A stretch of DNA of 64,000 bases from Bacillota bacterium (GTDB lineage Bacteria; Bacillota; Sulfobacillia; Sulfobacillales; JAIMBI01): positions 1-64,000 of the forward strand of contig JAJZYZ010000004.1 of NCBI GenBank assembly GCA_021797815.1. Reading direction: 5' to 3'. Below the pieces are notes generated by a model. It did not search any database. It was not told where the DNA came from and saw nothing but the letters and a program-made list of their open reading frames with translations. The translations under genes were made by a program, and so were the position numbers. Shown here piece by piece: positions 1 to 64,000 of this stretch (positions are counted from its first letter, which is position 1; every line of letters starts with the position of its first letter).

Positions 1-59
1 ATCGAACCTGCGGCACGAGGTTTAGGAAACCTCTGCTCTATCCACTGAGCTACGGGCGC
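1..59 (-). tRNA. tRNA-Arg, anticodon CCT (partial, truncated by window start)
   Basis: Reverse complement reads GCGCCCGTAGCTCAGTGGATAGAGCAGAGGTTTCCTAAACCTCGTGCCGCAGGTTCGAT: acceptor 5' strand, D-arm, anticodon arm with loop TTCCTAA (CCT), and the start of the T-arm GGTTCGA. Confidence 0.9.
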
Positions 60-118
60 ACGCCTGCGAGCCAGTATAACACGGTCGGTTTTATCGCCAC
101 GCTCGTGTCTGGGGCGCG

Positions 119-1447
119 TCACAGCTTGAGAAACACAGGCTCGGGCGGGGCATCCTGTCCTACCGACCGGACAGCCCGGCGCACCGCACCGAACAGTGCC
201 CCCTCCCCGGGCTCCATCAGGCGAAAGGGGCGGCGTGCGATGGCCCGCCGGCGGCCGAGCCACGTGTGATGATGGAGCACGCCGCCGGTGACGACCAGAT
301 CCGAAAAGTGCTTGCCCAGCATGGCTTCAATGGCGTCAATGCGGGCCTTGATGTGCTCGGCCACACCGTCAAGCACGGCGGCGTAAAGCGCCTCCCGACC
401 CGCACTGGCGTCAAGATCGGTGAAGGCGCCCTCCCCGAAGCCAAATCCGTCCACGCGAAATTTGGGAAGGACATCCGGCCAGGCGAGGTCATCCTTCAGG
501 GAAACGCCGAAGAGCGCGCGCGCCCACGTCTCTGCGGCGCCACCTCCGTCCACCCGGACAAGTCCGTCGACGGTGTGCTCCGGGCCGTCTGATACGGCGG
601 GCTGCCACATGGTGCCGATGCGGAGCGCGGCGTCCGTGAAGATTGGCGACACGCCGGTGACGATCAGTGCCTCGCCGGTCCCCGACGAGTCCAGCATGTC
701 ATGGGGCCCGATTGCGGCCCCGTAGGCGGCCACCGCGTGGTCGTGCCCGGCTGCGACAAGCCGGGCTCCATCGATGAGGCCGCTTACACCCCGCACGGTG
801 CCTGCCGGTTCACTCGTCCAACGTATCTCCGGCAGGGCGGCCGGCGTAACTTCGGCGAACTGAAGGAGCTCGGCGTCCCAATTCTGGCCGGCAAGATTAA
901 ACGCCATGGTCCGGGCCGCCAGGCTTGCGTGGGTGACGCGCGCCCCGCCGGAGAGGCGCCAGATGAGATAGTCGGCGAGCTGGAGCCAATACGTGCCGGT
1001 ACTTGCGGGCGGATGCTGGACACGCATCCGGAACAGGCCATACTTCGGTTCCGGACTAATCCCGGTCCGGCAGAAGAGCTCGGATGCCCCATAACGGCCT
1101 GTGAGCGCCTGAAAGGCGGCCTCCGTACCGCGTGTGTCGAGCCACCCCACGATAGGGCCGAGCGAGTGTCCCGCGCCATCTACATAGAGCCCGGACTCGC
1201 CGAGGCTCGCAATTGCGATGGCCAGGGGCGGCCTCGGAGTCGAAAGTGATGTCAACGCCTCGTGCATTACCTGAAGCGCCGTCTCGTACAGCGCATCGCC
1301 GGTCATGCTCTCGACCGCGCCCGATTGCCAGGGAGTCGGGCGAGAGGCGGCTGGGAAGGCTTCTCTTCTCTCGGTATCCCAGGCCATGGCCTTCACATGA
1401 GTCGTTCCGAGATCGACCCCCAGGTACACCCCCACGACTCCCGCCAC
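119..1447 (-). CDS. FGGY-family carbohydrate kinase
   Basis: N-terminal YLGVDLGTTHVKAMAWD phosphate-1 motif; VAAGHDHAVAAYGA; C-terminal DLVVTGGVLHH; ORF 442 aa. Confidence 0.88.
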   Translation of the reverse strand: MAGVVGVYLGVDLGTTHVKAMAWDTERREAFPAASRPTPWQSGAVESMTGDALYETALQVMHEALTSLSTPRPPLAIAIASLGESGLYVDGAGHSLGPIVGWLDTRGTEAAFQALTGRYGASELFCRTGISPEPKYGLFRMRVQHPPASTGTYWLQLADYLIWRLSGGARVTHASLAARTMAFNLAGQNWDAELLQFAEVTPAALPEIRWTSEPAGTVRGVSGLIDGARLVAAGHDHAVAAYGAAIGPHDMLDSSGTGEALIVTGVSPIFTDAALRIGTMWQPAVSDGPEHTVDGLVRVDGGGAAETWARALFGVSLKDDLAWPDVLPKFRVDGFGFGEGAFTDLDASAGREALYAAVLDGVAEHIKARIDAIEAMLGKHFSDLVVTGGVLHHHTWLGRRRAIARRPFRLMEPGEGALFGAVRRAVRSVGQDAPPEPVFLKL

Positions 1448-1465
1448 CCGCTCCCCTGCCGGATT

Positions 1466-1483
1466 TTGCTACGCTCGTAGCAA
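1466..1483. promoter_or_regulatory. Operator-like perfect palindrome TTGCTACG-ct-CGTAGCAA
   Basis: 8-bp perfect arms with 2-bp centre, 18 bp upstream of the FGGY kinase start in the divergent intergenic region. Confidence 0.55.
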
Positions 1484-1584
1484 GACGCTTCGATTTTACT
1501 GTTCTGCCGTTGGTGCGTTCCAACGATTTGAGCTTCTCCGCGGCACCGGCTCTCGCCTATGGGCTGGGCCTGGGGTGGGAAGGG

Positions 1585-2700
1585 ATGATGATGATGGAAG
1601 ACGCAGGTCTGGCGGTGACGGCCGCCGAGTTTCAGGACAAGCTCATGCGGCTTCGGGCCGCTATTGAAGAGGCCGGAGCCGACGGCGTGGTCCTGGACAC
1701 GGCGAAGAATGTGAGCTGGCTTACCGGGATGCGCACGTACGTCAGCGTGGCCACGGACCAGTCGCTGGCCCGGCTCATCGTGCTGCCGGATCGTGTTCTG
1801 GCTCTCACCTCCAACAACGAGGTAGAGCGCTTCGAAGAGGAGGAGGCGCGAGGGCTTCCGCTCGTATGGGACGCATATCCCTGGTTTGACGCGGGCATCC
1901 GTGACGTCAAGACCACCCGCGCCATATCCGGCCACCGGATGGTGCAGGAGGCGGAGCTTGAGTCCCGGCTCCTAAATCTCCGGGTCTGTCTTTCCGAACC
2001 CGAGAGGGCGCGGGCACGCCGTTACGGGGCGATCGTGGGCCGCGTCATCTACGAGGTCGCAGCGTCTCTTCATGCCGGCATGACCGAAAACGACGTGGCC
2101 GGGGAGCTTTCGGGACGGCTCATGGCAGAAGGCTTTCAGCCTCTCGTGGTTCTCGTGGCCGCCGACCATCGCTGCGGATTGCGCCCGCATCCCCTGCCGA
2201 CCACGCTTCCCATCCGCCACCGGGCGCTCATGGCGGTAAGCGTCCTGGTACCTCAAGGCCTCATCCTGTCGGTCACCCGCCAGGCCGTGCTGGAAGAGCC
2301 GACCGAGCTCGAGGAGCGGGAGCACCACGCGCTCCAGACCATCTTCACCGCCATCACCAGCGCGGCGTCGGCGGGAACGGAGGCTCCCGCGCTCTGGGAG
2401 ACGGTGCGCGAGGCGTATGCCGCCAACGGCTTTCCCGACGGCTTCCTGCACCACCACCAGGGAGGCCTAGCGGGATATCAGGGCCGTGAAACCTTCTTGC
2501 GCCCCGACTCTACCTGGATGGTGCCGCCATCCGGACTGTTGGCTTTCAATCCCACCGGCGGCGCCACCAAGGCCGAAGACACGGTCCTCGTGGAGGGACG
2601 TCGCTTCACACCCGTGACCCTGGCGTCCGGCACGCCCACCGAGCCGATCCACGTGTCGGGGCAGACATGGATGCGGCCCTCCCTCATCATCGTGAAATGA
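1585..2700 (+). CDS. M24 (Xaa-Pro aminopeptidase/creatinase fold) family protein, probably with degenerate metal site
   Basis: ORF 1213-2700; likely start at the ATG run at 1585 after GGGTGGGAAGGG; N-terminal creatinase-like region (LRAAIEEAGADGVVLDTAKNVSWLTGMRTYVS) and C-terminal KAEDTVLVEG. Confidence 0.75.
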   Translation: MMMMEDAGLAVTAAEFQDKLMRLRAAIEEAGADGVVLDTAKNVSWLTGMRTYVSVATDQSLARLIVLPDRVLALTSNNEVERFEEEEARGLPLVWDAYPWFDAGIRDVKTTRAISGHRMVQEAELESRLLNLRVCLSEPERARARRYGAIVGRVIYEVAASLHAGMTENDVAGELSGRLMAEGFQPLVVLVAADHRCGLRPHPLPTTLPIRHRALMAVSVLVPQGLILSVTRQAVLEEPTELEEREHHALQTIFTAITSAASAGTEAPALWETVREAYAANGFPDGFLHHHQGGLAGYQGRETFLRPDSTWMVPPSGLLAFNPTGGATKAEDTVLVEGRRFTPVTLASGTPTEPIHVSGQTWMRPSLIIVK

Positions 2701-2714
2701 GAGAGGGCCGCATC
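2670..2714. terminator. Terminator-like hairpin overlapping the stop codon of the M24 gene
   Basis: GATGCGGCCCTCCCTC / GAGAGAGGGCCGCATC, 16-bp arms with one mismatch, 13-nt loop; no U-tract. Confidence 0.45.
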
Positions 2715-2726
2715 GCGCGTTACGGG

Positions 2727-3086
2727 TCAGGCGCTTCCCTGTAGCGGGGGGGCCGCCTCACCGCCCGCAGGACCGAGCCGGTACCCCACGCCTCGCACCG
2801 TCTCGACCACGTCGTCACCGAGGCGGCGGCGAAGCTGCGCCACGTAGACGTCCACCATCCGATAGGCCGGGTCCCGGCTCTCCGCGCGTTTTCGCTCCTG
2901 TTCCATACAAAAGCGCCATACATCCTCCCGCGAGAGGACCCGATGAGGGTGGGCGAAGAGGCACATGAGAGCCTCGAACTGTCGGAGTGTGAGCGCCACG
3001 GCCCGCCCGTTCCGATACACACGAAGAGATGACGGAACGACCTCCAGCGATCCCCAGTGGATGACGGTGGGATAACGGTCGAACAT
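2727..3086 (-). CDS. Stand-alone OmpR/PhoB-type winged-helix DNA-binding protein
   Basis: LTLRQFEALMCLFAHPHRVLSREDVW...MVDVYVAQLRRRLGDDVVETVRGVGYRLG; no receiver domain. Confidence 0.85.
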   Translation of the reverse strand: MFDRYPTVIHWGSLEVVPSSLRVYRNGRAVALTLRQFEALMCLFAHPHRVLSREDVWRFCMEQERKRAESRDPAYRMVDVYVAQLRRRLGDDVVETVRGVGYRLGPAGGEAAPPLQGSA

Positions 3087-3115
3087 GCGCCCTCCTCTAC
3101 CCTCCTCTAGATGCA

Positions 3116-3141
3116 GGACGGGCAGGTTTCCCTGCCCGTCC
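3116..3141. terminator. Terminator-like hairpin downstream of MFS gene
   Basis: GGACGGGCAGG-tttc-CCTGCCCGTCC, 11-bp perfect stem, 4-nt loop, no clear U-tract. Confidence 0.6.
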
Positions 3142-3154
3142 CCCGTTCACAGAC

Positions 3155-4546
3155 CTAGCTGACTCCGCGTGCCCGGGCCGGCGGGCCCCCGATGTCCTCC
3201 CCCGAGATTTCCTCGAGAGAACGCCCGGCCGGTTCCGGCAGGAGCAGTGTGAGCCCGATCCCGGCCATGGCGAACACGAAGGTGATGGTGAGAGTACCGG
3301 ACAGGCCGAGGCTAGCCGCGAGAATCGGGAACACGAACACCCCGATGAACGCGCCGACTTTGGCAATGCCGGCCGACATGCCATGGCCCGTGGTCCTGAG
3401 GTTTACCGGGTACAGTTCGGCCGAGAGCACGAACGTCGTCGTGTTCGGACCGAACTCGGCGAAGAAGTAGCTCAACCCGTACACCAGGAGGAACGGCACC
3501 AGGACGTGGGTCAGGTTCGGCACCACCCCGAGGGCGAGGAACGCCAGCCCCATCACCGAGAACCCTATCAACTGCAGCCGTCGATGCCCTATCCGGTCCA
3601 TCGTGCTGAAGGCCAGGATATAGCCCGGCACGGCCGCCACCGCAAAGATGATGAGGGTCCAGGCGACGCTTGTCATGGTCGTGGCCGCCGGCGCCACCAT
3701 CTTCAGGATAAGGGGGGTGGAGATGCTGTTGCCGTAATACGCGTAGTCAAACACGAACCACGTGCCTGCCGTTCCCAGCAGGGTGAGCGCGTAGCGCGAA
3801 AGCCGGGCCTTTACCCGAGTCTCCTGAGCTCCACTCGCGACCACGGCCTCGTGGGAGTACTCCGCCGTCTGGCGTGCGGCCTGCGCGGTCTCGCCCTTGA
3901 CGCGGGAGAGGTAGCGCGGAGACTCCGGCATCTTTCGCCGCAGGTAGATGACGGCGAGAGCCGGAATGGCTCCGAGGCCCAGCATGAGCCGCCACGCGAT
4001 GTCGGGGTTCGCGCCGGTGGCGAGGATGACGAGGGCTACCACCGGGCCGGCCACGAGGCCGGCGGCCTGCATGGAGAACACTCCCCCCACAAGCTTGCCG
4101 CGGTCCTTCGTGTTGGCGTACTCACTCATAAGAACGGCCGACACCGGGTAGTCGCCGCCGATGCCTATCCCGAGGATGAAGCGAAATACGATAAGCCACA
4201 TGATGTTGGGCGAGAAGGCCGACAGGATGGCGGCCACGGCCATGAGCGCCGCCTCGATCCCGTACACGCGCTTGCGGCCATAGAGATCCGCGAGCCGCCC
4301 AAACACAAATGCACCGACGAAAGCGGCGATAAGGGCCGTGGAAGTCACGAGGCCAAGCTGCCACGCCAGGGGGTGCCACACCTGCTTAATGAGAACGACT
4401 GCGGTGCCGATGATGAAAAGATCGTATGCGTCGGTGAAGAAGCCCATGCCGGCCGTCAACAACGCGCGGAAATGGAATACGCCGAGAGGCGCTTCATTCA
4501 GGGACTCGGTCAGCGTATGCGTGCGCTCGGCCACCTGGACTACCAT
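3155..4546 (-). CDS. MFS transporter, phosphate/metabolite:H+ symporter-like
   Basis: FFTDAYDLFIIG, GRLADLYGRKRVYG, GIGIGGDYPVSAVLMSEYA motifs; start chosen at ATG after GAGAGGAAAGG. Confidence 0.82.
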   Translation of the reverse strand: MVVQVAERTHTLTESLNEAPLGVFHFRALLTAGMGFFTDAYDLFIIGTAVVLIKQVWHPLAWQLGLVTSTALIAAFVGAFVFGRLADLYGRKRVYGIEAALMAVAAILSAFSPNIMWLIVFRFILGIGIGGDYPVSAVLMSEYANTKDRGKLVGGVFSMQAAGLVAGPVVALVILATGANPDIAWRLMLGLGAIPALAVIYLRRKMPESPRYLSRVKGETAQAARQTAEYSHEAVVASGAQETRVKARLSRYALTLLGTAGTWFVFDYAYYGNSISTPLILKMVAPAATTMTSVAWTLIIFAVAAVPGYILAFSTMDRIGHRRLQLIGFSVMGLAFLALGVVPNLTHVLVPFLLVYGLSYFFAEFGPNTTTFVLSAELYPVNLRTTGHGMSAGIAKVGAFIGVFVFPILAASLGLSGTLTITFVFAMAGIGLTLLLPEPAGRSLEEISGEDIGGPPARARGVS

Positions 4547-5034
4547 CCTTTCCTCTCTCGGATTCGTGGGCAAGGTTCATCGTCAACCCCAGCGTATAAG
4601 CTTCCTCCAGAACACGGGTTAGCGATGCATTACGATTCGGTAAAGACCGTGTTAAATCGGCCGCGCCGACGCTCGGGATCGTGCGCACGGGCATCGTGAC
4701 CGAACGACTTGATAGGACGGAGATTTCGTCGTCTGGTGAACGCTCGTGGCGTACTGGCCGCGCGGTTTAGGCCGCTCGCGCTTCGGGCCCGCCGAAACGG
4801 CGTTTGGCGGGCGAGAGGACGCCCGGGAGGCGAGCGTCCAAGAGCGCCGCCCGTGAGGCTGGTCCAACCATCGCGGGCGGGAAGCGTCCGAACTCGACCG
4901 GCAGTATCGGCCCGATCCGCCGCCTCTCCCGGCACAAGAATGGCGAGCGCGGGTTCAAACGCCGGATACGCGTCGCCGACGCATCGGCCGTGTGCCAGTC
5001 CACGCGCGCGACATCGCACCGGGTGATCCCGTCA

Positions 5035-6273
5035 CTAGCCGCTCGCGGCGGCCGCCTCGACCGCGCCGCGGCCCTTCAGCAAAGTCAGAGCCACCACCAC
5101 CAGGCGGACTCCCACGCCGACGATTAATGCGTCGCGCAATCCGATGGCGCCCGCCAGAAGGCCGCCCGCCAGCGTGCCGCCCAGCGTACCGATCCCGGTC
5201 AGGACAAACCAGGCGGCACTCACCCGTCCAAGATACGCATTGGCGGTGTACTGTTGCCGGAGACTCGCAAGGCCAATATCCAGCAGGGTGTCACCGCCGT
5301 CACCCAGAAGCTGCTGGCCGACGACAAAGACCACGAGCAGCCCTATAGACCCAAAGGCGGCCGGCAGGAGCGCCGCCCCGATGAGTCCCAGTACGGCTGC
5401 CATGATGAGATAGCGTCGGTGGCCGAACCGTACCGAGAGCCGGCCCGCCAATGCCGCGGTGCCGAACGAGGCCGCGCCGCCGACGGCGTAAAGAATGCCC
5501 TGGAGACCCGGAGCCATGTGCAGCACGCGGCTTAGGAAGAGCACGTACACGGCCCCCGAGATCCCGAAGTAGACACTTTGCACGCAAGCGAGCATCGCCA
5601 TCCGGCGAAGCGGTCCTGAGCGGCGGAGGACATGGACGCCCGCTCGAATTTCCCGCAGGACCGGTTCCCGATCCTCCACAGGGGGCACTGGCGGCTCCGG
5701 CCGCTTTATGAGGACCACGCTCACGGCCGACACCACAAACGACAGGGCATCGAAAGAAACCGTGAGGGCTCCGCCCACCCACTGGAACAGAGCGCCCGCC
5801 AGCCCGAATCCGGCCACCTCCGCCACGGATGCGACCGCTGACAATTTGCTGTTGGCATCCAGCAGCTGATCTTCGGGGACCAGCGTGGGCAGATAGGCAT
5901 CATAGGCGCTGTCAAAGCCCGCCGTCGCGACCGACATCAGCAGGGCCACCACCAGGATGAACAGGAGATTGAGACGACCGGTGATGAAGAGGACGGGGAT
6001 GGCCGCCATCAAAAGGCCCCGAGCGATGTCCACCACGATCATGACCGTTCGCCGACGGGCCCGGTCGACCATGGCGCCTGCCACGAGGCCCAGCAATATT
6101 CCGGGCACGAGCTCCGCCACCCGGAGCCATGCCACGCTCATGTTGGATCCGTGCAGGGTGAACACCACGATAAAGGGCAGAACGGCACGACTGATGAGGG
6201 ACCCGAACACGGAAACGCCCTGGCCGGCCCAGAGTTTCACAAAGTCGCGATCAGACAGCACCGAGGATCGCAT
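5035..6273 (-). CDS. MFS transporter (drug/macrolide efflux-like)
   Basis: 412 aa, ~12 hydrophobic segments, FVKLWAGQGVSVFGSLISRAVLPF N-terminus typical of MefA-like MFS. Confidence 0.82.
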   Translation of the reverse strand: MRSSVLSDRDFVKLWAGQGVSVFGSLISRAVLPFIVVFTLHGSNMSVAWLRVAELVPGILLGLVAGAMVDRARRRTVMIVVDIARGLLMAAIPVLFITGRLNLLFILVVALLMSVATAGFDSAYDAYLPTLVPEDQLLDANSKLSAVASVAEVAGFGLAGALFQWVGGALTVSFDALSFVVSAVSVVLIKRPEPPVPPVEDREPVLREIRAGVHVLRRSGPLRRMAMLACVQSVYFGISGAVYVLFLSRVLHMAPGLQGILYAVGGAASFGTAALAGRLSVRFGHRRYLIMAAVLGLIGAALLPAAFGSIGLLVVFVVGQQLLGDGGDTLLDIGLASLRQQYTANAYLGRVSAAWFVLTGIGTLGGTLAGGLLAGAIGLRDALIVGVGVRLVVVALTLLKGRGAVEAAAASG

Positions 6274-6743
6274 CGATTCGCTCCTTCAGGATGGACCGGC
6301 GCACATTCGCCAGAGACCTCCTGTCATGCGCGAGGACGCGCCGGACAGGGAGGCTCTATCCGATCCGACCCGATAAATTTGGGCGAAAGGCGGCTAAAAG
6401 CCGCCGATGAGCGACCCCCGGACTGGCAAGTGGATAACTCCTCGCTTACGTGCTGTATCTCGACAGTGTAGGGAGCGATTCTACCCGGAGCAAGCACCAC
6501 CGGTTAGGCGCCATGAACCGGATCGACCCACCCATCGAGCCTGCTCCCATACTCAGCCACGGGCAGGCGGCTCCCGTCGAGGAGTCAAATCACCACGAAG
6601 AGTGTGTGCCCGAGCGGCGAGGGCGGCCGGCGTGCTCGCTTCAATTGACCTGGTCAGCAAAACGGCGCTGGCCGCCTGCGGCAAGTCCCCGGCGGCGCGC
6701 CTCAGATGGATCCCGGTCTACATTTCGGTCGTGGCCCTTGCGG

Positions 6744-8384
6744 TCATCCCGGAAGAGCGAACAGTTCTGTGGCCCGCCCCATCACATCCGGGTCATGAGA
6801 CGCCGCCAGGATGGGCACGCCGAGGACTAGAAGTCTTTCCCAGACGTGTTCGGCGGTGTCATGATCGAGTCCTCGTTCGATGCCGTCGATGACGAGCAGG
6901 TCGGGTTCAGTCACGAGTGCGCGCGCGAGGGCCACCCGCTTTTGCTGCCCGCCCGAGAGCGCGACCCCGCCTGGACCCACCACCGTATCAAGCCCGTCTT
7001 CCCACTCCCGTACATCCTGGTCGAGGACCGCCGTGTGAAGAGCCTGTTCCATGGTCCACGCATCGACTTCCTGGCCGAGGGTGATGTTCTCGCGTACGGT
7101 TCCCGACAGGAATGCGGGTGATTCCGATACGAAGCCCACGCCTGCCCTTGACACCTCGTCTGGACGTCCGCCCCGATGCATCTCACGCCGAACCGTGTCG
7201 CTCAGCCCCACGGCCGCCTCCAGCATCCGGCTCTTGCCCGACCCGACCGGTCCGGTGACGACGTAGAGTCCGCCCGCGGGAATGGAGAGCCTGGCCGGCG
7301 CCCCTGGAACCGGCGGGCGTTCCCAGGCGACCGTTATCGCGACCCCCGCACTATGGTCAGACCCCTTCGACTCCCCCGTCGCGACGCTCTCTCCTTCCAC
7401 CGGCACCGAGAGAAGATGCCCTCTCTCCGGCATAAGAAGCTCCATGCGCCCGAAACTCACCCGAGACTCCCGGTAGCTGTTCACGAGGTATCCGAGGTAT
7501 CCGGTAAAGCCTGCGACCTGCTGAAGGTAGACGGCAAACAGGACAACGTCCCCGACGGTGAATGCGCCGACTTTCAGCGCATGCAGGGCCACTAGCAGCA
7601 CGACACCGGCCCCGAGACCCGCGCTCTGCTCGAATAGTGAGTCCACGGCCAGGTTCTGGGTCACATCCCTAAGCTCAGCCGCCATGCGTCGATGGTCGCG
7701 CCGACGGAGCTCTCCCAATGCCCGATCCTCCCAACCGAGGGCCCGCACCCCTTCCACGTCCGAGAACAAATCCGCTAGAAGTCCGGTGACGCGGGCAGTC
7801 GCCTCGCGGCTTTGCGCCCGCAGGGCAATGAGGCGTGTGCGCACGGTCTGTGCCATGGCCACCACGGCCGCGAGCGGTATGAACACCAGCAAGGTGACGC
7901 GGGCGCTCACGGAAAGCAGGATGATGAAGCCCACAACGGCGAAGACGGCGGCCGCCGTGGCGTCGAACGGCCAGTCGATGGCGACAGCCCCGACCTCGGC
8001 ATCATCCCGCAGGGTGGACAGCACCTCCCCGACCGGGGGCGCATCCCGCATGCCGCCCCGAGCCAGAAGATGGTGCGTGATCCGCCTCTGCATCGTGGAG
8101 CGCGCCCGCCATCGTACGGGCGCGCCTACGGCCCCCGCACCAATAAGCAAAAGGCCAAACACCACACCGCTCAGGGTGATGGCGGCCACGAGCCATGTGA
8201 GGGTGGTCTGGTCCACGGGACGGTGAGTCAGGCTGTCAAAATAGAGCCGCGCCAGGACCCCGGGAAGGAGCGGCCAGTCGTTCCACACGATCCAGACGAG
8301 GGACATGAGCGCATAGCGAATCTTGTCCGCCCGAACGAGGTTCACGATGTGGCGCCACGGTGGCAGCATCGCGGCGGGCATCAC
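6744..8384 (-). CDS. ABC transporter, fused permease/ATP-binding protein
   Basis: TM domain plus Walker A GPVGSGKS, signature LSGGQQKR, Walker B LLVIDG. Confidence 0.85.
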   Translation of the reverse strand: MMPAAMLPPWRHIVNLVRADKIRYALMSLVWIVWNDWPLLPGVLARLYFDSLTHRPVDQTTLTWLVAAITLSGVVFGLLLIGAGAVGAPVRWRARSTMQRRITHHLLARGGMRDAPPVGEVLSTLRDDAEVGAVAIDWPFDATAAAVFAVVGFIILLSVSARVTLLVFIPLAAVVAMAQTVRTRLIALRAQSREATARVTGLLADLFSDVEGVRALGWEDRALGELRRRDHRRMAAELRDVTQNLAVDSLFEQSAGLGAGVVLLVALHALKVGAFTVGDVVLFAVYLQQVAGFTGYLGYLVNSYRESRVSFGRMELLMPERGHLLSVPVEGESVATGESKGSDHSAGVAITVAWERPPVPGAPARLSIPAGGLYVVTGPVGSGKSRMLEAAVGLSDTVRREMHRGGRPDEVSRAGVGFVSESPAFLSGTVRENITLGQEVDAWTMEQALHTAVLDQDVREWEDGLDTVVGPGGVALSGGQQKRVALARALVTEPDLLVIDGIERGLDHDTAEHVWERLLVLGVPILAASHDPDVMGRATELFALPG

Positions 8385-10048
8385 GATGCCCCCTCATCAC
8401 TCGCCGCCTCAGGGGCTCCGGCGACGAGGCGGCCGTCGACCAGGCGCCACCCGATATCGACCATGGTGAGAAGTGCTGGCCGGTGAGTGATGATGACGGC
8501 GGTCCGGCCCCTCAGCCACCGATCCAGGACTTCAAGCACGTGATGTTCACGGACAGGGTCGAGGGCCGCCGTCGGCTCATCCAGAATCACGAGCCCGGGG
8601 TCCCGGATCAGAATGCGGGCCACGTGAAGGAGCGCACGCTCTCCGAGAGAAAGTGCGCCGGCCTCCAGCCGCGTGTCGAGCCCCTCCCGGCCGCGAATCC
8701 ACTCGGACAGTCCGAGATCGTCCATGACCCCGGCGATACGATCATCCCCGCCGGAATCCAGAAATCCTGTGACGTTGTCGCGGATGCTGCCGGAAAAGAA
8801 GAAGGGCTCCTGAGGCAGATAGGCAATTGCACCGGAAAGCGCCGACGCCCCGAGACCGGAAGGCGCCATACCCGCAACCCGCACCACCCCCCGCGACGGT
8901 GAATAGAGACCCGCCGCCAGGCGTCCGAGGCTCGTCTTCCCGGACCCGGTGCGTCCCATCACCGCCACGCGCTCTCCTGCAGCCAGGCGTGCCGTCACCG
9001 ACGTCAGCACGGGCCGCTCGTGATAGCTGAACGTGACGTCCGTCAACTCGAGGGAAAGCTCTCGTCCTGCTTGCAGAGTCGCCGGCCGCCGCTCCTCCGA
9101 CTCATGCAGGAGTGCCTCTATGCGTACGGCGCTGGCGTCGCCCCGCTGCCACTCTTCCAGCTGGTCCCGGATGGCCTCAAAAGGCCGGGCGAGCATGCCC
9201 GTATAGGCCACCACGGCAAAGACCGATCCTAGAGGAAGGCTGCCCAGGAGGTAAAACCGGGCGCCGAGCGCGTAGCTGAGTCCGGTTTCCAGGCCGAACA
9301 CGGCCAGGATCAGACACCACAGGAGATAGCCGCGGCGTTCGGCGGCGATGTACCGTGGTGCCCATGTGCGAAGTCGCTCCCACACGCGACGCTCACCAAA
9401 TTGTTCGCGTCCGAGCGCCTGAAGATCGCGCCGTGCGGACAACACCTCGCCGATGGCGCCGTAGGCGCGGGCATTCTCTTCCCGCTCGGCCTGAAAGAGA
9501 GGCCCGGATTGCCGGCGTATGACGGTCAGAACGAGCCCAAGCGCGATCGTCAGCACAAAGAGGCTCGCCATGATAGGCCAGCTCAGCCACGCCAGTGCGA
9601 GGAGCGTTCCGAGGATGAGGAGCACGCTTGCCCCCAGCTTGAATGCCAGTCCGGACAGGAAGCCAAAAAGCGCCGTGATGTCCCCGTCCACCCGCTCCAC
9701 CATTTCCCCGGCCGACCGGTGGTGGAAGAATCCGAGGGGAAGGCGAAGAAGATGGGCGGTAAGATCCTCGCGGAGTGCGTTGGTGGCGCGCCACGCTACG
9801 GCCTCGGTCAGATAGCCCGCCACAATCCGGACTCCGCCGGCCACCCCGGCCACCACCAGATACAAGTAAGCCAGGCGCGCGAGTTCCTGCGCGGACCCAT
9901 GTGCCGTCAGCCGGTCCACAAAACGCCCCATAATGAGAGGCCCCAAGACCGTAAGACCGGTGGCAAGACATAGGAAGAGCGCCATTGTACTGACGGATAC
10001 CGCCTGCCGCCCCAGATAGCGGCGAAATAGATGCCAGGCCCCCGTCAC
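8381..10048 (-). CDS. ABC transporter, fused permease/ATP-binding protein
   Basis: TM domain plus Walker A GRTGSGKTS, LSLGERALLHVARIL, Walker B LVILDEPTAALD; start chosen at GTG 10048 after GGAGGCGGG; stop overlaps next gene's start. Confidence 0.87.
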   Translation of the reverse strand: MTGAWHLFRRYLGRQAVSVSTMALFLCLATGLTVLGPLIMGRFVDRLTAHGSAQELARLAYLYLVVAGVAGGVRIVAGYLTEAVAWRATNALREDLTAHLLRLPLGFFHHRSAGEMVERVDGDITALFGFLSGLAFKLGASVLLILGTLLALAWLSWPIMASLFVLTIALGLVLTVIRRQSGPLFQAEREENARAYGAIGEVLSARRDLQALGREQFGERRVWERLRTWAPRYIAAERRGYLLWCLILAVFGLETGLSYALGARFYLLGSLPLGSVFAVVAYTGMLARPFEAIRDQLEEWQRGDASAVRIEALLHESEERRPATLQAGRELSLELTDVTFSYHERPVLTSVTARLAAGERVAVMGRTGSGKTSLGRLAAGLYSPSRGVVRVAGMAPSGLGASALSGAIAYLPQEPFFFSGSIRDNVTGFLDSGGDDRIAGVMDDLGLSEWIRGREGLDTRLEAGALSLGERALLHVARILIRDPGLVILDEPTAALDPVREHHVLEVLDRWLRGRTAVIITHRPALLTMVDIGWRLVDGRLVAGAPEAASDEGAS

Positions 10049-10077
10049 GATCCCGCCTCCGATTGACGTTTTCTTGA

Positions 10078-10112
10078 CCATACCGCAGTATGGTGACAAA
10101 TACCGTCACCAT
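10078..10112. promoter_or_regulatory. Overlapping inverted repeats, likely operator between WYL regulator and ABC exporter
   Basis: CCATAC-cgca-GTATGG (10078-10093) and ATGGTGAC-aaatacc-GTCACCAT (10090-10112, 8-bp perfect arms) overlapping at GTATGG. Confidence 0.6.
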
Positions 10113-10122
10113 TGGAGGTCGG

Positions 10123-11058
10123 ATGTCCAAGGCACGGCGCCTCTTGGAGGCCATGGCCATTGTCCGCCGCAAGAAGACGCTCACGGCCGGGGAGCTGGCC
10201 CGCGACCTCGGGGTGTCGCGGCGCACGGCCCTTCGCTATCTGCAGGAACTGTCGGAGCTCGGCATCCCCCTCGCCTCCGGCCCCGGACGCTTCGGGGGCT
10301 TTGAGCTTATCCGCGAGAACGCCCTGCCTCCGGTGACCTTCAGTGTGGATGAGGCCGTGGCTCTCTACTTTGTGGCGCGGTCGCTTGCGAGCTATCGGGA
10401 TCTCCCGTTCGAAGCCGATGCGGCCCGGGCGGTGGAGAGGCTGTACGACGAGCTTCCGGTCCGAGCCCGCGGCCGGGTGGACGCCCTCCAAGACCGCTTT
10501 GAATTCAGGGTCGGCCGCGACCCCGCTCCCTCCCCCCTCTTGGCCCCTCTTCTTGAAGCCGCCGTGGACGGGCGCGTCCTGGCCATCCGGTACCGGTCGG
10601 CACGCGGGACTGAGTCACGCGTCATTCAGCCGGTCGGCATCTATGCCGAAAACGGCCGCTGGTTTTGCCCCGCGTACTCGTTTGAGCGCGAGGCCATGCG
10701 CCTGTTCCGCGTCGACCGCGTCCTGGATGTCAAGGGGTCGGACATCCCGGCCCGCGAGGATGTGCGGGCGCTTACACTGGACTCGTACTATCAGGCCTAC
10801 GTCCACGCACGGGCAGAATTTGTGGACCTGCACGTCAAACTGACCGCCGAGGGCGTGCGGCGTGTCGCGTGGGGCGAAGGACTTACCATTCATCCAGACG
10901 GCAGCGGCGAGATCCGAAGCCGGATCGAAGTCGCCAACATCCCTTTCTTCGGGAGGCGGTTTGCCATGCTGGCCGAGGATGCCATCGTGTGGGAGCCGGA
11001 GTCCTTACGCCGCTACATCGGCCAGCTGGCCCTTCGCCTGACCGCTCTCTACCCCTAG
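10123..11058 (+). CDS. HTH + WYL-domain transcriptional regulator (DeoR/YafY-type)
   Basis: RRKKTLTAGELARDLGVSRRTALRYLQELSELGIPL; AIRYRSARGTESRVIQPVGIYAENGRWFCPAY; ATG after GGAGGTCGG. Confidence 0.9.
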   Translation: MSKARRLLEAMAIVRRKKTLTAGELARDLGVSRRTALRYLQELSELGIPLASGPGRFGGFELIRENALPPVTFSVDEAVALYFVARSLASYRDLPFEADAARAVERLYDELPVRARGRVDALQDRFEFRVGRDPAPSPLLAPLLEAAVDGRVLAIRYRSARGTESRVIQPVGIYAENGRWFCPAYSFEREAMRLFRVDRVLDVKGSDIPAREDVRALTLDSYYQAYVHARAEFVDLHVKLTAEGVRRVAWGEGLTIHPDGSGEIRSRIEVANIPFFGRRFAMLAEDAIVWEPESLRRYIGQLALRLTALYP

Positions 11059-12167
11059 GATTCGAGCTCGCCGCGCTCAGCCAGGCCCCGGAAATAGGCA
11101 GCCAGGTCTTCAAGGGTCTCACGGCGGACGCGGTATCCCACGCGTCCCTGTCCCTGCACAGGCTCGATGACCCCGGCCGCCTGCAAACTCCGAAGGTGTC
11201 GGGAGATGGTGGAGGGATGCACACCGAGCGCTGCGGCCAGTGCTGACCCGGTTCTGGGGGCTGACCCGGCCAGCTGCGCCAAAAGCGCCTGACTCAGCGG
11301 ATCAGAGAGAGCCGCGAGAGAGCGCCTCACGTTCGGGATGGGCGGCCGCACGGTCGTTCGCGCCGCGGAGGCCGGCTGTGCCCAAACCACCCAATCGCGA
11401 CGCTGTCGAAACACGGACAGTCGGCGTCCGATCCCGGCTGTGGGGACGATCGTCAGGGAGTCTGCATCCGCAAGAGCTGCGTACAGGTCGGATGGAAGTG
11501 GCCGCCCGGTCCACCCCTCGATGACCGTGGCGGCCGGACCCCTAGTGGGAACCGGCACCGTGCCCGCCGAGGCTGAGAGCGCTCCGCCTACGGCGTCGTC
11601 AGCGGCCAGCAAGGCCTCGATCAGCACTTCCGACAGCACCGGGGGATCTAGGTACGCCCGTGCGTCAGACGCCTCGACCGCCCACGAGATGACCTGCGCG
11701 AGGATGGCCTCGCGCCATAAGTCGTCGTCGCGCATCAGGTCGGATACCGCAGGCAACGGGGTCGGCCATCCGCCCCGGACCGTCTCCACCCGCGGGTCCG
11801 GCTCCATGTGCTCGGTGTAATAGGTGAGGCCGCTTACGGCGCCATAAGCCAGCAGGCGGCGCCAGAAGAAGACGGGCCGGTCCATGATCCAGCGCTTTCC
11901 ACCATCGGCGCTCGCCGGCAGACTCCCCGGATCCGCAATCGCCGCCTCGGCCAGCAGATCCCGAAAGGCAAGCCCGTGCACCAACAATGCACGGGCGACC
12001 CGCCAGCCCGCCACGGACGTCCAGTCGGGCACGTCGGCCGCTTCATCCAGGCCTGCTCCATCGAGAACCGCCAGCGTGCCGGCGGCAGCCATGAGCCAAA
12101 TCGGCCGTACGGTTATGGCGGCCGAGACTCCGAGCTCCAGCGACACCATTTCGGGTGTCCGGCGCAT
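11055..12167 (-). CDS. ArsR-family winged-helix transcriptional regulator with long N-terminal domain
   Basis: C-terminal ALSDPLSQALLAQLAGSAPRTGSALAAALGVHPSTISRHLRSLQAAGVIEPVQGQGRVGYRV. Confidence 0.8.
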   Translation of the reverse strand: MRRTPEMVSLELGVSAAITVRPIWLMAAAGTLAVLDGAGLDEAADVPDWTSVAGWRVARALLVHGLAFRDLLAEAAIADPGSLPASADGGKRWIMDRPVFFWRRLLAYGAVSGLTYYTEHMEPDPRVETVRGGWPTPLPAVSDLMRDDDLWREAILAQVISWAVEASDARAYLDPPVLSEVLIEALLAADDAVGGALSASAGTVPVPTRGPAATVIEGWTGRPLPSDLYAALADADSLTIVPTAGIGRRLSVFRQRRDWVVWAQPASAARTTVRPPIPNVRRSLAALSDPLSQALLAQLAGSAPRTGSALAAALGVHPSTISRHLRSLQAAGVIEPVQGQGRVGYRVRRETLEDLAAYFRGLAERGELES

Positions 12168-12211
12168 GGCCTCCCTCCCTCGCTCTACCGTAGCAGACTC
12201 CCCACCGTAAT

Positions 12212-12248
12212 TGCATATGACGCAATATATTGTATGATCTGCATATGA
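12212..12248. promoter_or_regulatory. A/T-rich operator-like cluster upstream of ABC ATPase
   Basis: Direct repeats TGCATATGA at 12212 and 12240 flanking palindrome CAATATATTG at 12223-12232 in an otherwise high-GC region between the divergent ArsR-type regulator and the ABC operon. Confidence 0.5.
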
Positions 12249-13228
12249 AAACCAGTGCCCCCGCGGTCGAGACGCAGGCCATCACCAAAAACTTCGGGTC
12301 CACGGTAGCCGTGGACGGCGTCTCCCTCACCGTCTCCGCAGGCGAGGTATACGCCCTTTTGGGCCCGAACGGCGCCGGCAAGACCACGCTGGTGGGAATG
12401 CTCACGACCCTGGTGCGCCCAACGGCAGGCACGGCCCGGGTCGCGGGCTTCGATGTCGTCCGAGAGCCGCATCACGCCCGTCGATCGGTGGGTGTGGTCC
12501 TGCAGGAATCTGCCCTCGATCGATATCTGCCGCTGGAGGAGAACCTCTATTACCTGGCGCGGGTCTATCACCTTCCGCGTGCCGACCGGCTCCAGCGCGT
12601 CGACGCGGTGCTGGCATTCATGCGCCTCGAGTCATTCCGGCGCACGCCGGTCGGCAAACTCTCCGGCGGCACCATCCGGCGCGCGGAGATTGCCGCCGGC
12701 ATCCTGCATGAACCGATGGTCCTCTTGCTGGACGAGCCCACCGTGGGGCTCGACATCGAGGCCCGGCAGAACATCTGGCTCCACGTCCGTGAGCTCGGCG
12801 CTCGCGGCACGGCCGTGATTCTCACCACCCATTATCTCGAGGAAGCCGACCGTCTGGCTGATCGGGTCGGCATCTTGAATCACGGGCGGCTGGTGGCGGA
12901 AGGGACTCCCCTGGGGCTGAAGGCGTCCCTGACACGCCGCCGCCTGAGCCTCTACCCCGATCCCCCCCACAGTCCGGCGGTCCAGTCCTTTCTTTCTCAC
13001 TGGGTGCCACGCGCGGCGGTGACCGTCGAGCAGGATCCGGTTGTCGTCATTCACATGGAACTGACGGATGAAAAGGTGGAGCGCGCGGTTCTGGCGGACC
13101 TGGCTGCACGAACCGACCTGGTCCTGCGACGGCTGGAGGTGGGTCCGGGTACGCTTGACCGTGTGTTTCTAGAGGCGGTAGGAACGGGATTCCGGCCGCG
13201 GGAGGGAGTCACCGATGTATCTCGCTGA
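12245..13228 (+). CDS. ABC transporter ATP-binding protein (DrrA/Nod-type exporter)
   Basis: LLGPNGAGKTTLVGML, LSGGTIRRAEIA, VLLLDEPTVGLD. Confidence 0.9.
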   Translation: MKTSAPAVETQAITKNFGSTVAVDGVSLTVSAGEVYALLGPNGAGKTTLVGMLTTLVRPTAGTARVAGFDVVREPHHARRSVGVVLQESALDRYLPLEENLYYLARVYHLPRADRLQRVDAVLAFMRLESFRRTPVGKLSGGTIRRAEIAAGILHEPMVLLLDEPTVGLDIEARQNIWLHVRELGARGTAVILTTHYLEEADRLADRVGILNHGRLVAEGTPLGLKASLTRRRLSLYPDPPHSPAVQSFLSHWVPRAAVTVEQDPVVVIHMELTDEKVERAVLADLAARTDLVLRRLEVGPGTLDRVFLEAVGTGFRPREGVTDVSR

Positions 13229-13976
13229 CCTGCAGGCGAACATACTCCGATGGGTGTGGCGCCTGCGCCGTGAGCCCACCACCCTCATCGTGGACCTCCT
13301 GCAGCCCGTCTTGTGGCTTATTCTCTTCGGTCATCTGTTCACGTTCGCCACGGCGGGGCTCGGCTTGCATGTGAGCTACCTCACATTCATGACAGCCGGC
13401 GTAGTCGTCATGACGGTGTTCAACGCCGCCCTCGCCGGTGGCCTGGAGATCATGTTCGATCGGGAATCGGGAATGCTGCGGCGTCTTATGGTGACTCCCA
13501 TGCACCGCTCCACCCTGCTGGCCGGACGATTCTTGTTCGTCGTACTGATTGGGCTGGCGCAGGTCATGGTCATTCTTGGCGCGGGGCGACTCCTCGGGGT
13601 GCCGCTCCACGAAGGGTTCGTGGGGCTCCTCCTGGTCCTGCTCTTTGACACCCTGCTCGGCACCGGCATCGCCACCCTCTCGCTGGTGCTTGCCTTCCGA
13701 CTCCGAAATCACGGGCCGTTCTACACCATCATCGGTTTCGTGAGCCTGCCCCTTACCTTCATCTCCACCGCGTTGGCCCCGCTGCACACCATGTCCGGCT
13801 GGCTTCGGACCCTCGCGGGCTTGAATCCCCTCACCTACGCCATCGATGCGGTGCGATCGATTGTGCTCCAGCACGCGGCGGTTTCGGGCATCGTGCACCT
13901 TGGCATCTACCTTCTGATCTTTGACGGCCTGTGTCTCATCATCGGGGTGTCCGTGTTCCGTCGCGCCCTGTATTGA
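13215..13976 (+). CDS. ABC-2 type transporter permease
   Basis: 253 aa hydrophobic; DLLQPVLWLILFG...GGLEIMFDRESGMLRRLMVTPMHRSTLLAGR typical of ABC-2 permeases; overlaps ATPase gene. Confidence 0.88.
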   Translation: MYLADLQANILRWVWRLRREPTTLIVDLLQPVLWLILFGHLFTFATAGLGLHVSYLTFMTAGVVVMTVFNAALAGGLEIMFDRESGMLRRLMVTPMHRSTLLAGRFLFVVLIGLAQVMVILGAGRLLGVPLHEGFVGLLLVLLFDTLLGTGIATLSLVLAFRLRNHGPFYTIIGFVSLPLTFISTALAPLHTMSGWLRTLAGLNPLTYAIDAVRSIVLQHAAVSGIVHLGIYLLIFDGLCLIIGVSVFRRALY

Positions 13977-14725
13977 ACGCGGGGCGCCCGTCCCGGAAGG
14001 CTCGGCCCGTCACCCTGGACCCTTCCCAACCGAGCAGGAGGATGGAGAAGGCTTTCCGGGGTCGGGCTCAGGTCCTGGCCGCAGAGCAGAGCCCACCGGG
14101 TCACGGTGCGCCCGACAAGTGGTGACGATGTCTTGGCATTTAAGAATTGGCGCCCGAGGAGGCCGCGCCTGCGGCGACCATCGCCGAGAGGACAAACCGC
14201 TCCTGCTGACGCCTCATGAGGCTACACCGCTCCCGCTCACCGGTCGGCGACCGGTCCCGGAGCCTTCCTCGGAGAAGCCTCCGGCGAAGGCCATAAGCCG
14301 TCCACAAAACTGCACGACGCCAGCCCCGGCTCAGGAAGCATCGTTCCTTCGCCCGATGGGCGGGTCGAGGTGGAGCCGGCGTGCGCTAGAACCGGCGCGA
14401 TTTGCGGGTCGACGAACGGGGGCGGGCCGATATAGGGGCGCCGTCAAGTGCGATGAGCCCGTGGCAGCGACCGAAATCCCCCATGCGCACGCCGTTATCT
14501 CCCCGGCACCGCGGCGCTGCCCGTGCCTCGTGACCCGAAACCCGTGCGGCGGATCCAATGTTCCGTGCCCAAGCCCAGCGTGTAGCCCCGAAAGAGAAGA
14601 CACGGCCTGGCCGACGACCAGCACACGTGCGGGCTCTATGAGGACCTCTCATCGACGGGAAGATCCCGGTCGGATGCGCGCACCGCACGACCGGCGCCGT
14701 GCCACAGCGGCCGTTGCCCGGCGTC

Positions 14726-15991
14726 TCACACACGGCCCTGACGGAAAGAACTCCCGATATCCCGCCGGTACCGGGCACCGCGGAAGACCGTGCGGCCGAG
14801 GTCCGCGTAGGCGCACGCCCGGGCCGTCTCGACATCTTCTCCCCGGCCGACGATGAGAAGGGTGCGGCCGCCGGTATTGCGAAGCACGCCCTCGCGCATT
14901 TCGGTGGCCGCCTGAAAGAATAGCGCCCGCGGCGCTTCCGGGAGGCTCAGAGGAATGCCTTTCTCGACCGCCTCGGGATATCCGGGCGCTGCCATCACCA
15001 CGCCCACCGCGACGCCCTCGGCCTCGAGCGGCGCGTCCGGCAGCCGGCCGGTCGCGATGCCCTCGAAATAGGGCCACAGGTCCTGCTTCAACAAGGGCAG
15101 GACCACGCCCGTTTCGGGGTCCCCGAGGCGTGCGTTCCATTCAAGTACGAACGGGCCTGCCCGGGTCAGCATCAATCCCGCGTAGAGAATGCCGCGAAAG
15201 GGCCGGCCCTCGTCGGCCAATCCCGTAAGGAGGGGGCTAACGATCTGATCGGAGATGAGGCGGTGAAGAGTTTCGCTGTCGGACGGATGGGGGGCCACGG
15301 CGCCCATGCCGCCCGTATTGGGCCCGTAGTCGCCGTCCCGAAGGCGCTTGTAGTCCCGGGAGGTGGGAAGCGCCGTGTACCGCACCCCATCTGTCAGCAC
15401 CATAAACGACATCTCAACCCCGTCTAGGCGTTCTTCCAGCACGACCCGATCCCCGGCCTGGCCGAACTGATGGTCCTTCATCATCCCAGCAATGGCTGAC
15501 AGGGCCTCCCCTCGGGAGTCGGCCACCACAACACCCTTTCCCTGGGCGAGTCCGTCTGCCTTGACCACCACGCCATCCGGAAAGTCCCCTACCGCGTCCT
15601 CGGCCTCGGCGAGGCTCTCGGCCACGCGAAAGCGCGCTGTGGGAATCTGTAGCCGCGCCATGAGGGTCTTGGCCTCGACCTTGCTGGACTCGATCCGGGC
15701 CGCCGCCGCCGACGGCCCCACTACGGGTACGCCTCTTGCGGCGAGCAGGTCTCCCAGCCCCGCCGCCAGCGGTCCTTCGGGTCCGATGACCACCACGGCC
15801 CGTGTCTCTTCTGCGAAGGCCACGATGTGGGAAGCGTCGGGCAAGACCATGGGCGTCGCCGTCTCGCCCAGTCCGCCGTGTCCGGGCGTCACGTAGATGG
15901 TGCCGACGTCCGGGCTCTTTCTGAGCGCCCAGGCGATGGCGTGCTCCCGGGCGCCTGAACCGATGACGAGCACGGTCTGTTTCGACGTCAT
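14726..15991 (-). CDS. purD: Phosphoribosylamine--glycine ligase
   Basis: VLVIGSGAREHAIAWALRKS; DGLAQGKGVVVAD; GDYGPNTGGMGA; LEWNARLGDPETGVVLPLL. Confidence 0.96.
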   Translation of the reverse strand: MTSKQTVLVIGSGAREHAIAWALRKSPDVGTIYVTPGHGGLGETATPMVLPDASHIVAFAEETRAVVVIGPEGPLAAGLGDLLAARGVPVVGPSAAAARIESSKVEAKTLMARLQIPTARFRVAESLAEAEDAVGDFPDGVVVKADGLAQGKGVVVADSRGEALSAIAGMMKDHQFGQAGDRVVLEERLDGVEMSFMVLTDGVRYTALPTSRDYKRLRDGDYGPNTGGMGAVAPHPSDSETLHRLISDQIVSPLLTGLADEGRPFRGILYAGLMLTRAGPFVLEWNARLGDPETGVVLPLLKQDLWPYFEGIATGRLPDAPLEAEGVAVGVVMAAPGYPEAVEKGIPLSLPEAPRALFFQAATEMREGVLRNTGGRTLLIVGRGEDVETARACAYADLGRTVFRGARYRRDIGSSFRQGRV

Positions 15992-16016
15992 GCGGGTACT
16001 CCCGTCTTCACCCGGG

Positions 16017-17522
16017 TCAATGCCGGAAGTGGCGCTCGTCCGTAAACCAGACCGAGAGGCCAAGCTCGCCCGCACGTTCCAGCACTTCGGAGTCGCGGAC
16101 GGAGCCGCCTGGTGACAGGACGGCGCGGACCCCCGCTTCCGCCAGCGCTTCCACCGTGTCGGGGAAGAAGAAGGCGTCTGACGCGGCCACGGCATGGGCG
16201 GCCTTGTCGCCCGCCCGGGAAATGGCCTGGTGAACGGCATCGATGCGATTGGTCTGCCCCCCGCCGAGTCCCACCGTCGCGTCAGCGTGGGTGAGGGCGA
16301 TGGCGTTGGACTTCTGGTAGCGCACGACCGTCCAGGCCAGCTCGGCCGCGCTGTCGGCAGTCAGGTCGAGCACGGGACCCGCCACGTGGCGGAAGGACGA
16401 AACCGGGTTCCGCCGTCGGTCCTGGTCCTGGAGAAGGAGCCCCCCCACGACGGAGCGCCATTCGAAGCTCGCGACGGTCGGTGCGCGCCCGAGCTCCACC
16501 ACGCGAAGCCGCGGCCGCTCCTGCAGCAGCGTGAGCGCCTGCTCCGTGAACCCCGGGGCAACCACCACTTCAAGAAAAAGCCGTGTGAGCCGGCGCGCCA
16601 GCTCCTCGTCCACCGGCCGGTTGACGGCCACGATGCCCCCGAAGATAGAGATGGGGTCGGCCGCCCGCGCCTTTCGAAACGCATCGGCAGGGGTCTTTCC
16701 AAACGCTACCCCGCAGGGATTCTGGTGCTTCACCGCCACGGCCGCCGTCTCCTCAAACTCGGATGCGAGGCGCCAGGCGGTGTCCAGGTCAGCCAGATTG
16801 TTGTACGACAGTTGTGCGCCTTGATGAAGTCGGAGATCTCCCATGCCGCCTGCGCCCGGGGCGCGATAGAAGGCGGCGCGCTGATGGGGGTTCTCACCGT
16901 AGCGGAGTTCCTGCACCCGGTCGGCGGTCAGTGTGATCTGCGCCGGAAACGCCTCGCCATCAAACGCGGTCATGAAGGCGGCAATGTCCGCGTCATAGGC
17001 CGCCACCTGGCGGAAGGCCCGCGCCGCAAGGGTTCGCCTATCGTCTTCGCCCCACTCCCGCAAGGGTCTTTGCATCGCGTCGGCATATTGATCGGGGTCG
17101 GTGAGCACCGCCGTGCGCACAAAGTTCTTGGCCGCGGCCCGGATGAGGGCGACGCCGCCGATGTCAATATCCTCCGTGGCCGCGGCCACATCTGCCCCCC
17201 CAAGCCACGCTGCGCGGAAGGGATACAGATTGACGACCACGAGATCGATGGGCGCAATGCCGACGGCCTCAAGCTCCGCCAGGTCGGCCTCGGTCGGACG
17301 CGCCAGAATGCCGGCATGAAGCGCCGGGTGCAAGGTCTTTACGCGGCCTCCGAGAAGTTCCCGAAACCCTGTGAGTCCGTCTGTTGACACCACGGGAAGG
17401 CCGAGACCTGCAAGGGTCGTGGCGGTTCCGCCGGTAGCCAGGATCTCGACCCCCTGGTCATGGAGCCACGGCCCGAGCTTATCAAGATCCCGCTTGTCAT
17501 GTGTGCTGATGAGCGCTCGCAT
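16017..17522 (-). CDS. purH: Bifunctional AICAR formyltransferase/IMP cyclohydrolase
   Basis: RALISTHDKRDLDKLGPWLHDQGVEILATGGTATTL; RYGENPHQRAAFY; KHQNPCGVAFG. Confidence 0.96.
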   Translation of the reverse strand: MRALISTHDKRDLDKLGPWLHDQGVEILATGGTATTLAGLGLPVVSTDGLTGFRELLGGRVKTLHPALHAGILARPTEADLAELEAVGIAPIDLVVVNLYPFRAAWLGGADVAAATEDIDIGGVALIRAAAKNFVRTAVLTDPDQYADAMQRPLREWGEDDRRTLAARAFRQVAAYDADIAAFMTAFDGEAFPAQITLTADRVQELRYGENPHQRAAFYRAPGAGGMGDLRLHQGAQLSYNNLADLDTAWRLASEFEETAAVAVKHQNPCGVAFGKTPADAFRKARAADPISIFGGIVAVNRPVDEELARRLTRLFLEVVVAPGFTEQALTLLQERPRLRVVELGRAPTVASFEWRSVVGGLLLQDQDRRRNPVSSFRHVAGPVLDLTADSAAELAWTVVRYQKSNAIALTHADATVGLGGGQTNRIDAVHQAISRAGDKAAHAVAASDAFFFPDTVEALAEAGVRAVLSPGGSVRDSEVLERAGELGLSVWFTDERHFRH

Positions 17523-17523
17523 G

Positions 17524-18111
17524 TCATGCCTCCCGTATAACAACCTGACGACCCGAGACGTCCAGGCGATGGGAATCGAGCAGGCGGACGGCCTCGGGTA
17601 AGATCCGGTGCTCCACCTCGTGGATACGCGTAGAGAGAGTCTCATCGGTGTCGCCGGGCCGTATGGGGACCGCCTCCTGAAAGATGATGGGACCGGAGTC
17701 GAGGCCCCGATCGACAAGATGCACGCTCACCCCGGTCACCCGGACCCCATACTCGAGCGCCTGGCGCACGGCGTGAAGGCCCGGGAAGGCGGGAAGCAGG
17801 GAAGGATGAACGTTGATGGCTCGGCCGGCATAGGCATCGACCACCCGATCCGTGAGCAGGCGGAGAAAGCCGGCCAACACCAGCGCCTCGATGCCGTTGT
17901 CCCGGAGTACCCGGAGGAGCGCCTCGTCATAATGCTCACGCGTCGGATACTGACGCGCCGTGATCACGACCTGCGCAATGCCGGCGGCGTGGGCGATTTG
18001 AAGGGCGCCCACGCCCGCCTTGTGGCTAATGACGAGCTTTATGGGAGCACTATCGTCGATGAGGGCGCGAAGATTGCTGCCGGTCCCGCCAACGAGGCAT
18101 GCCCACCTCAT
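17524..18111 (-). CDS. purN: Phosphoribosylglycinamide formyltransferase
   Basis: VGGTGSNLRALIDD; VLAGFLRLL; INVHPSLLPAFPGLHAVRQALEYGVRVTGVSVHLVD. Confidence 0.95.
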   Translation of the reverse strand: MRWACLVGGTGSNLRALIDDSAPIKLVISHKAGVGALQIAHAAGIAQVVITARQYPTREHYDEALLRVLRDNGIEALVLAGFLRLLTDRVVDAYAGRAINVHPSLLPAFPGLHAVRQALEYGVRVTGVSVHLVDRGLDSGPIIFQEAVPIRPGDTDETLSTRIHEVEHRILPEAVRLLDSHRLDVSGRQVVIREA

Positions 18112-19127
18112 ACGAATCTCACTCCGGCCTCGTCCACAATCTCGCCTATCGGACGGGCCTCCTGGCCTGAGGCGGCCAGCCGCTCCATGGCCGGCCCTGC
18201 CGCCTCGGCGGGCAGCACGAGACAATAGCCGATGCCGGCGTTCCAGACCTGCCGCATCTCCTCTTCACTCACACCCCCGAGACGGCGGAGCTCCTCCATC
18301 GCGGCCGGCACCGCAAGCGTGTCCCGGTGCAGGCGGGCGCCGCGCCCACCAAGGACGCGTTCTAGGTTGGCGGCAAGTCCGCCCCCCGTTACGTGCGCCA
18401 TAGCTGACACCGGTACCTGGCGGACCAGGCTGAGGATCGGCTTCACGTAAATGCGTGTCGGGGTGAGGAGCGTCTCGCCCCAACTGTCGCCGCCGGCGGC
18501 CGGTGCATGAAGGTCAATCTTGGCGTCATTCAGGATCCGCCGGACTAAGGAGAAGCCATTGGAGTGAAACCCGCTTGAGGGAAGCCCGAGCACCACCTGA
18601 CCCGCCGCGACCAACGGTGCCTGCACCCGGTCGGGCAGGATGCGTCCGACCACAAAGCCGGCCAGATCCCACTGCCCGTCTCCGTAAACACCTGGCATCT
18701 CCGCGGTCTCCCCGCCGAGGAGCGCCGCCCCCGCCTCCCGGCACCCGGCATCGACCCCCTCCACAATCTGGGCAGCGATGTCGGCATCGAGACGCCCCAC
18801 GGCCAGGTAATCGAGAAAGAAGAGCGGTTCGGCTCCCGCGGTCAGGATGTCGTTGACGTTCATGGCCACCAGATCGATCCCGACCGTGTCGTAGCGCTGG
18901 AGACGCTCGGCCAGCAGGACTTTGGTGCCCACGCCATCGGCACCCGCTACCAGCGTCCCACCGCCATCGAGTCTAAACGCGCCGTAGAAGCCGCCGATTC
19001 CGGCCTCCACCTCCGGGCGGATGGCCTGAACCAGAGACTGGTAGCGGTGCACGGCCCGCTCCCCCTCGGTGACGTCGACCCCCGCCGTCTTATAGCGCGC
19101 TCGGATTCCGTCAGCGGGGAGCTGCAT
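18108..19127 (-). CDS. purM: Phosphoribosylformylglycinamidine cyclo-ligase (AIR synthetase)
   Basis: GGFYGAFRLDGGGTLVAGADGVGTKVLLA; VAMNVNDILTAGAEPLFFLDYLAVG; AHVTGGGLAANLERVL. Confidence 0.96.
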   Translation of the reverse strand: MQLPADGIRARYKTAGVDVTEGERAVHRYQSLVQAIRPEVEAGIGGFYGAFRLDGGGTLVAGADGVGTKVLLAERLQRYDTVGIDLVAMNVNDILTAGAEPLFFLDYLAVGRLDADIAAQIVEGVDAGCREAGAALLGGETAEMPGVYGDGQWDLAGFVVGRILPDRVQAPLVAAGQVVLGLPSSGFHSNGFSLVRRILNDAKIDLHAPAAGGDSWGETLLTPTRIYVKPILSLVRQVPVSAMAHVTGGGLAANLERVLGGRGARLHRDTLAVPAAMEELRRLGGVSEEEMRQVWNAGIGYCLVLPAEAAGPAMERLAASGQEARPIGEIVDEAGVRFV

Positions 19128-20511
19128 GAACGGCCTCCTCTTTCGCGTCCAGGTCATCGATTGGCACGGGATATGGGCGCCCAAAGCACGCCATGCACCA
19201 GCCGCCTGGACCGAGCGCCCTCTCGAGCCCCTCCTCCGAGAGATATTGGAGGCTGTCGGCTCCCACTTCCCGCCGGGTCTCGTCGAGATCCCAGCGCGCC
19301 GCGGCAAGCTCACTCACCCGCGAGGTGTCAATCCCGTAGTGGCACGCCCGCCGATAGGGCGGGGAAGCGATTCGCATGTGAACACTGAGCGCGCCGGCAC
19401 GGCGGAGGAGCTGGACGATGTGCCGGGAGGTGGTGCCGCGCACCAGCGAATCGTCGACCAGGATGACGTTTTTCCCATGCACGACCGAGCGGACGGCAGA
19501 GAGTTTCATGCTCACCCCGCTCTCTCGCATATCGGCCTCGGGCTGGATAAAGGTCCGTCCCACATAGCGATTTTTCACAAGGCCCAGGTCGAGCCGGATG
19601 CCGGCCACCTCGCTGAACCCCATCGCGGCCGGTGTGCTGGAGTCGGGGACCCCCACCACCACGTCTCCCTGCGCCGGGTGTTCGCGCGCAAGCTCCCGCC
19701 CGAGCTTCCGGCGCGCGTCGTGCACTCCCACATCCCGGAAGATGGAGTCGGGGCGGGCAAAGTACACCATCTCGAACGAGCAGAAGGCCGGAGCATTGTC
19801 GGCGGGATCCCAAAGGCGGATGCTCCTGACGCCGCCCGCATCTACCACGACCATCTCGCCCGGCTCCACCTCGCGGACGAAGCGGGCACCGGTGGCGTCA
19901 AGGGCACAGGTCTCGGAGGTCAGGATAATGTGGCCGTCGCGCTCGCCGAGGATGAGGGGCCGAATTCCGTGCGGGTCCCGCACGCCCAGCATCGCAGTGG
20001 CGGTCAGCACCAGGTAGGCAAACCCTCCCTCGAGCCTCTTCACGGCCATCTCTACGGCCGCGATGAGGCTTTGCGCTTCGGCATGGGCGATGAGGTGCGC
20101 CAGAACTTCACTATCGGAGGTGCTCTGAAAGACAGCGCCGCGCCGCTCCAACTCTTCTTTCAGCACCCGCTGATTGGTGAGGGTGCCGTTGTGGCCGAGA
20201 GCCAGCGGACCAAAGCGGGTCCGCGCCATGAGCGGCTGCACGTTGTCGGGCGTTGACGCTCCTTTGGTGCTATAGCGCACATGGCCGATGGCCGTGTCCA
20301 CATCGTCCGGCAGCTCTCGGAGCCGCAGTGCTTCCGTCACAAGCCCCGGACCCTTTTGCAGCACGACGTCGCCGTCGTGCAGGAAGGCGAGCCCCGCGGC
20401 CTCCTGCCCTCGGTGCTGCAGGGCAAAGAGGCCCTGATACGTCATGGAGAGCGCTCCCGGCTCGCGAAACACGCCGTAGACGCCGCACTCCTCGCGAAGC
20501 TCACCACTCAT
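19111..20511 (-). CDS. purF: Amidophosphoribosyltransferase
   Basis: ECGVYGVFREPGALSMTYQGLFALQHRGQEAAGLAF; IGHVRYSTKGAS; VILVDDSLVRGTTSRHIVQLLRRAGA. Confidence 0.97.
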   Translation of the reverse strand: MSGELREECGVYGVFREPGALSMTYQGLFALQHRGQEAAGLAFLHDGDVVLQKGPGLVTEALRLRELPDDVDTAIGHVRYSTKGASTPDNVQPLMARTRFGPLALGHNGTLTNQRVLKEELERRGAVFQSTSDSEVLAHLIAHAEAQSLIAAVEMAVKRLEGGFAYLVLTATAMLGVRDPHGIRPLILGERDGHIILTSETCALDATGARFVREVEPGEMVVVDAGGVRSIRLWDPADNAPAFCSFEMVYFARPDSIFRDVGVHDARRKLGRELAREHPAQGDVVVGVPDSSTPAAMGFSEVAGIRLDLGLVKNRYVGRTFIQPEADMRESGVSMKLSAVRSVVHGKNVILVDDSLVRGTTSRHIVQLLRRAGALSVHMRIASPPYRRACHYGIDTSRVSELAAARWDLDETRREVGADSLQYLSEEGLERALGPGGWCMACFGRPYPVPIDDLDAKEEAVHAAPR

Positions 20512-22727
20512 GGCGCATCTCCTTTTCCGGCCAGAACCGCGTCAGGTTCCGTCAGTTCTGGCGGAAGCCACGCCGCCCGCAACTCCTCGCGTGGATACGT
20601 AAATCGTCCTTCACAGGTTTCGAAGGTCAGCGCACCACTCCCGGTCACGGCGCCAAGCCTGCGTCCGGGGCAGCCGCTCGATGCCAGGATGCGCAGAACA
20701 TCCCCCTCCCGATGATCCGGGACCGCTACCACCACCTGCGCGGGCCCTTCGTTGAACAGCGCGGCCCGCGCCGGCAGATCGGAGTCGACGGTCACGTCAA
20801 GCCCGGTCGCGGGGTCCGCCTGCGCCAGCAGCATCTCCGCCAGCGTGACAAAGAGGCCGCCGTCGGCCACATCATGCGCGGCCGCCGGCAGCCCGGCCTC
20901 ATTGAGCCTCGACAGTGCTTCAAGCACGGCGCGCGAACGCGTCCAGTCGGGAGCCGTGGCGGGCCCCGGAAGTCCGTCGCCGAGCGTGAGCCGCCAGACG
21001 GTGGCCGAAAGCGTCGACTCCGCCTCACCCAACAAGTAGAGGGCCATGCTGGCCTCAAGCGTCCCGCGAGCTATGGCGGCCTCGGGGTTCGGATGGCGTC
21101 CGACCGCTGCGATGACGGCGGTCGGCCACACGGAATCCGAGCCGGTCTGGTTGTAGAACGAGACGTTGCCGCCCGTGACCGGCACCTGCAGGGCGTGTGC
21201 AGCGTCGGCAATTCCCGCCACGAGCGCGGCAAAGTCGCGAAAGACGTCCTCATCGTCCGGGCTTCCGAGGTTCAGCCCATCGGAGAGGCCAATCGGTATG
21301 CCCCCCATGGCGGTCACGTTCACGACCGCCTCCAGCACCGCCCGTGCACCGCCGGTGTAGGCATCGCACGCCGAGAGCCGTCCGGGGCCGTCCACGGCGA
21401 TGACAAGCCCGTCCGGTCCCTCATCAAGCCGCAGCACGGCTCCGTCGTCGCCCGGTCCCTTTACCGTGTGGGTCTGGACCATGGAATCGTAGCGATGATA
21501 CACGGACGCCTTCGAGCGGCACTCGGGGTGCCCCAGTACAAAAAGCGCCTCCTCACGGCGAAAGACCCCGGAGGGCGCATATCGCTCCGGCACCCGAATG
21601 GGTCCCACCATGCGTTCCGGCGCTGCTCGCCTCGGCGCCCCATCCGTGAGCGAGCCGGCCGGAATCGAGGCCACAACCGCTCCCGCCTCCCGCACGGACA
21701 GCCGTCCGTCGGCCGTCACGGTCCCGATGTCCGAAGCCCGCACCTCGAGCTGCGACAGCTGTGTAAGCACCTCGGCCAGGTCCCCGGGCGGCACGGTCAG
21801 GAGCATCCGCTCCTGCGTCTCCGACAGCATGACCTCATAGGGGGTCATGCCCATCTCGCGCCGTGGGACCCGGTCCACGTCCACCTCCACGCCCACGCCG
21901 CCCTGACCGGCCATCTCCGCGAGGGCGGACGAGAGGCCGGCGGCGCCAAGATCCTGCATTGCATGGAGTTTCCCCCCTTGCAAGACCGCCAGCATCGCTT
22001 CCATGACCATCCGCCCCGTAAACGGATCCCCCACCTGCACCGCCGGTCGGAGAGTCCCGGTCTCCGCGTCCGGCGCTGCAAACGAGCGCGAGGCCAGAAG
22101 CGACGCGCCATGGATGCCGTCGCGGCCGGTGTCCGCACCCACCAGGACGATACGGTCACCCGGACGGCTGGTGCCGGCCGAAATCCCGGCTCCCGGCTTC
22201 CGGACGCCGACACAGAGCACGTTTACCAGCGGGTTGCCCCGATAGGCTTGTCCGTACGAAAGCTCACCGCCCACCGTCGGCACGCCAATCGCGTTGCCAT
22301 AAAACCCGATCCCCCGCACGACCCCCTCCTGAAGGCGGGCCGAATCGGGCCCGAAGCGGAGGGAATCCATGAGCGCCACCGGATACGCACCCATCGCCAC
22401 GACGTCGCGGATGATGCCGCCCACCCCTGTAGCGGCGCCGTGGAACGGTTCTACATAAGACGGATGGTTGTGGGACTCGACTTTGAAGGCCACTTCCCAG
22501 TGCGCGTTCAGGCGGACGACGCCGGCGTTGTCACCGGGTCCTCCCACCACCTGTCCCGGTGGAGGCTTAAGCCAGGCCAATATGTTTTTGGAGGACTTGT
22601 AACTGCAATGTTCACTCCAGAGCGCCCCGAACAGTCCCCACTCCAGAGCGGTCGGCACCCGCCCGAGAAGCTGGGCGGCGTGTCTGCCCTCCTCGGGCGT
22701 GAGTCCCACCGTGTCAGGCCCGATCAT
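20508..22727 (-). CDS. purL: Phosphoribosylformylglycinamidine synthase subunit PurL
   Basis: EWGLFGALWSEHCSYKSSK; GVGGIIRDVVAMGAYPVALMDSLRFG; SETQERMLLTV. Confidence 0.97.
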   Translation of the reverse strand: MIGPDTVGLTPEEGRHAAQLLGRVPTALEWGLFGALWSEHCSYKSSKNILAWLKPPPGQVVGGPGDNAGVVRLNAHWEVAFKVESHNHPSYVEPFHGAATGVGGIIRDVVAMGAYPVALMDSLRFGPDSARLQEGVVRGIGFYGNAIGVPTVGGELSYGQAYRGNPLVNVLCVGVRKPGAGISAGTSRPGDRIVLVGADTGRDGIHGASLLASRSFAAPDAETGTLRPAVQVGDPFTGRMVMEAMLAVLQGGKLHAMQDLGAAGLSSALAEMAGQGGVGVEVDVDRVPRREMGMTPYEVMLSETQERMLLTVPPGDLAEVLTQLSQLEVRASDIGTVTADGRLSVREAGAVVASIPAGSLTDGAPRRAAPERMVGPIRVPERYAPSGVFRREEALFVLGHPECRSKASVYHRYDSMVQTHTVKGPGDDGAVLRLDEGPDGLVIAVDGPGRLSACDAYTGGARAVLEAVVNVTAMGGIPIGLSDGLNLGSPDDEDVFRDFAALVAGIADAAHALQVPVTGGNVSFYNQTGSDSVWPTAVIAAVGRHPNPEAAIARGTLEASMALYLLGEAESTLSATVWRLTLGDGLPGPATAPDWTRSRAVLEALSRLNEAGLPAAAHDVADGGLFVTLAEMLLAQADPATGLDVTVDSDLPARAALFNEGPAQVVVAVPDHREGDVLRILASSGCPGRRLGAVTGSGALTFETCEGRFTYPREELRAAWLPPELTEPDAVLAGKGDAP

Positions 22728-23398
22728 GCCGGCACCCCGTCGCCCCCGGTCCATACCCGGAGAAAGCGCAGGCCATCCTCGCCACCGAGCCAGGCCGCGC
22801 TGGCCCTCTCCGGGTGAGGCATGAGACCGATGACCCGGCCGTCGGCGCTGGCCACGCCAGCCACCTCCCGCCAGGACCCGTTCGGATTATGGGGCCGGCC
22901 GGCCCCATCCCGATAGCTCAAGAACGCCACCGCGTCGCGGCCCAGCGGACGTTGGGGGTCAGGAATGTAACGCCCCTCCCCGTTGGCGATGGGCAGGGAG
23001 AATCGCTCCCCGGCCGCAAACCGGAGGCCGGGGAGGCACTCTTGCACCTGGACCTGCACCCACTCACACTGAAACCGCCGCGAGACGTTCATGGCCAGCG
23101 CGCCTGGCAAAAGCCCGCTCTCCGTTAGAATCTGAAAGCCGTTGCAGATGCCGAGAACCCGTCCGCCGGCGTTCACGAGCTCCCGCACCGTGCCCATGAC
23201 CGGCGAGTGCGCGGCCAGCGCACCGGCCCGGAGATAGTCGCCGTACGCAAAGCCACCCGGCAGGATGACGGCCGAGGCGCCCCCGAGATGCGTGTCGCGG
23301 TGCCAGACCGGCACGGCCTCCACCGGAAGGCGCGACAGCGCCCGGAGCGTATCGCGATCGCAGTTGGATCCCGGAAACGTGACGACAGCCACTTTCAC
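22724..23398 (-). CDS. purQ: Phosphoribosylformylglycinamidine synthase subunit PurQ
   Basis: KVAVVTFPGSNCDRDTLRAL; LPGGFAYGDYLRAGALAAHSP; VLGICNGFQILTESGLLPGAL; GLMPHPERA. Confidence 0.97.
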   Translation of the reverse strand: MKVAVVTFPGSNCDRDTLRALSRLPVEAVPVWHRDTHLGGASAVILPGGFAYGDYLRAGALAAHSPVMGTVRELVNAGGRVLGICNGFQILTESGLLPGALAMNVSRRFQCEWVQVQVQECLPGLRFAAGERFSLPIANGEGRYIPDPQRPLGRDAVAFLSYRDGAGRPHNPNGSWREVAGVASADGRVIGLMPHPERASAAWLGGEDGLRFLRVWTGGDGVPA

Positions 23399-23637
23399 GA
23401 GCGCACCTCAACCGAGAACTGCTCCATTACCGGGTTGGCCAGGAGACGTTCGGCCATCTCACGCCCCAGACGGGCCGCATCGTCTCCTGCCGCACTGTCC
23501 ACGTCGAGCGTGATGTGCCGCCCGATGCGGAGATGCTCGACCAAAAACCCCATATCCCGCAGCACGTGCTGCACGGCTTCGCCGGCCGGATCCCGGACGC
23601 CCTCCTTCAAGTGGACGACAATATGGACCCGGCTCAC
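23395..23637 (-). CDS. purS: Phosphoribosylformylglycinamidine synthase subunit PurS
   Basis: 80 aa, VHIVVHLKEGVRDPAGEAVQHVLRDMGF; overlaps purQ and purC. Confidence 0.93.
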   Translation of the reverse strand: MSRVHIVVHLKEGVRDPAGEAVQHVLRDMGFLVEHLRIGRHITLDVDSAAGDDAARLGREMAERLLANPVMEQFSVEVRS

Positions 23638-24338
23638 AGCTCCACCCGCCTCAGCACCTCGTGGTATGCGTCCTCGACGCCGCCCAGGTCCTGGCGGAAG
23701 CGGTCCTTGTCCAGTTTCTTCTTGGTATCGGCGTCCCAGAGCCGGCAGGTGTCGGGAGTAATTTCGTCGCCAAGAATCAGCTCGGAGCCGATCTTCCCAA
23801 ACTCCAGCTTGAAGTCCACCAGAATGAGCCGACGCGCAAGAAAGAAGCTTTGCAGGTGGCGGTTCACGGAGCGCGCCATGTCTTTCATACGGGACAGCTC
23901 CTCCGGGGAGGCTGCGTCCATCATGGCCACGTGCTCGTCGTTGAACAGGGGATCTCCCAACGCGTCGTTCTTGTAGTAGATCTCGACTAGGGGCGCCGAA
24001 AGCTCCGTGCCCTCCAAAATGCCGGTCCGGGCGTGGAGGGACCCCGCCACCACATTGCGCACGATCACCTCAAGCGGGATCATGCCCAGGCGCCGCACCA
24101 GGAGCGTGCGCTCGTCCAGCTGACGGATAAAGTGTGTAGGGAGGCCCTCGGTGCCGAGATAGTCAAAGAGAAGTGCGGTGACCCGGGCATTCACACGCCC
24201 CTTGTCCAGTATCTGACCGCGCTTCAGTCCGTTCTGCGCCGTGGCGTCGTCCTTGAATTCCATGGCGACCTCGTGAGGCTCCGCCGTGCCCCAGACCTTT
24301 TTGGCCTTGCCTTCGTAAAGGAGATCGTGCGTGGCCAT
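23634..24338 (-). CDS. purC: SAICAR synthase
   Basis: LLYEGKAKKVWGT; FKDDATAQNG; IPLEVIVRNVVAGSL; LVDFKLEFG. Confidence 0.96.
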   Translation of the reverse strand: MATHDLLYEGKAKKVWGTAEPHEVAMEFKDDATAQNGLKRGQILDKGRVNARVTALLFDYLGTEGLPTHFIRQLDERTLLVRRLGMIPLEVIVRNVVAGSLHARTGILEGTELSAPLVEIYYKNDALGDPLFNDEHVAMMDAASPEELSRMKDMARSVNRHLQSFFLARRLILVDFKLEFGKIGSELILGDEITPDTCRLWDADTKKKLDKDRFRQDLGGVEDAYHEVLRRVEL

Positions 24339-24412
24339 ATGCACTCCTTTGGTTGGTCGGTCCCATGAGGGGTCGCCTATACTTGAAGCCTGCCCGAGGC
24401 GGAATTTCCGTA

Positions 24413-24451
24413 TCCGAACAACTGAGAAAATCTTACCGTTAATTGTTCGGA
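24413..24451. promoter_or_regulatory. PurBox-like inverted repeat TCCGAACAA-N21-TTGTTCGGA
   Basis: 9-bp perfect arms matching the Bacillus PurR PurBox core CCGAACAAT, between purC and divergent nucleoside hydrolase. Confidence 0.8.
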
Positions 24452-24501
24452 GCAGCAACGGTCATTGCGGATTCCCGACACGGTGAAGGGAGAGGCTCCT
24501 C

Positions 24502-25455
24502 ATGGTTAATCGCCCCCCGCTTCCCATCCTGCTGGACGTCGATACCGGAATTGATGACGCGCTGGCCCTCTTGTACGCGCACCTGTCACCCGAGCTTCAA
24601 CTGCTGGGGGTCACCACCTGCTTTGGCAACGGGGACTTAAGCATCACGACCCGCAACACACTGTCGGTGCTGGAACTTGCGGGCTCTGACGCCCCGGTCC
24701 ATCCGGGGGCGGCGACACCGCTGGCGGACTGGTCAGGGGCCCCGGCCGAGGCGTTTCACGGCCAAAACGGTCTCGGCGGCGCGGTCATTCCCGATGCGAC
24801 CCGCGCCCCGGAGATCGAGCCGGCCGCCGAGTATCTGGTGCGGATGGCGAACGAGCGGCCGGGTGAGCTCACCCTGGTGGCGGTGGCGCGGCTCACCAAT
24901 GTCGCCGTGGCGCTGTCACTTGACCCGGCCTTCGTCCGCAAGCTCCGGGGGCTTTATGTGATGGGCGGCGCCGCGTTTGTGTCCGGAAACGTGACGGCGG
25001 CCGCGGAGGCCAACATCTGGGGTGATCCGGAGGCGGCGCACAAAGCATTTCACGCCGGCGGCGACATCACGATGGTGGGTCTCGACGTGACGCATCAAGC
25101 CCTGTTCACCGACGACGACCTGGCGGGCGTGGACCCGCGCTGGCCGTATGCAGGGCTCCTCCGGGAGGCGCTGGAGTTCTACCTCAGGGCCTACAACCCC
25201 AAGATCCCCAAGGGAGCCCGCACGGCGCCGCTCCACGACCCGCTGGCGGTCATGCTGGCCGAAACCCCCGATCTCGCCCGGGGCGATCGCTATGCGGTGA
25301 GCGTGGAACGCGCCGGAACCCTCACGCGCGGCGCGACCGTTGTCGACGCGCGTCCATACAGCCCGGAGGAGAAGAACGTGCGGGTCCCTCTCAAGCTTGA
25401 CGTCGCCCGCTTTCGCCGCCGCTTTCTCTCTCGGCTGGGCTGGCGCCTTTCCTGA
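24502..25455 (+). CDS. Nucleoside hydrolase (IunH family)
   Basis: ILLDVDTGIDDALALLYA; GVTTCFGNG; LYVMGGAAFVSGNVT; AEANIWGDPEAAHKAF. Confidence 0.93.
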   Translation: MVNRPPLPILLDVDTGIDDALALLYAHLSPELQLLGVTTCFGNGDLSITTRNTLSVLELAGSDAPVHPGAATPLADWSGAPAEAFHGQNGLGGAVIPDATRAPEIEPAAEYLVRMANERPGELTLVAVARLTNVAVALSLDPAFVRKLRGLYVMGGAAFVSGNVTAAAEANIWGDPEAAHKAFHAGGDITMVGLDVTHQALFTDDDLAGVDPRWPYAGLLREALEFYLRAYNPKIPKGARTAPLHDPLAVMLAETPDLARGDRYAVSVERAGTLTRGATVVDARPYSPEEKNVRVPLKLDVARFRRRFLSRLGWRLS

Positions 25456-25462
25456 GAATCGA

Positions 25463-25491
25463 CGCCGCGGGGTACCGGCTCCCCCGCGGCG
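25463..25491. terminator. Convergent terminator-like hairpin
   Basis: CGCCGCGGGG-taccggctc-CCCCGCGGCG between convergent genes ending at 25455 (+) and 25498 (-). Confidence 0.55.
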
Positions 25492-25497
25492 CTCCGG

Positions 25498-26991
25498 TCA
25501 ATCCTGACGATGACTTGACCCGACCGGCGGGCTGCCCGTGGCCTCAGCATCGGAGTGCTGGCAGATAAGCTTTTCGAGCCCTGAGCCGGCGCTGAAAATT
25601 AGGGCGGACACAAGCGTGCTGACCATAAGCGCCCAATCAGCGGGCGGCGCTGTTACGAACGCGGCGGCATGGGCGGGCAGCGACGGGATCCAGCGATGAA
25701 CATACGGGCCAAAGGATAGCCAGCCAAACCCGTGCGCCCAGGGCAGGGAGGCCATCAGTCCACCCGCAAAGGCCAGGGGCCCCCAGAGCCCTTCGTGGAA
25801 CGGTTTTCGATTGGCGACGCTGCTCCCGGTTGCCCGCACAGGACCGAGGAGCTTCACCCCCGCAATCCCGACGAGCGGTGCGAAAAGATACGCGCCGCCA
25901 ATCAGGGAAAAGGCCAGCTGCCGGAAGACACCGTCTCCCTGACGCTGAAACGACGTCGCCACGACCGCATCGAGAGGCGTGCGGGTCAGCACGACCGCGA
26001 GAATCACGGCAGCCGACCCCGCAAGCCAAGTCGCGCCACGTTTGACAGGCGGGGAAACCCCTTCCACCGGCGGGCCTCCGGCCCATACCGTGCGGAGCCC
26101 CAAAATCGCGCTGCCGGTGAACGCCCCCACCAGCATGTCACGCCATAGCCCCGGCCCTCGGAGTGACAGGAGAAGGCTCATTGGATTCACCAGGGATACC
26201 CCGGTCGGCAGTCCCGCCCCCCAACGGGTGGCGGTGCTTATGTATGTCAGCGCCGAGACGACGGCGGCGACGAGAAATGCCTGCCCTGTCACCCACCAGC
26301 TCCCCGCACCCGAGGGCTCCGGGGAGCGCGCCACGCGCATGGGCGCCCACAGGAGCACGGTTGCCGTCGCCAGACCGCCCACGTCAATCAGGCGAGCCCG
26401 GAACACGCGCCACTCGGTCGCGAAAGGATACGGGTTGGGACCCACCCGCCCCTGTCCCAAGAGATTGTCCGCCCCCTGCCAGAGTCCCGGTCTCGAGGAG
26501 GCCAGGATGTGCGGTGCCACCGCCATCAGGGCCGCACCGGTCAATACGGCCGTGACCGTGGCGGCCCAGGCCCGCGGGCGCTCCCGTCTCGCCTCCCGGC
26601 TTAGGAGCGCTGCCAGGAGCGCGATCAGTGCGGCCGACATCGGGGCCGGAAGGAACGTCACCGCACTGAGCGCCGCGCCCGCCCAGCTGAGAGTCACGAC
26701 AGAGAGGGCTCCCGCCCAGCATGCCCACAGGGCCAGGAGCGGCCAGCGGCCGCTCGCGCCCAAGGCATCGAGCAGGGGATGACCCGCGGCGGAAGCCCGC
26801 CAGGCCACGGCCAGCAGGATGCCCCCGGCCGCGGCGCCGAGCGCGACCGCCACCATGAGCTGCCGCTCGTTGAGCGATGCCAGGGCATCGAGTTGTCCGA
26901 CAAAGAGGGGCATGAGACTCATGGCGGACAGGAACATCCACCGGGATGATGGCGTGGCGGCCGTCGGTGCGGGCCCGTTTCGTGGTGCCAC
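25498..26991 (-). CDS. Hypothetical polytopic membrane protein (~500 aa)
   Basis: Long intact ORF with many hydrophobic segments; no family recognised. Confidence 0.7.
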   Translation of the reverse strand: MAPRNGPAPTAATPSSRWMFLSAMSLMPLFVGQLDALASLNERQLMVAVALGAAAGGILLAVAWRASAAGHPLLDALGASGRWPLLALWACWAGALSVVTLSWAGAALSAVTFLPAPMSAALIALLAALLSREARRERPRAWAATVTAVLTGAALMAVAPHILASSRPGLWQGADNLLGQGRVGPNPYPFATEWRVFRARLIDVGGLATATVLLWAPMRVARSPEPSGAGSWWVTGQAFLVAAVVSALTYISTATRWGAGLPTGVSLVNPMSLLLSLRGPGLWRDMLVGAFTGSAILGLRTVWAGGPPVEGVSPPVKRGATWLAGSAAVILAVVLTRTPLDAVVATSFQRQGDGVFRQLAFSLIGGAYLFAPLVGIAGVKLLGPVRATGSSVANRKPFHEGLWGPLAFAGGLMASLPWAHGFGWLSFGPYVHRWIPSLPAHAAAFVTAPPADWALMVSTLVSALIFSAGSGLEKLICQHSDAEATGSPPVGSSHRQD

Positions 26992-27088
26992 GTAAAGAAG
27001 AACCCCCGCACGGTAACGAACCCCGAGCGGGCAACGTTACCGGTCTGTCGGGGGCGCGCGGCCGGGTCCCCCGACACGGACGACGGCA

Positions 27089-27129
27089 CCGGGCGCTCCC
27101 TTCCCACGGATCCTAGAGGGAGCGCCCGG
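27089..27129. terminator. Terminator-like hairpin downstream of pirin gene
   Basis: CCGGGCGCTCCCT-N15-AGGGAGCGCCCGG, 13-bp perfect arms. Confidence 0.55.
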
Positions 27130-27145
27130 CGCCGATCGTGTGCCC

Positions 27146-28147
27146 CTAGTCCTCGGGGTCGGTCGCCGCGGCCGGTTCCAGCGTGGTGGCCGGAATGATG
27201 CCCATCCGTCCCTTCTGATAGTCCTCAAACGCCTGAACGATTTCCTCGTGGCTGTTCATGACAAACGGCCCCCAGTGAAAGATCGGCTCACGGATGGGCT
27301 GCCCCCCCAAGATCAGCACTTCGAGGGTGGGCGATCGACTCGACTGATGCTCGGAAGCCGTTACGGTCAGCCCGTCGCCCTCCCCGAAGAGGGCCAGCTG
27401 GCCCTCTTCAACGTCAACCGAGTGGCCAGGGGGGCCGGCCGTTCCCGACCCTACGAGCACGTAGACCATGGCGTTGAAATTCACGGGCCACGGCAGGCGC
27501 AGCCGCGCACCTGCACTGATGCTCACGTGAGCGTACGTGATGGGCGTCCACGTCGTACCAGGTCCGCGATGCCCGGCGAGATCCCCTGCAATGAGACGTA
27601 TAAGGCTTGCTCCATCATCGGAAGTCAGGAGCACGAGGTTCTGCGCCCCGATGTCCTGATAGCGGGGCGGTGTCCACTTCTTGTCCTGTGGCAGGTTCAC
27701 CCACAGCTGGACACCGTGGAAAACGCCCCCCTTCATCACAAGTTCCTCCGTGGGCATCTCGTCGTGGAGGATCCCGGATCCGGCCGTCATCCATTGGGTG
27801 GCCCCATCGCTGATGAGACCCCCGCCACCGTTAGAGTCGCGATGCCGCATCACGCCGTCCATCAGGTAGGTGACGGTTTCAAAACCCCGGTGGGGATGCC
27901 AGGGAGCACCCTTGGCCTCACCGGGTCCGTACTCAACCGCACCCATATGGTCAAGAAGCAAGAACGGGTCCGTGTAGCGCAGAGACAGCCCCGGACCGGG
28001 AAAGGGGCGTCTGACGGGAAATCCCGCGCCCTCGAGCAGCGACGGCGCGGTCTTCACCTGAACCACGAGGCGATCGCGGGCCACCGCGCGATCAGGGCGT
28101 GCGATCCGGGGCAAAACCAGGAAGTTTTCGACCGTAACTGCGGGCAT
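27146..28147 (-). CDS. Pirin family protein
   Basis: DPFLLLDHMGAVEYGPGEAKGAPWHPHRGFETVTYLMDGVMRHRDSNGGGG...WMTAGSGILHDEMP. Confidence 0.94.
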   Translation of the reverse strand: MPAVTVENFLVLPRIARPDRAVARDRLVVQVKTAPSLLEGAGFPVRRPFPGPGLSLRYTDPFLLLDHMGAVEYGPGEAKGAPWHPHRGFETVTYLMDGVMRHRDSNGGGGLISDGATQWMTAGSGILHDEMPTEELVMKGGVFHGVQLWVNLPQDKKWTPPRYQDIGAQNLVLLTSDDGASLIRLIAGDLAGHRGPGTTWTPITYAHVSISAGARLRLPWPVNFNAMVYVLVGSGTAGPPGHSVDVEEGQLALFGEGDGLTVTASEHQSSRSPTLEVLILGGQPIREPIFHWGPFVMNSHEEIVQAFEDYQKGRMGIIPATTLEPAAATDPED

Positions 28148-28327
28148 TCCAGCACCTCTTCCCCAAAATCCCCACCGCGGCGACGGTACCGTGACCGAAC
28201 CTGGCGCTGAGCGTTACACTTACTGACTAGGTCAGCCGATACGTACTACGTTTTTGACTGTTGCTTACTTTTAGTATGACTGTGTAGCTTGTGCCCGTCA
28301 AGCCCTGGCGAAGGGAGTCCTGTCAAG

Positions 28328-29023
28328 ATGAGTTCGACCCCCGCTCATATCGGGATCGTCGGCGACTACAATCCCGCCAACGAGACGCATCGCTTCACGG
28401 ACGCGGCCTTGGCCGGCCTCGATCCCGCGCCCCGCTTTACCTGGATCCCCACGGAGGCGGTGCCGGACGAAGCGGACCTCCTCACGTTTGATGGCCTACT
28501 CATCGCTCCGGCAAGCCCCTACCGGGACTTTCGCGGCGCGCTGCGCGCCATCCGTACGGCACGGGAGCGGGGTCTGCCGCTGCTTGGCACCTGAGGCGGC
28601 TTCCAACACGTAGTGGTCGACTACGCCCGAAGTGTCCTTCATATCGACGACGCGGACCACGCCGAGACTAATCCTGGCGCGGCGCATCTGGCCGTGACTC
28701 CTCTTTCCTGCTCCATCGTGGGCCAGGAGCAGGAAGTTCTGCTGCTGCCCAACACACGCGCCGCGGAGATCTATGGGACGGCACGGTGCCGGGAGGCCTT
28801 CTACTGCAACTATGGTCTGAATCCCGCCTACCGCGATCCGCTGGAGGCGGCAGGCCTCATCGTGAGCGGCGTCGACGGCGACGGTGAGGTGCGCATCATG
28901 GAAATGCCCGGCCACCCGTTCTTTCTGGGCACGCTGTTTGTCCCTCAGGCTCGATCGACGGGAGAGCGCCCCCACCCCGTTCTGGCGGCCTTCGCGCTGG
29001 CGGCCCGCAGGCACCGGGGCTAG
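28328..29023 (+). CDS. CTP synthase C-terminal domain-related protein, predicted selenoprotein (in-frame TGA at 28592-28594 read as Sec89)
   Basis: ORFs 28289-28594 and 28613-29023 are in the same frame; joined protein MSSTPAHIGIVGDYNPANETH...LPLLGT-U-GGFQHVVVDYARSVLHIDDADHAETNP...EAAGLIVSGVDGDGEVRIMEMPGHPFFLGTLFVPQARSTGERPHPVLAAF aligns with the GATase domain of CTP synthase; TGA replaces nucleophile Cys. Confidence 0.88.
28609..28625 (+). promoter_or_regulatory. Bacterial SECIS-like hairpin
   Basis: CGTAGT-GGTCG-ACTACG, 6-bp perfect stem, loop starting GGTC, base 14 nt after the in-frame TGA. Confidence 0.8.
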
Positions 29024-30345
29024 ACGGCGTCCGGACCTCCCATCGCGGCCGCCGCGGGCGCGGTTCTTCGGCTTTCGGGCACCCGATATCCATGAAAGAG
29101 AGCCATGGCCCCGAGCAGCGCGGCCAGTGGAACCCCGGCCATCAATATCCGGAATCCCATCACGACGGCCGGAGACGCAATGCCGGCGGCGTTGGCATGA
29201 TAGTGGGTGACGGTCAGGATAACGTAGAGCACGAGCGACTCGAGCGTGGTCCCGAAGCGCAGCACAAAGCCGTTCAAGCCGTAGTACACCCCCTCTCGCC
29301 GCTCCCCCACCCTCCGCGCGTCGTCATCGATAATCTCCGCCATGATGATGTCGACCAGCATGAGAAACCCGGAGAGTCCCACGCCAATCACGGCCAGGGC
29401 CGCCACTCCTTCCGCGAAGTTGCGGACTACGAAGAACGGCAGCGCCCCGAGGGTGAGGAACACCATGGAGAGACGGAACGCGCGCCGGGACCCGACACGC
29501 ACGATGAAGCCCGCCCACGGACGCACCAGCAAAATCGCCAGCACGAACGTGACAGCCAGCATGATGGTGAGTCGGCCGTGGGTCACATGCAAGACGTACT
29601 TGGCGAAGAACGGCAGCCCCGCCGGTATGAGCACCAGGACGAACTGGACCAGGAAATTGGTCCCGAGGTAGCGGAGGAACCCCGGCTGGGTCAACGTCCT
29701 TTGAATGGCCGGCTTCAGGGCGAGACGTCTTTCCGGCATGACCGTCCGGCGCGCCGCCGGATGCAGGCCGAACACCAGTCCTATAAAGCCTGCCGTTCCG
29801 ATAATCGCCAGAATGAGGCCCATGGTCGACCAGCCGAAGCGCCCGTACAGAATCGGCGGGGCGGCCACCCCCACCATCAGCGCGGCGATGCCGAAGCCCT
29901 GGCGAAAGCTTTCGACGCGGGCACGCTCATCCAGGGTTTCGAAAATTTCGGGGAACAGACTCGTCCAGTTGATGACCGTCACGAGATAGAAGAGGTCGAA
30001 GAGGGCTACGACCACCAGGAAATACAGAGCCAGATCCGCTCGGGGAACGAACGGGCGCCAAAGAAGCCAGAAGACGAACCCAAGCGGCAGGGTAAACAGG
30101 GCGATGTAGGGGAGCCGACGTCCGAAGCGACTCTTCGTGCGATCCGAGAGCCAACCCACAACCGGGTTTAAGACCGCGTGCCACACGCTCTGCACCGCCA
30201 TAGCTGCCGTGATGGCGCCCAGCGCCGCGTGCAGATGGTCGATATAGAAGAACAGAATGAACGCGGAGAAGGCCTGGGCAAAGATATTGGTCCCGAGGCT
30301 TCCAAGGCCGTACGAAATCGAAAGGCCGCGGCGGCTGTCAGTCAT
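29020..30345 (-). CDS. MFS transporter, GPH (glycoside-pentoside-hexuronide:cation symporter) family
   Basis: SYGLGSLGTNIFAQAFSAFILFFYIDHLHA; NPVVGWLSDRTKSRFGRRLPYI. Confidence 0.88.
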   Translation of the reverse strand: MTDSRRGLSISYGLGSLGTNIFAQAFSAFILFFYIDHLHAALGAITAAMAVQSVWHAVLNPVVGWLSDRTKSRFGRRLPYIALFTLPLGFVFWLLWRPFVPRADLALYFLVVVALFDLFYLVTVINWTSLFPEIFETLDERARVESFRQGFGIAALMVGVAAPPILYGRFGWSTMGLILAIIGTAGFIGLVFGLHPAARRTVMPERRLALKPAIQRTLTQPGFLRYLGTNFLVQFVLVLIPAGLPFFAKYVLHVTHGRLTIMLAVTFVLAILLVRPWAGFIVRVGSRRAFRLSMVFLTLGALPFFVVRNFAEGVAALAVIGVGLSGFLMLVDIIMAEIIDDDARRVGERREGVYYGLNGFVLRFGTTLESLVLYVILTVTHYHANAAGIASPAVVMGFRILMAGVPLAALLGAMALFHGYRVPESRRTAPAAAAMGGPDAV

Positions 30346-32740
30346 GGCGCCAGATCACCTCCAGGGGTCCCGGCCCCTCGTAAGACACCCGCAGGAATCG
30401 TCCGCCATCGCCCAGCACCACAACCCGTCCTGGTTCGACCCGAACCCCGGTTCCGGATCTTCCGATGGCGGGGCCATGTTCTGAGTGGCGGGCCGGCTGC
30501 ACACGCACCGATGCCCCCTCCGCGGGTCCCTCCGCTCCGGCCGCCGTGAGTCTCCCTCCGCCGCCGAGGAGAATGGTCGTGATGCCGGCCGGCGGGGCTG
30601 GCGTCCACAGCGTGAGGCGCTCCCGATCGGCGCCGACATCACCGGGCGATTCTGCCGCCAGCGTATCCACGAAACCACGCGGCACCCACTCGCCCCCGGA
30701 CGCCTCCTCGCGGGATCCTTCGGCAAGCGGCAGCACGGCGCCTTCCCGCACGAAGAGCGGCAAGTCTCCAACCGGGGCTGGCACCCTTACCGGCCCAGGT
30801 CCAAAAACCGTCTCGGACGTCCACCAGTGTCGCCACCGACCGGGTGGCGCAAAGAGTTGACGCGTCGTCGCACCGGGTGTGACCACCGGGGCCACCAGCA
30901 CGTCCGGGCCCAGGAGATACTCCTGCGAAACGTCGTTCGGAATGTTGTCCCCGTATTCGAGGGCCAGCGGGCGTACCGGAGGAACGCCCGTCTCGGATGC
31001 CTCCCGGGCCAGGGAGGCGAGATAGGGGTAGAGCAAGACATGCAGCCGGGCATAGCGGCGAAAGTGTGCGAGCGTCTCCGGGTCCCGCTCAAAGTTCCAG
31101 TTGCGGGGACGGGCGGTGCCATGGTGGGTGCGCATCACCGGCAGCAGCGCCCCAAGCTCCGTCCACCGCCAGAAAAGCTCCCGGGAGGCCGGTTTTGTGA
31201 GTCCGAACGTCATATAGCCGGCAATCTCGGTCGCAAACAGGGCATGGCCGATAAGGCCGGCCGAAATCGCCTGGGCCACCACCGTCTGCAGGCCGTCCGC
31301 CGCGTCCCAGTCGGTGTCATTGTCGCCTCCCCAGAAAACCGGCGCCAGCGCCGGCGAGGCGAGCGACGACGAACGCACGAAAAACGTGCTGTCCCCATCA
31401 GGCCGGGCCGCATCAAAGAAACTTCGGTTGGTGGCATGCCAGAGGCCCGGGTATCGATTATGACTCGCCATCCCGTCGGTACCGTCAGAGAGCACAGCCG
31501 ACGGCGGCAGGTGCTCGCCGAAGTCTGCCATCCACCCGTCAAATCCGTCCGCCAGCGCGGGGGCGAACAGACGTTGGTGTACGAAGGCCCGCGTATCTTC
31601 ACGGGTGAGGTCCCACTGCCCGTGCCGGTTCTTCAGAATCTCGACGACGACCGGCTTTCCCTCGGTATCCGCGACCAGGTGACCCCCGTCGAGCGCCTCT
31701 CGGTAGAGGCGCGTCCCTTCCGCCACCTCGGGGCAGAAGTAGCCGAGCAACTTGAAGCCATTCGTATGCAGATCGCGCGCCAGGCCAGGGAGATCGGGAT
31801 ACAGGCGGGTGTCGGTCTCGTGGGCCAACGGGCGCATGACAAAGCGGCGCCCATCTTCTCGGGATCCCATCCAGTCCTCGACCCACAGGGCCGAGGCGGG
31901 AATGCCCGCCTCGCGGAGGAGGCGGGCCCGTCGACGCACTTCCTCCTCGCCGCGCACGGCGTCGATCCAGGGTCCGAACGTCCAAGCGGGGACCGCCGGC
32001 GGCCGGCCGAGGCACAGACGCTGCCGCACGAGGACGCCCTTCAAGTCCCGGCCCCCGACGATGTGCAGGCGCACATGCCGGCTCCACACCCTCGCGTGGA
32101 GACGATCTCCGTCCACCAGCCACTCGACGCGCTCCGAGTTCTCGAGCCAGCCCCCATGGCCCCGCGACGACAACCAGAGGGGCGCCGGGGCGTAGGTGCT
32201 GTAAGGGCCGCGCGGAAGCGGCACCCGACCGGTCCACCTGAGCCATCGCGACCAGGCGCCGAGACCAACCGGTCCCTCCTCCGCCCACGTGACGATCCGA
32301 CCCCGGCGATGCGCGGGGCCGATGCCGTACTCCCCGAATCCGTACAGGCCCGCCATCGGGCCCCGAAGCTCCAGTCCCACGCGATTGGCAGCCGCCGGCT
32401 CCGATGCTGAAAGGTCAATTATGAAGTGGGCGTCATCGACGCGCCGTGCGGCAAGCTCGAGCCGGCCCCGGCCGTTCCGGCTCACGTAGTCGGCCTGGAC
32501 CTTGTCCTCGCCACCCGCCCGCCGTTCCAGACGATCGGTCTTCGCGACGCGTCGTCGCCGTTCTGAGAAGGTATCCCAGGCGAAAAATCGCCCGACGGAG
32601 ACTGCCCCCACCGCCTCCACGGAAAAGGCCTCCGGGCACAGGGCGAATAGGAACCGGGCGCCTCCCTCTCCCTCCCAGGAGAACCGGAGCTCCCCGTCGT
32701 CGGAGAGCGACGCCAGAAGGCGGCCGTCACCCGCGCTCAC
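30338..32740 (-). CDS. Glycoside hydrolase family 31, YihQ-like subgroup
   Basis: VEDWMG; GFDGWMADFGEHLP (nucleophile motif); FWGGDNDTDWDAADGLQTVV; ATEIAGYMT; GTG start; overlaps GPH transporter gene. Confidence 0.9.
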   Translation of the reverse strand: MSAGDGRLLASLSDDGELRFSWEGEGGARFLFALCPEAFSVEAVGAVSVGRFFAWDTFSERRRRVAKTDRLERRAGGEDKVQADYVSRNGRGRLELAARRVDDAHFIIDLSASEPAAANRVGLELRGPMAGLYGFGEYGIGPAHRRGRIVTWAEEGPVGLGAWSRWLRWTGRVPLPRGPYSTYAPAPLWLSSRGHGGWLENSERVEWLVDGDRLHARVWSRHVRLHIVGGRDLKGVLVRQRLCLGRPPAVPAWTFGPWIDAVRGEEEVRRRARLLREAGIPASALWVEDWMGSREDGRRFVMRPLAHETDTRLYPDLPGLARDLHTNGFKLLGYFCPEVAEGTRLYREALDGGHLVADTEGKPVVVEILKNRHGQWDLTREDTRAFVHQRLFAPALADGFDGWMADFGEHLPPSAVLSDGTDGMASHNRYPGLWHATNRSFFDAARPDGDSTFFVRSSSLASPALAPVFWGGDNDTDWDAADGLQTVVAQAISAGLIGHALFATEIAGYMTFGLTKPASRELFWRWTELGALLPVMRTHHGTARPRNWNFERDPETLAHFRRYARLHVLLYPYLASLAREASETGVPPVRPLALEYGDNIPNDVSQEYLLGPDVLVAPVVTPGATTRQLFAPPGRWRHWWTSETVFGPGPVRVPAPVGDLPLFVREGAVLPLAEGSREEASGGEWVPRGFVDTLAAESPGDVGADRERLTLWTPAPPAGITTILLGGGGRLTAAGAEGPAEGASVRVQPARHSEHGPAIGRSGTGVRVEPGRVVVLGDGGRFLRVSYEGPGPLEVIWRHD

Positions 32741-32932
32741 GCTCTGCCGGCCACTGGAGGCGCCTCGGTGATGTCCATGCGGAAGGATTCCCGCCCGCTC
32801 CGGTCAATTCCTATGACCTCTGGGACTTGGGCCCGGCCGGTGGCCGCGGGGAACCCTGCCGGTTCCGATGGATGCGTCGGGCACGATCCCGGCTATAATC
32901 TCCTCCGTGTGGGGGAGAAGGTGATTCACGGG

Positions 32933-34213
32933 ATGACATCCAACGCGTCTCGAGATGGCGCTCCCATGGTGCGCGACGTCCTCTGGCACGGCGGCCGTCC
33001 CCCGGTTTCTCTGGCCACCCCGGCCTCCGCCGTGCCCGGGCGGGTGGACGCAGCGGTGGTGGGCGCGGGCCTCACGGGCCTCAGCGCCGCCCTCACCCTC
33101 GCCGAGGCCGGCTTGTCGGTTGCTGTCTTCGAGGCGGGCACGGCCGGCGACGGCGCGAGCGGCCGCAACGGCGGCCAGGTCCTGACCGGCGTCAATCCCC
33201 TCTTCCAGGACCTCATCAGGCTGGAGGACGAGGAGAGGGCCCGAGCGCGGTACCGCGCTGGCGACCGGGCCGTGGACGAGGTGGCGGAACTCGTCGCACG
33301 CCTTGAGATCCGCTGTGACTTTCATCGCGGTGGGCACCTCGCGGTGGCCCTCGACCGCGTGCGGCTCCAGGCGCTCGAGCGTGATGCGCGCCTCCTCGCA
33401 TCGCCAGCCCAGATGCTGGACCGGCGTGAGGTCGAAGCCCGAATTGGTTTCGGCGGTTATCTCGGGGGCCTGTTCGATCCCCGGTCCGCCACCGCCAATC
33501 CTTACGCCCTCACCCTCGGCATCGGCCGGGCCGCGGTCCTGGCTGGCGTCCACATCGTCGAACACGCCCGCGTCGAAATCAAATCCGCCTCCGGGCACCA
33601 GGTCATAGCGGGAGCGGGCCGCCCGGTTCGTGCGGACCGTATCCTCCTGGCCACCAACGGATTCTTGCCCGAAAGCATCCCCTCACTGCGGCTTCGCATG
33701 CGGCGTGTCTATGGCACTGTGGTCGCCACCGCGCCCCTGGACGCCGATCTTCAGCTCCGGGTTCTCCCCGGCCGACCGGCCGTGTTTGAGGAGTCAGACC
33801 GCTACACCCACTTTCAACGCACGGCAGACGGCCGCCTCGTATTTGGCGGTCGCGCCGAAGGTGGCCCCGACGGGCCCGAAGGTGTCGCCCGCTTGCTTAA
33901 AACGCTGATGGCGGACCTGCCCCACAAGGGCGTGGAGGTGCCGACATATTGGACCGGGCCTCTCGGAATCACCGGGTCGGGGTTGCCCGCGTGGGGGGAG
34001 ACCCCGGCGGGCGTTATTTGGGTGGGGGGCTACAGCGGCCACGGCGTGGCGCTGTCGGTACTCATGGGGATCGCCCTCGGGCGATACCTGGCCTTTTCCG
34101 AGCTTCCGCAATGGCCGCGCGGACTTTCTCCGGCCGTAGGCTTCTCCGACCGCACTCCCCGCAGCTTTCGCCCTTCGGCAGGCCGTCCGGCGCGCTATGC
34201 GTTTTTACGGTGA
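32933..34213 (+). CDS. FAD-dependent oxidoreductase (DAO family, PuuB-like)
   Basis: DAAVVGAGLTGLSAALTLAEAGLSVAVFEAGTAGDGASGRNGGQVLTG dinucleotide-binding motif; C-terminal WVGGYSGHGVALSVLMG. Confidence 0.9.
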   Translation: MTSNASRDGAPMVRDVLWHGGRPPVSLATPASAVPGRVDAAVVGAGLTGLSAALTLAEAGLSVAVFEAGTAGDGASGRNGGQVLTGVNPLFQDLIRLEDEERARARYRAGDRAVDEVAELVARLEIRCDFHRGGHLAVALDRVRLQALERDARLLASPAQMLDRREVEARIGFGGYLGGLFDPRSATANPYALTLGIGRAAVLAGVHIVEHARVEIKSASGHQVIAGAGRPVRADRILLATNGFLPESIPSLRLRMRRVYGTVVATAPLDADLQLRVLPGRPAVFEESDRYTHFQRTADGRLVFGGRAEGGPDGPEGVARLLKTLMADLPHKGVEVPTYWTGPLGITGSGLPAWGETPAGVIWVGGYSGHGVALSVLMGIALGRYLAFSELPQWPRGLSPAVGFSDRTPRSFRPSAGRPARYAFLR

Positions 34214-34855
34214 AGGCGGCGTTCCCGTTACGGGCTCGACGCTCAGCCGGCCGCACTGGAGATGTGTGGTGGTGCCGCCGTAAGCCTGGATGGTCCCGGC
34301 GGTGCCTGTGACCGTCAGAAAGTGATAAGCGTTTGGCGGCGTTACTTCCAACGCCGTAGACGTGGGGCAGGTGAGAGTGCCGTACCCCGTCTGGGCCGGG
34401 TACTCCATGGTGAACCAGGCGTGGCCGCCAGACACCAGCGTCACGGTCGACATGGAGGCCGGAGTCCGCACGACAGTCGTCGACAGGCTCTTCCCGCCGG
34501 TGCCCAGAAGCGCGAACCCGGGATAGCCAAAGAGGGTGCAGGCCGAGGCGCCCTCGTTCGTGAAGGCGTACGTGCGCACGACGCTCCCGGCAGCTCCGGT
34601 CGTCTGCAAGAGGCCCACCGTGAGATTGGCGGACAGACATCGGCCGGGCGCTCCCGACCCACTGCTGGCTGAAGAAGACGGCGGCTTGGATGAGGACAGG
34701 CTCTTTGAGGTCACGGTCGCACTGTGGGAGGGACTGGAAGAGGGTCCGGGAGCAGATCCTGGAATCCCGCAGGCCGCAAGGGTCAATAGGAGAAGCCCCC
34801 CGGCCGCGGGCGCAAGGATGCTGAAGGCCGGGTACCGGCGCCTTACCTTTGGCAT
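34205..34855 (-). CDS. DUF4232-like secreted lipoprotein
   Basis: Lipobox LLTLAACG, S/P-rich linker, CLSANLTVGLLQTTGAAGSVVRTYAFTNEGASACTLFGYPGFALL. Confidence 0.8.
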   Translation of the reverse strand: MPKVRRRYPAFSILAPAAGGLLLLTLAACGIPGSAPGPSSSPSHSATVTSKSLSSSKPPSSSASSGSGAPGRCLSANLTVGLLQTTGAAGSVVRTYAFTNEGASACTLFGYPGFALLGTGGKSLSTTVVRTPASMSTVTLVSGGHAWFTMEYPAQTGYGTLTCPTSTALEVTPPNAYHFLTVTGTAGTIQAYGGTTTHLQCGRLSVEPVTGTPPSP

Positions 34856-35002
34856 GCGAACACCGTCCCTCTAGAACTCGATGCCGAAATGCTGGCGAAA
34901 ACCGGCAACGGAGATCTGGCCTCGGCCGCTATGCCCTCCTACAATGACACAGGAATGAACGTCAGAGCCCCTCAAGTGGTTGTACGGCGGGAGGCTTGTT
35001 CG

Positions 35003-35731
35003 GTGAAAACGATTGGCCTGATTGGCGGTCTCAGCTTCGAGTCCACGGTTGAATACTACCGCCTCATCAACGAGGAAGTGCAGCGGCGTCTTGGCGGTGT
35101 TCATTCGGCCCGAATGGTCCTATATTCTTTTGACTTCGAAGAAATCGAGAAGCTCCAGCACGCCGGGCGCTGGGAAGAGATGGGGCGCCTGATGGGGGAG
35201 GCGGGGGCGCTTCTCCAGCGGGCCGGCGCCGATTTTCTCGTCATCGGGTCAAACACCATGCACAAGCTGGCCCCGGAGGTGGAGGCCGCCGCCGGCATCC
35301 CGGTCCTTCACATCGCCGATGCCACCGGCCGCGCCATCCGTGCGGCCGGGATTGGCCAGGTTGGCCTGCTCGGTACATCCTTCACGATGGAGGAACCCTT
35401 CTTGAAAGGATTTCTTGAGGAGCGGTACGCGCTCTCCATCGACGTCCCCGATGCCAGCGGCCGTCTCGAAGTCGACCGCGTCATCTACGAGGAGCTAGTG
35501 GTCGGAACGATCCGCGACACCTCCCGGGAGCGATATCGGGCGATCATTTCCCGTCTCCTGGAGGAAGGATCAGGTGGCGTGATTCTCGGCTGCACCGAGA
35601 TTGGCCTCCTCATTGGACCGGATGACGTGGCGGCCCCCGTCTTTGACACCACGCGCCTCCACGCGCTGGCGGCCGTCGATGAGGCGCTGGGCGAGGGCAG
35701 TCTCGCGCAGGCGAGGGAGTCAGGGACCTAA
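35003..35731 (+). CDS. Aspartate/glutamate racemase family protein
   Basis: KTIGLIGGLSFESTVEYYRLINEEVQRRLGG; DFLVIGSNTMHKLAPEVEAAAGIPVLHIADAT; GVILGCTEIGLLI. Confidence 0.92.
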   Translation: MKTIGLIGGLSFESTVEYYRLINEEVQRRLGGVHSARMVLYSFDFEEIEKLQHAGRWEEMGRLMGEAGALLQRAGADFLVIGSNTMHKLAPEVEAAAGIPVLHIADATGRAIRAAGIGQVGLLGTSFTMEEPFLKGFLEERYALSIDVPDASGRLEVDRVIYEELVVGTIRDTSRERYRAIISRLLEEGSGGVILGCTEIGLLIGPDDVAAPVFDTTRLHALAAVDEALGEGSLAQARESGT

Positions 35732-36041
35732 GAGCGCCGCATCCCCCGTTGGCCGCCGGCTCGCTGCCCAAGGGTTGTCCCCGCTGTTCGGGATCCACTG
35801 GCGTTCCCGGTCTCAGAGCGGCCATGGGCGGGGAGGTCTCATATCCGTCGGAGGTGCCCGCGAATCTCCTGCCCCCGTCGTCGGTCCAGCTGGAAAAGCT
35901 CCCGGAATGACCCGTCAACGCGGGCCGCCCGCCCTGTCTGCGAGTCCCTCACGAGGAATATCGGGCTCCCACCCGGCATTTACCGGTCCTGGGCGGGGCG
36001 CTCTCCCGCGCGTACGGATGCGCGCCCCGCTGGCAGGACCG

Positions 36042-38216
36042 TCAGGCTTCACCGTCGAGCGTTGCGACCACCTGGCTGTGCGCCGCCACCGCCTCGTCGC
36101 CATACCACATAGGCACAAACTGGCCGTCCGCCCACAGAGGCAGGAGATTTCGCGCATACGGGCCCCGTTCGGCGCTTCCACCCGGCAGGACCCACAGACT
36201 TCGGTCCCAGTCTCCGACGTCAAATACGTAGCGCGCGACCGAGCTTCCGGTGACGAGGAAGCTCCCGGGGCCGAACGACGCTGCCCGGACCGACTCGCCG
36301 TCTCCCGGGAGCGGGATGTCAATCCCCCCTTCGTCTTCCCCCTGAAGGACCACCGGCGGAGCCACCGAGAGCCTGTGGGCCTCCCCCCATCGCCACGCGG
36401 ACGGCTCGGGCCCGTAGCGCGTTTGAAGTTCCTCCACCGCCGCCTGGAAACTCCGGCGAAGGACGTCGATCCACGCATCGGGCGAGGGGAGAATGGGAGA
36501 CGCGTTATCGACCAGTTCCACGATGCGGGCGCGGAGCCGGTTATACGTCTGGGCCGCTCCGGGCCATGCCGGATCGGTAAGATCGCCTGCGAGCTCTTCT
36601 CCGACGAGCCGCGCAAACACGGCTCGTGTAAGGTGCTCGCGCCAGGTGGCGTAGATGAGCGGCGGAGCCGCATCCTGCTCGAGGGTCCCGTCCCAGGAGA
36701 TGAGAAGGCCGCGGGCCGACTCTTCTCGGGCTTCATCGAACGAGAAGCGCCCGGCATGCCGAGCCAGGCGAATGGCGGGGGGCGGACTGATGTCGCGGTG
36801 CACCCGGGTCATCGCCTCGGCCGTCCACAAGGCCGGGTGAGCGTGGAGCAGATCCCAGATGCGCCGCGCGCGGTACTCCGCGGTGAAGAGGGGCGCAATG
36901 GGATGGGGATAATCGGCCCCCGTCACGCGATTGTTGGCCGTGACGACCACGCCGTCTGGCGGGTCCAGCACCCGGGGCCACTCCGCGAACGGAATATATC
37001 CGCTCCACGCAAAACGGGAGTCCTCACCCGGAACCGGGGCAAAGAAGTTGGCCCGGTGCCGCATGGGCACACGACCGCGCATCAGGTAGCCGATGTGCCC
37101 GCCGCGGTCGCCGGCCACGAGATTGTTTACGGGGTCGACCCAAGTGCGGAGCGCCTCGTGCAGCTCGGCCACACTTCGCGCCTCCAGCATCTGGTGGAGA
37201 CATGCATACTGGCGTGGTTCGACTTCAAGGGCAGTGGCGCGCACCGCCAGCCGCCGCGGGCCGAGCCGCCCGATGACGGGACCGCGGGCTGTCCGCTCCA
37301 GCGTGATGCGCTCGTCGGTGCCGTTTCGAACCGCGATAGTCTCCTCCCGCCACTCAATGACCGCGTCATCCGGCTCGACATAGAGGTCCTGGGTGTCGGC
37401 GGCGGTATGGGTGATGGCCCAGGCGACGTCCGCGTTGTGCCCGAAGTGCGGGAAGCCGGGCACGCCCGCAAACGCGAGGCCGACAATGTTCAGGCGATCG
37501 CTCTGCAGATGGACGGGGTAATAGACGTTCGGTAGCTCCACCGCCCGGTGCGGATCGCCCGCCACGATGGGAAACCCGCTTTCGGTGCGGGATCCGGCCA
37601 CCACCCAGTTGTTACTGCCGGCCCCGTCGCTGGCGGCGCTCTCGGGCGGGAAGTCGGCCGCACCGATAGGGATGTCGGGTCCCGTGGCGGTAACGCCCGG
37701 CGGCACCATGACAAGCGTCTCCCCGGCCAGCCTGGCCAGCACCTCGACGAAACGCTCCGGTCCCAGACGGGACAAGAGCCGTCCCCACCAGAGCTTGCGC
37801 TCAAAGACTCCCATCAGGAGGTGCCGCACCTTCAGCACGGCCAGTGAATCCTGGGGCTCCCAGGGCCGAAGCGGCCAGCCCTGCCTCCGATACAGCTCTT
37901 CGTGGTGGACAAGACCCCGATTGACGCCGTGCGCGTAGGCCTCGAACATGGCGCGGGTCTTCGGATCGAGTCCATCCCATTCCGCGGCCGTAACGCGCCC
38001 GATACCCATGGGCCGCCAGAAGCGATCACTGCCGATGGCCCGGGCCCCGTCGCGTTCCGCCAGCGTCCCGTAGGCCGTACGCCGGTCGCCGTCCATCTGC
38101 ACCACGCGATCGATAGCATGAATGTAGCCCTCGGCCTCAAACAAGTCGTGGTCGCTGGTGGCCTTGATATGCGCGATGCCATACTCGTCGCGGCGAATCG
38201 TCACCGGTCCGGTCAT
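36042..38216 (-). CDS. Penicillin acylase family (Ntn-hydrolase) protein
   Basis: GPVTIRRDEYGIAHIKATSDHDLFEAEGYIHAIDRVVQMD; GAGSNNWVVAGSRTESGFPIVAGDPH with putative autoprocessing Ser. Confidence 0.9.
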   Translation of the reverse strand: MTGPVTIRRDEYGIAHIKATSDHDLFEAEGYIHAIDRVVQMDGDRRTAYGTLAERDGARAIGSDRFWRPMGIGRVTAAEWDGLDPKTRAMFEAYAHGVNRGLVHHEELYRRQGWPLRPWEPQDSLAVLKVRHLLMGVFERKLWWGRLLSRLGPERFVEVLARLAGETLVMVPPGVTATGPDIPIGAADFPPESAASDGAGSNNWVVAGSRTESGFPIVAGDPHRAVELPNVYYPVHLQSDRLNIVGLAFAGVPGFPHFGHNADVAWAITHTAADTQDLYVEPDDAVIEWREETIAVRNGTDERITLERTARGPVIGRLGPRRLAVRATALEVEPRQYACLHQMLEARSVAELHEALRTWVDPVNNLVAGDRGGHIGYLMRGRVPMRHRANFFAPVPGEDSRFAWSGYIPFAEWPRVLDPPDGVVVTANNRVTGADYPHPIAPLFTAEYRARRIWDLLHAHPALWTAEAMTRVHRDISPPPAIRLARHAGRFSFDEAREESARGLLISWDGTLEQDAAPPLIYATWREHLTRAVFARLVGEELAGDLTDPAWPGAAQTYNRLRARIVELVDNASPILPSPDAWIDVLRRSFQAAVEELQTRYGPEPSAWRWGEAHRLSVAPPVVLQGEDEGGIDIPLPGDGESVRAASFGPGSFLVTGSSVARYVFDVGDWDRSLWVLPGGSAERGPYARNLLPLWADGQFVPMWYGDEAVAAHSQVVATLDGEA

Positions 38217-38344
38217 GATGTCCTCCCTTACCTGCATTCACCCCCGGGGTGGCTCCTCTCAGCCACACTTTCTGGGGCCTGGCGGCCTCTCCTGCCTGAA
38301 CCGGCGCCGAGACCCGGGGGCATCGTCTTGCTCGCTTACTCCGG

Positions 38345-40153
38345 TCACTTTTCGGAAACGTCATCCTCCTGCAGCCACACCTCCATCCGTCCGCGGCTCC
38401 GGTTGTCCCACGCGAAATACGGCAGCAGGGTGAGGGGCTCCCCGTCCTGTCTCGGCACGGACAAGACGGGCATCCCCCCTAATAGGGTCGGACGCCACTC
38501 GCGCCGGATGGGAGAGGAAGAGTTGACCGACCAGTTCCCATCGGGGTTGTCGGCCTGCTCGGCGCAGAATATGAGAGGCCCCGCGGCCAGGGCGACCCGG
38601 CCCCGATCATCTACCACGGGGGGCCTGGCATGGATCCGGCGCGGACCCACATCGAACGACACGGTGACCTGGTCGCCCGGAGCGACGGTCGTTCGGATGA
38701 CAAGGTAGCCATGCTCGAGCTCAGGGACGATCTCCCGGTCGTTCAGGCTGACACTCGCTCCACGGACAAAGCCCGGCTTCCGGATTCTGAGCGTGAGGGG
38801 CTCCGGTCCTTCCGGGTACAGCGTGAGCGTCACCGCCCCGTCATACGGATAGCGGGTTTCCTCCACCACCCGAAGAGCCCGCCCGTGCCACCGATGGACC
38901 GTCTCGCCCCCGGCAAACTGGTTGATGACCAGTCCGTCGGGCGCCAGGGCCTGGAAGTAGCGTCCGATCCCGGGGACGAAACGTGCGAAGTTACTGGGGC
39001 AGCAGGCGCAGGAAAACCAGGGTTCACGGTGATGATCACCGTCGGACTCCAGCGGGTTTACGTAGAAGAAACGGTCTCCCTCGAGGGACAGCCCCGCCAA
39101 AGCGCCGTTTAGGAGTTCAAGCTCGACCAGATCAGCATAGCGGGCATCGCCTGTCAGCAGGTTCAGGCGGTGATTCCAGTACACCATGCCGATGGCGGCG
39201 CAGCTCTCACAATAGGCTTCGCGGTTAGGGAGATAGTCGTCCGGACCGAAGCCTTCGTACCGGCCCACGGCCCCGATCCCTCCCGTCACGTACATCTTGT
39301 GTTCCACGATGTTTTGAGAAGCGCGGAATAGGGCCGGCCGGTACTCAGGGGCCGCCCCCTGAGCCGCGAGGTCCGTCATGGCGGCATACAGGTACATGGC
39401 GCGTACCGCATGCCCCTCGGCCACATCGATGTCGCGCACCGGAATGTGATCCTGGGCGTAGCGCGCTCCAAAGTCCGGGTTGTCCCAGATGGCACCCTGG
39501 CCGTGCCCGTGGCCCCGCTCCTCCAGATGCCAGTGGGCGAAGTCGCGGTAGCGGACGTCACCCGTCACGCGGTAGAGGGCCAGGAGACCAAGCCCCACCT
39601 CTTCATGCCCGTCCACCCAATGGCGGCGACCCGGTCCGAACGTCGCGAGATAATGGTCGGCAAGTTTCGTCGCGATGCTGAGGAGCTCCGTCTTGCCGGT
39701 GGCTTCGAAGTATGCAGCCGCGGCCTCCATCAGATGCCCGCCGCAGTACATCTCGTGGCTGTCCATATCGGTATAGCGCGCCGCAGCATCGCCCAGCTGA
39801 TACCAGGTGTAGAGATAGCCGTCCGGCATCTGTGCCCGACCGATGTGGGCAATGAACTCATCCGCCCTCGCCTGCAGGGCGGGGTTGGGGCCGCCTGCCA
39901 GGATGTAGGCCACTCCCTCGAGCGCCTTGTACACGTCGGAGTCGTCAAAGCGATAGTGCCCCTCGAACCCACCGTCCAAAAGGCCCGCGGCGCGGTCGAA
40001 ATTGCGGAGGCGTCCCTCGTGTTCCAACCGGTCCAGGACATGGGGCACGGTCACGCTGACCGCCACGTCACGACGCTGTCCCCAAAAGCCTCCGTGCCAC
40101 TGCACCGCCCCCGGCGCCGATTCCTGCCAGGGATAGCCCGGATTTCGCTCCAC
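38345..40153 (-). CDS. GH127-like glycoside hydrolase (beta-L-arabinofuranosidase, DUF1680)
   Basis: FDDSDVYKALEGVAYILA; HEMYCGGHLMEAAAAYFEATGK; EAYCESCAAIGMVYWNHRL; SCACCPSNFARF. Confidence 0.92.
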   Translation of the reverse strand: MERNPGYPWQESAPGAVQWHGGFWGQRRDVAVSVTVPHVLDRLEHEGRLRNFDRAAGLLDGGFEGHYRFDDSDVYKALEGVAYILAGGPNPALQARADEFIAHIGRAQMPDGYLYTWYQLGDAAARYTDMDSHEMYCGGHLMEAAAAYFEATGKTELLSIATKLADHYLATFGPGRRHWVDGHEEVGLGLLALYRVTGDVRYRDFAHWHLEERGHGHGQGAIWDNPDFGARYAQDHIPVRDIDVAEGHAVRAMYLYAAMTDLAAQGAAPEYRPALFRASQNIVEHKMYVTGGIGAVGRYEGFGPDDYLPNREAYCESCAAIGMVYWNHRLNLLTGDARYADLVELELLNGALAGLSLEGDRFFYVNPLESDGDHHREPWFSCACCPSNFARFVPGIGRYFQALAPDGLVINQFAGGETVHRWHGRALRVVEETRYPYDGAVTLTLYPEGPEPLTLRIRKPGFVRGASVSLNDREIVPELEHGYLVIRTTVAPGDQVTVSFDVGPRRIHARPPVVDDRGRVALAAGPLIFCAEQADNPDGNWSVNSSSPIRREWRPTLLGGMPVLSVPRQDGEPLTLLPYFAWDNRSRGRMEVWLQEDDVSEK

Positions 40154-40287
40154 CGCTGCCCCTCCTCATGAGTCGCTCACTCGTACTGTGGCACAATCCC
40201 CCCCAGGCCGCTCCGGCCGGCGGCTTCCCTAAAGCCGTTACTTAATGTAAGATACATGGGAATCATAACTCCAAGGAGGCACTCAGC

Positions 40288-40857
40288 TTGGACCTTTTGG
40301 TCGTCATTGCCAGTACCCGTCCCGGGCGGGTGGGGTTGTCCGTAGGGCAGTGGTTCATCGAGCAGGCACAGCAGCACGGTGGCTTTGACAACGTGCAGGT
40401 TGCCGACTTGATGGAACTTGCGCTCCCCCTGTTGGACGAGCCTCAGCATCCGCGCCTTCGCAAATACACCAAGGAACACACCGTCCGGTGGAGCCGCATG
40501 GTGGACGCGGCCGACGCGGTGGTTTTCGTGATGCCGGAGTACAACTACTCGATGACGGCACCGCTCAAAAATGCCATCGACTTTCTCTACACGGAGTGGA
40601 ATTACAAGGCGGCCGGACTCGTGAGCTACGGCGGTGCCTCGGGCGGCCTCCGGGCCCAGCAGCAGGTCAAGCAAGTGCTGACCGCCGTGCGTATGATGCC
40701 GCTTCCGGAATCGGTGGGCATTTCATTCGTGAGCCAGCATCTGAAGGACGGTCGCCTCGACCCGCCTGAACCGGTGGCCCAATCGGCCCAGGTGATGCTG
40801 GATGAACTGCGGAAGTGGACGCTTGCCCTGGCCTCCCTCCGGAGCCCGGTCGCCTAA
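40288..40857 (+). CDS. NADPH-dependent FMN reductase family protein
   Basis: IASTRPGRVGLSVGQWFIEQA; FVMPEYNYSMTAPLKNAIDFLYTEWNYKAAGLVSYGGASGG; TTG start after AAGGAGG. Confidence 0.92.
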   Translation: MDLLVVIASTRPGRVGLSVGQWFIEQAQQHGGFDNVQVADLMELALPLLDEPQHPRLRKYTKEHTVRWSRMVDAADAVVFVMPEYNYSMTAPLKNAIDFLYTEWNYKAAGLVSYGGASGGLRAQQQVKQVLTAVRMMPLPESVGISFVSQHLKDGRLDPPEPVAQSAQVMLDELRKWTLALASLRSPVA

Positions 40858-40873
40858 CCCTGTTGGGAGCACA

Positions 40874-40911
40874 CGTCCCGGACCGCGGCGTGCCGTCGCG
40901 ACTCCGGGACG
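40874..40911. terminator. Terminator-like hairpin after FMN reductase
   Basis: CGTCCCGGA-N20-TCCGGGACG, 9-bp perfect arms. Confidence 0.45.
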
Positions 40912-41186
40912 CGGTATCGGGCGTTCTGCCAATCGTCCGCACAGGTTCCCGCCCGGCACGCCACGAAGCTTCGTGAGCACGGCCGCGCGGAGGTATTCTC
41001 AAAGCTCCCGTCCATTGCCGTCAACGGGCTCCGGCGCTCCCGGCACCTCTTTTCTGCCATCGCCGGTCCGCCTTCCTCCTCCTGTCCGAGCTGAAGTCCG
41101 CCGGAGCCCCGCGCATGCGTCGGCAGGAATCTTCGAGCCGGCCCGCGAACGCCGCCTCACCTGCACCGTGAGGAGTGAAGCCCAAC

Positions 41187-41669
41187 ATGGCGAGTGTGAA
41201 TCTGGAAGAGGGTCGGGTGGCGCATGCACTTCGGCACTACGAGGCGCACGTCGTTCATCACCTCGACGTCGAGTATGCCGAGCGAACCAGGAAGAGCGAC
41301 CGCGTAGCGGACAAGGTGAGCGCATTCGCCGGGTCCTGGCGCTTTATCTCCATCTTCGCCGGCTTCCTGGTGATCTGGGTCCTGTGGAATCTGGTTACGC
41401 CCAGGGCACTCCACTTCGATCCCGCTCCGTTTATTCTGTTAAATCTCCTGCTCTCGTTCGTGGCCGGATTCCAGGCGCCGTTCATCATGATGAGTCAAAA
41501 CCGCTCCGCGGAACGCTGCAAGGTGGAGGCGGACATCGACTACGCCCTGAACTACAAGTCGGAACTTGATACGGAGGAGATAAAGAGGCACCTCCATCGC
41601 ATGGAACGCCAGCTCTCAGACCTGCAGACGCTTTTGGCCCGCGACGCCGGCACTCCCTCTTCCACCTGA
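41187..41669 (+). CDS. DUF1003 membrane protein
   Basis: DRVADKVSAFAGSWRFISIFAGFLVIWVLWN...DPAPFILLNLLLSFVAGFQAPFIMMSQNR. Confidence 0.92.
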   Translation: MASVNLEEGRVAHALRHYEAHVVHHLDVEYAERTRKSDRVADKVSAFAGSWRFISIFAGFLVIWVLWNLVTPRALHFDPAPFILLNLLLSFVAGFQAPFIMMSQNRSAERCKVEADIDYALNYKSELDTEEIKRHLHRMERQLSDLQTLLARDAGTPSST

Positions 41670-41829
41670 GGCAGATCAGGACATCCTCCCGGTCAGAACT
41701 TGCCCGGCGTCCGATTCCTTTCACTGAAAGACACCTCATCGTCTCTGCCTTCCGCCATCTGACCCGCGGCTTCCTGTCCGGGCCTCCAGGCCTGGTAGGA
41801 TGGACACAGCTTTTTGGGAGGCGACGGCG

Positions 41830-43371
41830 ATGGGGCGATTCTTGCTGGCGGGTGTGCTGGTCCTTGACGGAACGGGCAACGAGAGTCGGGTCGCGGACGT
41901 CCTGGTGGATGGGCCTTACATCGAACAGGTGAGGGCCCCGGGAGCGGCGCCGAAAGGCGTGCCGGTGATACTGGGTGAGGGTCTTGCTCTCTCTCCCGGA
42001 TTTATCGACGTCCATTCGCACGCCGATCGGTCGCCGTTCGCGGCCCGGTCCGATACCACGAAGCTTCTCCAGGGCATCACGACCGAAGTGGTGGGAAACT
42101 GCGGATCAAGTCCGCTCGGGGGCGCCGTCGAGGACCGTGGCCGCGGCCGGCCGTCCGATTATCTGGCCGCACTCGATACTGCCCGCCCGGTCACCAACTT
42201 CGCACCCCTCGTCGGTCATGGGGCCCTGCGGGAGCGGGTGATGGGCTTTGCCAATCGCGTATGCGGCGCAGACGATATCCGCTCCATGCGGGAGCTCCTG
42301 ATCGAGGCCCTCGATCGGGGCGCCTTCGGTCTGTCCTCCGGACTCTTCTACACCCCGGGCTCGTACGCCGATACTGACGAGCTCGCGCGCCTGCTGGAGG
42401 GCCTCTCCGCCCGCCCCCTCGTGTACGCGAGCCACATCCGCAACGAGGGAAACGCGCTCGTCCCGGCCGTCGACGAATTTCTGGCCGTCGGCCAGGCGAC
42501 CGGGGTGCGCCTTCAGCTCTCACACCACAAAGCGGCCGGCATTCCGAACTGGGGCAAGACCCGCGAATCTCTGGACCATGTGCGGACGATGCGCGAGAGC
42601 GGTGTGACCGTGGCCCTCGATGCGTACCCCTACATCGCCTCCAGCACGTCCATCTCGGCCAACCTGCCCGGGTGGGTGCTGGAGGGCGGCCGCGAGCGCG
42701 CGATGGCACGGCTGGCCGATCCGGGCACGCGGCGGCGGATCGCCGCGGAATGCGAGTCCGGGGAGTCGGGGTGGGAGAGCATGATATTTGCCACCGGCTA
42801 TGACCGGATGGTGATTGCCTTCACCAAGACCGGCAGGCACCACGGGCAGACACTGGCCGCGTTGGCCGGCGAGCGGGCCGTGACCCCGTTTGACGCAATG
42901 GCGGACCTGCTCATCGAGAATGAGATGTCGGCCGGCATGGTGGTGCACAGCATGCACGCGGATGACTTGATGCGCGTGTTGTCGGATCCCCAATGCTGGA
43001 TTGGCACCGATGGTGTGGCGGGCGAGGGACAAAGCCGCCCCCATCCCCGCCTGACCGGCACTTTCCCGCGCGTCTTCCGGGAATTCGTCCGCGAGCGCGG
43101 CGTCTATTCCCGAGAGGAGGCTGTGCGCCGCATGACAGGCGGTCCTGCCGAACATTTCCACATCCCGGAACGGGGGTACATCCGTGAGGGCCAGATAGCT
43201 GACCTAGTCCTCTTTGATCCGGAACGGATCGCGGATGGTTCCACATTCGAGGACCCGTGGACGCCGCCGCACGGCATCGAGGCCGTATACATGGGCGGCG
43301 TCAAAGTTGTAGAAGGCACGGAATTTCTCGGGTCCCTGCAGGGGCGCCGGCTTACACCCGAGCCCCTTTAG
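41830..43371 (+). CDS. N-acyl-D-amino-acid deacylase / amidohydrolase family protein
   Basis: LSPGFIDVHSHADRSPF; GITTEVVGNCGSSPLG; FGLSSGLFYTPGSYADTDEL; DLVLFDPERIAD. Confidence 0.92.
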   Translation: MGRFLLAGVLVLDGTGNESRVADVLVDGPYIEQVRAPGAAPKGVPVILGEGLALSPGFIDVHSHADRSPFAARSDTTKLLQGITTEVVGNCGSSPLGGAVEDRGRGRPSDYLAALDTARPVTNFAPLVGHGALRERVMGFANRVCGADDIRSMRELLIEALDRGAFGLSSGLFYTPGSYADTDELARLLEGLSARPLVYASHIRNEGNALVPAVDEFLAVGQATGVRLQLSHHKAAGIPNWGKTRESLDHVRTMRESGVTVALDAYPYIASSTSISANLPGWVLEGGRERAMARLADPGTRRRIAAECESGESGWESMIFATGYDRMVIAFTKTGRHHGQTLAALAGERAVTPFDAMADLLIENEMSAGMVVHSMHADDLMRVLSDPQCWIGTDGVAGEGQSRPHPRLTGTFPRVFREFVRERGVYSREEAVRRMTGGPAEHFHIPERGYIREGQIADLVLFDPERIADGSTFEDPWTPPHGIEAVYMGGVKVVEGTEFLGSLQGRRLTPEPL

Positions 43372-43378
43372 AAGTCGG

Positions 43379-44095
43379 CTACAGCACCATGCCGCCGCCG
43401 ACGTTGATGACGTCGCCGGTCACATAGGCCGCGTCGGAAGACGCGAGAAAGGCCACCACGCGGCCCACGTCTTCCGGCGTGCCGATGCGTCCCATCGGAA
43501 TCTTGTCGAGCATGACCTGAAACGCCTCGGGAGGCATGCGCCGGGTCATGGGCGTGTCGATGAAGCCCGGGCAGATGGCGTTCACGGTGATGTTGAAGCG
43601 GGCCAGTTCACGCGCGGCAGTCTTCGTGAGCCCGATAACCCCAGCCTTGGCCGCCGCATAGTTGGCCTGCCCGACATTTCCCTGCCAGCTGGCCGAGGAG
43701 ATGTTGATGATGCGGCCGGATTTTCGCTCGCGCATGCGGGGCACCACGTGCCGCATCACGTTAAAGGGACCTTTCATGTCCACGGCCACAACCTGGTCCC
43801 ACTCGTCTTCCGACATGCGGTGCAGCATGCGGTCACGATTGATGCCGGCATTATTGACCAGCACCGCGACAGGCCCGACCAGCTCCTCCACCTGCGCCAC
43901 GGCGTCGGCAACCGCCCTAAAGTCCGCCACATCCACCGCGAAACCAGTCCCCCCGAGCTCCCGGGCAGTCTCCGCCACCGCCTCGGGGTCGAGGTCCCAG
44001 ACCACCACGTGATAGGCCCGCGCCGCCATCACGCTCGCAATCCCGCGGCCAATGCCTTGCTGGGCGCCCGTCACCAGGGCGACTTGCTGGTCCAT
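43379..44095 (-). CDS. SDR family 3-oxoacyl-ACP/acetoacetyl-CoA reductase
   Basis: VALVTGAQQGIGRGIASVMA; LVNNAGINRDRMLHRMSEDEWDQVVAVDMKG; YAAAKAGVIGLTKTAARELA. Confidence 0.93.
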   Translation of the reverse strand: MDQQVALVTGAQQGIGRGIASVMAARAYHVVVWDLDPEAVAETARELGGTGFAVDVADFRAVADAVAQVEELVGPVAVLVNNAGINRDRMLHRMSEDEWDQVVAVDMKGPFNVMRHVVPRMRERKSGRIINISSASWQGNVGQANYAAAKAGVIGLTKTAARELARFNITVNAICPGFIDTPMTRRMPPEAFQVMLDKIPMGRIGTPEDVGRVVAFLASSDAAYVTGDVINVGGGMVL

Positions 44096-44098
44096 GAC

Positions 44099-45286
44099 CT
44101 ACACCCGGTAATTTTCGAAAACGGCCGCGATGCCCTGGCCGCCGCCGATGCACATCGTCACGAGACCGTAACGCTCCCGGCGCCGCTCAAGCTCGTACAG
44201 GAGTTTCACCGTCAGGATGGCGCCGGTGGCCCCGATGGGGTGACCGAGTGCGATGGCGCCGCCGTTGACGTTGGTGGTGGACCAGTCGAGATGGGCGTCG
44301 CGCACAACCGCTGCGGCCTGGGCGGCGAACGCTTCGTTGAGTTCGGTCAACGCAATCTGATCGATGTCGAGTCCGGCGCGGGAGAGCGCCATACGGATGG
44401 CGTACACCGGCGCGTAGCCCATGATGTCGGGCCGTATGCCCGCCACCGCGTAGCTGACCAACCGGCCGCGCGGCTCTAACCCCCGGCGTCCGGCATCGTC
44501 TCCCCGCATCATCACGACCGCGGCCGCGCCATCATTGATGCCCGAAGAGTTGCCGGCGGTCACGCTTCCCCCCTCTTTGAAGGCCGGGCGAAGCTGGGCG
44601 AGCTTGGCCAAAGATGTCTCGCGCGGGTGCTCATCCACGGAAAACGTCTTCGACGCGCGCCCTTCGACGACGTCGAGCGGCGCAATCTGCCCTTCGAAGC
44701 GACCTTGTTCAATGGCGGCCTGGGCTCGCGTCTGAGAATCGAGCGCCAGACGGTCCTGCTCCTCTCTCGAGATCCGAAACTCCTCGGCAACCTTTTCGGC
44801 CGTTATCCCCATCGGGTACCGCTCGAAGGGATCGGTGACGGCCGAGAGCACCCCGTCTTCCAGCTCCGAGTGGCCGAGCCGCCGTCCCCATCGGTTCCAC
44901 ACGTAGTACGGGAGCGCGCTCATGTTTTCGGTGCCGCCCGCGACGACCACATCGGCGTCATGGAGCCGGAGCCATTGGCTTCCGGTCACGATGGCCTGCA
45001 GGCCGGAGCCACACAGACGGTTTACCGTCTGCGCGGTGCTGGTGTCGGGCGGCAGCCCCGCCTCCAAAGCCGCCACACGGGCCATGAAGGCATCGCGCGA
45101 CACCTGTCCGACCGCGCCCAGCACGACCTCGTTCACGTCCTCCGGGCTCACGCCCGATCGAGACAGCGCCTCTCGTATCACGTGCGCGCCAAGTGTAGGG
45201 GCCGGCACCCCCTTCAGACTCCCGCCAAAAGTTCCGACGGCGGTCCGTACCCCGTCAATGATGACCACATCGTCTTGACTAGCCAT
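44099..45286 (-). CDS. Acetyl-CoA acetyltransferase (thiolase)
   Basis: VNRLCGSGLQAIVTGSQWL; NVNGGAIALGHPIGATGA; GLVTMCIGGGQGIA. Confidence 0.95.
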   Translation of the reverse strand: MASQDDVVIIDGVRTAVGTFGGSLKGVPAPTLGAHVIREALSRSGVSPEDVNEVVLGAVGQVSRDAFMARVAALEAGLPPDTSTAQTVNRLCGSGLQAIVTGSQWLRLHDADVVVAGGTENMSALPYYVWNRWGRRLGHSELEDGVLSAVTDPFERYPMGITAEKVAEEFRISREEQDRLALDSQTRAQAAIEQGRFEGQIAPLDVVEGRASKTFSVDEHPRETSLAKLAQLRPAFKEGGSVTAGNSSGINDGAAAVVMMRGDDAGRRGLEPRGRLVSYAVAGIRPDIMGYAPVYAIRMALSRAGLDIDQIALTELNEAFAAQAAAVVRDAHLDWSTTNVNGGAIALGHPIGATGAILTVKLLYELERRRERYGLVTMCIGGGQGIAAVFENYRV

Positions 45287-46880
45287 GTCTGTCCTTCGCC
45301 TCCCCTGTCGTGAGTCGTGCCACGAGCTCCAGGCGTGCCTCTTCGTACACCACCGGGGGCATCATGACGGGCGGCTCCAGCATCGTCGGTCTAAACGCCA
45401 TATGCGGGATCACATCCAGCTCCGGGTCCATGCCCGGTGCAATTTCGATGAGGGTCCAGCCGGCCTGGGTGAGCTGGAACACCGCCCGCTCGGTCACCAC
45501 CAGCACCCTCTGCCCGCGTCCGAGGGCGCGCGCCCCGTTAAACGAGATCTGCTGGACGTGGGAGACCCACTTCTGAATGGTCCCCTCCTGCTCCACCCGG
45601 AGTCGTCCGTCCTCTACCACCACTTTAAGCCCTCCGGCCGTCATGGTGCCGCAAAACACCACGGTGCGGGCCCGCTCCGTGATGTCGATGAAGCCCCCCG
45701 CACCGGTCGCCCGGTCACCGAGTTTGGTGGCGTTCACGTTGCCGGAGGCGTCGGCCTCCCCGAAGCCCATATAGGTGACGTCGACGCCGTGGCCGTTGTA
45801 GAAGTCAAACTGGTAGGGATGCTCGATGAGCGCATCCGGATACTCGGCAACCCCGAAGTCAATGCCGCCCCAGGCGCGGCCCCCATACACGCCCGACTCC
45901 ACTGTCAGAGTGACAAGATCGCCCGCACCCTCGCTCAGCACTTCGGGGCCGATGACGTCGTTCGGAATGCCCGTGCCCATGTTGACAATGTCGCCCGCAT
46001 GGAGCTCCAGCACCGCACGGCGCCCGATAACGCGGCGCTCGTCAAGCGGGCCGGGCTCAATCTCCTGGAGCGAGGGTCCGAACCCCTGGCTTGAAAAGCG
46101 CGGGGCATAGTCAACACTCGCCGTCTGGCGGTGGTCCTGCTCCGGATGCGCGGCGACGGTGAGGTAATGGATGTGGGCACCGGGGACCTCCACCTGGCGA
46201 GGATTGAGCTGCCCTCTGGGGACGACCTGGCGGACCTGGGCCATCACGATGCCGTCAAAGCGCCGGGCGGCAAACACGGCCGGCAGAAGCTCGAGCTTCA
46301 TCGCTTCCTCTTCGGCCGCCAGGTTGCCGGCCGTGTCTGCGGTTGTCCCTCGAATGAGGACGACGTGCACCGGCACCGCCTCGATGAAGAGGTACTCTTC
46401 GCCGCGCACCTCCACCACGTGAATCAGGTCCGGTTCGGCCGCCGTGCGCGCGTTCATTTTGCCGCCCTCCTGGCGAGGGTCGATGAAGGTGCCGAGTCCG
46501 ATCTGGGTGAGGTGGCCCGGCAGTCCGCCCGCCATCGACCGGTACCAGTGCGTCATCTGCCCTTGCGGCAGGCAGTACGCGATGACCCGATCGTGGGAAA
46601 TCATATCCATCCACCGGGGCGCGAGACCCCAGTGCGCCCCGATGATGCGGCCGACCAGGCCCTCGTGGGCCAGGTGCTGGATCCCGTCGCGGCGGTTACT
46701 CTGCCCGGCGGAATGAATGAGGGTCAGGTTTTGGGGGTGGCCCACGGAGAGGAAGCGCGCCTCGATGGCTTTCAAGATAGTTTCAGAAGCACCCGAGAGG
46801 GTCATCCCGACCGTGAGCACATGGGCGCCGTCCTCTATCCGTGCAGCCATCGCGTCGGCGCTTACAAGTTCCGGTCCCAT
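45279..46880 (-). CDS. Fused acyl-CoA:acetate/3-ketoacid CoA-transferase (YdiF-like)
   Basis: Two tandem CoA-transferase domains; NMGTGIPNDVIGPEVLSEGAGDLVTLTVESGVYGG with putative active-site Glu; start at ATG after GGGGAGGG. Confidence 0.87.
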   Translation of the reverse strand: MGPELVSADAMAARIEDGAHVLTVGMTLSGASETILKAIEARFLSVGHPQNLTLIHSAGQSNRRDGIQHLAHEGLVGRIIGAHWGLAPRWMDMISHDRVIAYCLPQGQMTHWYRSMAGGLPGHLTQIGLGTFIDPRQEGGKMNARTAAEPDLIHVVEVRGEEYLFIEAVPVHVVLIRGTTADTAGNLAAEEEAMKLELLPAVFAARRFDGIVMAQVRQVVPRGQLNPRQVEVPGAHIHYLTVAAHPEQDHRQTASVDYAPRFSSQGFGPSLQEIEPGPLDERRVIGRRAVLELHAGDIVNMGTGIPNDVIGPEVLSEGAGDLVTLTVESGVYGGRAWGGIDFGVAEYPDALIEHPYQFDFYNGHGVDVTYMGFGEADASGNVNATKLGDRATGAGGFIDITERARTVVFCGTMTAGGLKVVVEDGRLRVEQEGTIQKWVSHVQQISFNGARALGRGQRVLVVTERAVFQLTQAGWTLIEIAPGMDPELDVIPHMAFRPTMLEPPVMMPPVVYEEARLELVARLTTGEAKDRHG

Positions 46881-46976
46881 GGGTGCCCTCCCCATTATCT
46901 CCCGAACAGTAGAGCGTACCAAATACGCGCGGTCTCCGGCGACCCGTCGGCAGACGAACCAGAGAACCCGCGCTTG

Positions 46977-47903
46977 CTAGCGCAAGACGGCGGAGAGATA
47001 ACGTGCGATGAAGCGGGGGCCGTCCACATCCACGGCCACGTGCACCGCTGGCCCGCCGCCAGACGCCTCTGGCCGGGTCCGCCCGCGTTCTGGCTCCGCA
47101 AGTTCCACAAGAAGCGGTGTGTCGCGGAAATCGGCAAGCCGAGGATCCATCATGATGGCGGATGCCAGCGGATCATGCATGAAGGCCGCCCGCACCCCGC
47201 TCTCTCGCTCCGACTCGTTTAGGTATCCCTGCAAGATGGCCGAGGCAAAGCGTGCCACAGGCTTGGGGCTGCCCTCCAGTTCCGCCAGCGCCGCTCCTTC
47301 GAGCCGCGTGCGGGCCGTGACATCAAGACCGACCAGGGTCATGTTCCAGGGCGCCTCCAACACCACCCGGGCTGCCTCCGGATCGTGCCAGGTATTGAAT
47401 TCGGCGTGGGGCGTGACGTTGCCGGGCGCCCACACGGCCCCGCCCATGATGACCAGTTCCCGGAACAGCGATGGCAGCTTCGGCTCAAGAAGCTGGGCCA
47501 CCGCGACGTTCGTGAGCGGGCCAATCGCCAGCAGGGTTATCTCGCCCGGCCGCTCCCGCGCCCACTGCAGCAACTGCAGAGGCCCTGACCCGGCAGACGG
47601 CCGTCGGAGGCTTGGAAGCACGCCCGCATCTCCGAGCCCGTCTGTCCCGTGAACATCCTCAGCGGTGGCCGCCTGGTGCACGAGCGGCCGGTCAATGCCC
47701 ACCACCACCGGGACATCTGGCGCCCCGGCAATCTCGAAGGCCTTAAGCGCGTTTCGCGCCCCGGTGCCGGCCGGAACGTTGCCATGAACGGTCGTCAGCC
47801 CCACGATTTCCACATCGGGAAGTCCGGTCAGGTACAAGATGGCGAGCACGTCGTCGATGCCGGGATCTGCGTCGATAACGACGGGGCGCCGGTCCCGCGT
47901 CAC
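46977..47903 (-). CDS. Nucleoside hydrolase (IunH family)
   Basis: VVIDADPGIDDVLAIL; GLTTVHGNVPAGTGARNAL; VIMGGAVWAPGNVTPHAEFNTWHDPEAA. Confidence 0.93.
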   Translation of the reverse strand: MTRDRRPVVIDADPGIDDVLAILYLTGLPDVEIVGLTTVHGNVPAGTGARNALKAFEIAGAPDVPVVVGIDRPLVHQAATAEDVHGTDGLGDAGVLPSLRRPSAGSGPLQLLQWARERPGEITLLAIGPLTNVAVAQLLEPKLPSLFRELVIMGGAVWAPGNVTPHAEFNTWHDPEAARVVLEAPWNMTLVGLDVTARTRLEGAALAELEGSPKPVARFASAILQGYLNESERESGVRAAFMHDPLASAIMMDPRLADFRDTPLLVELAEPERGRTRPEASGGGPAVHVAVDVDGPRFIARYLSAVLR

Positions 47904-48391
47904 GAGTGTTCTCCGGAAAGTTCTGCCTGCCAGCGTCTAAGCCAGGGCAGGGCGTCATCCACCGTCTGAACGACGGTGCCGCCCGTCGCCTCGATGCATC
48001 CCAGCACGTAAAAGTTCAAGCCTTTCCCCTCCAGGTTGGTCGAGGAACCGGCGCTGCCGTCGGCAGGCGCCCCTTGACGCGAATCGGTGAGAAGCCCGAT
48101 GACTCCTTTTTTTCTCGGGTCACGCTGCTTTAGGCCGTAGAAGAGGCCGATCTCACACGCCGTCCCATCATCCACCATCGGACCGTCCAGAAGGGCCAGC
48201 ACGGCGTCGGCTTCCATCAGGCCCGCGCCGTCTTTTTGGAACACCGCCTGAGGCGTCAGTTCAGCCCCGTCGAGCCAATGCTCGTGGGGGATAAAACAGT
48301 CAAACCCTTCCTGCCGAAGGCGGGATCCATACTCCCCAATGAAGGAGCGTTCATAAGGCGTAAAGAGCGGTCCCGCAAGATATAGCCGCAT
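47900..48391 (-). CDS. Nucleoside 2-deoxyribosyltransferase family protein
   Basis: MRLYLAGPLFTPYERSFIGEYGSRLRQEGFDCFIPHE; LMEADAVLALLDGPMVDDGTACEIGLFYGL; overlaps nucleoside hydrolase by 4 nt. Confidence 0.9.
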   Translation of the reverse strand: MRLYLAGPLFTPYERSFIGEYGSRLRQEGFDCFIPHEHWLDGAELTPQAVFQKDGAGLMEADAVLALLDGPMVDDGTACEIGLFYGLKQRDPRKKGVIGLLTDSRQGAPADGSAGSSTNLEGKGLNFYVLGCIEATGGTVVQTVDDALPWLRRWQAELSGEHS

Positions 48392-48610
48392 GCGCGGCCT
48401 CCCATCTGCCTTCTTTTCCAGTCCGCCACGGCACGATTGTATCGAAACACGGGTCAGGGCGGCCGGCACGACCGATGGCGGTGCGAGGTGCAGAGTTCAG
48501 CCAGAGACCAGCAAATCCGGCAAGTTTCTTGACCTTTGGCCGCCATTAACCGGCTATCCTGTGGGGCGACCCGACTTTTCTCCTAGACGGTCACGCTGGA
48601 GGGCGATGGG

Positions 48611-50020
48611 ATGGCGGAACAGCAACAGACAATCGCGGCTTCGGCAATTGCCGCGCGGCTCGAGCGGTTACCGATGAGCCGCTATGTCTGGCTTTTAGTA
48701 TTTCTCGCGGGCGGAGCCTGGTTCGTCGAGTCACTGGACGTGGGCGCATCAGGCGTGGTGCTGCCTGTGCTGAAGACACTGTGGCATCTCAGCCCGTCTC
48801 AGATCGGTTTTCTGGCTGTGGCATCGACGGCCGGCGTCGTGGTCGGACTTCCTCCGGCCGGCTTCATCGGCGATCGCATCGGCCGGGTCCGGCTCCTCAC
48901 CATCGGCATCGTGATTTATAGCGCCCTGACGCTCCTGGCTTCTTTAAGCACGGGCTACGGCATGCTGCTGGTGCTCCGGTTTCTGGCCGGCCTCGGCATG
49001 GGAGCGGTATTCCCGCTGCCGTACAGCATTGTTAGCGAGTGGGTGCAGAAGAATCGGCGGACCTGGCTCAGCGGCTTTCTCGATGCCTGCCTCTCGGTCG
49101 GTTACTTCATCGCCCCGCTCCTGGGACTTCTCATCGTGCCCCACCTGCCAGCCGCGTGGGGATGGCGCGTGTTTCTGGTGGCGGCCGGTCTCCCCCTCAT
49201 CTACGCCTTTCTGGTGCGCCGGCTGATGCCGGAATCTCCGCGGTGGCTGGCTTCCAAGGGCCGCGTGGCGGAGGCGGAGGCGTCGGTGGCGCGCGCGGAG
49301 GAAGCCTCGGGCGTCACGCACCCGAAGATCGTCATGGCGCAGCGTCCACAGGAGACGGAAGAATCGCCGGTGCGCGTTCCCTGGACCCGCCTCATCGCGC
49401 CTACCGCCGTCAGCACCGTAGCCGCCACCGGCACCTTCTTTATGTTTTACGTGGTCATGACGTACACACCCACCATCTTCTCGGGCATCGGCATCCCGTA
49501 TGCGAAGTCGCTCGGTTTCGCCGCCCTCATCACCGCGGTCGCCATACCGGGAAAGCTCTTGAACGGATACCTGTCGGAGCGTTGGGGCCGCAAGCGCACG
49601 TACGGAGTATTCATGGGCGTGGCTGCGGTCGCGGCGGCCTTCTTTGCGACAGGTCCCGCACTCGCAGGCCTGGTCGCGGCACTGCTCGGTATGTCGTTCT
49701 TCGGGACCGGCGCTTTTCCAGGGCTCAAGATGTACTACGCGGAACAGTACCCGACCGGGGTGCGGGTGCGCGGGGCGGCTAGTGTCGAGGCCATCGGGAG
49801 GACGCTCGGCGGCATCGTGGGCGCGGCCTACATGCCCATACTGTGGCATTCGGCGGGTCTTGGCTTTTCCTTCGGCCTGATCGCCCTCGTGTCGGCCGTG
49901 GCCGTGGTCGTCATGCTGGCATTCGGCCAGGAGACGCGCGGCCTAAGCCTCGAGGCTATCGAGGCACGCTACCTGAAAGGGTCGCGGCGGCGCATGATGG
50001 AATCGCGCCCGGCCGACTAG
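48611..50020 (+). CDS. MFS transporter (metabolite/sugar porter-like)
   Basis: RLERLPMSRYVWLLVFLAGGAWFVESLDVG; GFIGDRIGRVRLL; LAGLGMGAVFPLPYSIVSEW. Confidence 0.88.
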   Translation: MAEQQQTIAASAIAARLERLPMSRYVWLLVFLAGGAWFVESLDVGASGVVLPVLKTLWHLSPSQIGFLAVASTAGVVVGLPPAGFIGDRIGRVRLLTIGIVIYSALTLLASLSTGYGMLLVLRFLAGLGMGAVFPLPYSIVSEWVQKNRRTWLSGFLDACLSVGYFIAPLLGLLIVPHLPAAWGWRVFLVAAGLPLIYAFLVRRLMPESPRWLASKGRVAEAEASVARAEEASGVTHPKIVMAQRPQETEESPVRVPWTRLIAPTAVSTVAATGTFFMFYVVMTYTPTIFSGIGIPYAKSLGFAALITAVAIPGKLLNGYLSERWGRKRTYGVFMGVAAVAAAFFATGPALAGLVAALLGMSFFGTGAFPGLKMYYAEQYPTGVRVRGAASVEAIGRTLGGIVGAAYMPILWHSAGLGFSFGLIALVSAVAVVVMLAFGQETRGLSLEAIEARYLKGSRRRMMESRPAD

Positions 50021-50036
50021 CCGAAGCGGCCGCACC

Positions 50037-50067
50037 AAGGCGGCGGGCCACACGGGCCCGCCGCCTT
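50037..50067. terminator. Bidirectional terminator-like hairpin between convergent genes
   Basis: AAGGCGGCGGGCC-acacg-GGCCCGCCGCCTT, 13-bp perfect stem. Confidence 0.75.
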
Positions 50068-50082
50068 TCTGATCCATCAGGC

Positions 50083-51243
50083 TCAGCCATTCCCTGCCGT
50101 GTCGCCCAGTCGCCTCTCCCAGCCACTCCGAAAGAGGGGCAGGAAGTTCTGGGGCCGGTATGGATGGCGGAGCGCCTCCTCGACAACCAGCTCCGCCCCG
50201 AGACCCGGGCGGTCCGACGGCACCACGTGCCCGTCCTCTACCTGCAGCGGATGGGTGAGCAGGCGTTGTTCCCAGGGTTCGTTGAACTCGTCGAACATTT
50301 CGTGCAGGAAGAAATGGGGCGTGGCCAGATTGAGGTGCGCGCACGCCAGGGAGCATACCGGCCCCTGCGCGCTGTGCGGGGCGATGACGCCGTTGTGGGC
50401 TGCCACCATCCCGCTCACATCGCGTGCTGCCGTCATGCCCAGGAACTGCGGCTCCAACTGCACGATGTGGACGGCGTCGTACTGGAGCAGCTCCGCAAAC
50501 TGCTCGCGGCAGTAGTAGTCCTCCCCGACCGCTATGGGAACCGGAGACCGGCGCGCAACTTCGACCGTGGACGCGATCCGCTGGGGAGGGACCGGCGCCT
50601 CAAACCAGGTCGGGGAAAACTGCGCCATCCTGTCCGCAAACTGGAGCGCGGTCGCCACGGTGAACCGATTGTGGCCCTCAATCAGGATGTCGACTCGGGG
50701 GCCGACCGCGTCGCGGACCGCCTCGATAAGGGCGAGGGCCAGGGCCATCTCGTCCCGGTCCACCACACGCCAGGATGCGCCGAAGGGGTCGAACTTGAGC
50801 GCGGTGTACCCCCGCCCCACCACGGTGCGGGCGTCCTCGGCGATAGCCTCGGGGGTGCGGCCCCCGCGATACCATCCGTTGGCATAGGCGCGAAGCGTGT
50901 CATGGGAGCGCCCGCCCCAGAGCTGGTAGAGGGGCTTTCCCGCGACCTTGCCGACGATGTCCCACAGCGCAAGCTCGATGGCGGCCAGAGCCGAGCCGTG
51001 AATCTGGCCGCCGTCAGAGTACACATCGCGCCATAAATGCATGGCAATGTCGGCGATGTCAAACGGGCTCCGCCCTAACACGAGCGGTTCCAGTTCGTGA
51101 ATGGCGGCCTGTACCGTTCGCCCAAAGCCGTTCAGCGTCCCTTCACCGAGACCGCTGACGCCCTCATCCGTATTGACAACGGCAAACACCCAATTCTTCC
51201 ACGGGTTCCCGACCACGTAAGTGTCAATGCCGGTGATGCGCAC
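50083..51243 (-). CDS. Mandelate racemase/muconate lactonizing enzyme family (enolase superfamily)
   Basis: MRITGIDTYVVGNPWKNWVFAVVNTDEGVSGLGEGTLNG; GSALAAIELALWDIVGKVAGKPLYQLWGG; YTALKFDPFG; IAVGEDYYCREQF. Confidence 0.92.
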   Translation of the reverse strand: MRITGIDTYVVGNPWKNWVFAVVNTDEGVSGLGEGTLNGFGRTVQAAIHELEPLVLGRSPFDIADIAMHLWRDVYSDGGQIHGSALAAIELALWDIVGKVAGKPLYQLWGGRSHDTLRAYANGWYRGGRTPEAIAEDARTVVGRGYTALKFDPFGASWRVVDRDEMALALALIEAVRDAVGPRVDILIEGHNRFTVATALQFADRMAQFSPTWFEAPVPPQRIASTVEVARRSPVPIAVGEDYYCREQFAELLQYDAVHIVQLEPQFLGMTAARDVSGMVAAHNGVIAPHSAQGPVCSLACAHLNLATPHFFLHEMFDEFNEPWEQRLLTHPLQVEDGHVVPSDRPGLGAELVVEEALRHPYRPQNFLPLFRSGWERRLGDTAGNG

Positions 51244-51251
51244 GGTGCCTC

Positions 51252-52682
51252 CTATTCCATCGAAACCGCGATGGACTTGGTGACGAGAAACTCCTCAATC
51301 CCGTAATGCCCGCCTTCGCGGCCGAACCCGCTCTCCTTGACCCCGCCGAAGGGCGTGGAAATCCCCGAGGCGCGGGCGTCGTTAAGACCGATGACGCCGG
51401 CGTCCAGGCGTTCTGCCACCCGGATGGCCCGTGCCAGCTCGCGGGTGAAAAGATAGGCAGCGAGGCCGTAGGGCGTGCGGTTAGCCTCGGCGATGGCCTC
51501 GTCTTCGTCCTCAAACGGGATAAGCGGCGCCACGGGCCCAAACGTCTCCTCCCGGGCCACCAGCATTTCGGGGCCGCAGTTATCAAGCACCGCCGGCAGA
51601 AAGAACGTCCCTCCGACGAGATTGGGATCGCGTCCGCGCTCTCCGCCAGTCAGAAGGCTCGCCCCCCTGTCCACCGCGTCCCGCACGTGTCGTTCGGCCC
51701 GCAAGACCGCCTCCTCATTGATCAGGGGACCGATCTGGCTTCCCGGCTCGAGCCCCGGCGCCACCTTGAGGGCAGCGACCGCGGCCGTGAAAGCTTCCCG
51801 GAACGCGGGCAGGATGTCCCGATGCACCAGGATGCGGTTCGCGGAATGGCAGATCTGGCCCATGGACCGAAAACGCGCGGTGACTGCCCCCTTTACGGCC
51901 GCATTCAGATCGGCGTCCTCAAACACCAGGAGGGGTGCATGCCCGCCAAGCTCCAGAGACAGGGACTTTACCGTCGAGGACGCCTCGGCCATGAGGCGCT
52001 TTCCCACCTCTGTCGAGCCGGTGAAGGTGATTTTCCGAACGGCAGGATGGCTCGTGAGCACGCCCCCAATCTCATCCGCCGGTCCGGTAACAAGATTGAC
52101 AACACCGGGCGGAACGTCTGCCTGCTCAATGAGCCGCACCAGTTCCACCGCCGACAGGGGGGTGAGGCTCGAAGGCTTCGCCACCACAGTGCAGCCGGCG
52201 GCCAGCGCGGCGGCGGTTTTCCGCGCCACGGTCTGTATCGGGTAGTTCCAGGGCGTGATGACGGCCGAAACGCCGACCGGCTCGCGCCATACCCAAAAGC
52301 GCCGGCCCGGTGCCGGTGCCTGCAGGACGTCACCCTGCACCCGGCGCCCCTCTTCTGCGTACCACAAGAACTGCTCCGCCGCCGACTGCACCTCGCCCCG
52401 CGCGTCGGCCAGGGGTTTTCCCTGCTCGCGGGTCAGGAGGCGAGCAAGCTTCTCCTGATGCTCCAAGACGAGTGCGGCCACGCGCCGCAGCCGTACAGCG
52501 CGCACATCGGCCGGTACGCCCCGCCAGCTCTGCCGTGCCCGCTCGGCGGCCTCCACGGCGCGTACGGCATCCTCCGCCCGGCCGCGCGCGACGTCTCCCA
52601 CCACCTCGCCCGTCGCCGGATCCTGGACGGCAATGGTCGTCTCGCATTCTTCCCATCGGCCGTCAATGTACAGCGATTTCAT
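51252..52682 (-). CDS. NAD(P)-dependent aldehyde dehydrogenase (succinate-semialdehyde dehydrogenase-like)
   Basis: VITPWNYPIQTVARKTAAALAAGCTVVAKPSSLTPLSA; ITFTGSTEVGKRL; SLELGGHAPLLVFEDADL; MGQICHSANRILV. Confidence 0.94.
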   Translation of the reverse strand: MKSLYIDGRWEECETTIAVQDPATGEVVGDVARGRAEDAVRAVEAAERARQSWRGVPADVRAVRLRRVAALVLEHQEKLARLLTREQGKPLADARGEVQSAAEQFLWYAEEGRRVQGDVLQAPAPGRRFWVWREPVGVSAVITPWNYPIQTVARKTAAALAAGCTVVAKPSSLTPLSAVELVRLIEQADVPPGVVNLVTGPADEIGGVLTSHPAVRKITFTGSTEVGKRLMAEASSTVKSLSLELGGHAPLLVFEDADLNAAVKGAVTARFRSMGQICHSANRILVHRDILPAFREAFTAAVAALKVAPGLEPGSQIGPLINEEAVLRAERHVRDAVDRGASLLTGGERGRDPNLVGGTFFLPAVLDNCGPEMLVAREETFGPVAPLIPFEDEDEAIAEANRTPYGLAAYLFTRELARAIRVAERLDAGVIGLNDARASGISTPFGGVKESGFGREGGHYGIEEFLVTKSIAVSME

Positions 52683-53839
52683 AACGAACCCCCTCTGTCC
52701 CCATCTCCCCGCGCACTAAGGACCCGGGCGCGGGCCTCGTCCACCGTATCCGCCACCGCCGTGAGATGCCCCATCTTGCGCCCGGGGCGCGCCTCCTCCT
52801 TGCCGTACAGATGCAAGTGCACCCCCGGCACGGCCAGCATGCGGGCAAAGTCGGGCGGTTCACCCCCCGGCCCCCACAGGTCGCCCAGCAGATTGGCCAT
52901 GGCTGCCGGTCGGGCCATGTCCGTGTCGCCGAGCGGCAGGTCGGCCATGACGCGCACCAGCTGCTCGAATTGGGAGACGGCCGCGGCCTCGATGGTGTGG
53001 TGGCCTGAGTTGTGCGGACGAGGTGCAAGTTCGTTCACCAGCACCTGCCCGTCGCGATCGACAAACATTTCCACGGTCAGGAGGCCCACAAGCCGCAGTC
53101 CGTCCGCAATCGTCCGCACAATCGCCGCCGCCCGGCCGGCCACGCCGGCCGAGACGCCCGCGGGCGCCGTGCTGACGTCCAGGATCCCGCGCCGGTGATG
53201 ATTTTCCGCCGGTGGGAAGAGGACCACGTCACCGGCGAGGTTGCGGGCGCAGATGATGGAGATCTCGGTCTCGATGTCTACCAGCCGCTCGACAATGAGG
53301 CTGTCGGTGCCCGGCTTCAATCGTTCGAAGGCCGAAAAGGCCCCCCCACGGTCACGGACGACGGCCTGGCCCTTGCCGTCGTAGCCGCCCGTCGCCGTCT
53401 TCATGATTAGAGGAAACGACAGGACGGACAGCGCATCCGCTAGCTGGTCCGCGGTCGCCGCGGACCGGAAAGGCGGCACCGGTGCTCCCAATCCTGCCAC
53501 CGTGGTCTTCTCCCGAATGCGATGCTGGGACACCCGCAGGACGGCACTTGACGGATGGACCGGCACCAGCGCTTCCAGCGCCTCCACGGCATCCGCGTTT
53601 ACGTTTTCAAATTCGTAGGTGACCACATCCGCGACGTCCGCCAGCGCGCGCATCGCCGCCGTGTCGTCCAATCTCGCCTTAATGTGGCGGTCCGCTACCT
53701 GGGCGCCCGGTCCCGCCGGATCCGGATCCAGCACGACCGTATGGTAGCCGAGCCGTCTAGCCGCCATGGCCGTCATCCGGCCAAGCTGGCCGCCGCCTAA
53801 GATCCCAAGGGTGCTGCCGACGGGGAGGGGCCGTCCCAC
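52679..53839 (-). CDS. purK: N5-carboxyaminoimidazole ribonucleotide synthase
   Basis: LGILGGGQLGRMTAMAARRLGYHTVVLDPDPAGP; TATGGYDGKGQAVV; VNELAPRPHNSGHHTIEA. Confidence 0.96.
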   Translation of the reverse strand: MGRPLPVGSTLGILGGGQLGRMTAMAARRLGYHTVVLDPDPAGPGAQVADRHIKARLDDTAAMRALADVADVVTYEFENVNADAVEALEALVPVHPSSAVLRVSQHRIREKTTVAGLGAPVPPFRSAATADQLADALSVLSFPLIMKTATGGYDGKGQAVVRDRGGAFSAFERLKPGTDSLIVERLVDIETEISIICARNLAGDVVLFPPAENHHRRGILDVSTAPAGVSAGVAGRAAAIVRTIADGLRLVGLLTVEMFVDRDGQVLVNELAPRPHNSGHHTIEAAAVSQFEQLVRVMADLPLGDTDMARPAAMANLLGDLWGPGGEPPDFARMLAVPGVHLHLYGKEEARPGRKMGHLTAVADTVDEARARVLSARGDGDRGGSL

Positions 53840-53841
53840 CG

Positions 53842-54321
53842 TCAGCGACCCTCTCGGGCCAGACGCGCCTGTTCATCCCGGTAGGCGGCGAGCCGCGCTT
53901 GAAGCTCTTCATCGTGCAAGGAGAGTATCTCGACGGCAAGCAGGGCCGCGTTCGCGGCACCCGCCTGGCCAATGGCGACCGTCGCCACCGGAACCCCGCG
54001 CGGCATCTGCACGATGGACAGGAGTGAGTCAAGGCCCGAAAGCGCCCGGCTCTGGACCGGCACGCCGATGACGGGCAGGGTCGTCTTCGCTGCCACCATC
54101 CCCGGCAGATGAGCCGCCCCGCCGGCGCCGGCGATGATGACCCTGATACCGCGGTCTCGGGCCTGTTCCGCGAACTCGAACATGAGATCCGGCGTCCGGT
54201 GGGCCGATACGACCCGGCTCTCATGAGGTACTGAAAACACTTCCAAGATCTCGACCGCCGCCTGCATGGTGTCCCAATCTGTCCGGCTGCCCATGATCAC
54301 TGCCACCACTGGATCCGCCAC
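53842..54321 (-). CDS. purE: N5-carboxyaminoimidazole ribonucleotide mutase
   Basis: [86 protein letters not shown]. Confidence 0.97.
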
Positions 54322-54352
54322 GGCGCTCCCCCGCTTCCGGTCGGCCTGCCTT

Positions 54353-54385
54353 CATGATAGCCGTTTGGGTGCACTCGCTATCATG
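54353..54385. promoter_or_regulatory. Inverted repeat CATGATAGC-N15-GCTATCATG upstream of purE
   Basis: 9-bp perfect arms, 32 bp upstream of purE start, between MMPL stop and purE. Confidence 0.5.
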
Positions 54386-54408
54386 CCGCGCCGGTCTGCG
54401 GCGGTGGG

Positions 54409-56562
54409 TCAGTCGGTTTCGCCGTTCGCTTCTCCGCGGCGGCTCCCCCACGGCCAGAATGCGAAGCGGTTCAGGAGGGCAATGCTGCCGGGAACGAGGA
54501 GGCTCCGGACGACCCACGTGTCCAGCAGGATAGCGCCGGTCATGCCGATGGCCAGGGTCTGCATGATCTCAAGGGGGCTCTTGATGAGGGCCAGGAACAC
54601 CACCACCATGATCATGCCCGCCCCCGTGATCATGGCGCCCGTGGACTGAAGGCCGCGCGCCGCCGCGGTCCGCACTTCGACCCGGCCGACATGCTCCTGG
54701 ACCCGGTGAAGCAAGATCACCTCGTAGTCCATGGACAGGCCAAACAGGAGCACGAAGATGAGCGGGGTGATGGCGCTGTCCGGCGGGAGCGCGTAGAGCC
54801 CCAAACCACCCCGCTGTACGGTGAGCACCAAGAGTCCGGCGGTCGCCAGTGCCACCAGGCCGTCAAAAGCGACTCCCAGCAGGGGCTGCCACAACGATCC
54901 GGTGGCGATAAACAGGATCGCGAAGGCGACAAACGCCACCGCCGCCATCATGAGGGGAAGCCGCCTTGCCGTGAGATGGTTGAAGCCGTTCAACAGCGCC
55001 GTGACCCCGCCGACACCGGTCCGACTCCCGGACGGCACCCAATGCGGCAGGTCCTGCTGAAAACGCTTCACGAGCGCCGTCGTTCGAGTCGAGTCCGGCC
55101 CGCTCTTCGGCGTCACGTAGAGCACCACCATATGAGCGCTGTACGCGGGGTTGATGAACGATTGAAGGCCGGTATGGAGAGCGGGCGGCATCCGGGACGG
55201 GTGCTGCAATAGGGAAGGGAGGGCGGAGACGGGCACGCCCAGGGTTACCGGGGAGGCCACCCCCCTGACGTCCGGCAGGGCCATGGCCTTTTTTGTCACC
55301 CGCGCCACGTCGGCCCAATACGCCGCCTGGGTGACGCTGGCGGGGAGCCTGAGGGCCAGCACGACAGGCCCGTTAAAGCCTGCTCCCAGCACCGCCTGCT
55401 GCTTGTTCACCGCCTGCCGCAGCGGATCACTCACGGGAAGTTCGATGGCGAGGTTGGCCGGTGTCCGGATAACCAGCTGACGGCCGAACCAGGCCGGAAC
55501 GCCCAGGATGGCGATGCCGAGAAGGATCGCCCACACCGGGTGTCCCTCAACCAGGACCCCGATGGCGCCCCAGAGACGACCCGTCCCGGGCACCCGGATG
55601 CGGCCCCAGTCGAGCCGGCGCCCGAACAGCCGGATTAAGGCCGGCAGGAGTGTGTGGGTAGCCGCCAGAACGGACGCCACCGCGACCGCGCCGCCCACCG
55701 CAATGCCTTGCCAGTAAGAGTTGCCGCCGAGGAGCAGCGCCGAGAGCGCCAGCGCCACCGCAATGCCGGAATAGAGCACGGAGCGCCCGGCGTGGCGCAT
55801 GGTTTCGGCCACGGCGTGATCGGGATCGGTCTGGGCGTCGCGCTCAGACCGAAAGCGCATGCTGATAAAGAGGGCATAGTCGACGCCGACCCCGAGAGCC
55901 AGAAAGCTTACGATGTCTGTCAGGTAACTGGACAGGGTCATCACGTTTTCCAGCAGGTCCAGTACCCCTAAGGCCAGGACGGCGCCCACGGCGGCCACGA
56001 GAAGCGGCAGCGCCGCCGACGCGACGCTCCCAAACACGAACAGGAGGAGCAGGAGCAGCACGGGCAACGCAAGGGGGAGGCTCTGCGCAAGCGTCGTGCG
56101 GGCTCCTTGTGTGACCTTCTGGCCGACCGCCGCATCGCTCACGACCGTCACGGTGGCGCCGCCATTATGGGCGGCGTGCCGGAAAGTCGATTCCTCGGCG
56201 ATAATCTTCGCCGGGACGACCGAGGGACCACTTGGCGGTATCAAGACGCTGGCCTGGGCGGCCTTGAGCTTGTAGACCCGCGTTCCGGGCAGACCGCTCG
56301 CCGACGCCCACGCCCGCACCTGTCCCGTCGAGGCGTGTTCGATAAGCAGCGTGGCCGTCCCGCCGCCCCCTCCATGGAGGTGTGACAGCTGGGTGTCGAC
56401 CCAGGCCGACTGGCTCGACGGGTTTTCGAACCCGGCCGAACTGAGGTGGTGCGTGACGTTCTTGGCCAGCGGAGCCGCGACCAGCAGTATGGCAAGCCAC
56501 AATCCGATTACGACCCATCGGTAGCGAGCCAGAAACCGCGCCCAACGGAACAAAAGGCCCAT
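54409..56562 (-). CDS. MMPL/RND family transporter
   Basis: 717 aa; VSFLALGVGVDYALFISMRFRSERD and LLFGLSMDYEVILLHRVQEH duplicated MMPL motifs. Confidence 0.92.
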   Translation of the reverse strand: MGLLFRWARFLARYRWVVIGLWLAILLVAAPLAKNVTHHLSSAGFENPSSQSAWVDTQLSHLHGGGGGTATLLIEHASTGQVRAWASASGLPGTRVYKLKAAQASVLIPPSGPSVVPAKIIAEESTFRHAAHNGGATVTVVSDAAVGQKVTQGARTTLAQSLPLALPVLLLLLLFVFGSVASAALPLLVAAVGAVLALGVLDLLENVMTLSSYLTDIVSFLALGVGVDYALFISMRFRSERDAQTDPDHAVAETMRHAGRSVLYSGIAVALALSALLLGGNSYWQGIAVGGAVAVASVLAATHTLLPALIRLFGRRLDWGRIRVPGTGRLWGAIGVLVEGHPVWAILLGIAILGVPAWFGRQLVIRTPANLAIELPVSDPLRQAVNKQQAVLGAGFNGPVVLALRLPASVTQAAYWADVARVTKKAMALPDVRGVASPVTLGVPVSALPSLLQHPSRMPPALHTGLQSFINPAYSAHMVVLYVTPKSGPDSTRTTALVKRFQQDLPHWVPSGSRTGVGGVTALLNGFNHLTARRLPLMMAAVAFVAFAILFIATGSLWQPLLGVAFDGLVALATAGLLVLTVQRGGLGLYALPPDSAITPLIFVLLFGLSMDYEVILLHRVQEHVGRVEVRTAAARGLQSTGAMITGAGMIMVVVFLALIKSPLEIMQTLAIGMTGAILLDTWVVRSLLVPGSIALLNRFAFWPWGSRRGEANGETD

Positions 56563-56705
56563 GCTACCCTCCCCGAGACTTTCCCCATCAAATCCCGAAT
56601 CTCTGCAAAGAGCAAGGGTTGCGATCCGAAAATTCCTAAAGAAGTATCCCGCAACCGGACATTTCAGAGACCGGCATCGGCCGGCCCCGCGGGAAACGCG
56701 CGATC

Positions 56706-56734
56706 ACCAAAAGAAAGACCCGGGCGAACCCGGG
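56706..56734 (-). terminator. Rho-independent terminator (minus strand)
   Basis: On minus strand CCCGGG-ttcg-CCCGGG followed by TCTTTCTTTT. Confidence 0.75.
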
Positions 56735-56759
56735 CCGAGATCATCCGTCTGGATCACCT

Positions 56760-56927
56760 CTACGCGTCATCGGCTCCGTCGTGCAGGCGGGCACCGGCCG
56801 AAGCGAGGCCTCCCGCCAGGCCAACCACCAGAGCGACGACCCCAAACTCGATGTGATGGCGGGTTTCCAGAAGCCCGCCGGTTACGGCCACCAGAAAGCC
56901 GAACGCCACCGACACCCATCGACTCAT
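56760..56927 (-). CDS. Small (55 aa) predicted membrane protein
   Basis: MSRWVSVAFGFLVAVTGGLLETRHHIEFGVVALVVGLAGGLASAGARLHDGADDA; RBS AAGGAAGG upstream; terminator downstream. Confidence 0.6.
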   Translation of the reverse strand: MSRWVSVAFGFLVAVTGGLLETRHHIEFGVVALVVGLAGGLASAGARLHDGADDA

Positions 56928-57603
56928 GACGGTCGCGACCTTCCTTCTACCGACCGGGCCATTCCCCACTATCCCTACTTGTTTACCATAGATATACGCC
57001 AACGATTCTGCTAGTGACACCCTCAATCGTGACAAGGGCCGACACTGCGGCGAACGGGTCTGGCCAAAATTCTCTCGGGAGTCCCCAGCCGGACTGGCAT
57101 GGTTCAGCCCCACAACCCGGACCGAGCCATGGAGCGGACGCGATCGGTGCGGACCGGGGGGCAAGGGCAAGGGGCGGTGGCCCGATACGCCACGCGCCCC
57201 TTGCGCGGTTAGGAGACGGCCTGGGCCCCTTTTAGGCGAGCCACGGTGGATACGCCATACGGCTATCGCCTCCCGTGCCGTCAGTGTACGGCGCCCGTTC
57301 GGTGCGCGCAACGGCCATCTCGGCCCCTGCATCGCGAGCCGGAGGTCCTCATCAGGACGCGGTGTTGGCTCCGCTGGCCGCGATGTGACGACTGCCCCAA
57401 AACCACTGCCCATACCGGGCGTGTCGCGCGCCAAAATCGACTCGGCCTGCCAGGCATCCGTTTTCCGGTAGCCGTCGACGGGCGACCTGGTGGTCGTTCA
57501 AGGGCTCGAGGCGTGTCAGTTTTCAGTAGCAAGCGGGGTTGCTGCCCATGCTTGCCAAAACGAGCGTTGCGGTGGAGCAGCGGCGGCTCGTCACCACGGC
57601 CGG

Positions 57604-58980
57604 CTAACGTCGGTACTGGCGGGCGGCCTCCTCGACGGCGTCCCCGGTCAGGGTTCGATCGGGGAGGATCGTCGAAAGCTCCCTCGTTTCCAGAAACCAG
57701 TCCCCAATATACCGGGACGCGTCAAATCGGGCACTGGCGGCCCGTGCCACATGCGCGGCAAAATCGGACACGGTGCGGGACACGAGATCGGACGACGTGA
57801 ACCAGTCGTGCAGGAGGCGCAAAAACTCCGTGTCCCCGAGGGCACCGTGCAGTACGGCCAGCGCCAGCGGCCCCTTCAAACGTGTTATCGGATCCACAAA
57901 TCCGTGGCCGCGCTGGGCCCCCATCTCAATAGGTGTGGCCGACGCATCGCGTGCTGCTCTGAGTTTTGCCCGCCAATCATTCAGCGCCTCTTCGCGATAG
58001 GCGTCTCCCCAAGCGGACGTCAGCACCAGCGTCTCCAAGTAGTGGGCCAGACTCTCGTCACAAAACCGGTCACCGGCGGGAACGGCCCACCGATGTGCGG
58101 TCTCATGCGCCGCCTCGCGAAACACGTCGCGGTCGTCCGTCTGATACTGCATCAGCACCGCAAACGGCGTCACCTCCGAGCCCCAGTATGCCGGTACCTC
58201 GATGACGTCCCACGGATCCCCGTGGCGTGGACTTTCCCCCACCCACATGCCAAGACGCTCGGTTGTGACCCGGATGGCGGCGGCCACCCGGGCGGCCCAG
58301 TCCCGGTGCTGAGGTGAGGCGTGTACGACGACCCGCCCGCCGCCCGAGCCCGATTGGACATGTTCGAACTGGCCGCCGACCAGGCTGAGGCCGGCGCTCT
58401 CGCCGCTCACCCGACAGGTGTGGGCCGTGGCATCAAAGGTGGAGGGGATCTGAGGCATCGTCCCCCACCAGCCGTCGGGAAGGACCGCCTGGACCACGAA
58501 CTGGGCCGGCGCCAGGAGACCGGAGAAAAAACCGTCGACCGTAGGGGACGCGGCAATGGGATGCCAGAGGACCTCCCGTCGTAGCAGCATGCGATCGCGT
58601 TCGACAGCGTCGTGGGCGTAGGGAAAGACCTCACGATACCCGACAACCGGACCGGAGTAGGAGAGGGCGAGCGTGCAGGGCTCACCGTCACCGAGGGGCT
58701 GGTCAAATGCCAGGGTGACCACATTGACCTGCAGCTCGGGCAGATCTCTAAGACCGCGAATGTGCTGGCGCCATGTTATCTGGCGGACGCCGTCGGGATC
58801 GCCCAGGTCATCCAGGTCCAGCAGGCGGTAGAGGAGAAGCGTTGCCCGGGATACGGGATGGCGGCCAGAGTTTCGGAGGGTGATTTCCCCGCTCACCGAA
58901 ATGCGGCCGGGCGCATCCGGGATGCCGCCGAGAGGGCGATGGATGTCCACCCGAAGCTCGTAGCGGTCGATGGAGAGCAT
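57604..58980 (-). CDS. M1-like (gluzincin) metallopeptidase
   Basis: AAHETAHRWAVPAGDRFCDESLAHYLE: HExxH followed by distal Glu; N-terminal beta domain. Confidence 0.8.
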   Translation of the reverse strand: MLSIDRYELRVDIHRPLGGIPDAPGRISVSGEITLRNSGRHPVSRATLLLYRLLDLDDLGDPDGVRQITWRQHIRGLRDLPELQVNVVTLAFDQPLGDGEPCTLALSYSGPVVGYREVFPYAHDAVERDRMLLRREVLWHPIAASPTVDGFFSGLLAPAQFVVQAVLPDGWWGTMPQIPSTFDATAHTCRVSGESAGLSLVGGQFEHVQSGSGGGRVVVHASPQHRDWAARVAAAIRVTTERLGMWVGESPRHGDPWDVIEVPAYWGSEVTPFAVLMQYQTDDRDVFREAAHETAHRWAVPAGDRFCDESLAHYLETLVLTSAWGDAYREEALNDWRAKLRAARDASATPIEMGAQRGHGFVDPITRLKGPLALAVLHGALGDTEFLRLLHDWFTSSDLVSRTVSDFAAHVARAASARFDASRYIGDWFLETRELSTILPDRTLTGDAVEEAARQYRR

Positions 58981-59512
58981 CTCCTCCCTCCTTCACCTCA
59001 GGATACGTGCGGCGGGCGATGCGTCATATGGTCAAGCGGGCCATTTCCACAGGCGTCAGGAAGCTGCTGCGGCGCGGCGAAAGGTACCCACCGCTGATTG
59101 GTTCGATCGCGATGTGAATCACAGCGGCGACGAGCCAGATTCCACCGGCGTCTTCATCCAATGCCGGAACCGCCCGACCCGCCCCGTGTAAGTCTCCCCC
59201 TTCCGCCTTCCCCCCAACGTCCCGTTCATCACTGGCGTTGGTTATGGCTGGGCTCTCCCGCCCCCGCACACGACAGGAAGGCTCTTCCCGAACGCGAAAG
59301 GCAGCCCATGTGCCCGCGGCCGCAGCGTGGACGACTCGCATGCGCCAGAGTGGTGGACATTGGCCGACCGTGCCGGAAACCGCGTCGACATCACGGCGTG
59401 GCCTGACGGGTACCCCTCTCCTGTCCTGGCCGGGTCGGAGTCCTGACGCCCAAAGGCGGCCGGCCGTCAGGCGTCTCGCCTGGCCCTGCCCGGGCCGCCA
59501 GGGTTCGCGACA

Positions 59513-59965
59513 TCAGTGAGACATCCAGGCATCCGGATCGCGTGCGAGGCGGCGTACGGCCTCCGGAAGGTCGCCCGTCAGCACATGGGCCAGGGTCACG
59601 CGCTCAAGAACGGCCCTGATGTTCGCACGCACGGCGATCCAGACCTCTTTTAGAGGTTCGGCCGAGTCAACGTAGTGGAGGGACTCGGGACGCTGCCCAC
59701 GGACATTGGCGAGTGGGCCCTCAACGGCGCGGATGATGTCGGCGATGGAAATTGTTCCGGGTTCGCGGGCGAGCCAGTATCCGCCGTCGCCTCCGCGCTG
59801 ACTCTCCAAGAGTCCGGCGTGCTTCAGCTGCAACAGAATGTTTTCGAGAAATTTGAGCGGGATATGCTGGGCGACGGCTACGTGTTCGGCCTTCATAGGC
59901 CCGTGGCCCCCCGCCAGCTCGGCCATAGCCCTGCACGCGTAATCGCCCCTGGCGCTGAGCTTCAC
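59513..59965 (-). CDS. Rrf2 family transcriptional regulator
   Basis: VKLSARGDYACRAMAELAGG...AEHVAVAQHIPLKFLENILLQLKHAGLLESQRGGDGGYWLAREPGTISIADIIRAVEGPL; GTG start; lacks the IscR-type Cys triplet. Confidence 0.92.
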   Translation of the reverse strand: MKLSARGDYACRAMAELAGGHGPMKAEHVAVAQHIPLKFLENILLQLKHAGLLESQRGGDGGYWLAREPGTISIADIIRAVEGPLANVRGQRPESLHYVDSAEPLKEVWIAVRANIRAVLERVTLAHVLTGDLPEAVRRLARDPDAWMSH

Positions 59966-60310
59966 GGACGTCCCTCCGCCCTTATAGTACATACCCGGCA
60001 AAGCCTCGCGAGACCTTTTACATGGACCGGCCACGGGACAGAAGCCGCGGCCGAGAGGCCGCGCCAAATCTCACCGGCCGGACTCCGAGGCCGTCGCGGT
60101 CAAGCGGATGAGACTACGGTGGAACGGATGCGGCCGACACCAGCGGCGTTTGGGAATCGGTGCGTCACTTTCGAAACTTTTTGGACGTCCGGACGCCAGC
60201 GGGTCGCTGGCCCTCGACGTAAATCGGTAACGTGATAGGCAGAGACGGGGCCGCCCCCGACGCCGGGGGCTCAAACGGATCTCGGACCCGAAGTCCGTGT
60301 TCACCGTGCG

Positions 60311-60334
60311 ATGTGGGATGTGGGATGTGGGATG
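60311..60334 (+). repeat. Short tandem repeat (ATGTGGG)x3 + ATG
   Basis: Three exact 7-nt units just upstream of the FAH-family gene. Confidence 0.9.
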
Positions 60335-60350
60335 CGAAAGGAAGAGACTT

Positions 60351-61319
60351 GTGAGGATTGTCGTTTACGGACCTGAACGCCGGGTCGGGGCACTGGAAGG
60401 ACAACGCGTCATTGATCTCGCGCGCACGTACGAAGTGGCCGAGGCCGCGCGGGGCCGATCCGGCCGTACGCTCCCCGCCGGACTTCTCGCCTTCATCGAA
60501 GGGGGCGACAGCCATGTGGAGGCTGCCGGTGAAACGCTGCAATATGCCCGCGACCGGGACTTGCCGGAGCAGGCCGCGGTGCCCGTAGCCTCAACGACGC
60601 TGCACGCTCCCTGGCCGGGACGCCGGATTGCGTGTGTCGGGGGCAACTACGCCGATCACATGCTGGGGATGATGCCGCCACGGGCCGACGGCACGCGCAT
60701 GACGGAAGAAGAGGTGCGGGAGCAGGAGCGGAAGTCGCCGTCTTGGGGCTTTTGGAAAGTTCCGGCCGAGGCCGTGGGGCCGGAGGGCGAGATCCCCTAC
60801 CCCAGCCGCACGCGGTACCTCGACTTCGAAGGCGAGGCGGCCATCGTTATCGGACGGCGGGTGAAGAACTTTGGGGCCGCGGACTATCGGCCGTACGTAT
60901 TCGGAGTCACCCTCCTGCACGACGGCAGCATCCGTGATGGCGGTGGCCCCGTCCGCGGTCTCTCATACAACCTGGCCAAGAACTTCGACGGTTCAACCGC
61001 TCTCGGTCCCTCCATCGCCGTCGGTGAGCTGGATCCCGAAGACGTCGACGTCACAACCGATGTCAATGGCGAGCGTCGGCAGGCATACAACACCCGGGAC
61101 ATGATCTTCAAATGGGGTGAGGTGCTGGCGTATCTCTCGCAGGACTTCACGCTGGTTCCCGGCGACATCTTGAGCGGCGGCACCGCCAAGGGCACGGCCG
61201 CCGACATGACCCCCAGGGCACCGGACGGCTCGCGCTCGACAGATCTCTTCTTGAAAAAGGGGGACGAGGTCGTCGTCTCGTCAGCTCATATCGGTGCCCT
61301 ACGGCTGCACATCACCTGA
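60351..61319 (+). CDS. Fumarylacetoacetate hydrolase family protein
   Basis: RIACVGGNYADHM; YLDFEGEAAIVIGRRVKNF; YVFGVTLLHDGSIRDG; LVPGDILSGGTAKGTAADMTPR; GTG start after GAAAGGAAGAG. Confidence 0.9.
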   Translation: MRIVVYGPERRVGALEGQRVIDLARTYEVAEAARGRSGRTLPAGLLAFIEGGDSHVEAAGETLQYARDRDLPEQAAVPVASTTLHAPWPGRRIACVGGNYADHMLGMMPPRADGTRMTEEEVREQERKSPSWGFWKVPAEAVGPEGEIPYPSRTRYLDFEGEAAIVIGRRVKNFGAADYRPYVFGVTLLHDGSIRDGGGPVRGLSYNLAKNFDGSTALGPSIAVGELDPEDVDVTTDVNGERRQAYNTRDMIFKWGEVLAYLSQDFTLVPGDILSGGTAKGTAADMTPRAPDGSRSTDLFLKKGDEVVVSSAHIGALRLHIT

Positions 61320-61332
61320 GCAAAGGGCTCTT

Positions 61333-61362
61333 GGGGGCCTCCCCGCCAGTGAGGAGACCCCC
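61333..61362. terminator. Convergent terminator-like hairpin
   Basis: GGGGGcCTCC-N10-GGAGaCCCCC between genes ending at 61319 (+) and 61373 (-). Confidence 0.6.
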
Positions 61363-61372
61363 GAAAGGCGCC

Positions 61373-62065
61373 TTACGGCATCGCTGCCACAGACCCGGAG
61401 GGCACTTCCCGAATATCAAGCGCGTCGGGAAAGATGGTCTCGAATACGAAGCGGTCGTAACTGTGGAGGCTTGTGGCCGCCATCTCCCAGTCGTCGACCC
61501 GAAATCGGTAGACGGCATTTTCCACATTGCCGGAGTACGCCCAGATGCGGCCGTCACGGGCCATGGCCATTAGATTGGCCTGCCCGCCGAGGCGCGCGTG
61601 CACGTCTTGCAGCGCGCCCCCGGGGTCCTGTCCTTCCCGCATCGCCTGAAGCCAGAGCTGGAATCCGACCTCGCTGTCGGATCGACCTTCCAGGCGTCCG
61701 GCAAATTGCGGCCGCAGGTCCTGATGTCCGGCCAGGTACCCATTGTGGGCGAACGCCATCCCCGCCTCGTCATCCAGATATGGCTGGGCGTCCAGCTGAC
61801 TCATCGTGGTCATGAGGCTTGGCCGCCGCACGTGCACGAAGAGCCGCCGGGTCTTGATGCGCGAGAGCACCTGCCCGGCCAGGGCATCGTTCCGGATGCC
61901 ATAGAGCGACCGGTACCGATGCAGTCCGTCTTCCTGCTGGAAGACCATGCCCCACCCGTAACCGGCAAGGCCCCACTCATCCATCAATCGCGACCAGGTC
62001 AACACCGTGTCCATCGAAAGCGGCCGGGCGTCCGGAGGAACCGTTATCGCCAGAAGCTCGCACAC
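61373..62065 (-). CDS. Class II glutamine amidotransferase family protein
   Basis: MCELLAITVPPDARP (N-terminal Cys2); FVHVRRPS; MAFAHNGYLAGHQDL; LEGRSDSEVGFQ. Confidence 0.9.
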   Translation of the reverse strand: MCELLAITVPPDARPLSMDTVLTWSRLMDEWGLAGYGWGMVFQQEDGLHRYRSLYGIRNDALAGQVLSRIKTRRLFVHVRRPSLMTTMSQLDAQPYLDDEAGMAFAHNGYLAGHQDLRPQFAGRLEGRSDSEVGFQLWLQAMREGQDPGGALQDVHARLGGQANLMAMARDGRIWAYSGNVENAVYRFRVDDWEMAATSLHSYDRFVFETIFPDALDIREVPSGSVAAMP

Positions 62066-62107
62066 GTCTCATGCCCTCTTTTCTCGCCCGCACGGATGCG
62101 GGCTGCA

Positions 62108-63997
62108 TCACATCGCGTCGGGGGCCGGAACACCGAGAAGGTCCAGCCCATCGGCCATGACCGCCACCACCCGGCGCACCAGCGCCAGCCGAAAGCGCCG
62201 CTCCGTATCACCCGCGCGCAGGATCGGACACTCCTCATAGAATCGGTTGAAACGCTCCGCCAACTCATGCACGTAGGTGGCTATCACGGTGGGGTTGTAG
62301 GCCCGTGCTGCCTCGACCAGCACGTCTGGCCACCACGCGAGACTTATGGCCACCATCCGCTCCCAAGGGTCCAGTATGGCCGGAGCCGGCGCGGCGACCG
62401 CCTCGGCCTCAGTCGGGTCGGCCCGCCGCAGGATGCCCGCGGCCCGCGCATGCGTATACATGACGTAGGGACCGGTGTTGCCGTGGATGTCGGCCACTGA
62501 GTCCGTGTCCAGCACGATGTCGGTCTGGAGATTGTGCCGCAGGAGATAATAGCGGATGGCGCCTGACGCGATGGCCTCGCTGCCGATTCCCTCCTTGCGC
62601 GAACGCGCGCTCTCCACGGCCTCCGCCACCAGGGCCAGAAGGTCGGCAATCTTGATGCCGATGCCCTGACGCCCGGCCATGGGGTACACATCGCGCCCCT
62701 CTTCAACCGGGACGCCGAGATGGGCGGCGGTGCGCCGCGAGAGAGACACCACCGCATACCCGATATGGTGCAGGTTCCGGGCCGCCTCTTCAAAGCCCAC
62801 GGCCTGCAGGGCTTCTTGCACCATCTCCTGGGGATAGCTCTGGCGGCGGTCGATGACGTTGATCACGGTGTTGGCGCCGCCAAGAGCCGGGTGCTCCAGG
62901 ATTTCGCGTCCCGTGCTGTAGAGCCCGTCGCCCCGGAGGTGATAGCGGAAGTCGAGCGGCAAGAGCCCGAACTTCCAGAGGTGGTACGCGATGTCCTTGG
63001 CCGTGTACGTAAGAAGCCCGTTGCTCCGTACCAGCACCTTGTCCGGCATATGGGCCCCGTCGCGCTCTTCCGCCGCGTCTTCGTCATCTTCCCGCGCACG
63101 GAGCACCCAGCATCCTGCCTGCGGGCCATCCGTTTCCCGAACGAAGCGGGACGAGCCTTGAAGGCGCGAAAATGCCGTCTCCCAGAGCCCCGCCCGCAGA
63201 ATGTCGCTCTCGTGCACCAGAAGGTCATACCGTATGCCGAAGCGCGCCATATCTCTTAGCTGGTCTTCCAAAATCTGCTGCACGAACGCCTCGGCCATCC
63301 ACGCGATGCGGTTGTCCCCCGCCTCCAGCTCGTGCAGGGTCTGGTCGCCCTGAGCTTTCAAAGATGGGTTGGATTGGTACCCCTGATGCAAGGCGGCATA
63401 CACGTCCCAGCAGAAGTCGCAAAAACGCGGCTGGCCGGTCGCCACCGTCCCCGGATCGAGATAGAGGAGGCCCGTGACCGTGTCGGCCACCTGGCGGCCC
63501 AAATCGTCTATGTAGTTGTGGACCTCCACCAGCTGCCCGGTGCGGCGGAGCAGGCGCGCCACACTGTCGCCGATGCAGGCGTTGCGGAGGTGACCGACGT
63601 GTGCCGCCTTATTGGGGTTTATCGAGGTGTGCTCGACGATAACCTTGCCACCCTGAGGCGGGAATATCGGGAGGAGCTCCCGACCCTCTGCCTGCATCCA
63701 GACGTCCCAGGCGATGTCCAGGTTCACATAGCCGGGTCCGGCCGCGTCCGCGCGCCGGATCCACGGATCTTGGGCCAGCTGCTGCGACAGTGCCTCGGCG
63801 ATGTCGCGCGGCGGCCGGCCGAGCGGACGCGCAAGCCGCATGGCCACATTGGTGGTGACGTCTCCGAATTCGGGACGCGCCGCCGGTTCAACCACAATCA
63901 CGTTCGGGTCGGGCGGTTGTGCAAACAGCGTCTCGACGGCGGCACCGATCCGGGCTTTCAGCAAAGTGCTGAGAGACACCGGTGACGATATTGACAT
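62108..63997 (-). CDS. argS: Arginyl-tRNA synthetase
   Basis: VIVEHTSINPNKAAHVGHLRNACIGDSVARLLRRTGQLVEVHNYIDDLGRQVADTV; 629 aa. Confidence 0.95.
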   Translation of the reverse strand: MSISSPVSLSTLLKARIGAAVETLFAQPPDPNVIVVEPAARPEFGDVTTNVAMRLARPLGRPPRDIAEALSQQLAQDPWIRRADAAGPGYVNLDIAWDVWMQAEGRELLPIFPPQGGKVIVEHTSINPNKAAHVGHLRNACIGDSVARLLRRTGQLVEVHNYIDDLGRQVADTVTGLLYLDPGTVATGQPRFCDFCWDVYAALHQGYQSNPSLKAQGDQTLHELEAGDNRIAWMAEAFVQQILEDQLRDMARFGIRYDLLVHESDILRAGLWETAFSRLQGSSRFVRETDGPQAGCWVLRAREDDEDAAEERDGAHMPDKVLVRSNGLLTYTAKDIAYHLWKFGLLPLDFRYHLRGDGLYSTGREILEHPALGGANTVINVIDRRQSYPQEMVQEALQAVGFEEAARNLHHIGYAVVSLSRRTAAHLGVPVEEGRDVYPMAGRQGIGIKIADLLALVAEAVESARSRKEGIGSEAIASGAIRYYLLRHNLQTDIVLDTDSVADIHGNTGPYVMYTHARAAGILRRADPTEAEAVAAPAPAILDPWERMVAISLAWWPDVLVEAARAYNPTVIATYVHELAERFNRFYEECPILRAGDTERRFRLALVRRVVAVMADGLDLLGVPAPDAM

Positions 63998-64000
63998 GGA

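Follow-up and report, generated by a model that had tools for sequence, protein, structure and literature searches.

An in-frame TGA very probably read as selenocysteine in a Bacillota member of the CTP synthase C-terminal region-related (seleno)protein family

The locus considered here raises two questions: whether a TGA codon within an otherwise open reading frame is read as selenocysteine (Sec), and, if it is, what chemistry this residue might serve on the fold that the gene is predicted to encode. The window, by which we mean the whole 64,000-nucleotide stretch analyzed (contig JAJZYZ010000004.1 of a Bacillota bacterium), contains two ORFs, 28289-28594 and 28613-29023, that share one frame, and from an ATG at 28328 to a TAG ending at 29023 there is a single plus-strand coding sequence (28328..29023) of 231 codons, the sole interruption of which is the TGA of codon 89 (28592..28594, plus strand). 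A preliminary description of this DNA had given these coordinates, the single frame, the length of 231 amino acids, and Sec at position 89, and all were correct when the frame and translation were examined. The sequence GGGAG (28313..28317, plus strand), 10 nt before the ATG, is a plausible ribosome-binding site. Both neighboring genes are on the minus strand and provide context outside the proposed mechanism: a divergent gene encoding a pirin family protein (27146..28147) and a convergent gene encoding an MFS_2 sugar transporter (29020..30345), with a 4 bp overlap. There is also an antisense ORF of 172 amino acids (28496-29014, minus strand) that overlaps the selenoprotein gene and is probably a by-product of its GC-rich coding frame.

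The joined protein matches the NCBIfam profile NF004836 (PRK06186), named "CTP synthase C-terminal region-related (seleno)protein," with 278.2 bits over residues 7-226 against a curated cut-off of 260, and the Sec or Cys that the profile expects at the GxUxG position is present; the family name given in the preliminary description is the right one. Pfam assigns the joined protein to GATase class I, whereas the CTP synthase (PyrG) profiles give only 105-110 bits against cut-offs of 462.75 and 308, and the protein covers only PyrG profile positions 291-529, the N-terminal synthetase domain being absent. In the 2025 deep-Sep study, a new selenoprotein labeled "glutamine amidotransferase (COG0504, PyrG)" is described from Desulfosediminicola ganghwensis, with a TGA codon and with Cys homologs elsewhere (PMC12013277), and a 2026 review catalogs the family as NF004836 with the motif GxUxG (PMC13188914). 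The window protein is like the published example in its family, its GxUxG motif, its one Sec residue, and in belonging to a group with both Sec and Cys members, but it is a Bacillota-affiliated member rather than one from Desulfosediminicola. The selenoprotein family is already catalogued, and the window gene is a well-supported additional member; no functional study of NF004836 was found in the literature searched. Three Cys homologs from Klebsiella (L119, L121, and L123) are annotated as CTP synthase, yet they are NF004836 proteins of 230 amino acids without a synthetase domain, and their genes adjoin a DUF523 gene, DUF523 being another selenoprotein family of deep-Sep. Phage records from Staphylococcus and Moraxella (H17-H19) encode proteins 29-32% identical to the window protein, and no homologs were found on the viral contigs searched.

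If the TGA were a pseudogene lesion or a sequencing error, in which a TGC or TGT had been mutated or misread to leave a truncated, dead protein, it would not be expected to recur, but the same column contains TGA in ten further homologs from eight genomes, of which seven belong to the same class and one is a Thermoleophilia metagenome-assembled genome (MAG) of the Actinomycetota. The gene is held by nine of the 154 genomes of the class, with TGA in eight of the nine, and two of the 154 genomes have two TGA-containing paralogs each. In the translated alignment, all eleven TGA rows, two of which (L082 and L083) are identical proteins, place the TGA at the GTUGGFQ column, with identity down to about 44%. 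The whole family alignment of 18 rows has Sec in 11 and Cys in seven at this column, with no other residue, and when it was compared with 28 CTP synthases the position aligned with Sec89 was Cys in 28/28; the preliminary description had placed the TGA at the GxCxGxQ nucleophile and had proposed examining homologs for Cys or Sec there, and the placement is borne out. Comparison of the window gene with that of a same-genus genome gave dN 0.113 and dS 0.62 for the codons before the TGA, and dN 0.107 and dS 1.15 for those behind it, and the low dN/dS of the latter (about 0.09) indicates purifying selection on the protein that they encode, which also argues against a dead gene. On the protein tree, Sec-forms and Cys-forms of the family stand side by side, and the Sec label must change three or more times, a count limited by several open forks; repeated changes of this kind are the usual pattern of Sec/Cys exchange.

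Directly following the TGA is a bacterial SECIS-like element (28592..28640, plus strand), as the preliminary description had noted, identified by folding, by covariation, and by comparison with a published model. It has a 6-bp upper stem (28609-28614/28620-28625), a 5 nt apical loop GGUCG (28615-28619) that starts 20 nt after the UGA, and a lower stem extending to 28639, and it satisfies the bacterial SECIS constraints printed in PMC13188914. The folding energy of -10.7 to -16.5 kcal/mol is unexceptional against shuffled sequences (z -0.4 to -1.6), and it is the covariation across homologs, rather than the energy, that supports the element: across seven homologs, 95% of cells in the stem are paired, as against at most 48% for slid registers, and two stem pairs are changed on both sides. 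A covarying SECIS is a further observation that a pseudogene or read error does not explain. In a second subfamily (L027, L089, and L090) a stem with the loop GUU forms at about this position. Genomes G418 (L082 and L089) and G429 (L083 and L090), both of the same order, each carry two divergent Sec paralogs with differently shaped hairpins, GUU being the loop in one subfamily. Separately, the homolog L085:1456-2202 (G486:C28) contains an in-frame UAG ten codons past the Sec-column UGA, in a column that is Tyr, Phe, or His in relatives, and has one SECIS stem pair broken; the UAG may be a read error, early decay, or recoding.

The genome to which the window belongs encodes a full-length SelB of 625 amino acids (332 bits) and a Sec-type SelD (362 bits). 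The SelD is itself a selenoprotein, with a TGA in the motif GUGCK (L016:1531-1533) and then a SECIS-like hairpin, and so resembles the window gene in these two features although the enzyme is unrelated. Neither selA nor tRNA-Sec was found on searching the assembly, which is 97.75% complete; eight weak tRNA-Sec matches were checked with ARAGORN and rejected as ordinary Ser, Arg, and Gly tRNAs. The preliminary description had named all four components as ones to look for and had taken absence of selB and tRNA-Sec as evidence against Sec: selB and selD are present, and tRNA-Sec, like selA, is missing from the assembly, with both occurring in the same-genus genome G398. These absences are what favors a pseudogene or error, and also the reading that selA and tRNA-Sec have recently been lost, leaving stranded here a gene that is functional in relatives. 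However, selA was above cut-off in 47 of 61 genomes, G398 included, and in G398 it adjoins hemB. In the window's genome, contig C126 begins partway through hemB, encoding just residues 1-169 of the 326, and it runs collinear with the corresponding stretch of G398 (82% over 6 kb), so that the expected place of selA lies ~850 bp past the contig end. Because C126 breaks in the gene that neighbors selA in G398, the selA gap is accounted for by an assembly break. tRNA-Sec was above cut-off in 13/13 relatives searched, and in G398, one of these, it lies on the tips of two contigs, which is again an assembly break; its absence here is best read as an assembly gap, by inference, whereas the gap at selA is shown by synteny. 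With selB and the TGA-containing selD intact as well, recent loss of the machinery is very improbable, and a decayed gene or read error, which we consider slightly less probable still, is in practice excluded.

TGA is the ordinary stop codon of eight of 12 neighboring genes, and a general reassignment of TGA was rejected on this basis. The same observation bears on the alternative that the UGA is decoded as a residue other than Sec, whether as Trp or by near-cognate read-through, as do the presence of selB and a Sec-type selD and the finding that the aligned residue is Cys in all other members; such decoding is as improbable as a pseudogene. In the preferred reading, UGA codon 89 would almost certainly be decoded as Sec by SelB, tRNA-Sec, and the SECIS just downstream, giving a free-standing protein in which Sec would replace the nucleophile Cys of the class I amidotransferases. 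The preliminary description had favored Sec insertion over decay, and the TGA column, selection, the covarying SECIS, selB, and the Sec-type selD, together with the tRNA-Sec and selA of the same-genus genome, support that preference. Selenocysteine insertion at codon 89 is accordingly near certain on sequence grounds, with actual incorporation being inferred from conservation of the Sec codon, selection, and SECIS covariation; that the protein receiving it is a non-canonical one of the glutaminase fold is very likely, with somewhat less assurance.

An AlphaFold2 model, in which Sec was modeled as Cys, had a pLDDT of 83 and a pTM of 0.85, and its best PDB matches were CTP synthases with TMq mostly of 0.8-0.9, so the window protein is predicted to have the glutaminase fold of class I glutamine amidotransferases. 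It is like the C-terminal glutaminase domain of PyrG in its fold, the position of its nucleophile, and the Gln93 and Glu113 columns, which are kept in the family as in CTP synthase, but unlike PyrG it is without a synthetase domain and contains Sec in place of Cys. Further differences concern the columns of the catalytic His, the catalytic Glu, and the glutamine-binding Arg of PyrG. The first is His in 28/28 CTP synthases and in 0/18 family members (12 Val, five Gln, and one Cys), being Val205 in the window protein (28940..28942); the second is Glu in 28/28 CTP synthases and is Gln in 13 and Glu in five of the family, being Gln207 here (28946..28948); and the third is Arg in 28/28 CTP synthases versus nine Asn, four Ser, three His, and two Arg in the family. 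The Cys-His-Glu triad of class I amidotransferases is therefore not present as such, the nucleophile alone being kept throughout as Sec or Cys. The PGGFG oxyanion loop of CTP synthase is also replaced, by roughly (A/V/S)P(G/A)(S/T)P. In turn, the family has residues that PyrG does not: Cys160 (28805..28807), which is found in 18/18 members and is His in 28/28 CTP synthases; Cys128 (28709..28711), found in 17/18 and Gly in 27/28 CTP synthases; His94 (28607..28609), found in 18/18 and replaced by other residues in the sampled CTP synthases; and His21, which like Arg189 is invariant in the family (all of these codons are on the plus strand). The family passages of PMC12013277 and PMC13188914 that were consulted are silent on the missing catalytic His and Glu and on the invariant Cys160.

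These replacements make the "glutamine amidotransferase" label doubtful for the family, with the catalytic His lost in 18 of 18, the Glu mostly lost, and Cys160 invariant; the class I amidotransferase assignment of the preliminary description thus holds for the fold and is in doubt for the chemistry. The database label would imply that Sec is inserted into a true glutaminase, in which it would act as a stronger nucleophile, and the CTP synthase-like fold and the conservation of the nucleophile, Gln93, and Glu113 are consistent with this. It is nonetheless unlikely, as the His is absent in 18/18 and the Glu in 13/18, the Arg column is mostly Asn, Ser, or His, the oxyanion loop is altered, and no synthetase partner gene was found adjoining the NF004836 gene in the homolog loci compared. 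Nor was any partner gene that might point to a substrate shared across these loci, in which synteny is limited to near relatives, and the Cys homologs on plasmid-collection records (Klebsiella, Methylobacter, and Streptomyces) have no common gene context. For a glutaminase it would be unexpected that the nucleophile is kept, often as selenium, while the base is lost. The replacement of the His, usually the Glu, the Arg, and the oxyanion loop, along with the new and conserved Cys160, Cys128, His94, and His21, points to a non-glutaminase selenol/thiol chemistry, the reading that we prefer and for which we would put the chances at about even. Sec89 would then serve as the attacking nucleophile, a selenol, of a redox or group-transfer reaction, and Cys160, its candidate partner, would probably be the resolving thiol. 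The more specific proposal, that the family comprises selenol/thiol oxidoreductases or transferases built on the amidotransferase fold with Sec89 or Cys89 and Cys160 as a redox pair, is tentative, and we hold it somewhat less likely than the general one.

With the present analysis, a selenoprotein family that was catalogued only recently is extended to a class of Bacillota and to an Actinomycetota MAG. In every member sampled the nucleophile is kept, often upgraded to selenium, and the base is lost, which suggests a new chemistry on a textbook fold, and the name of the family may mislead as to its function.
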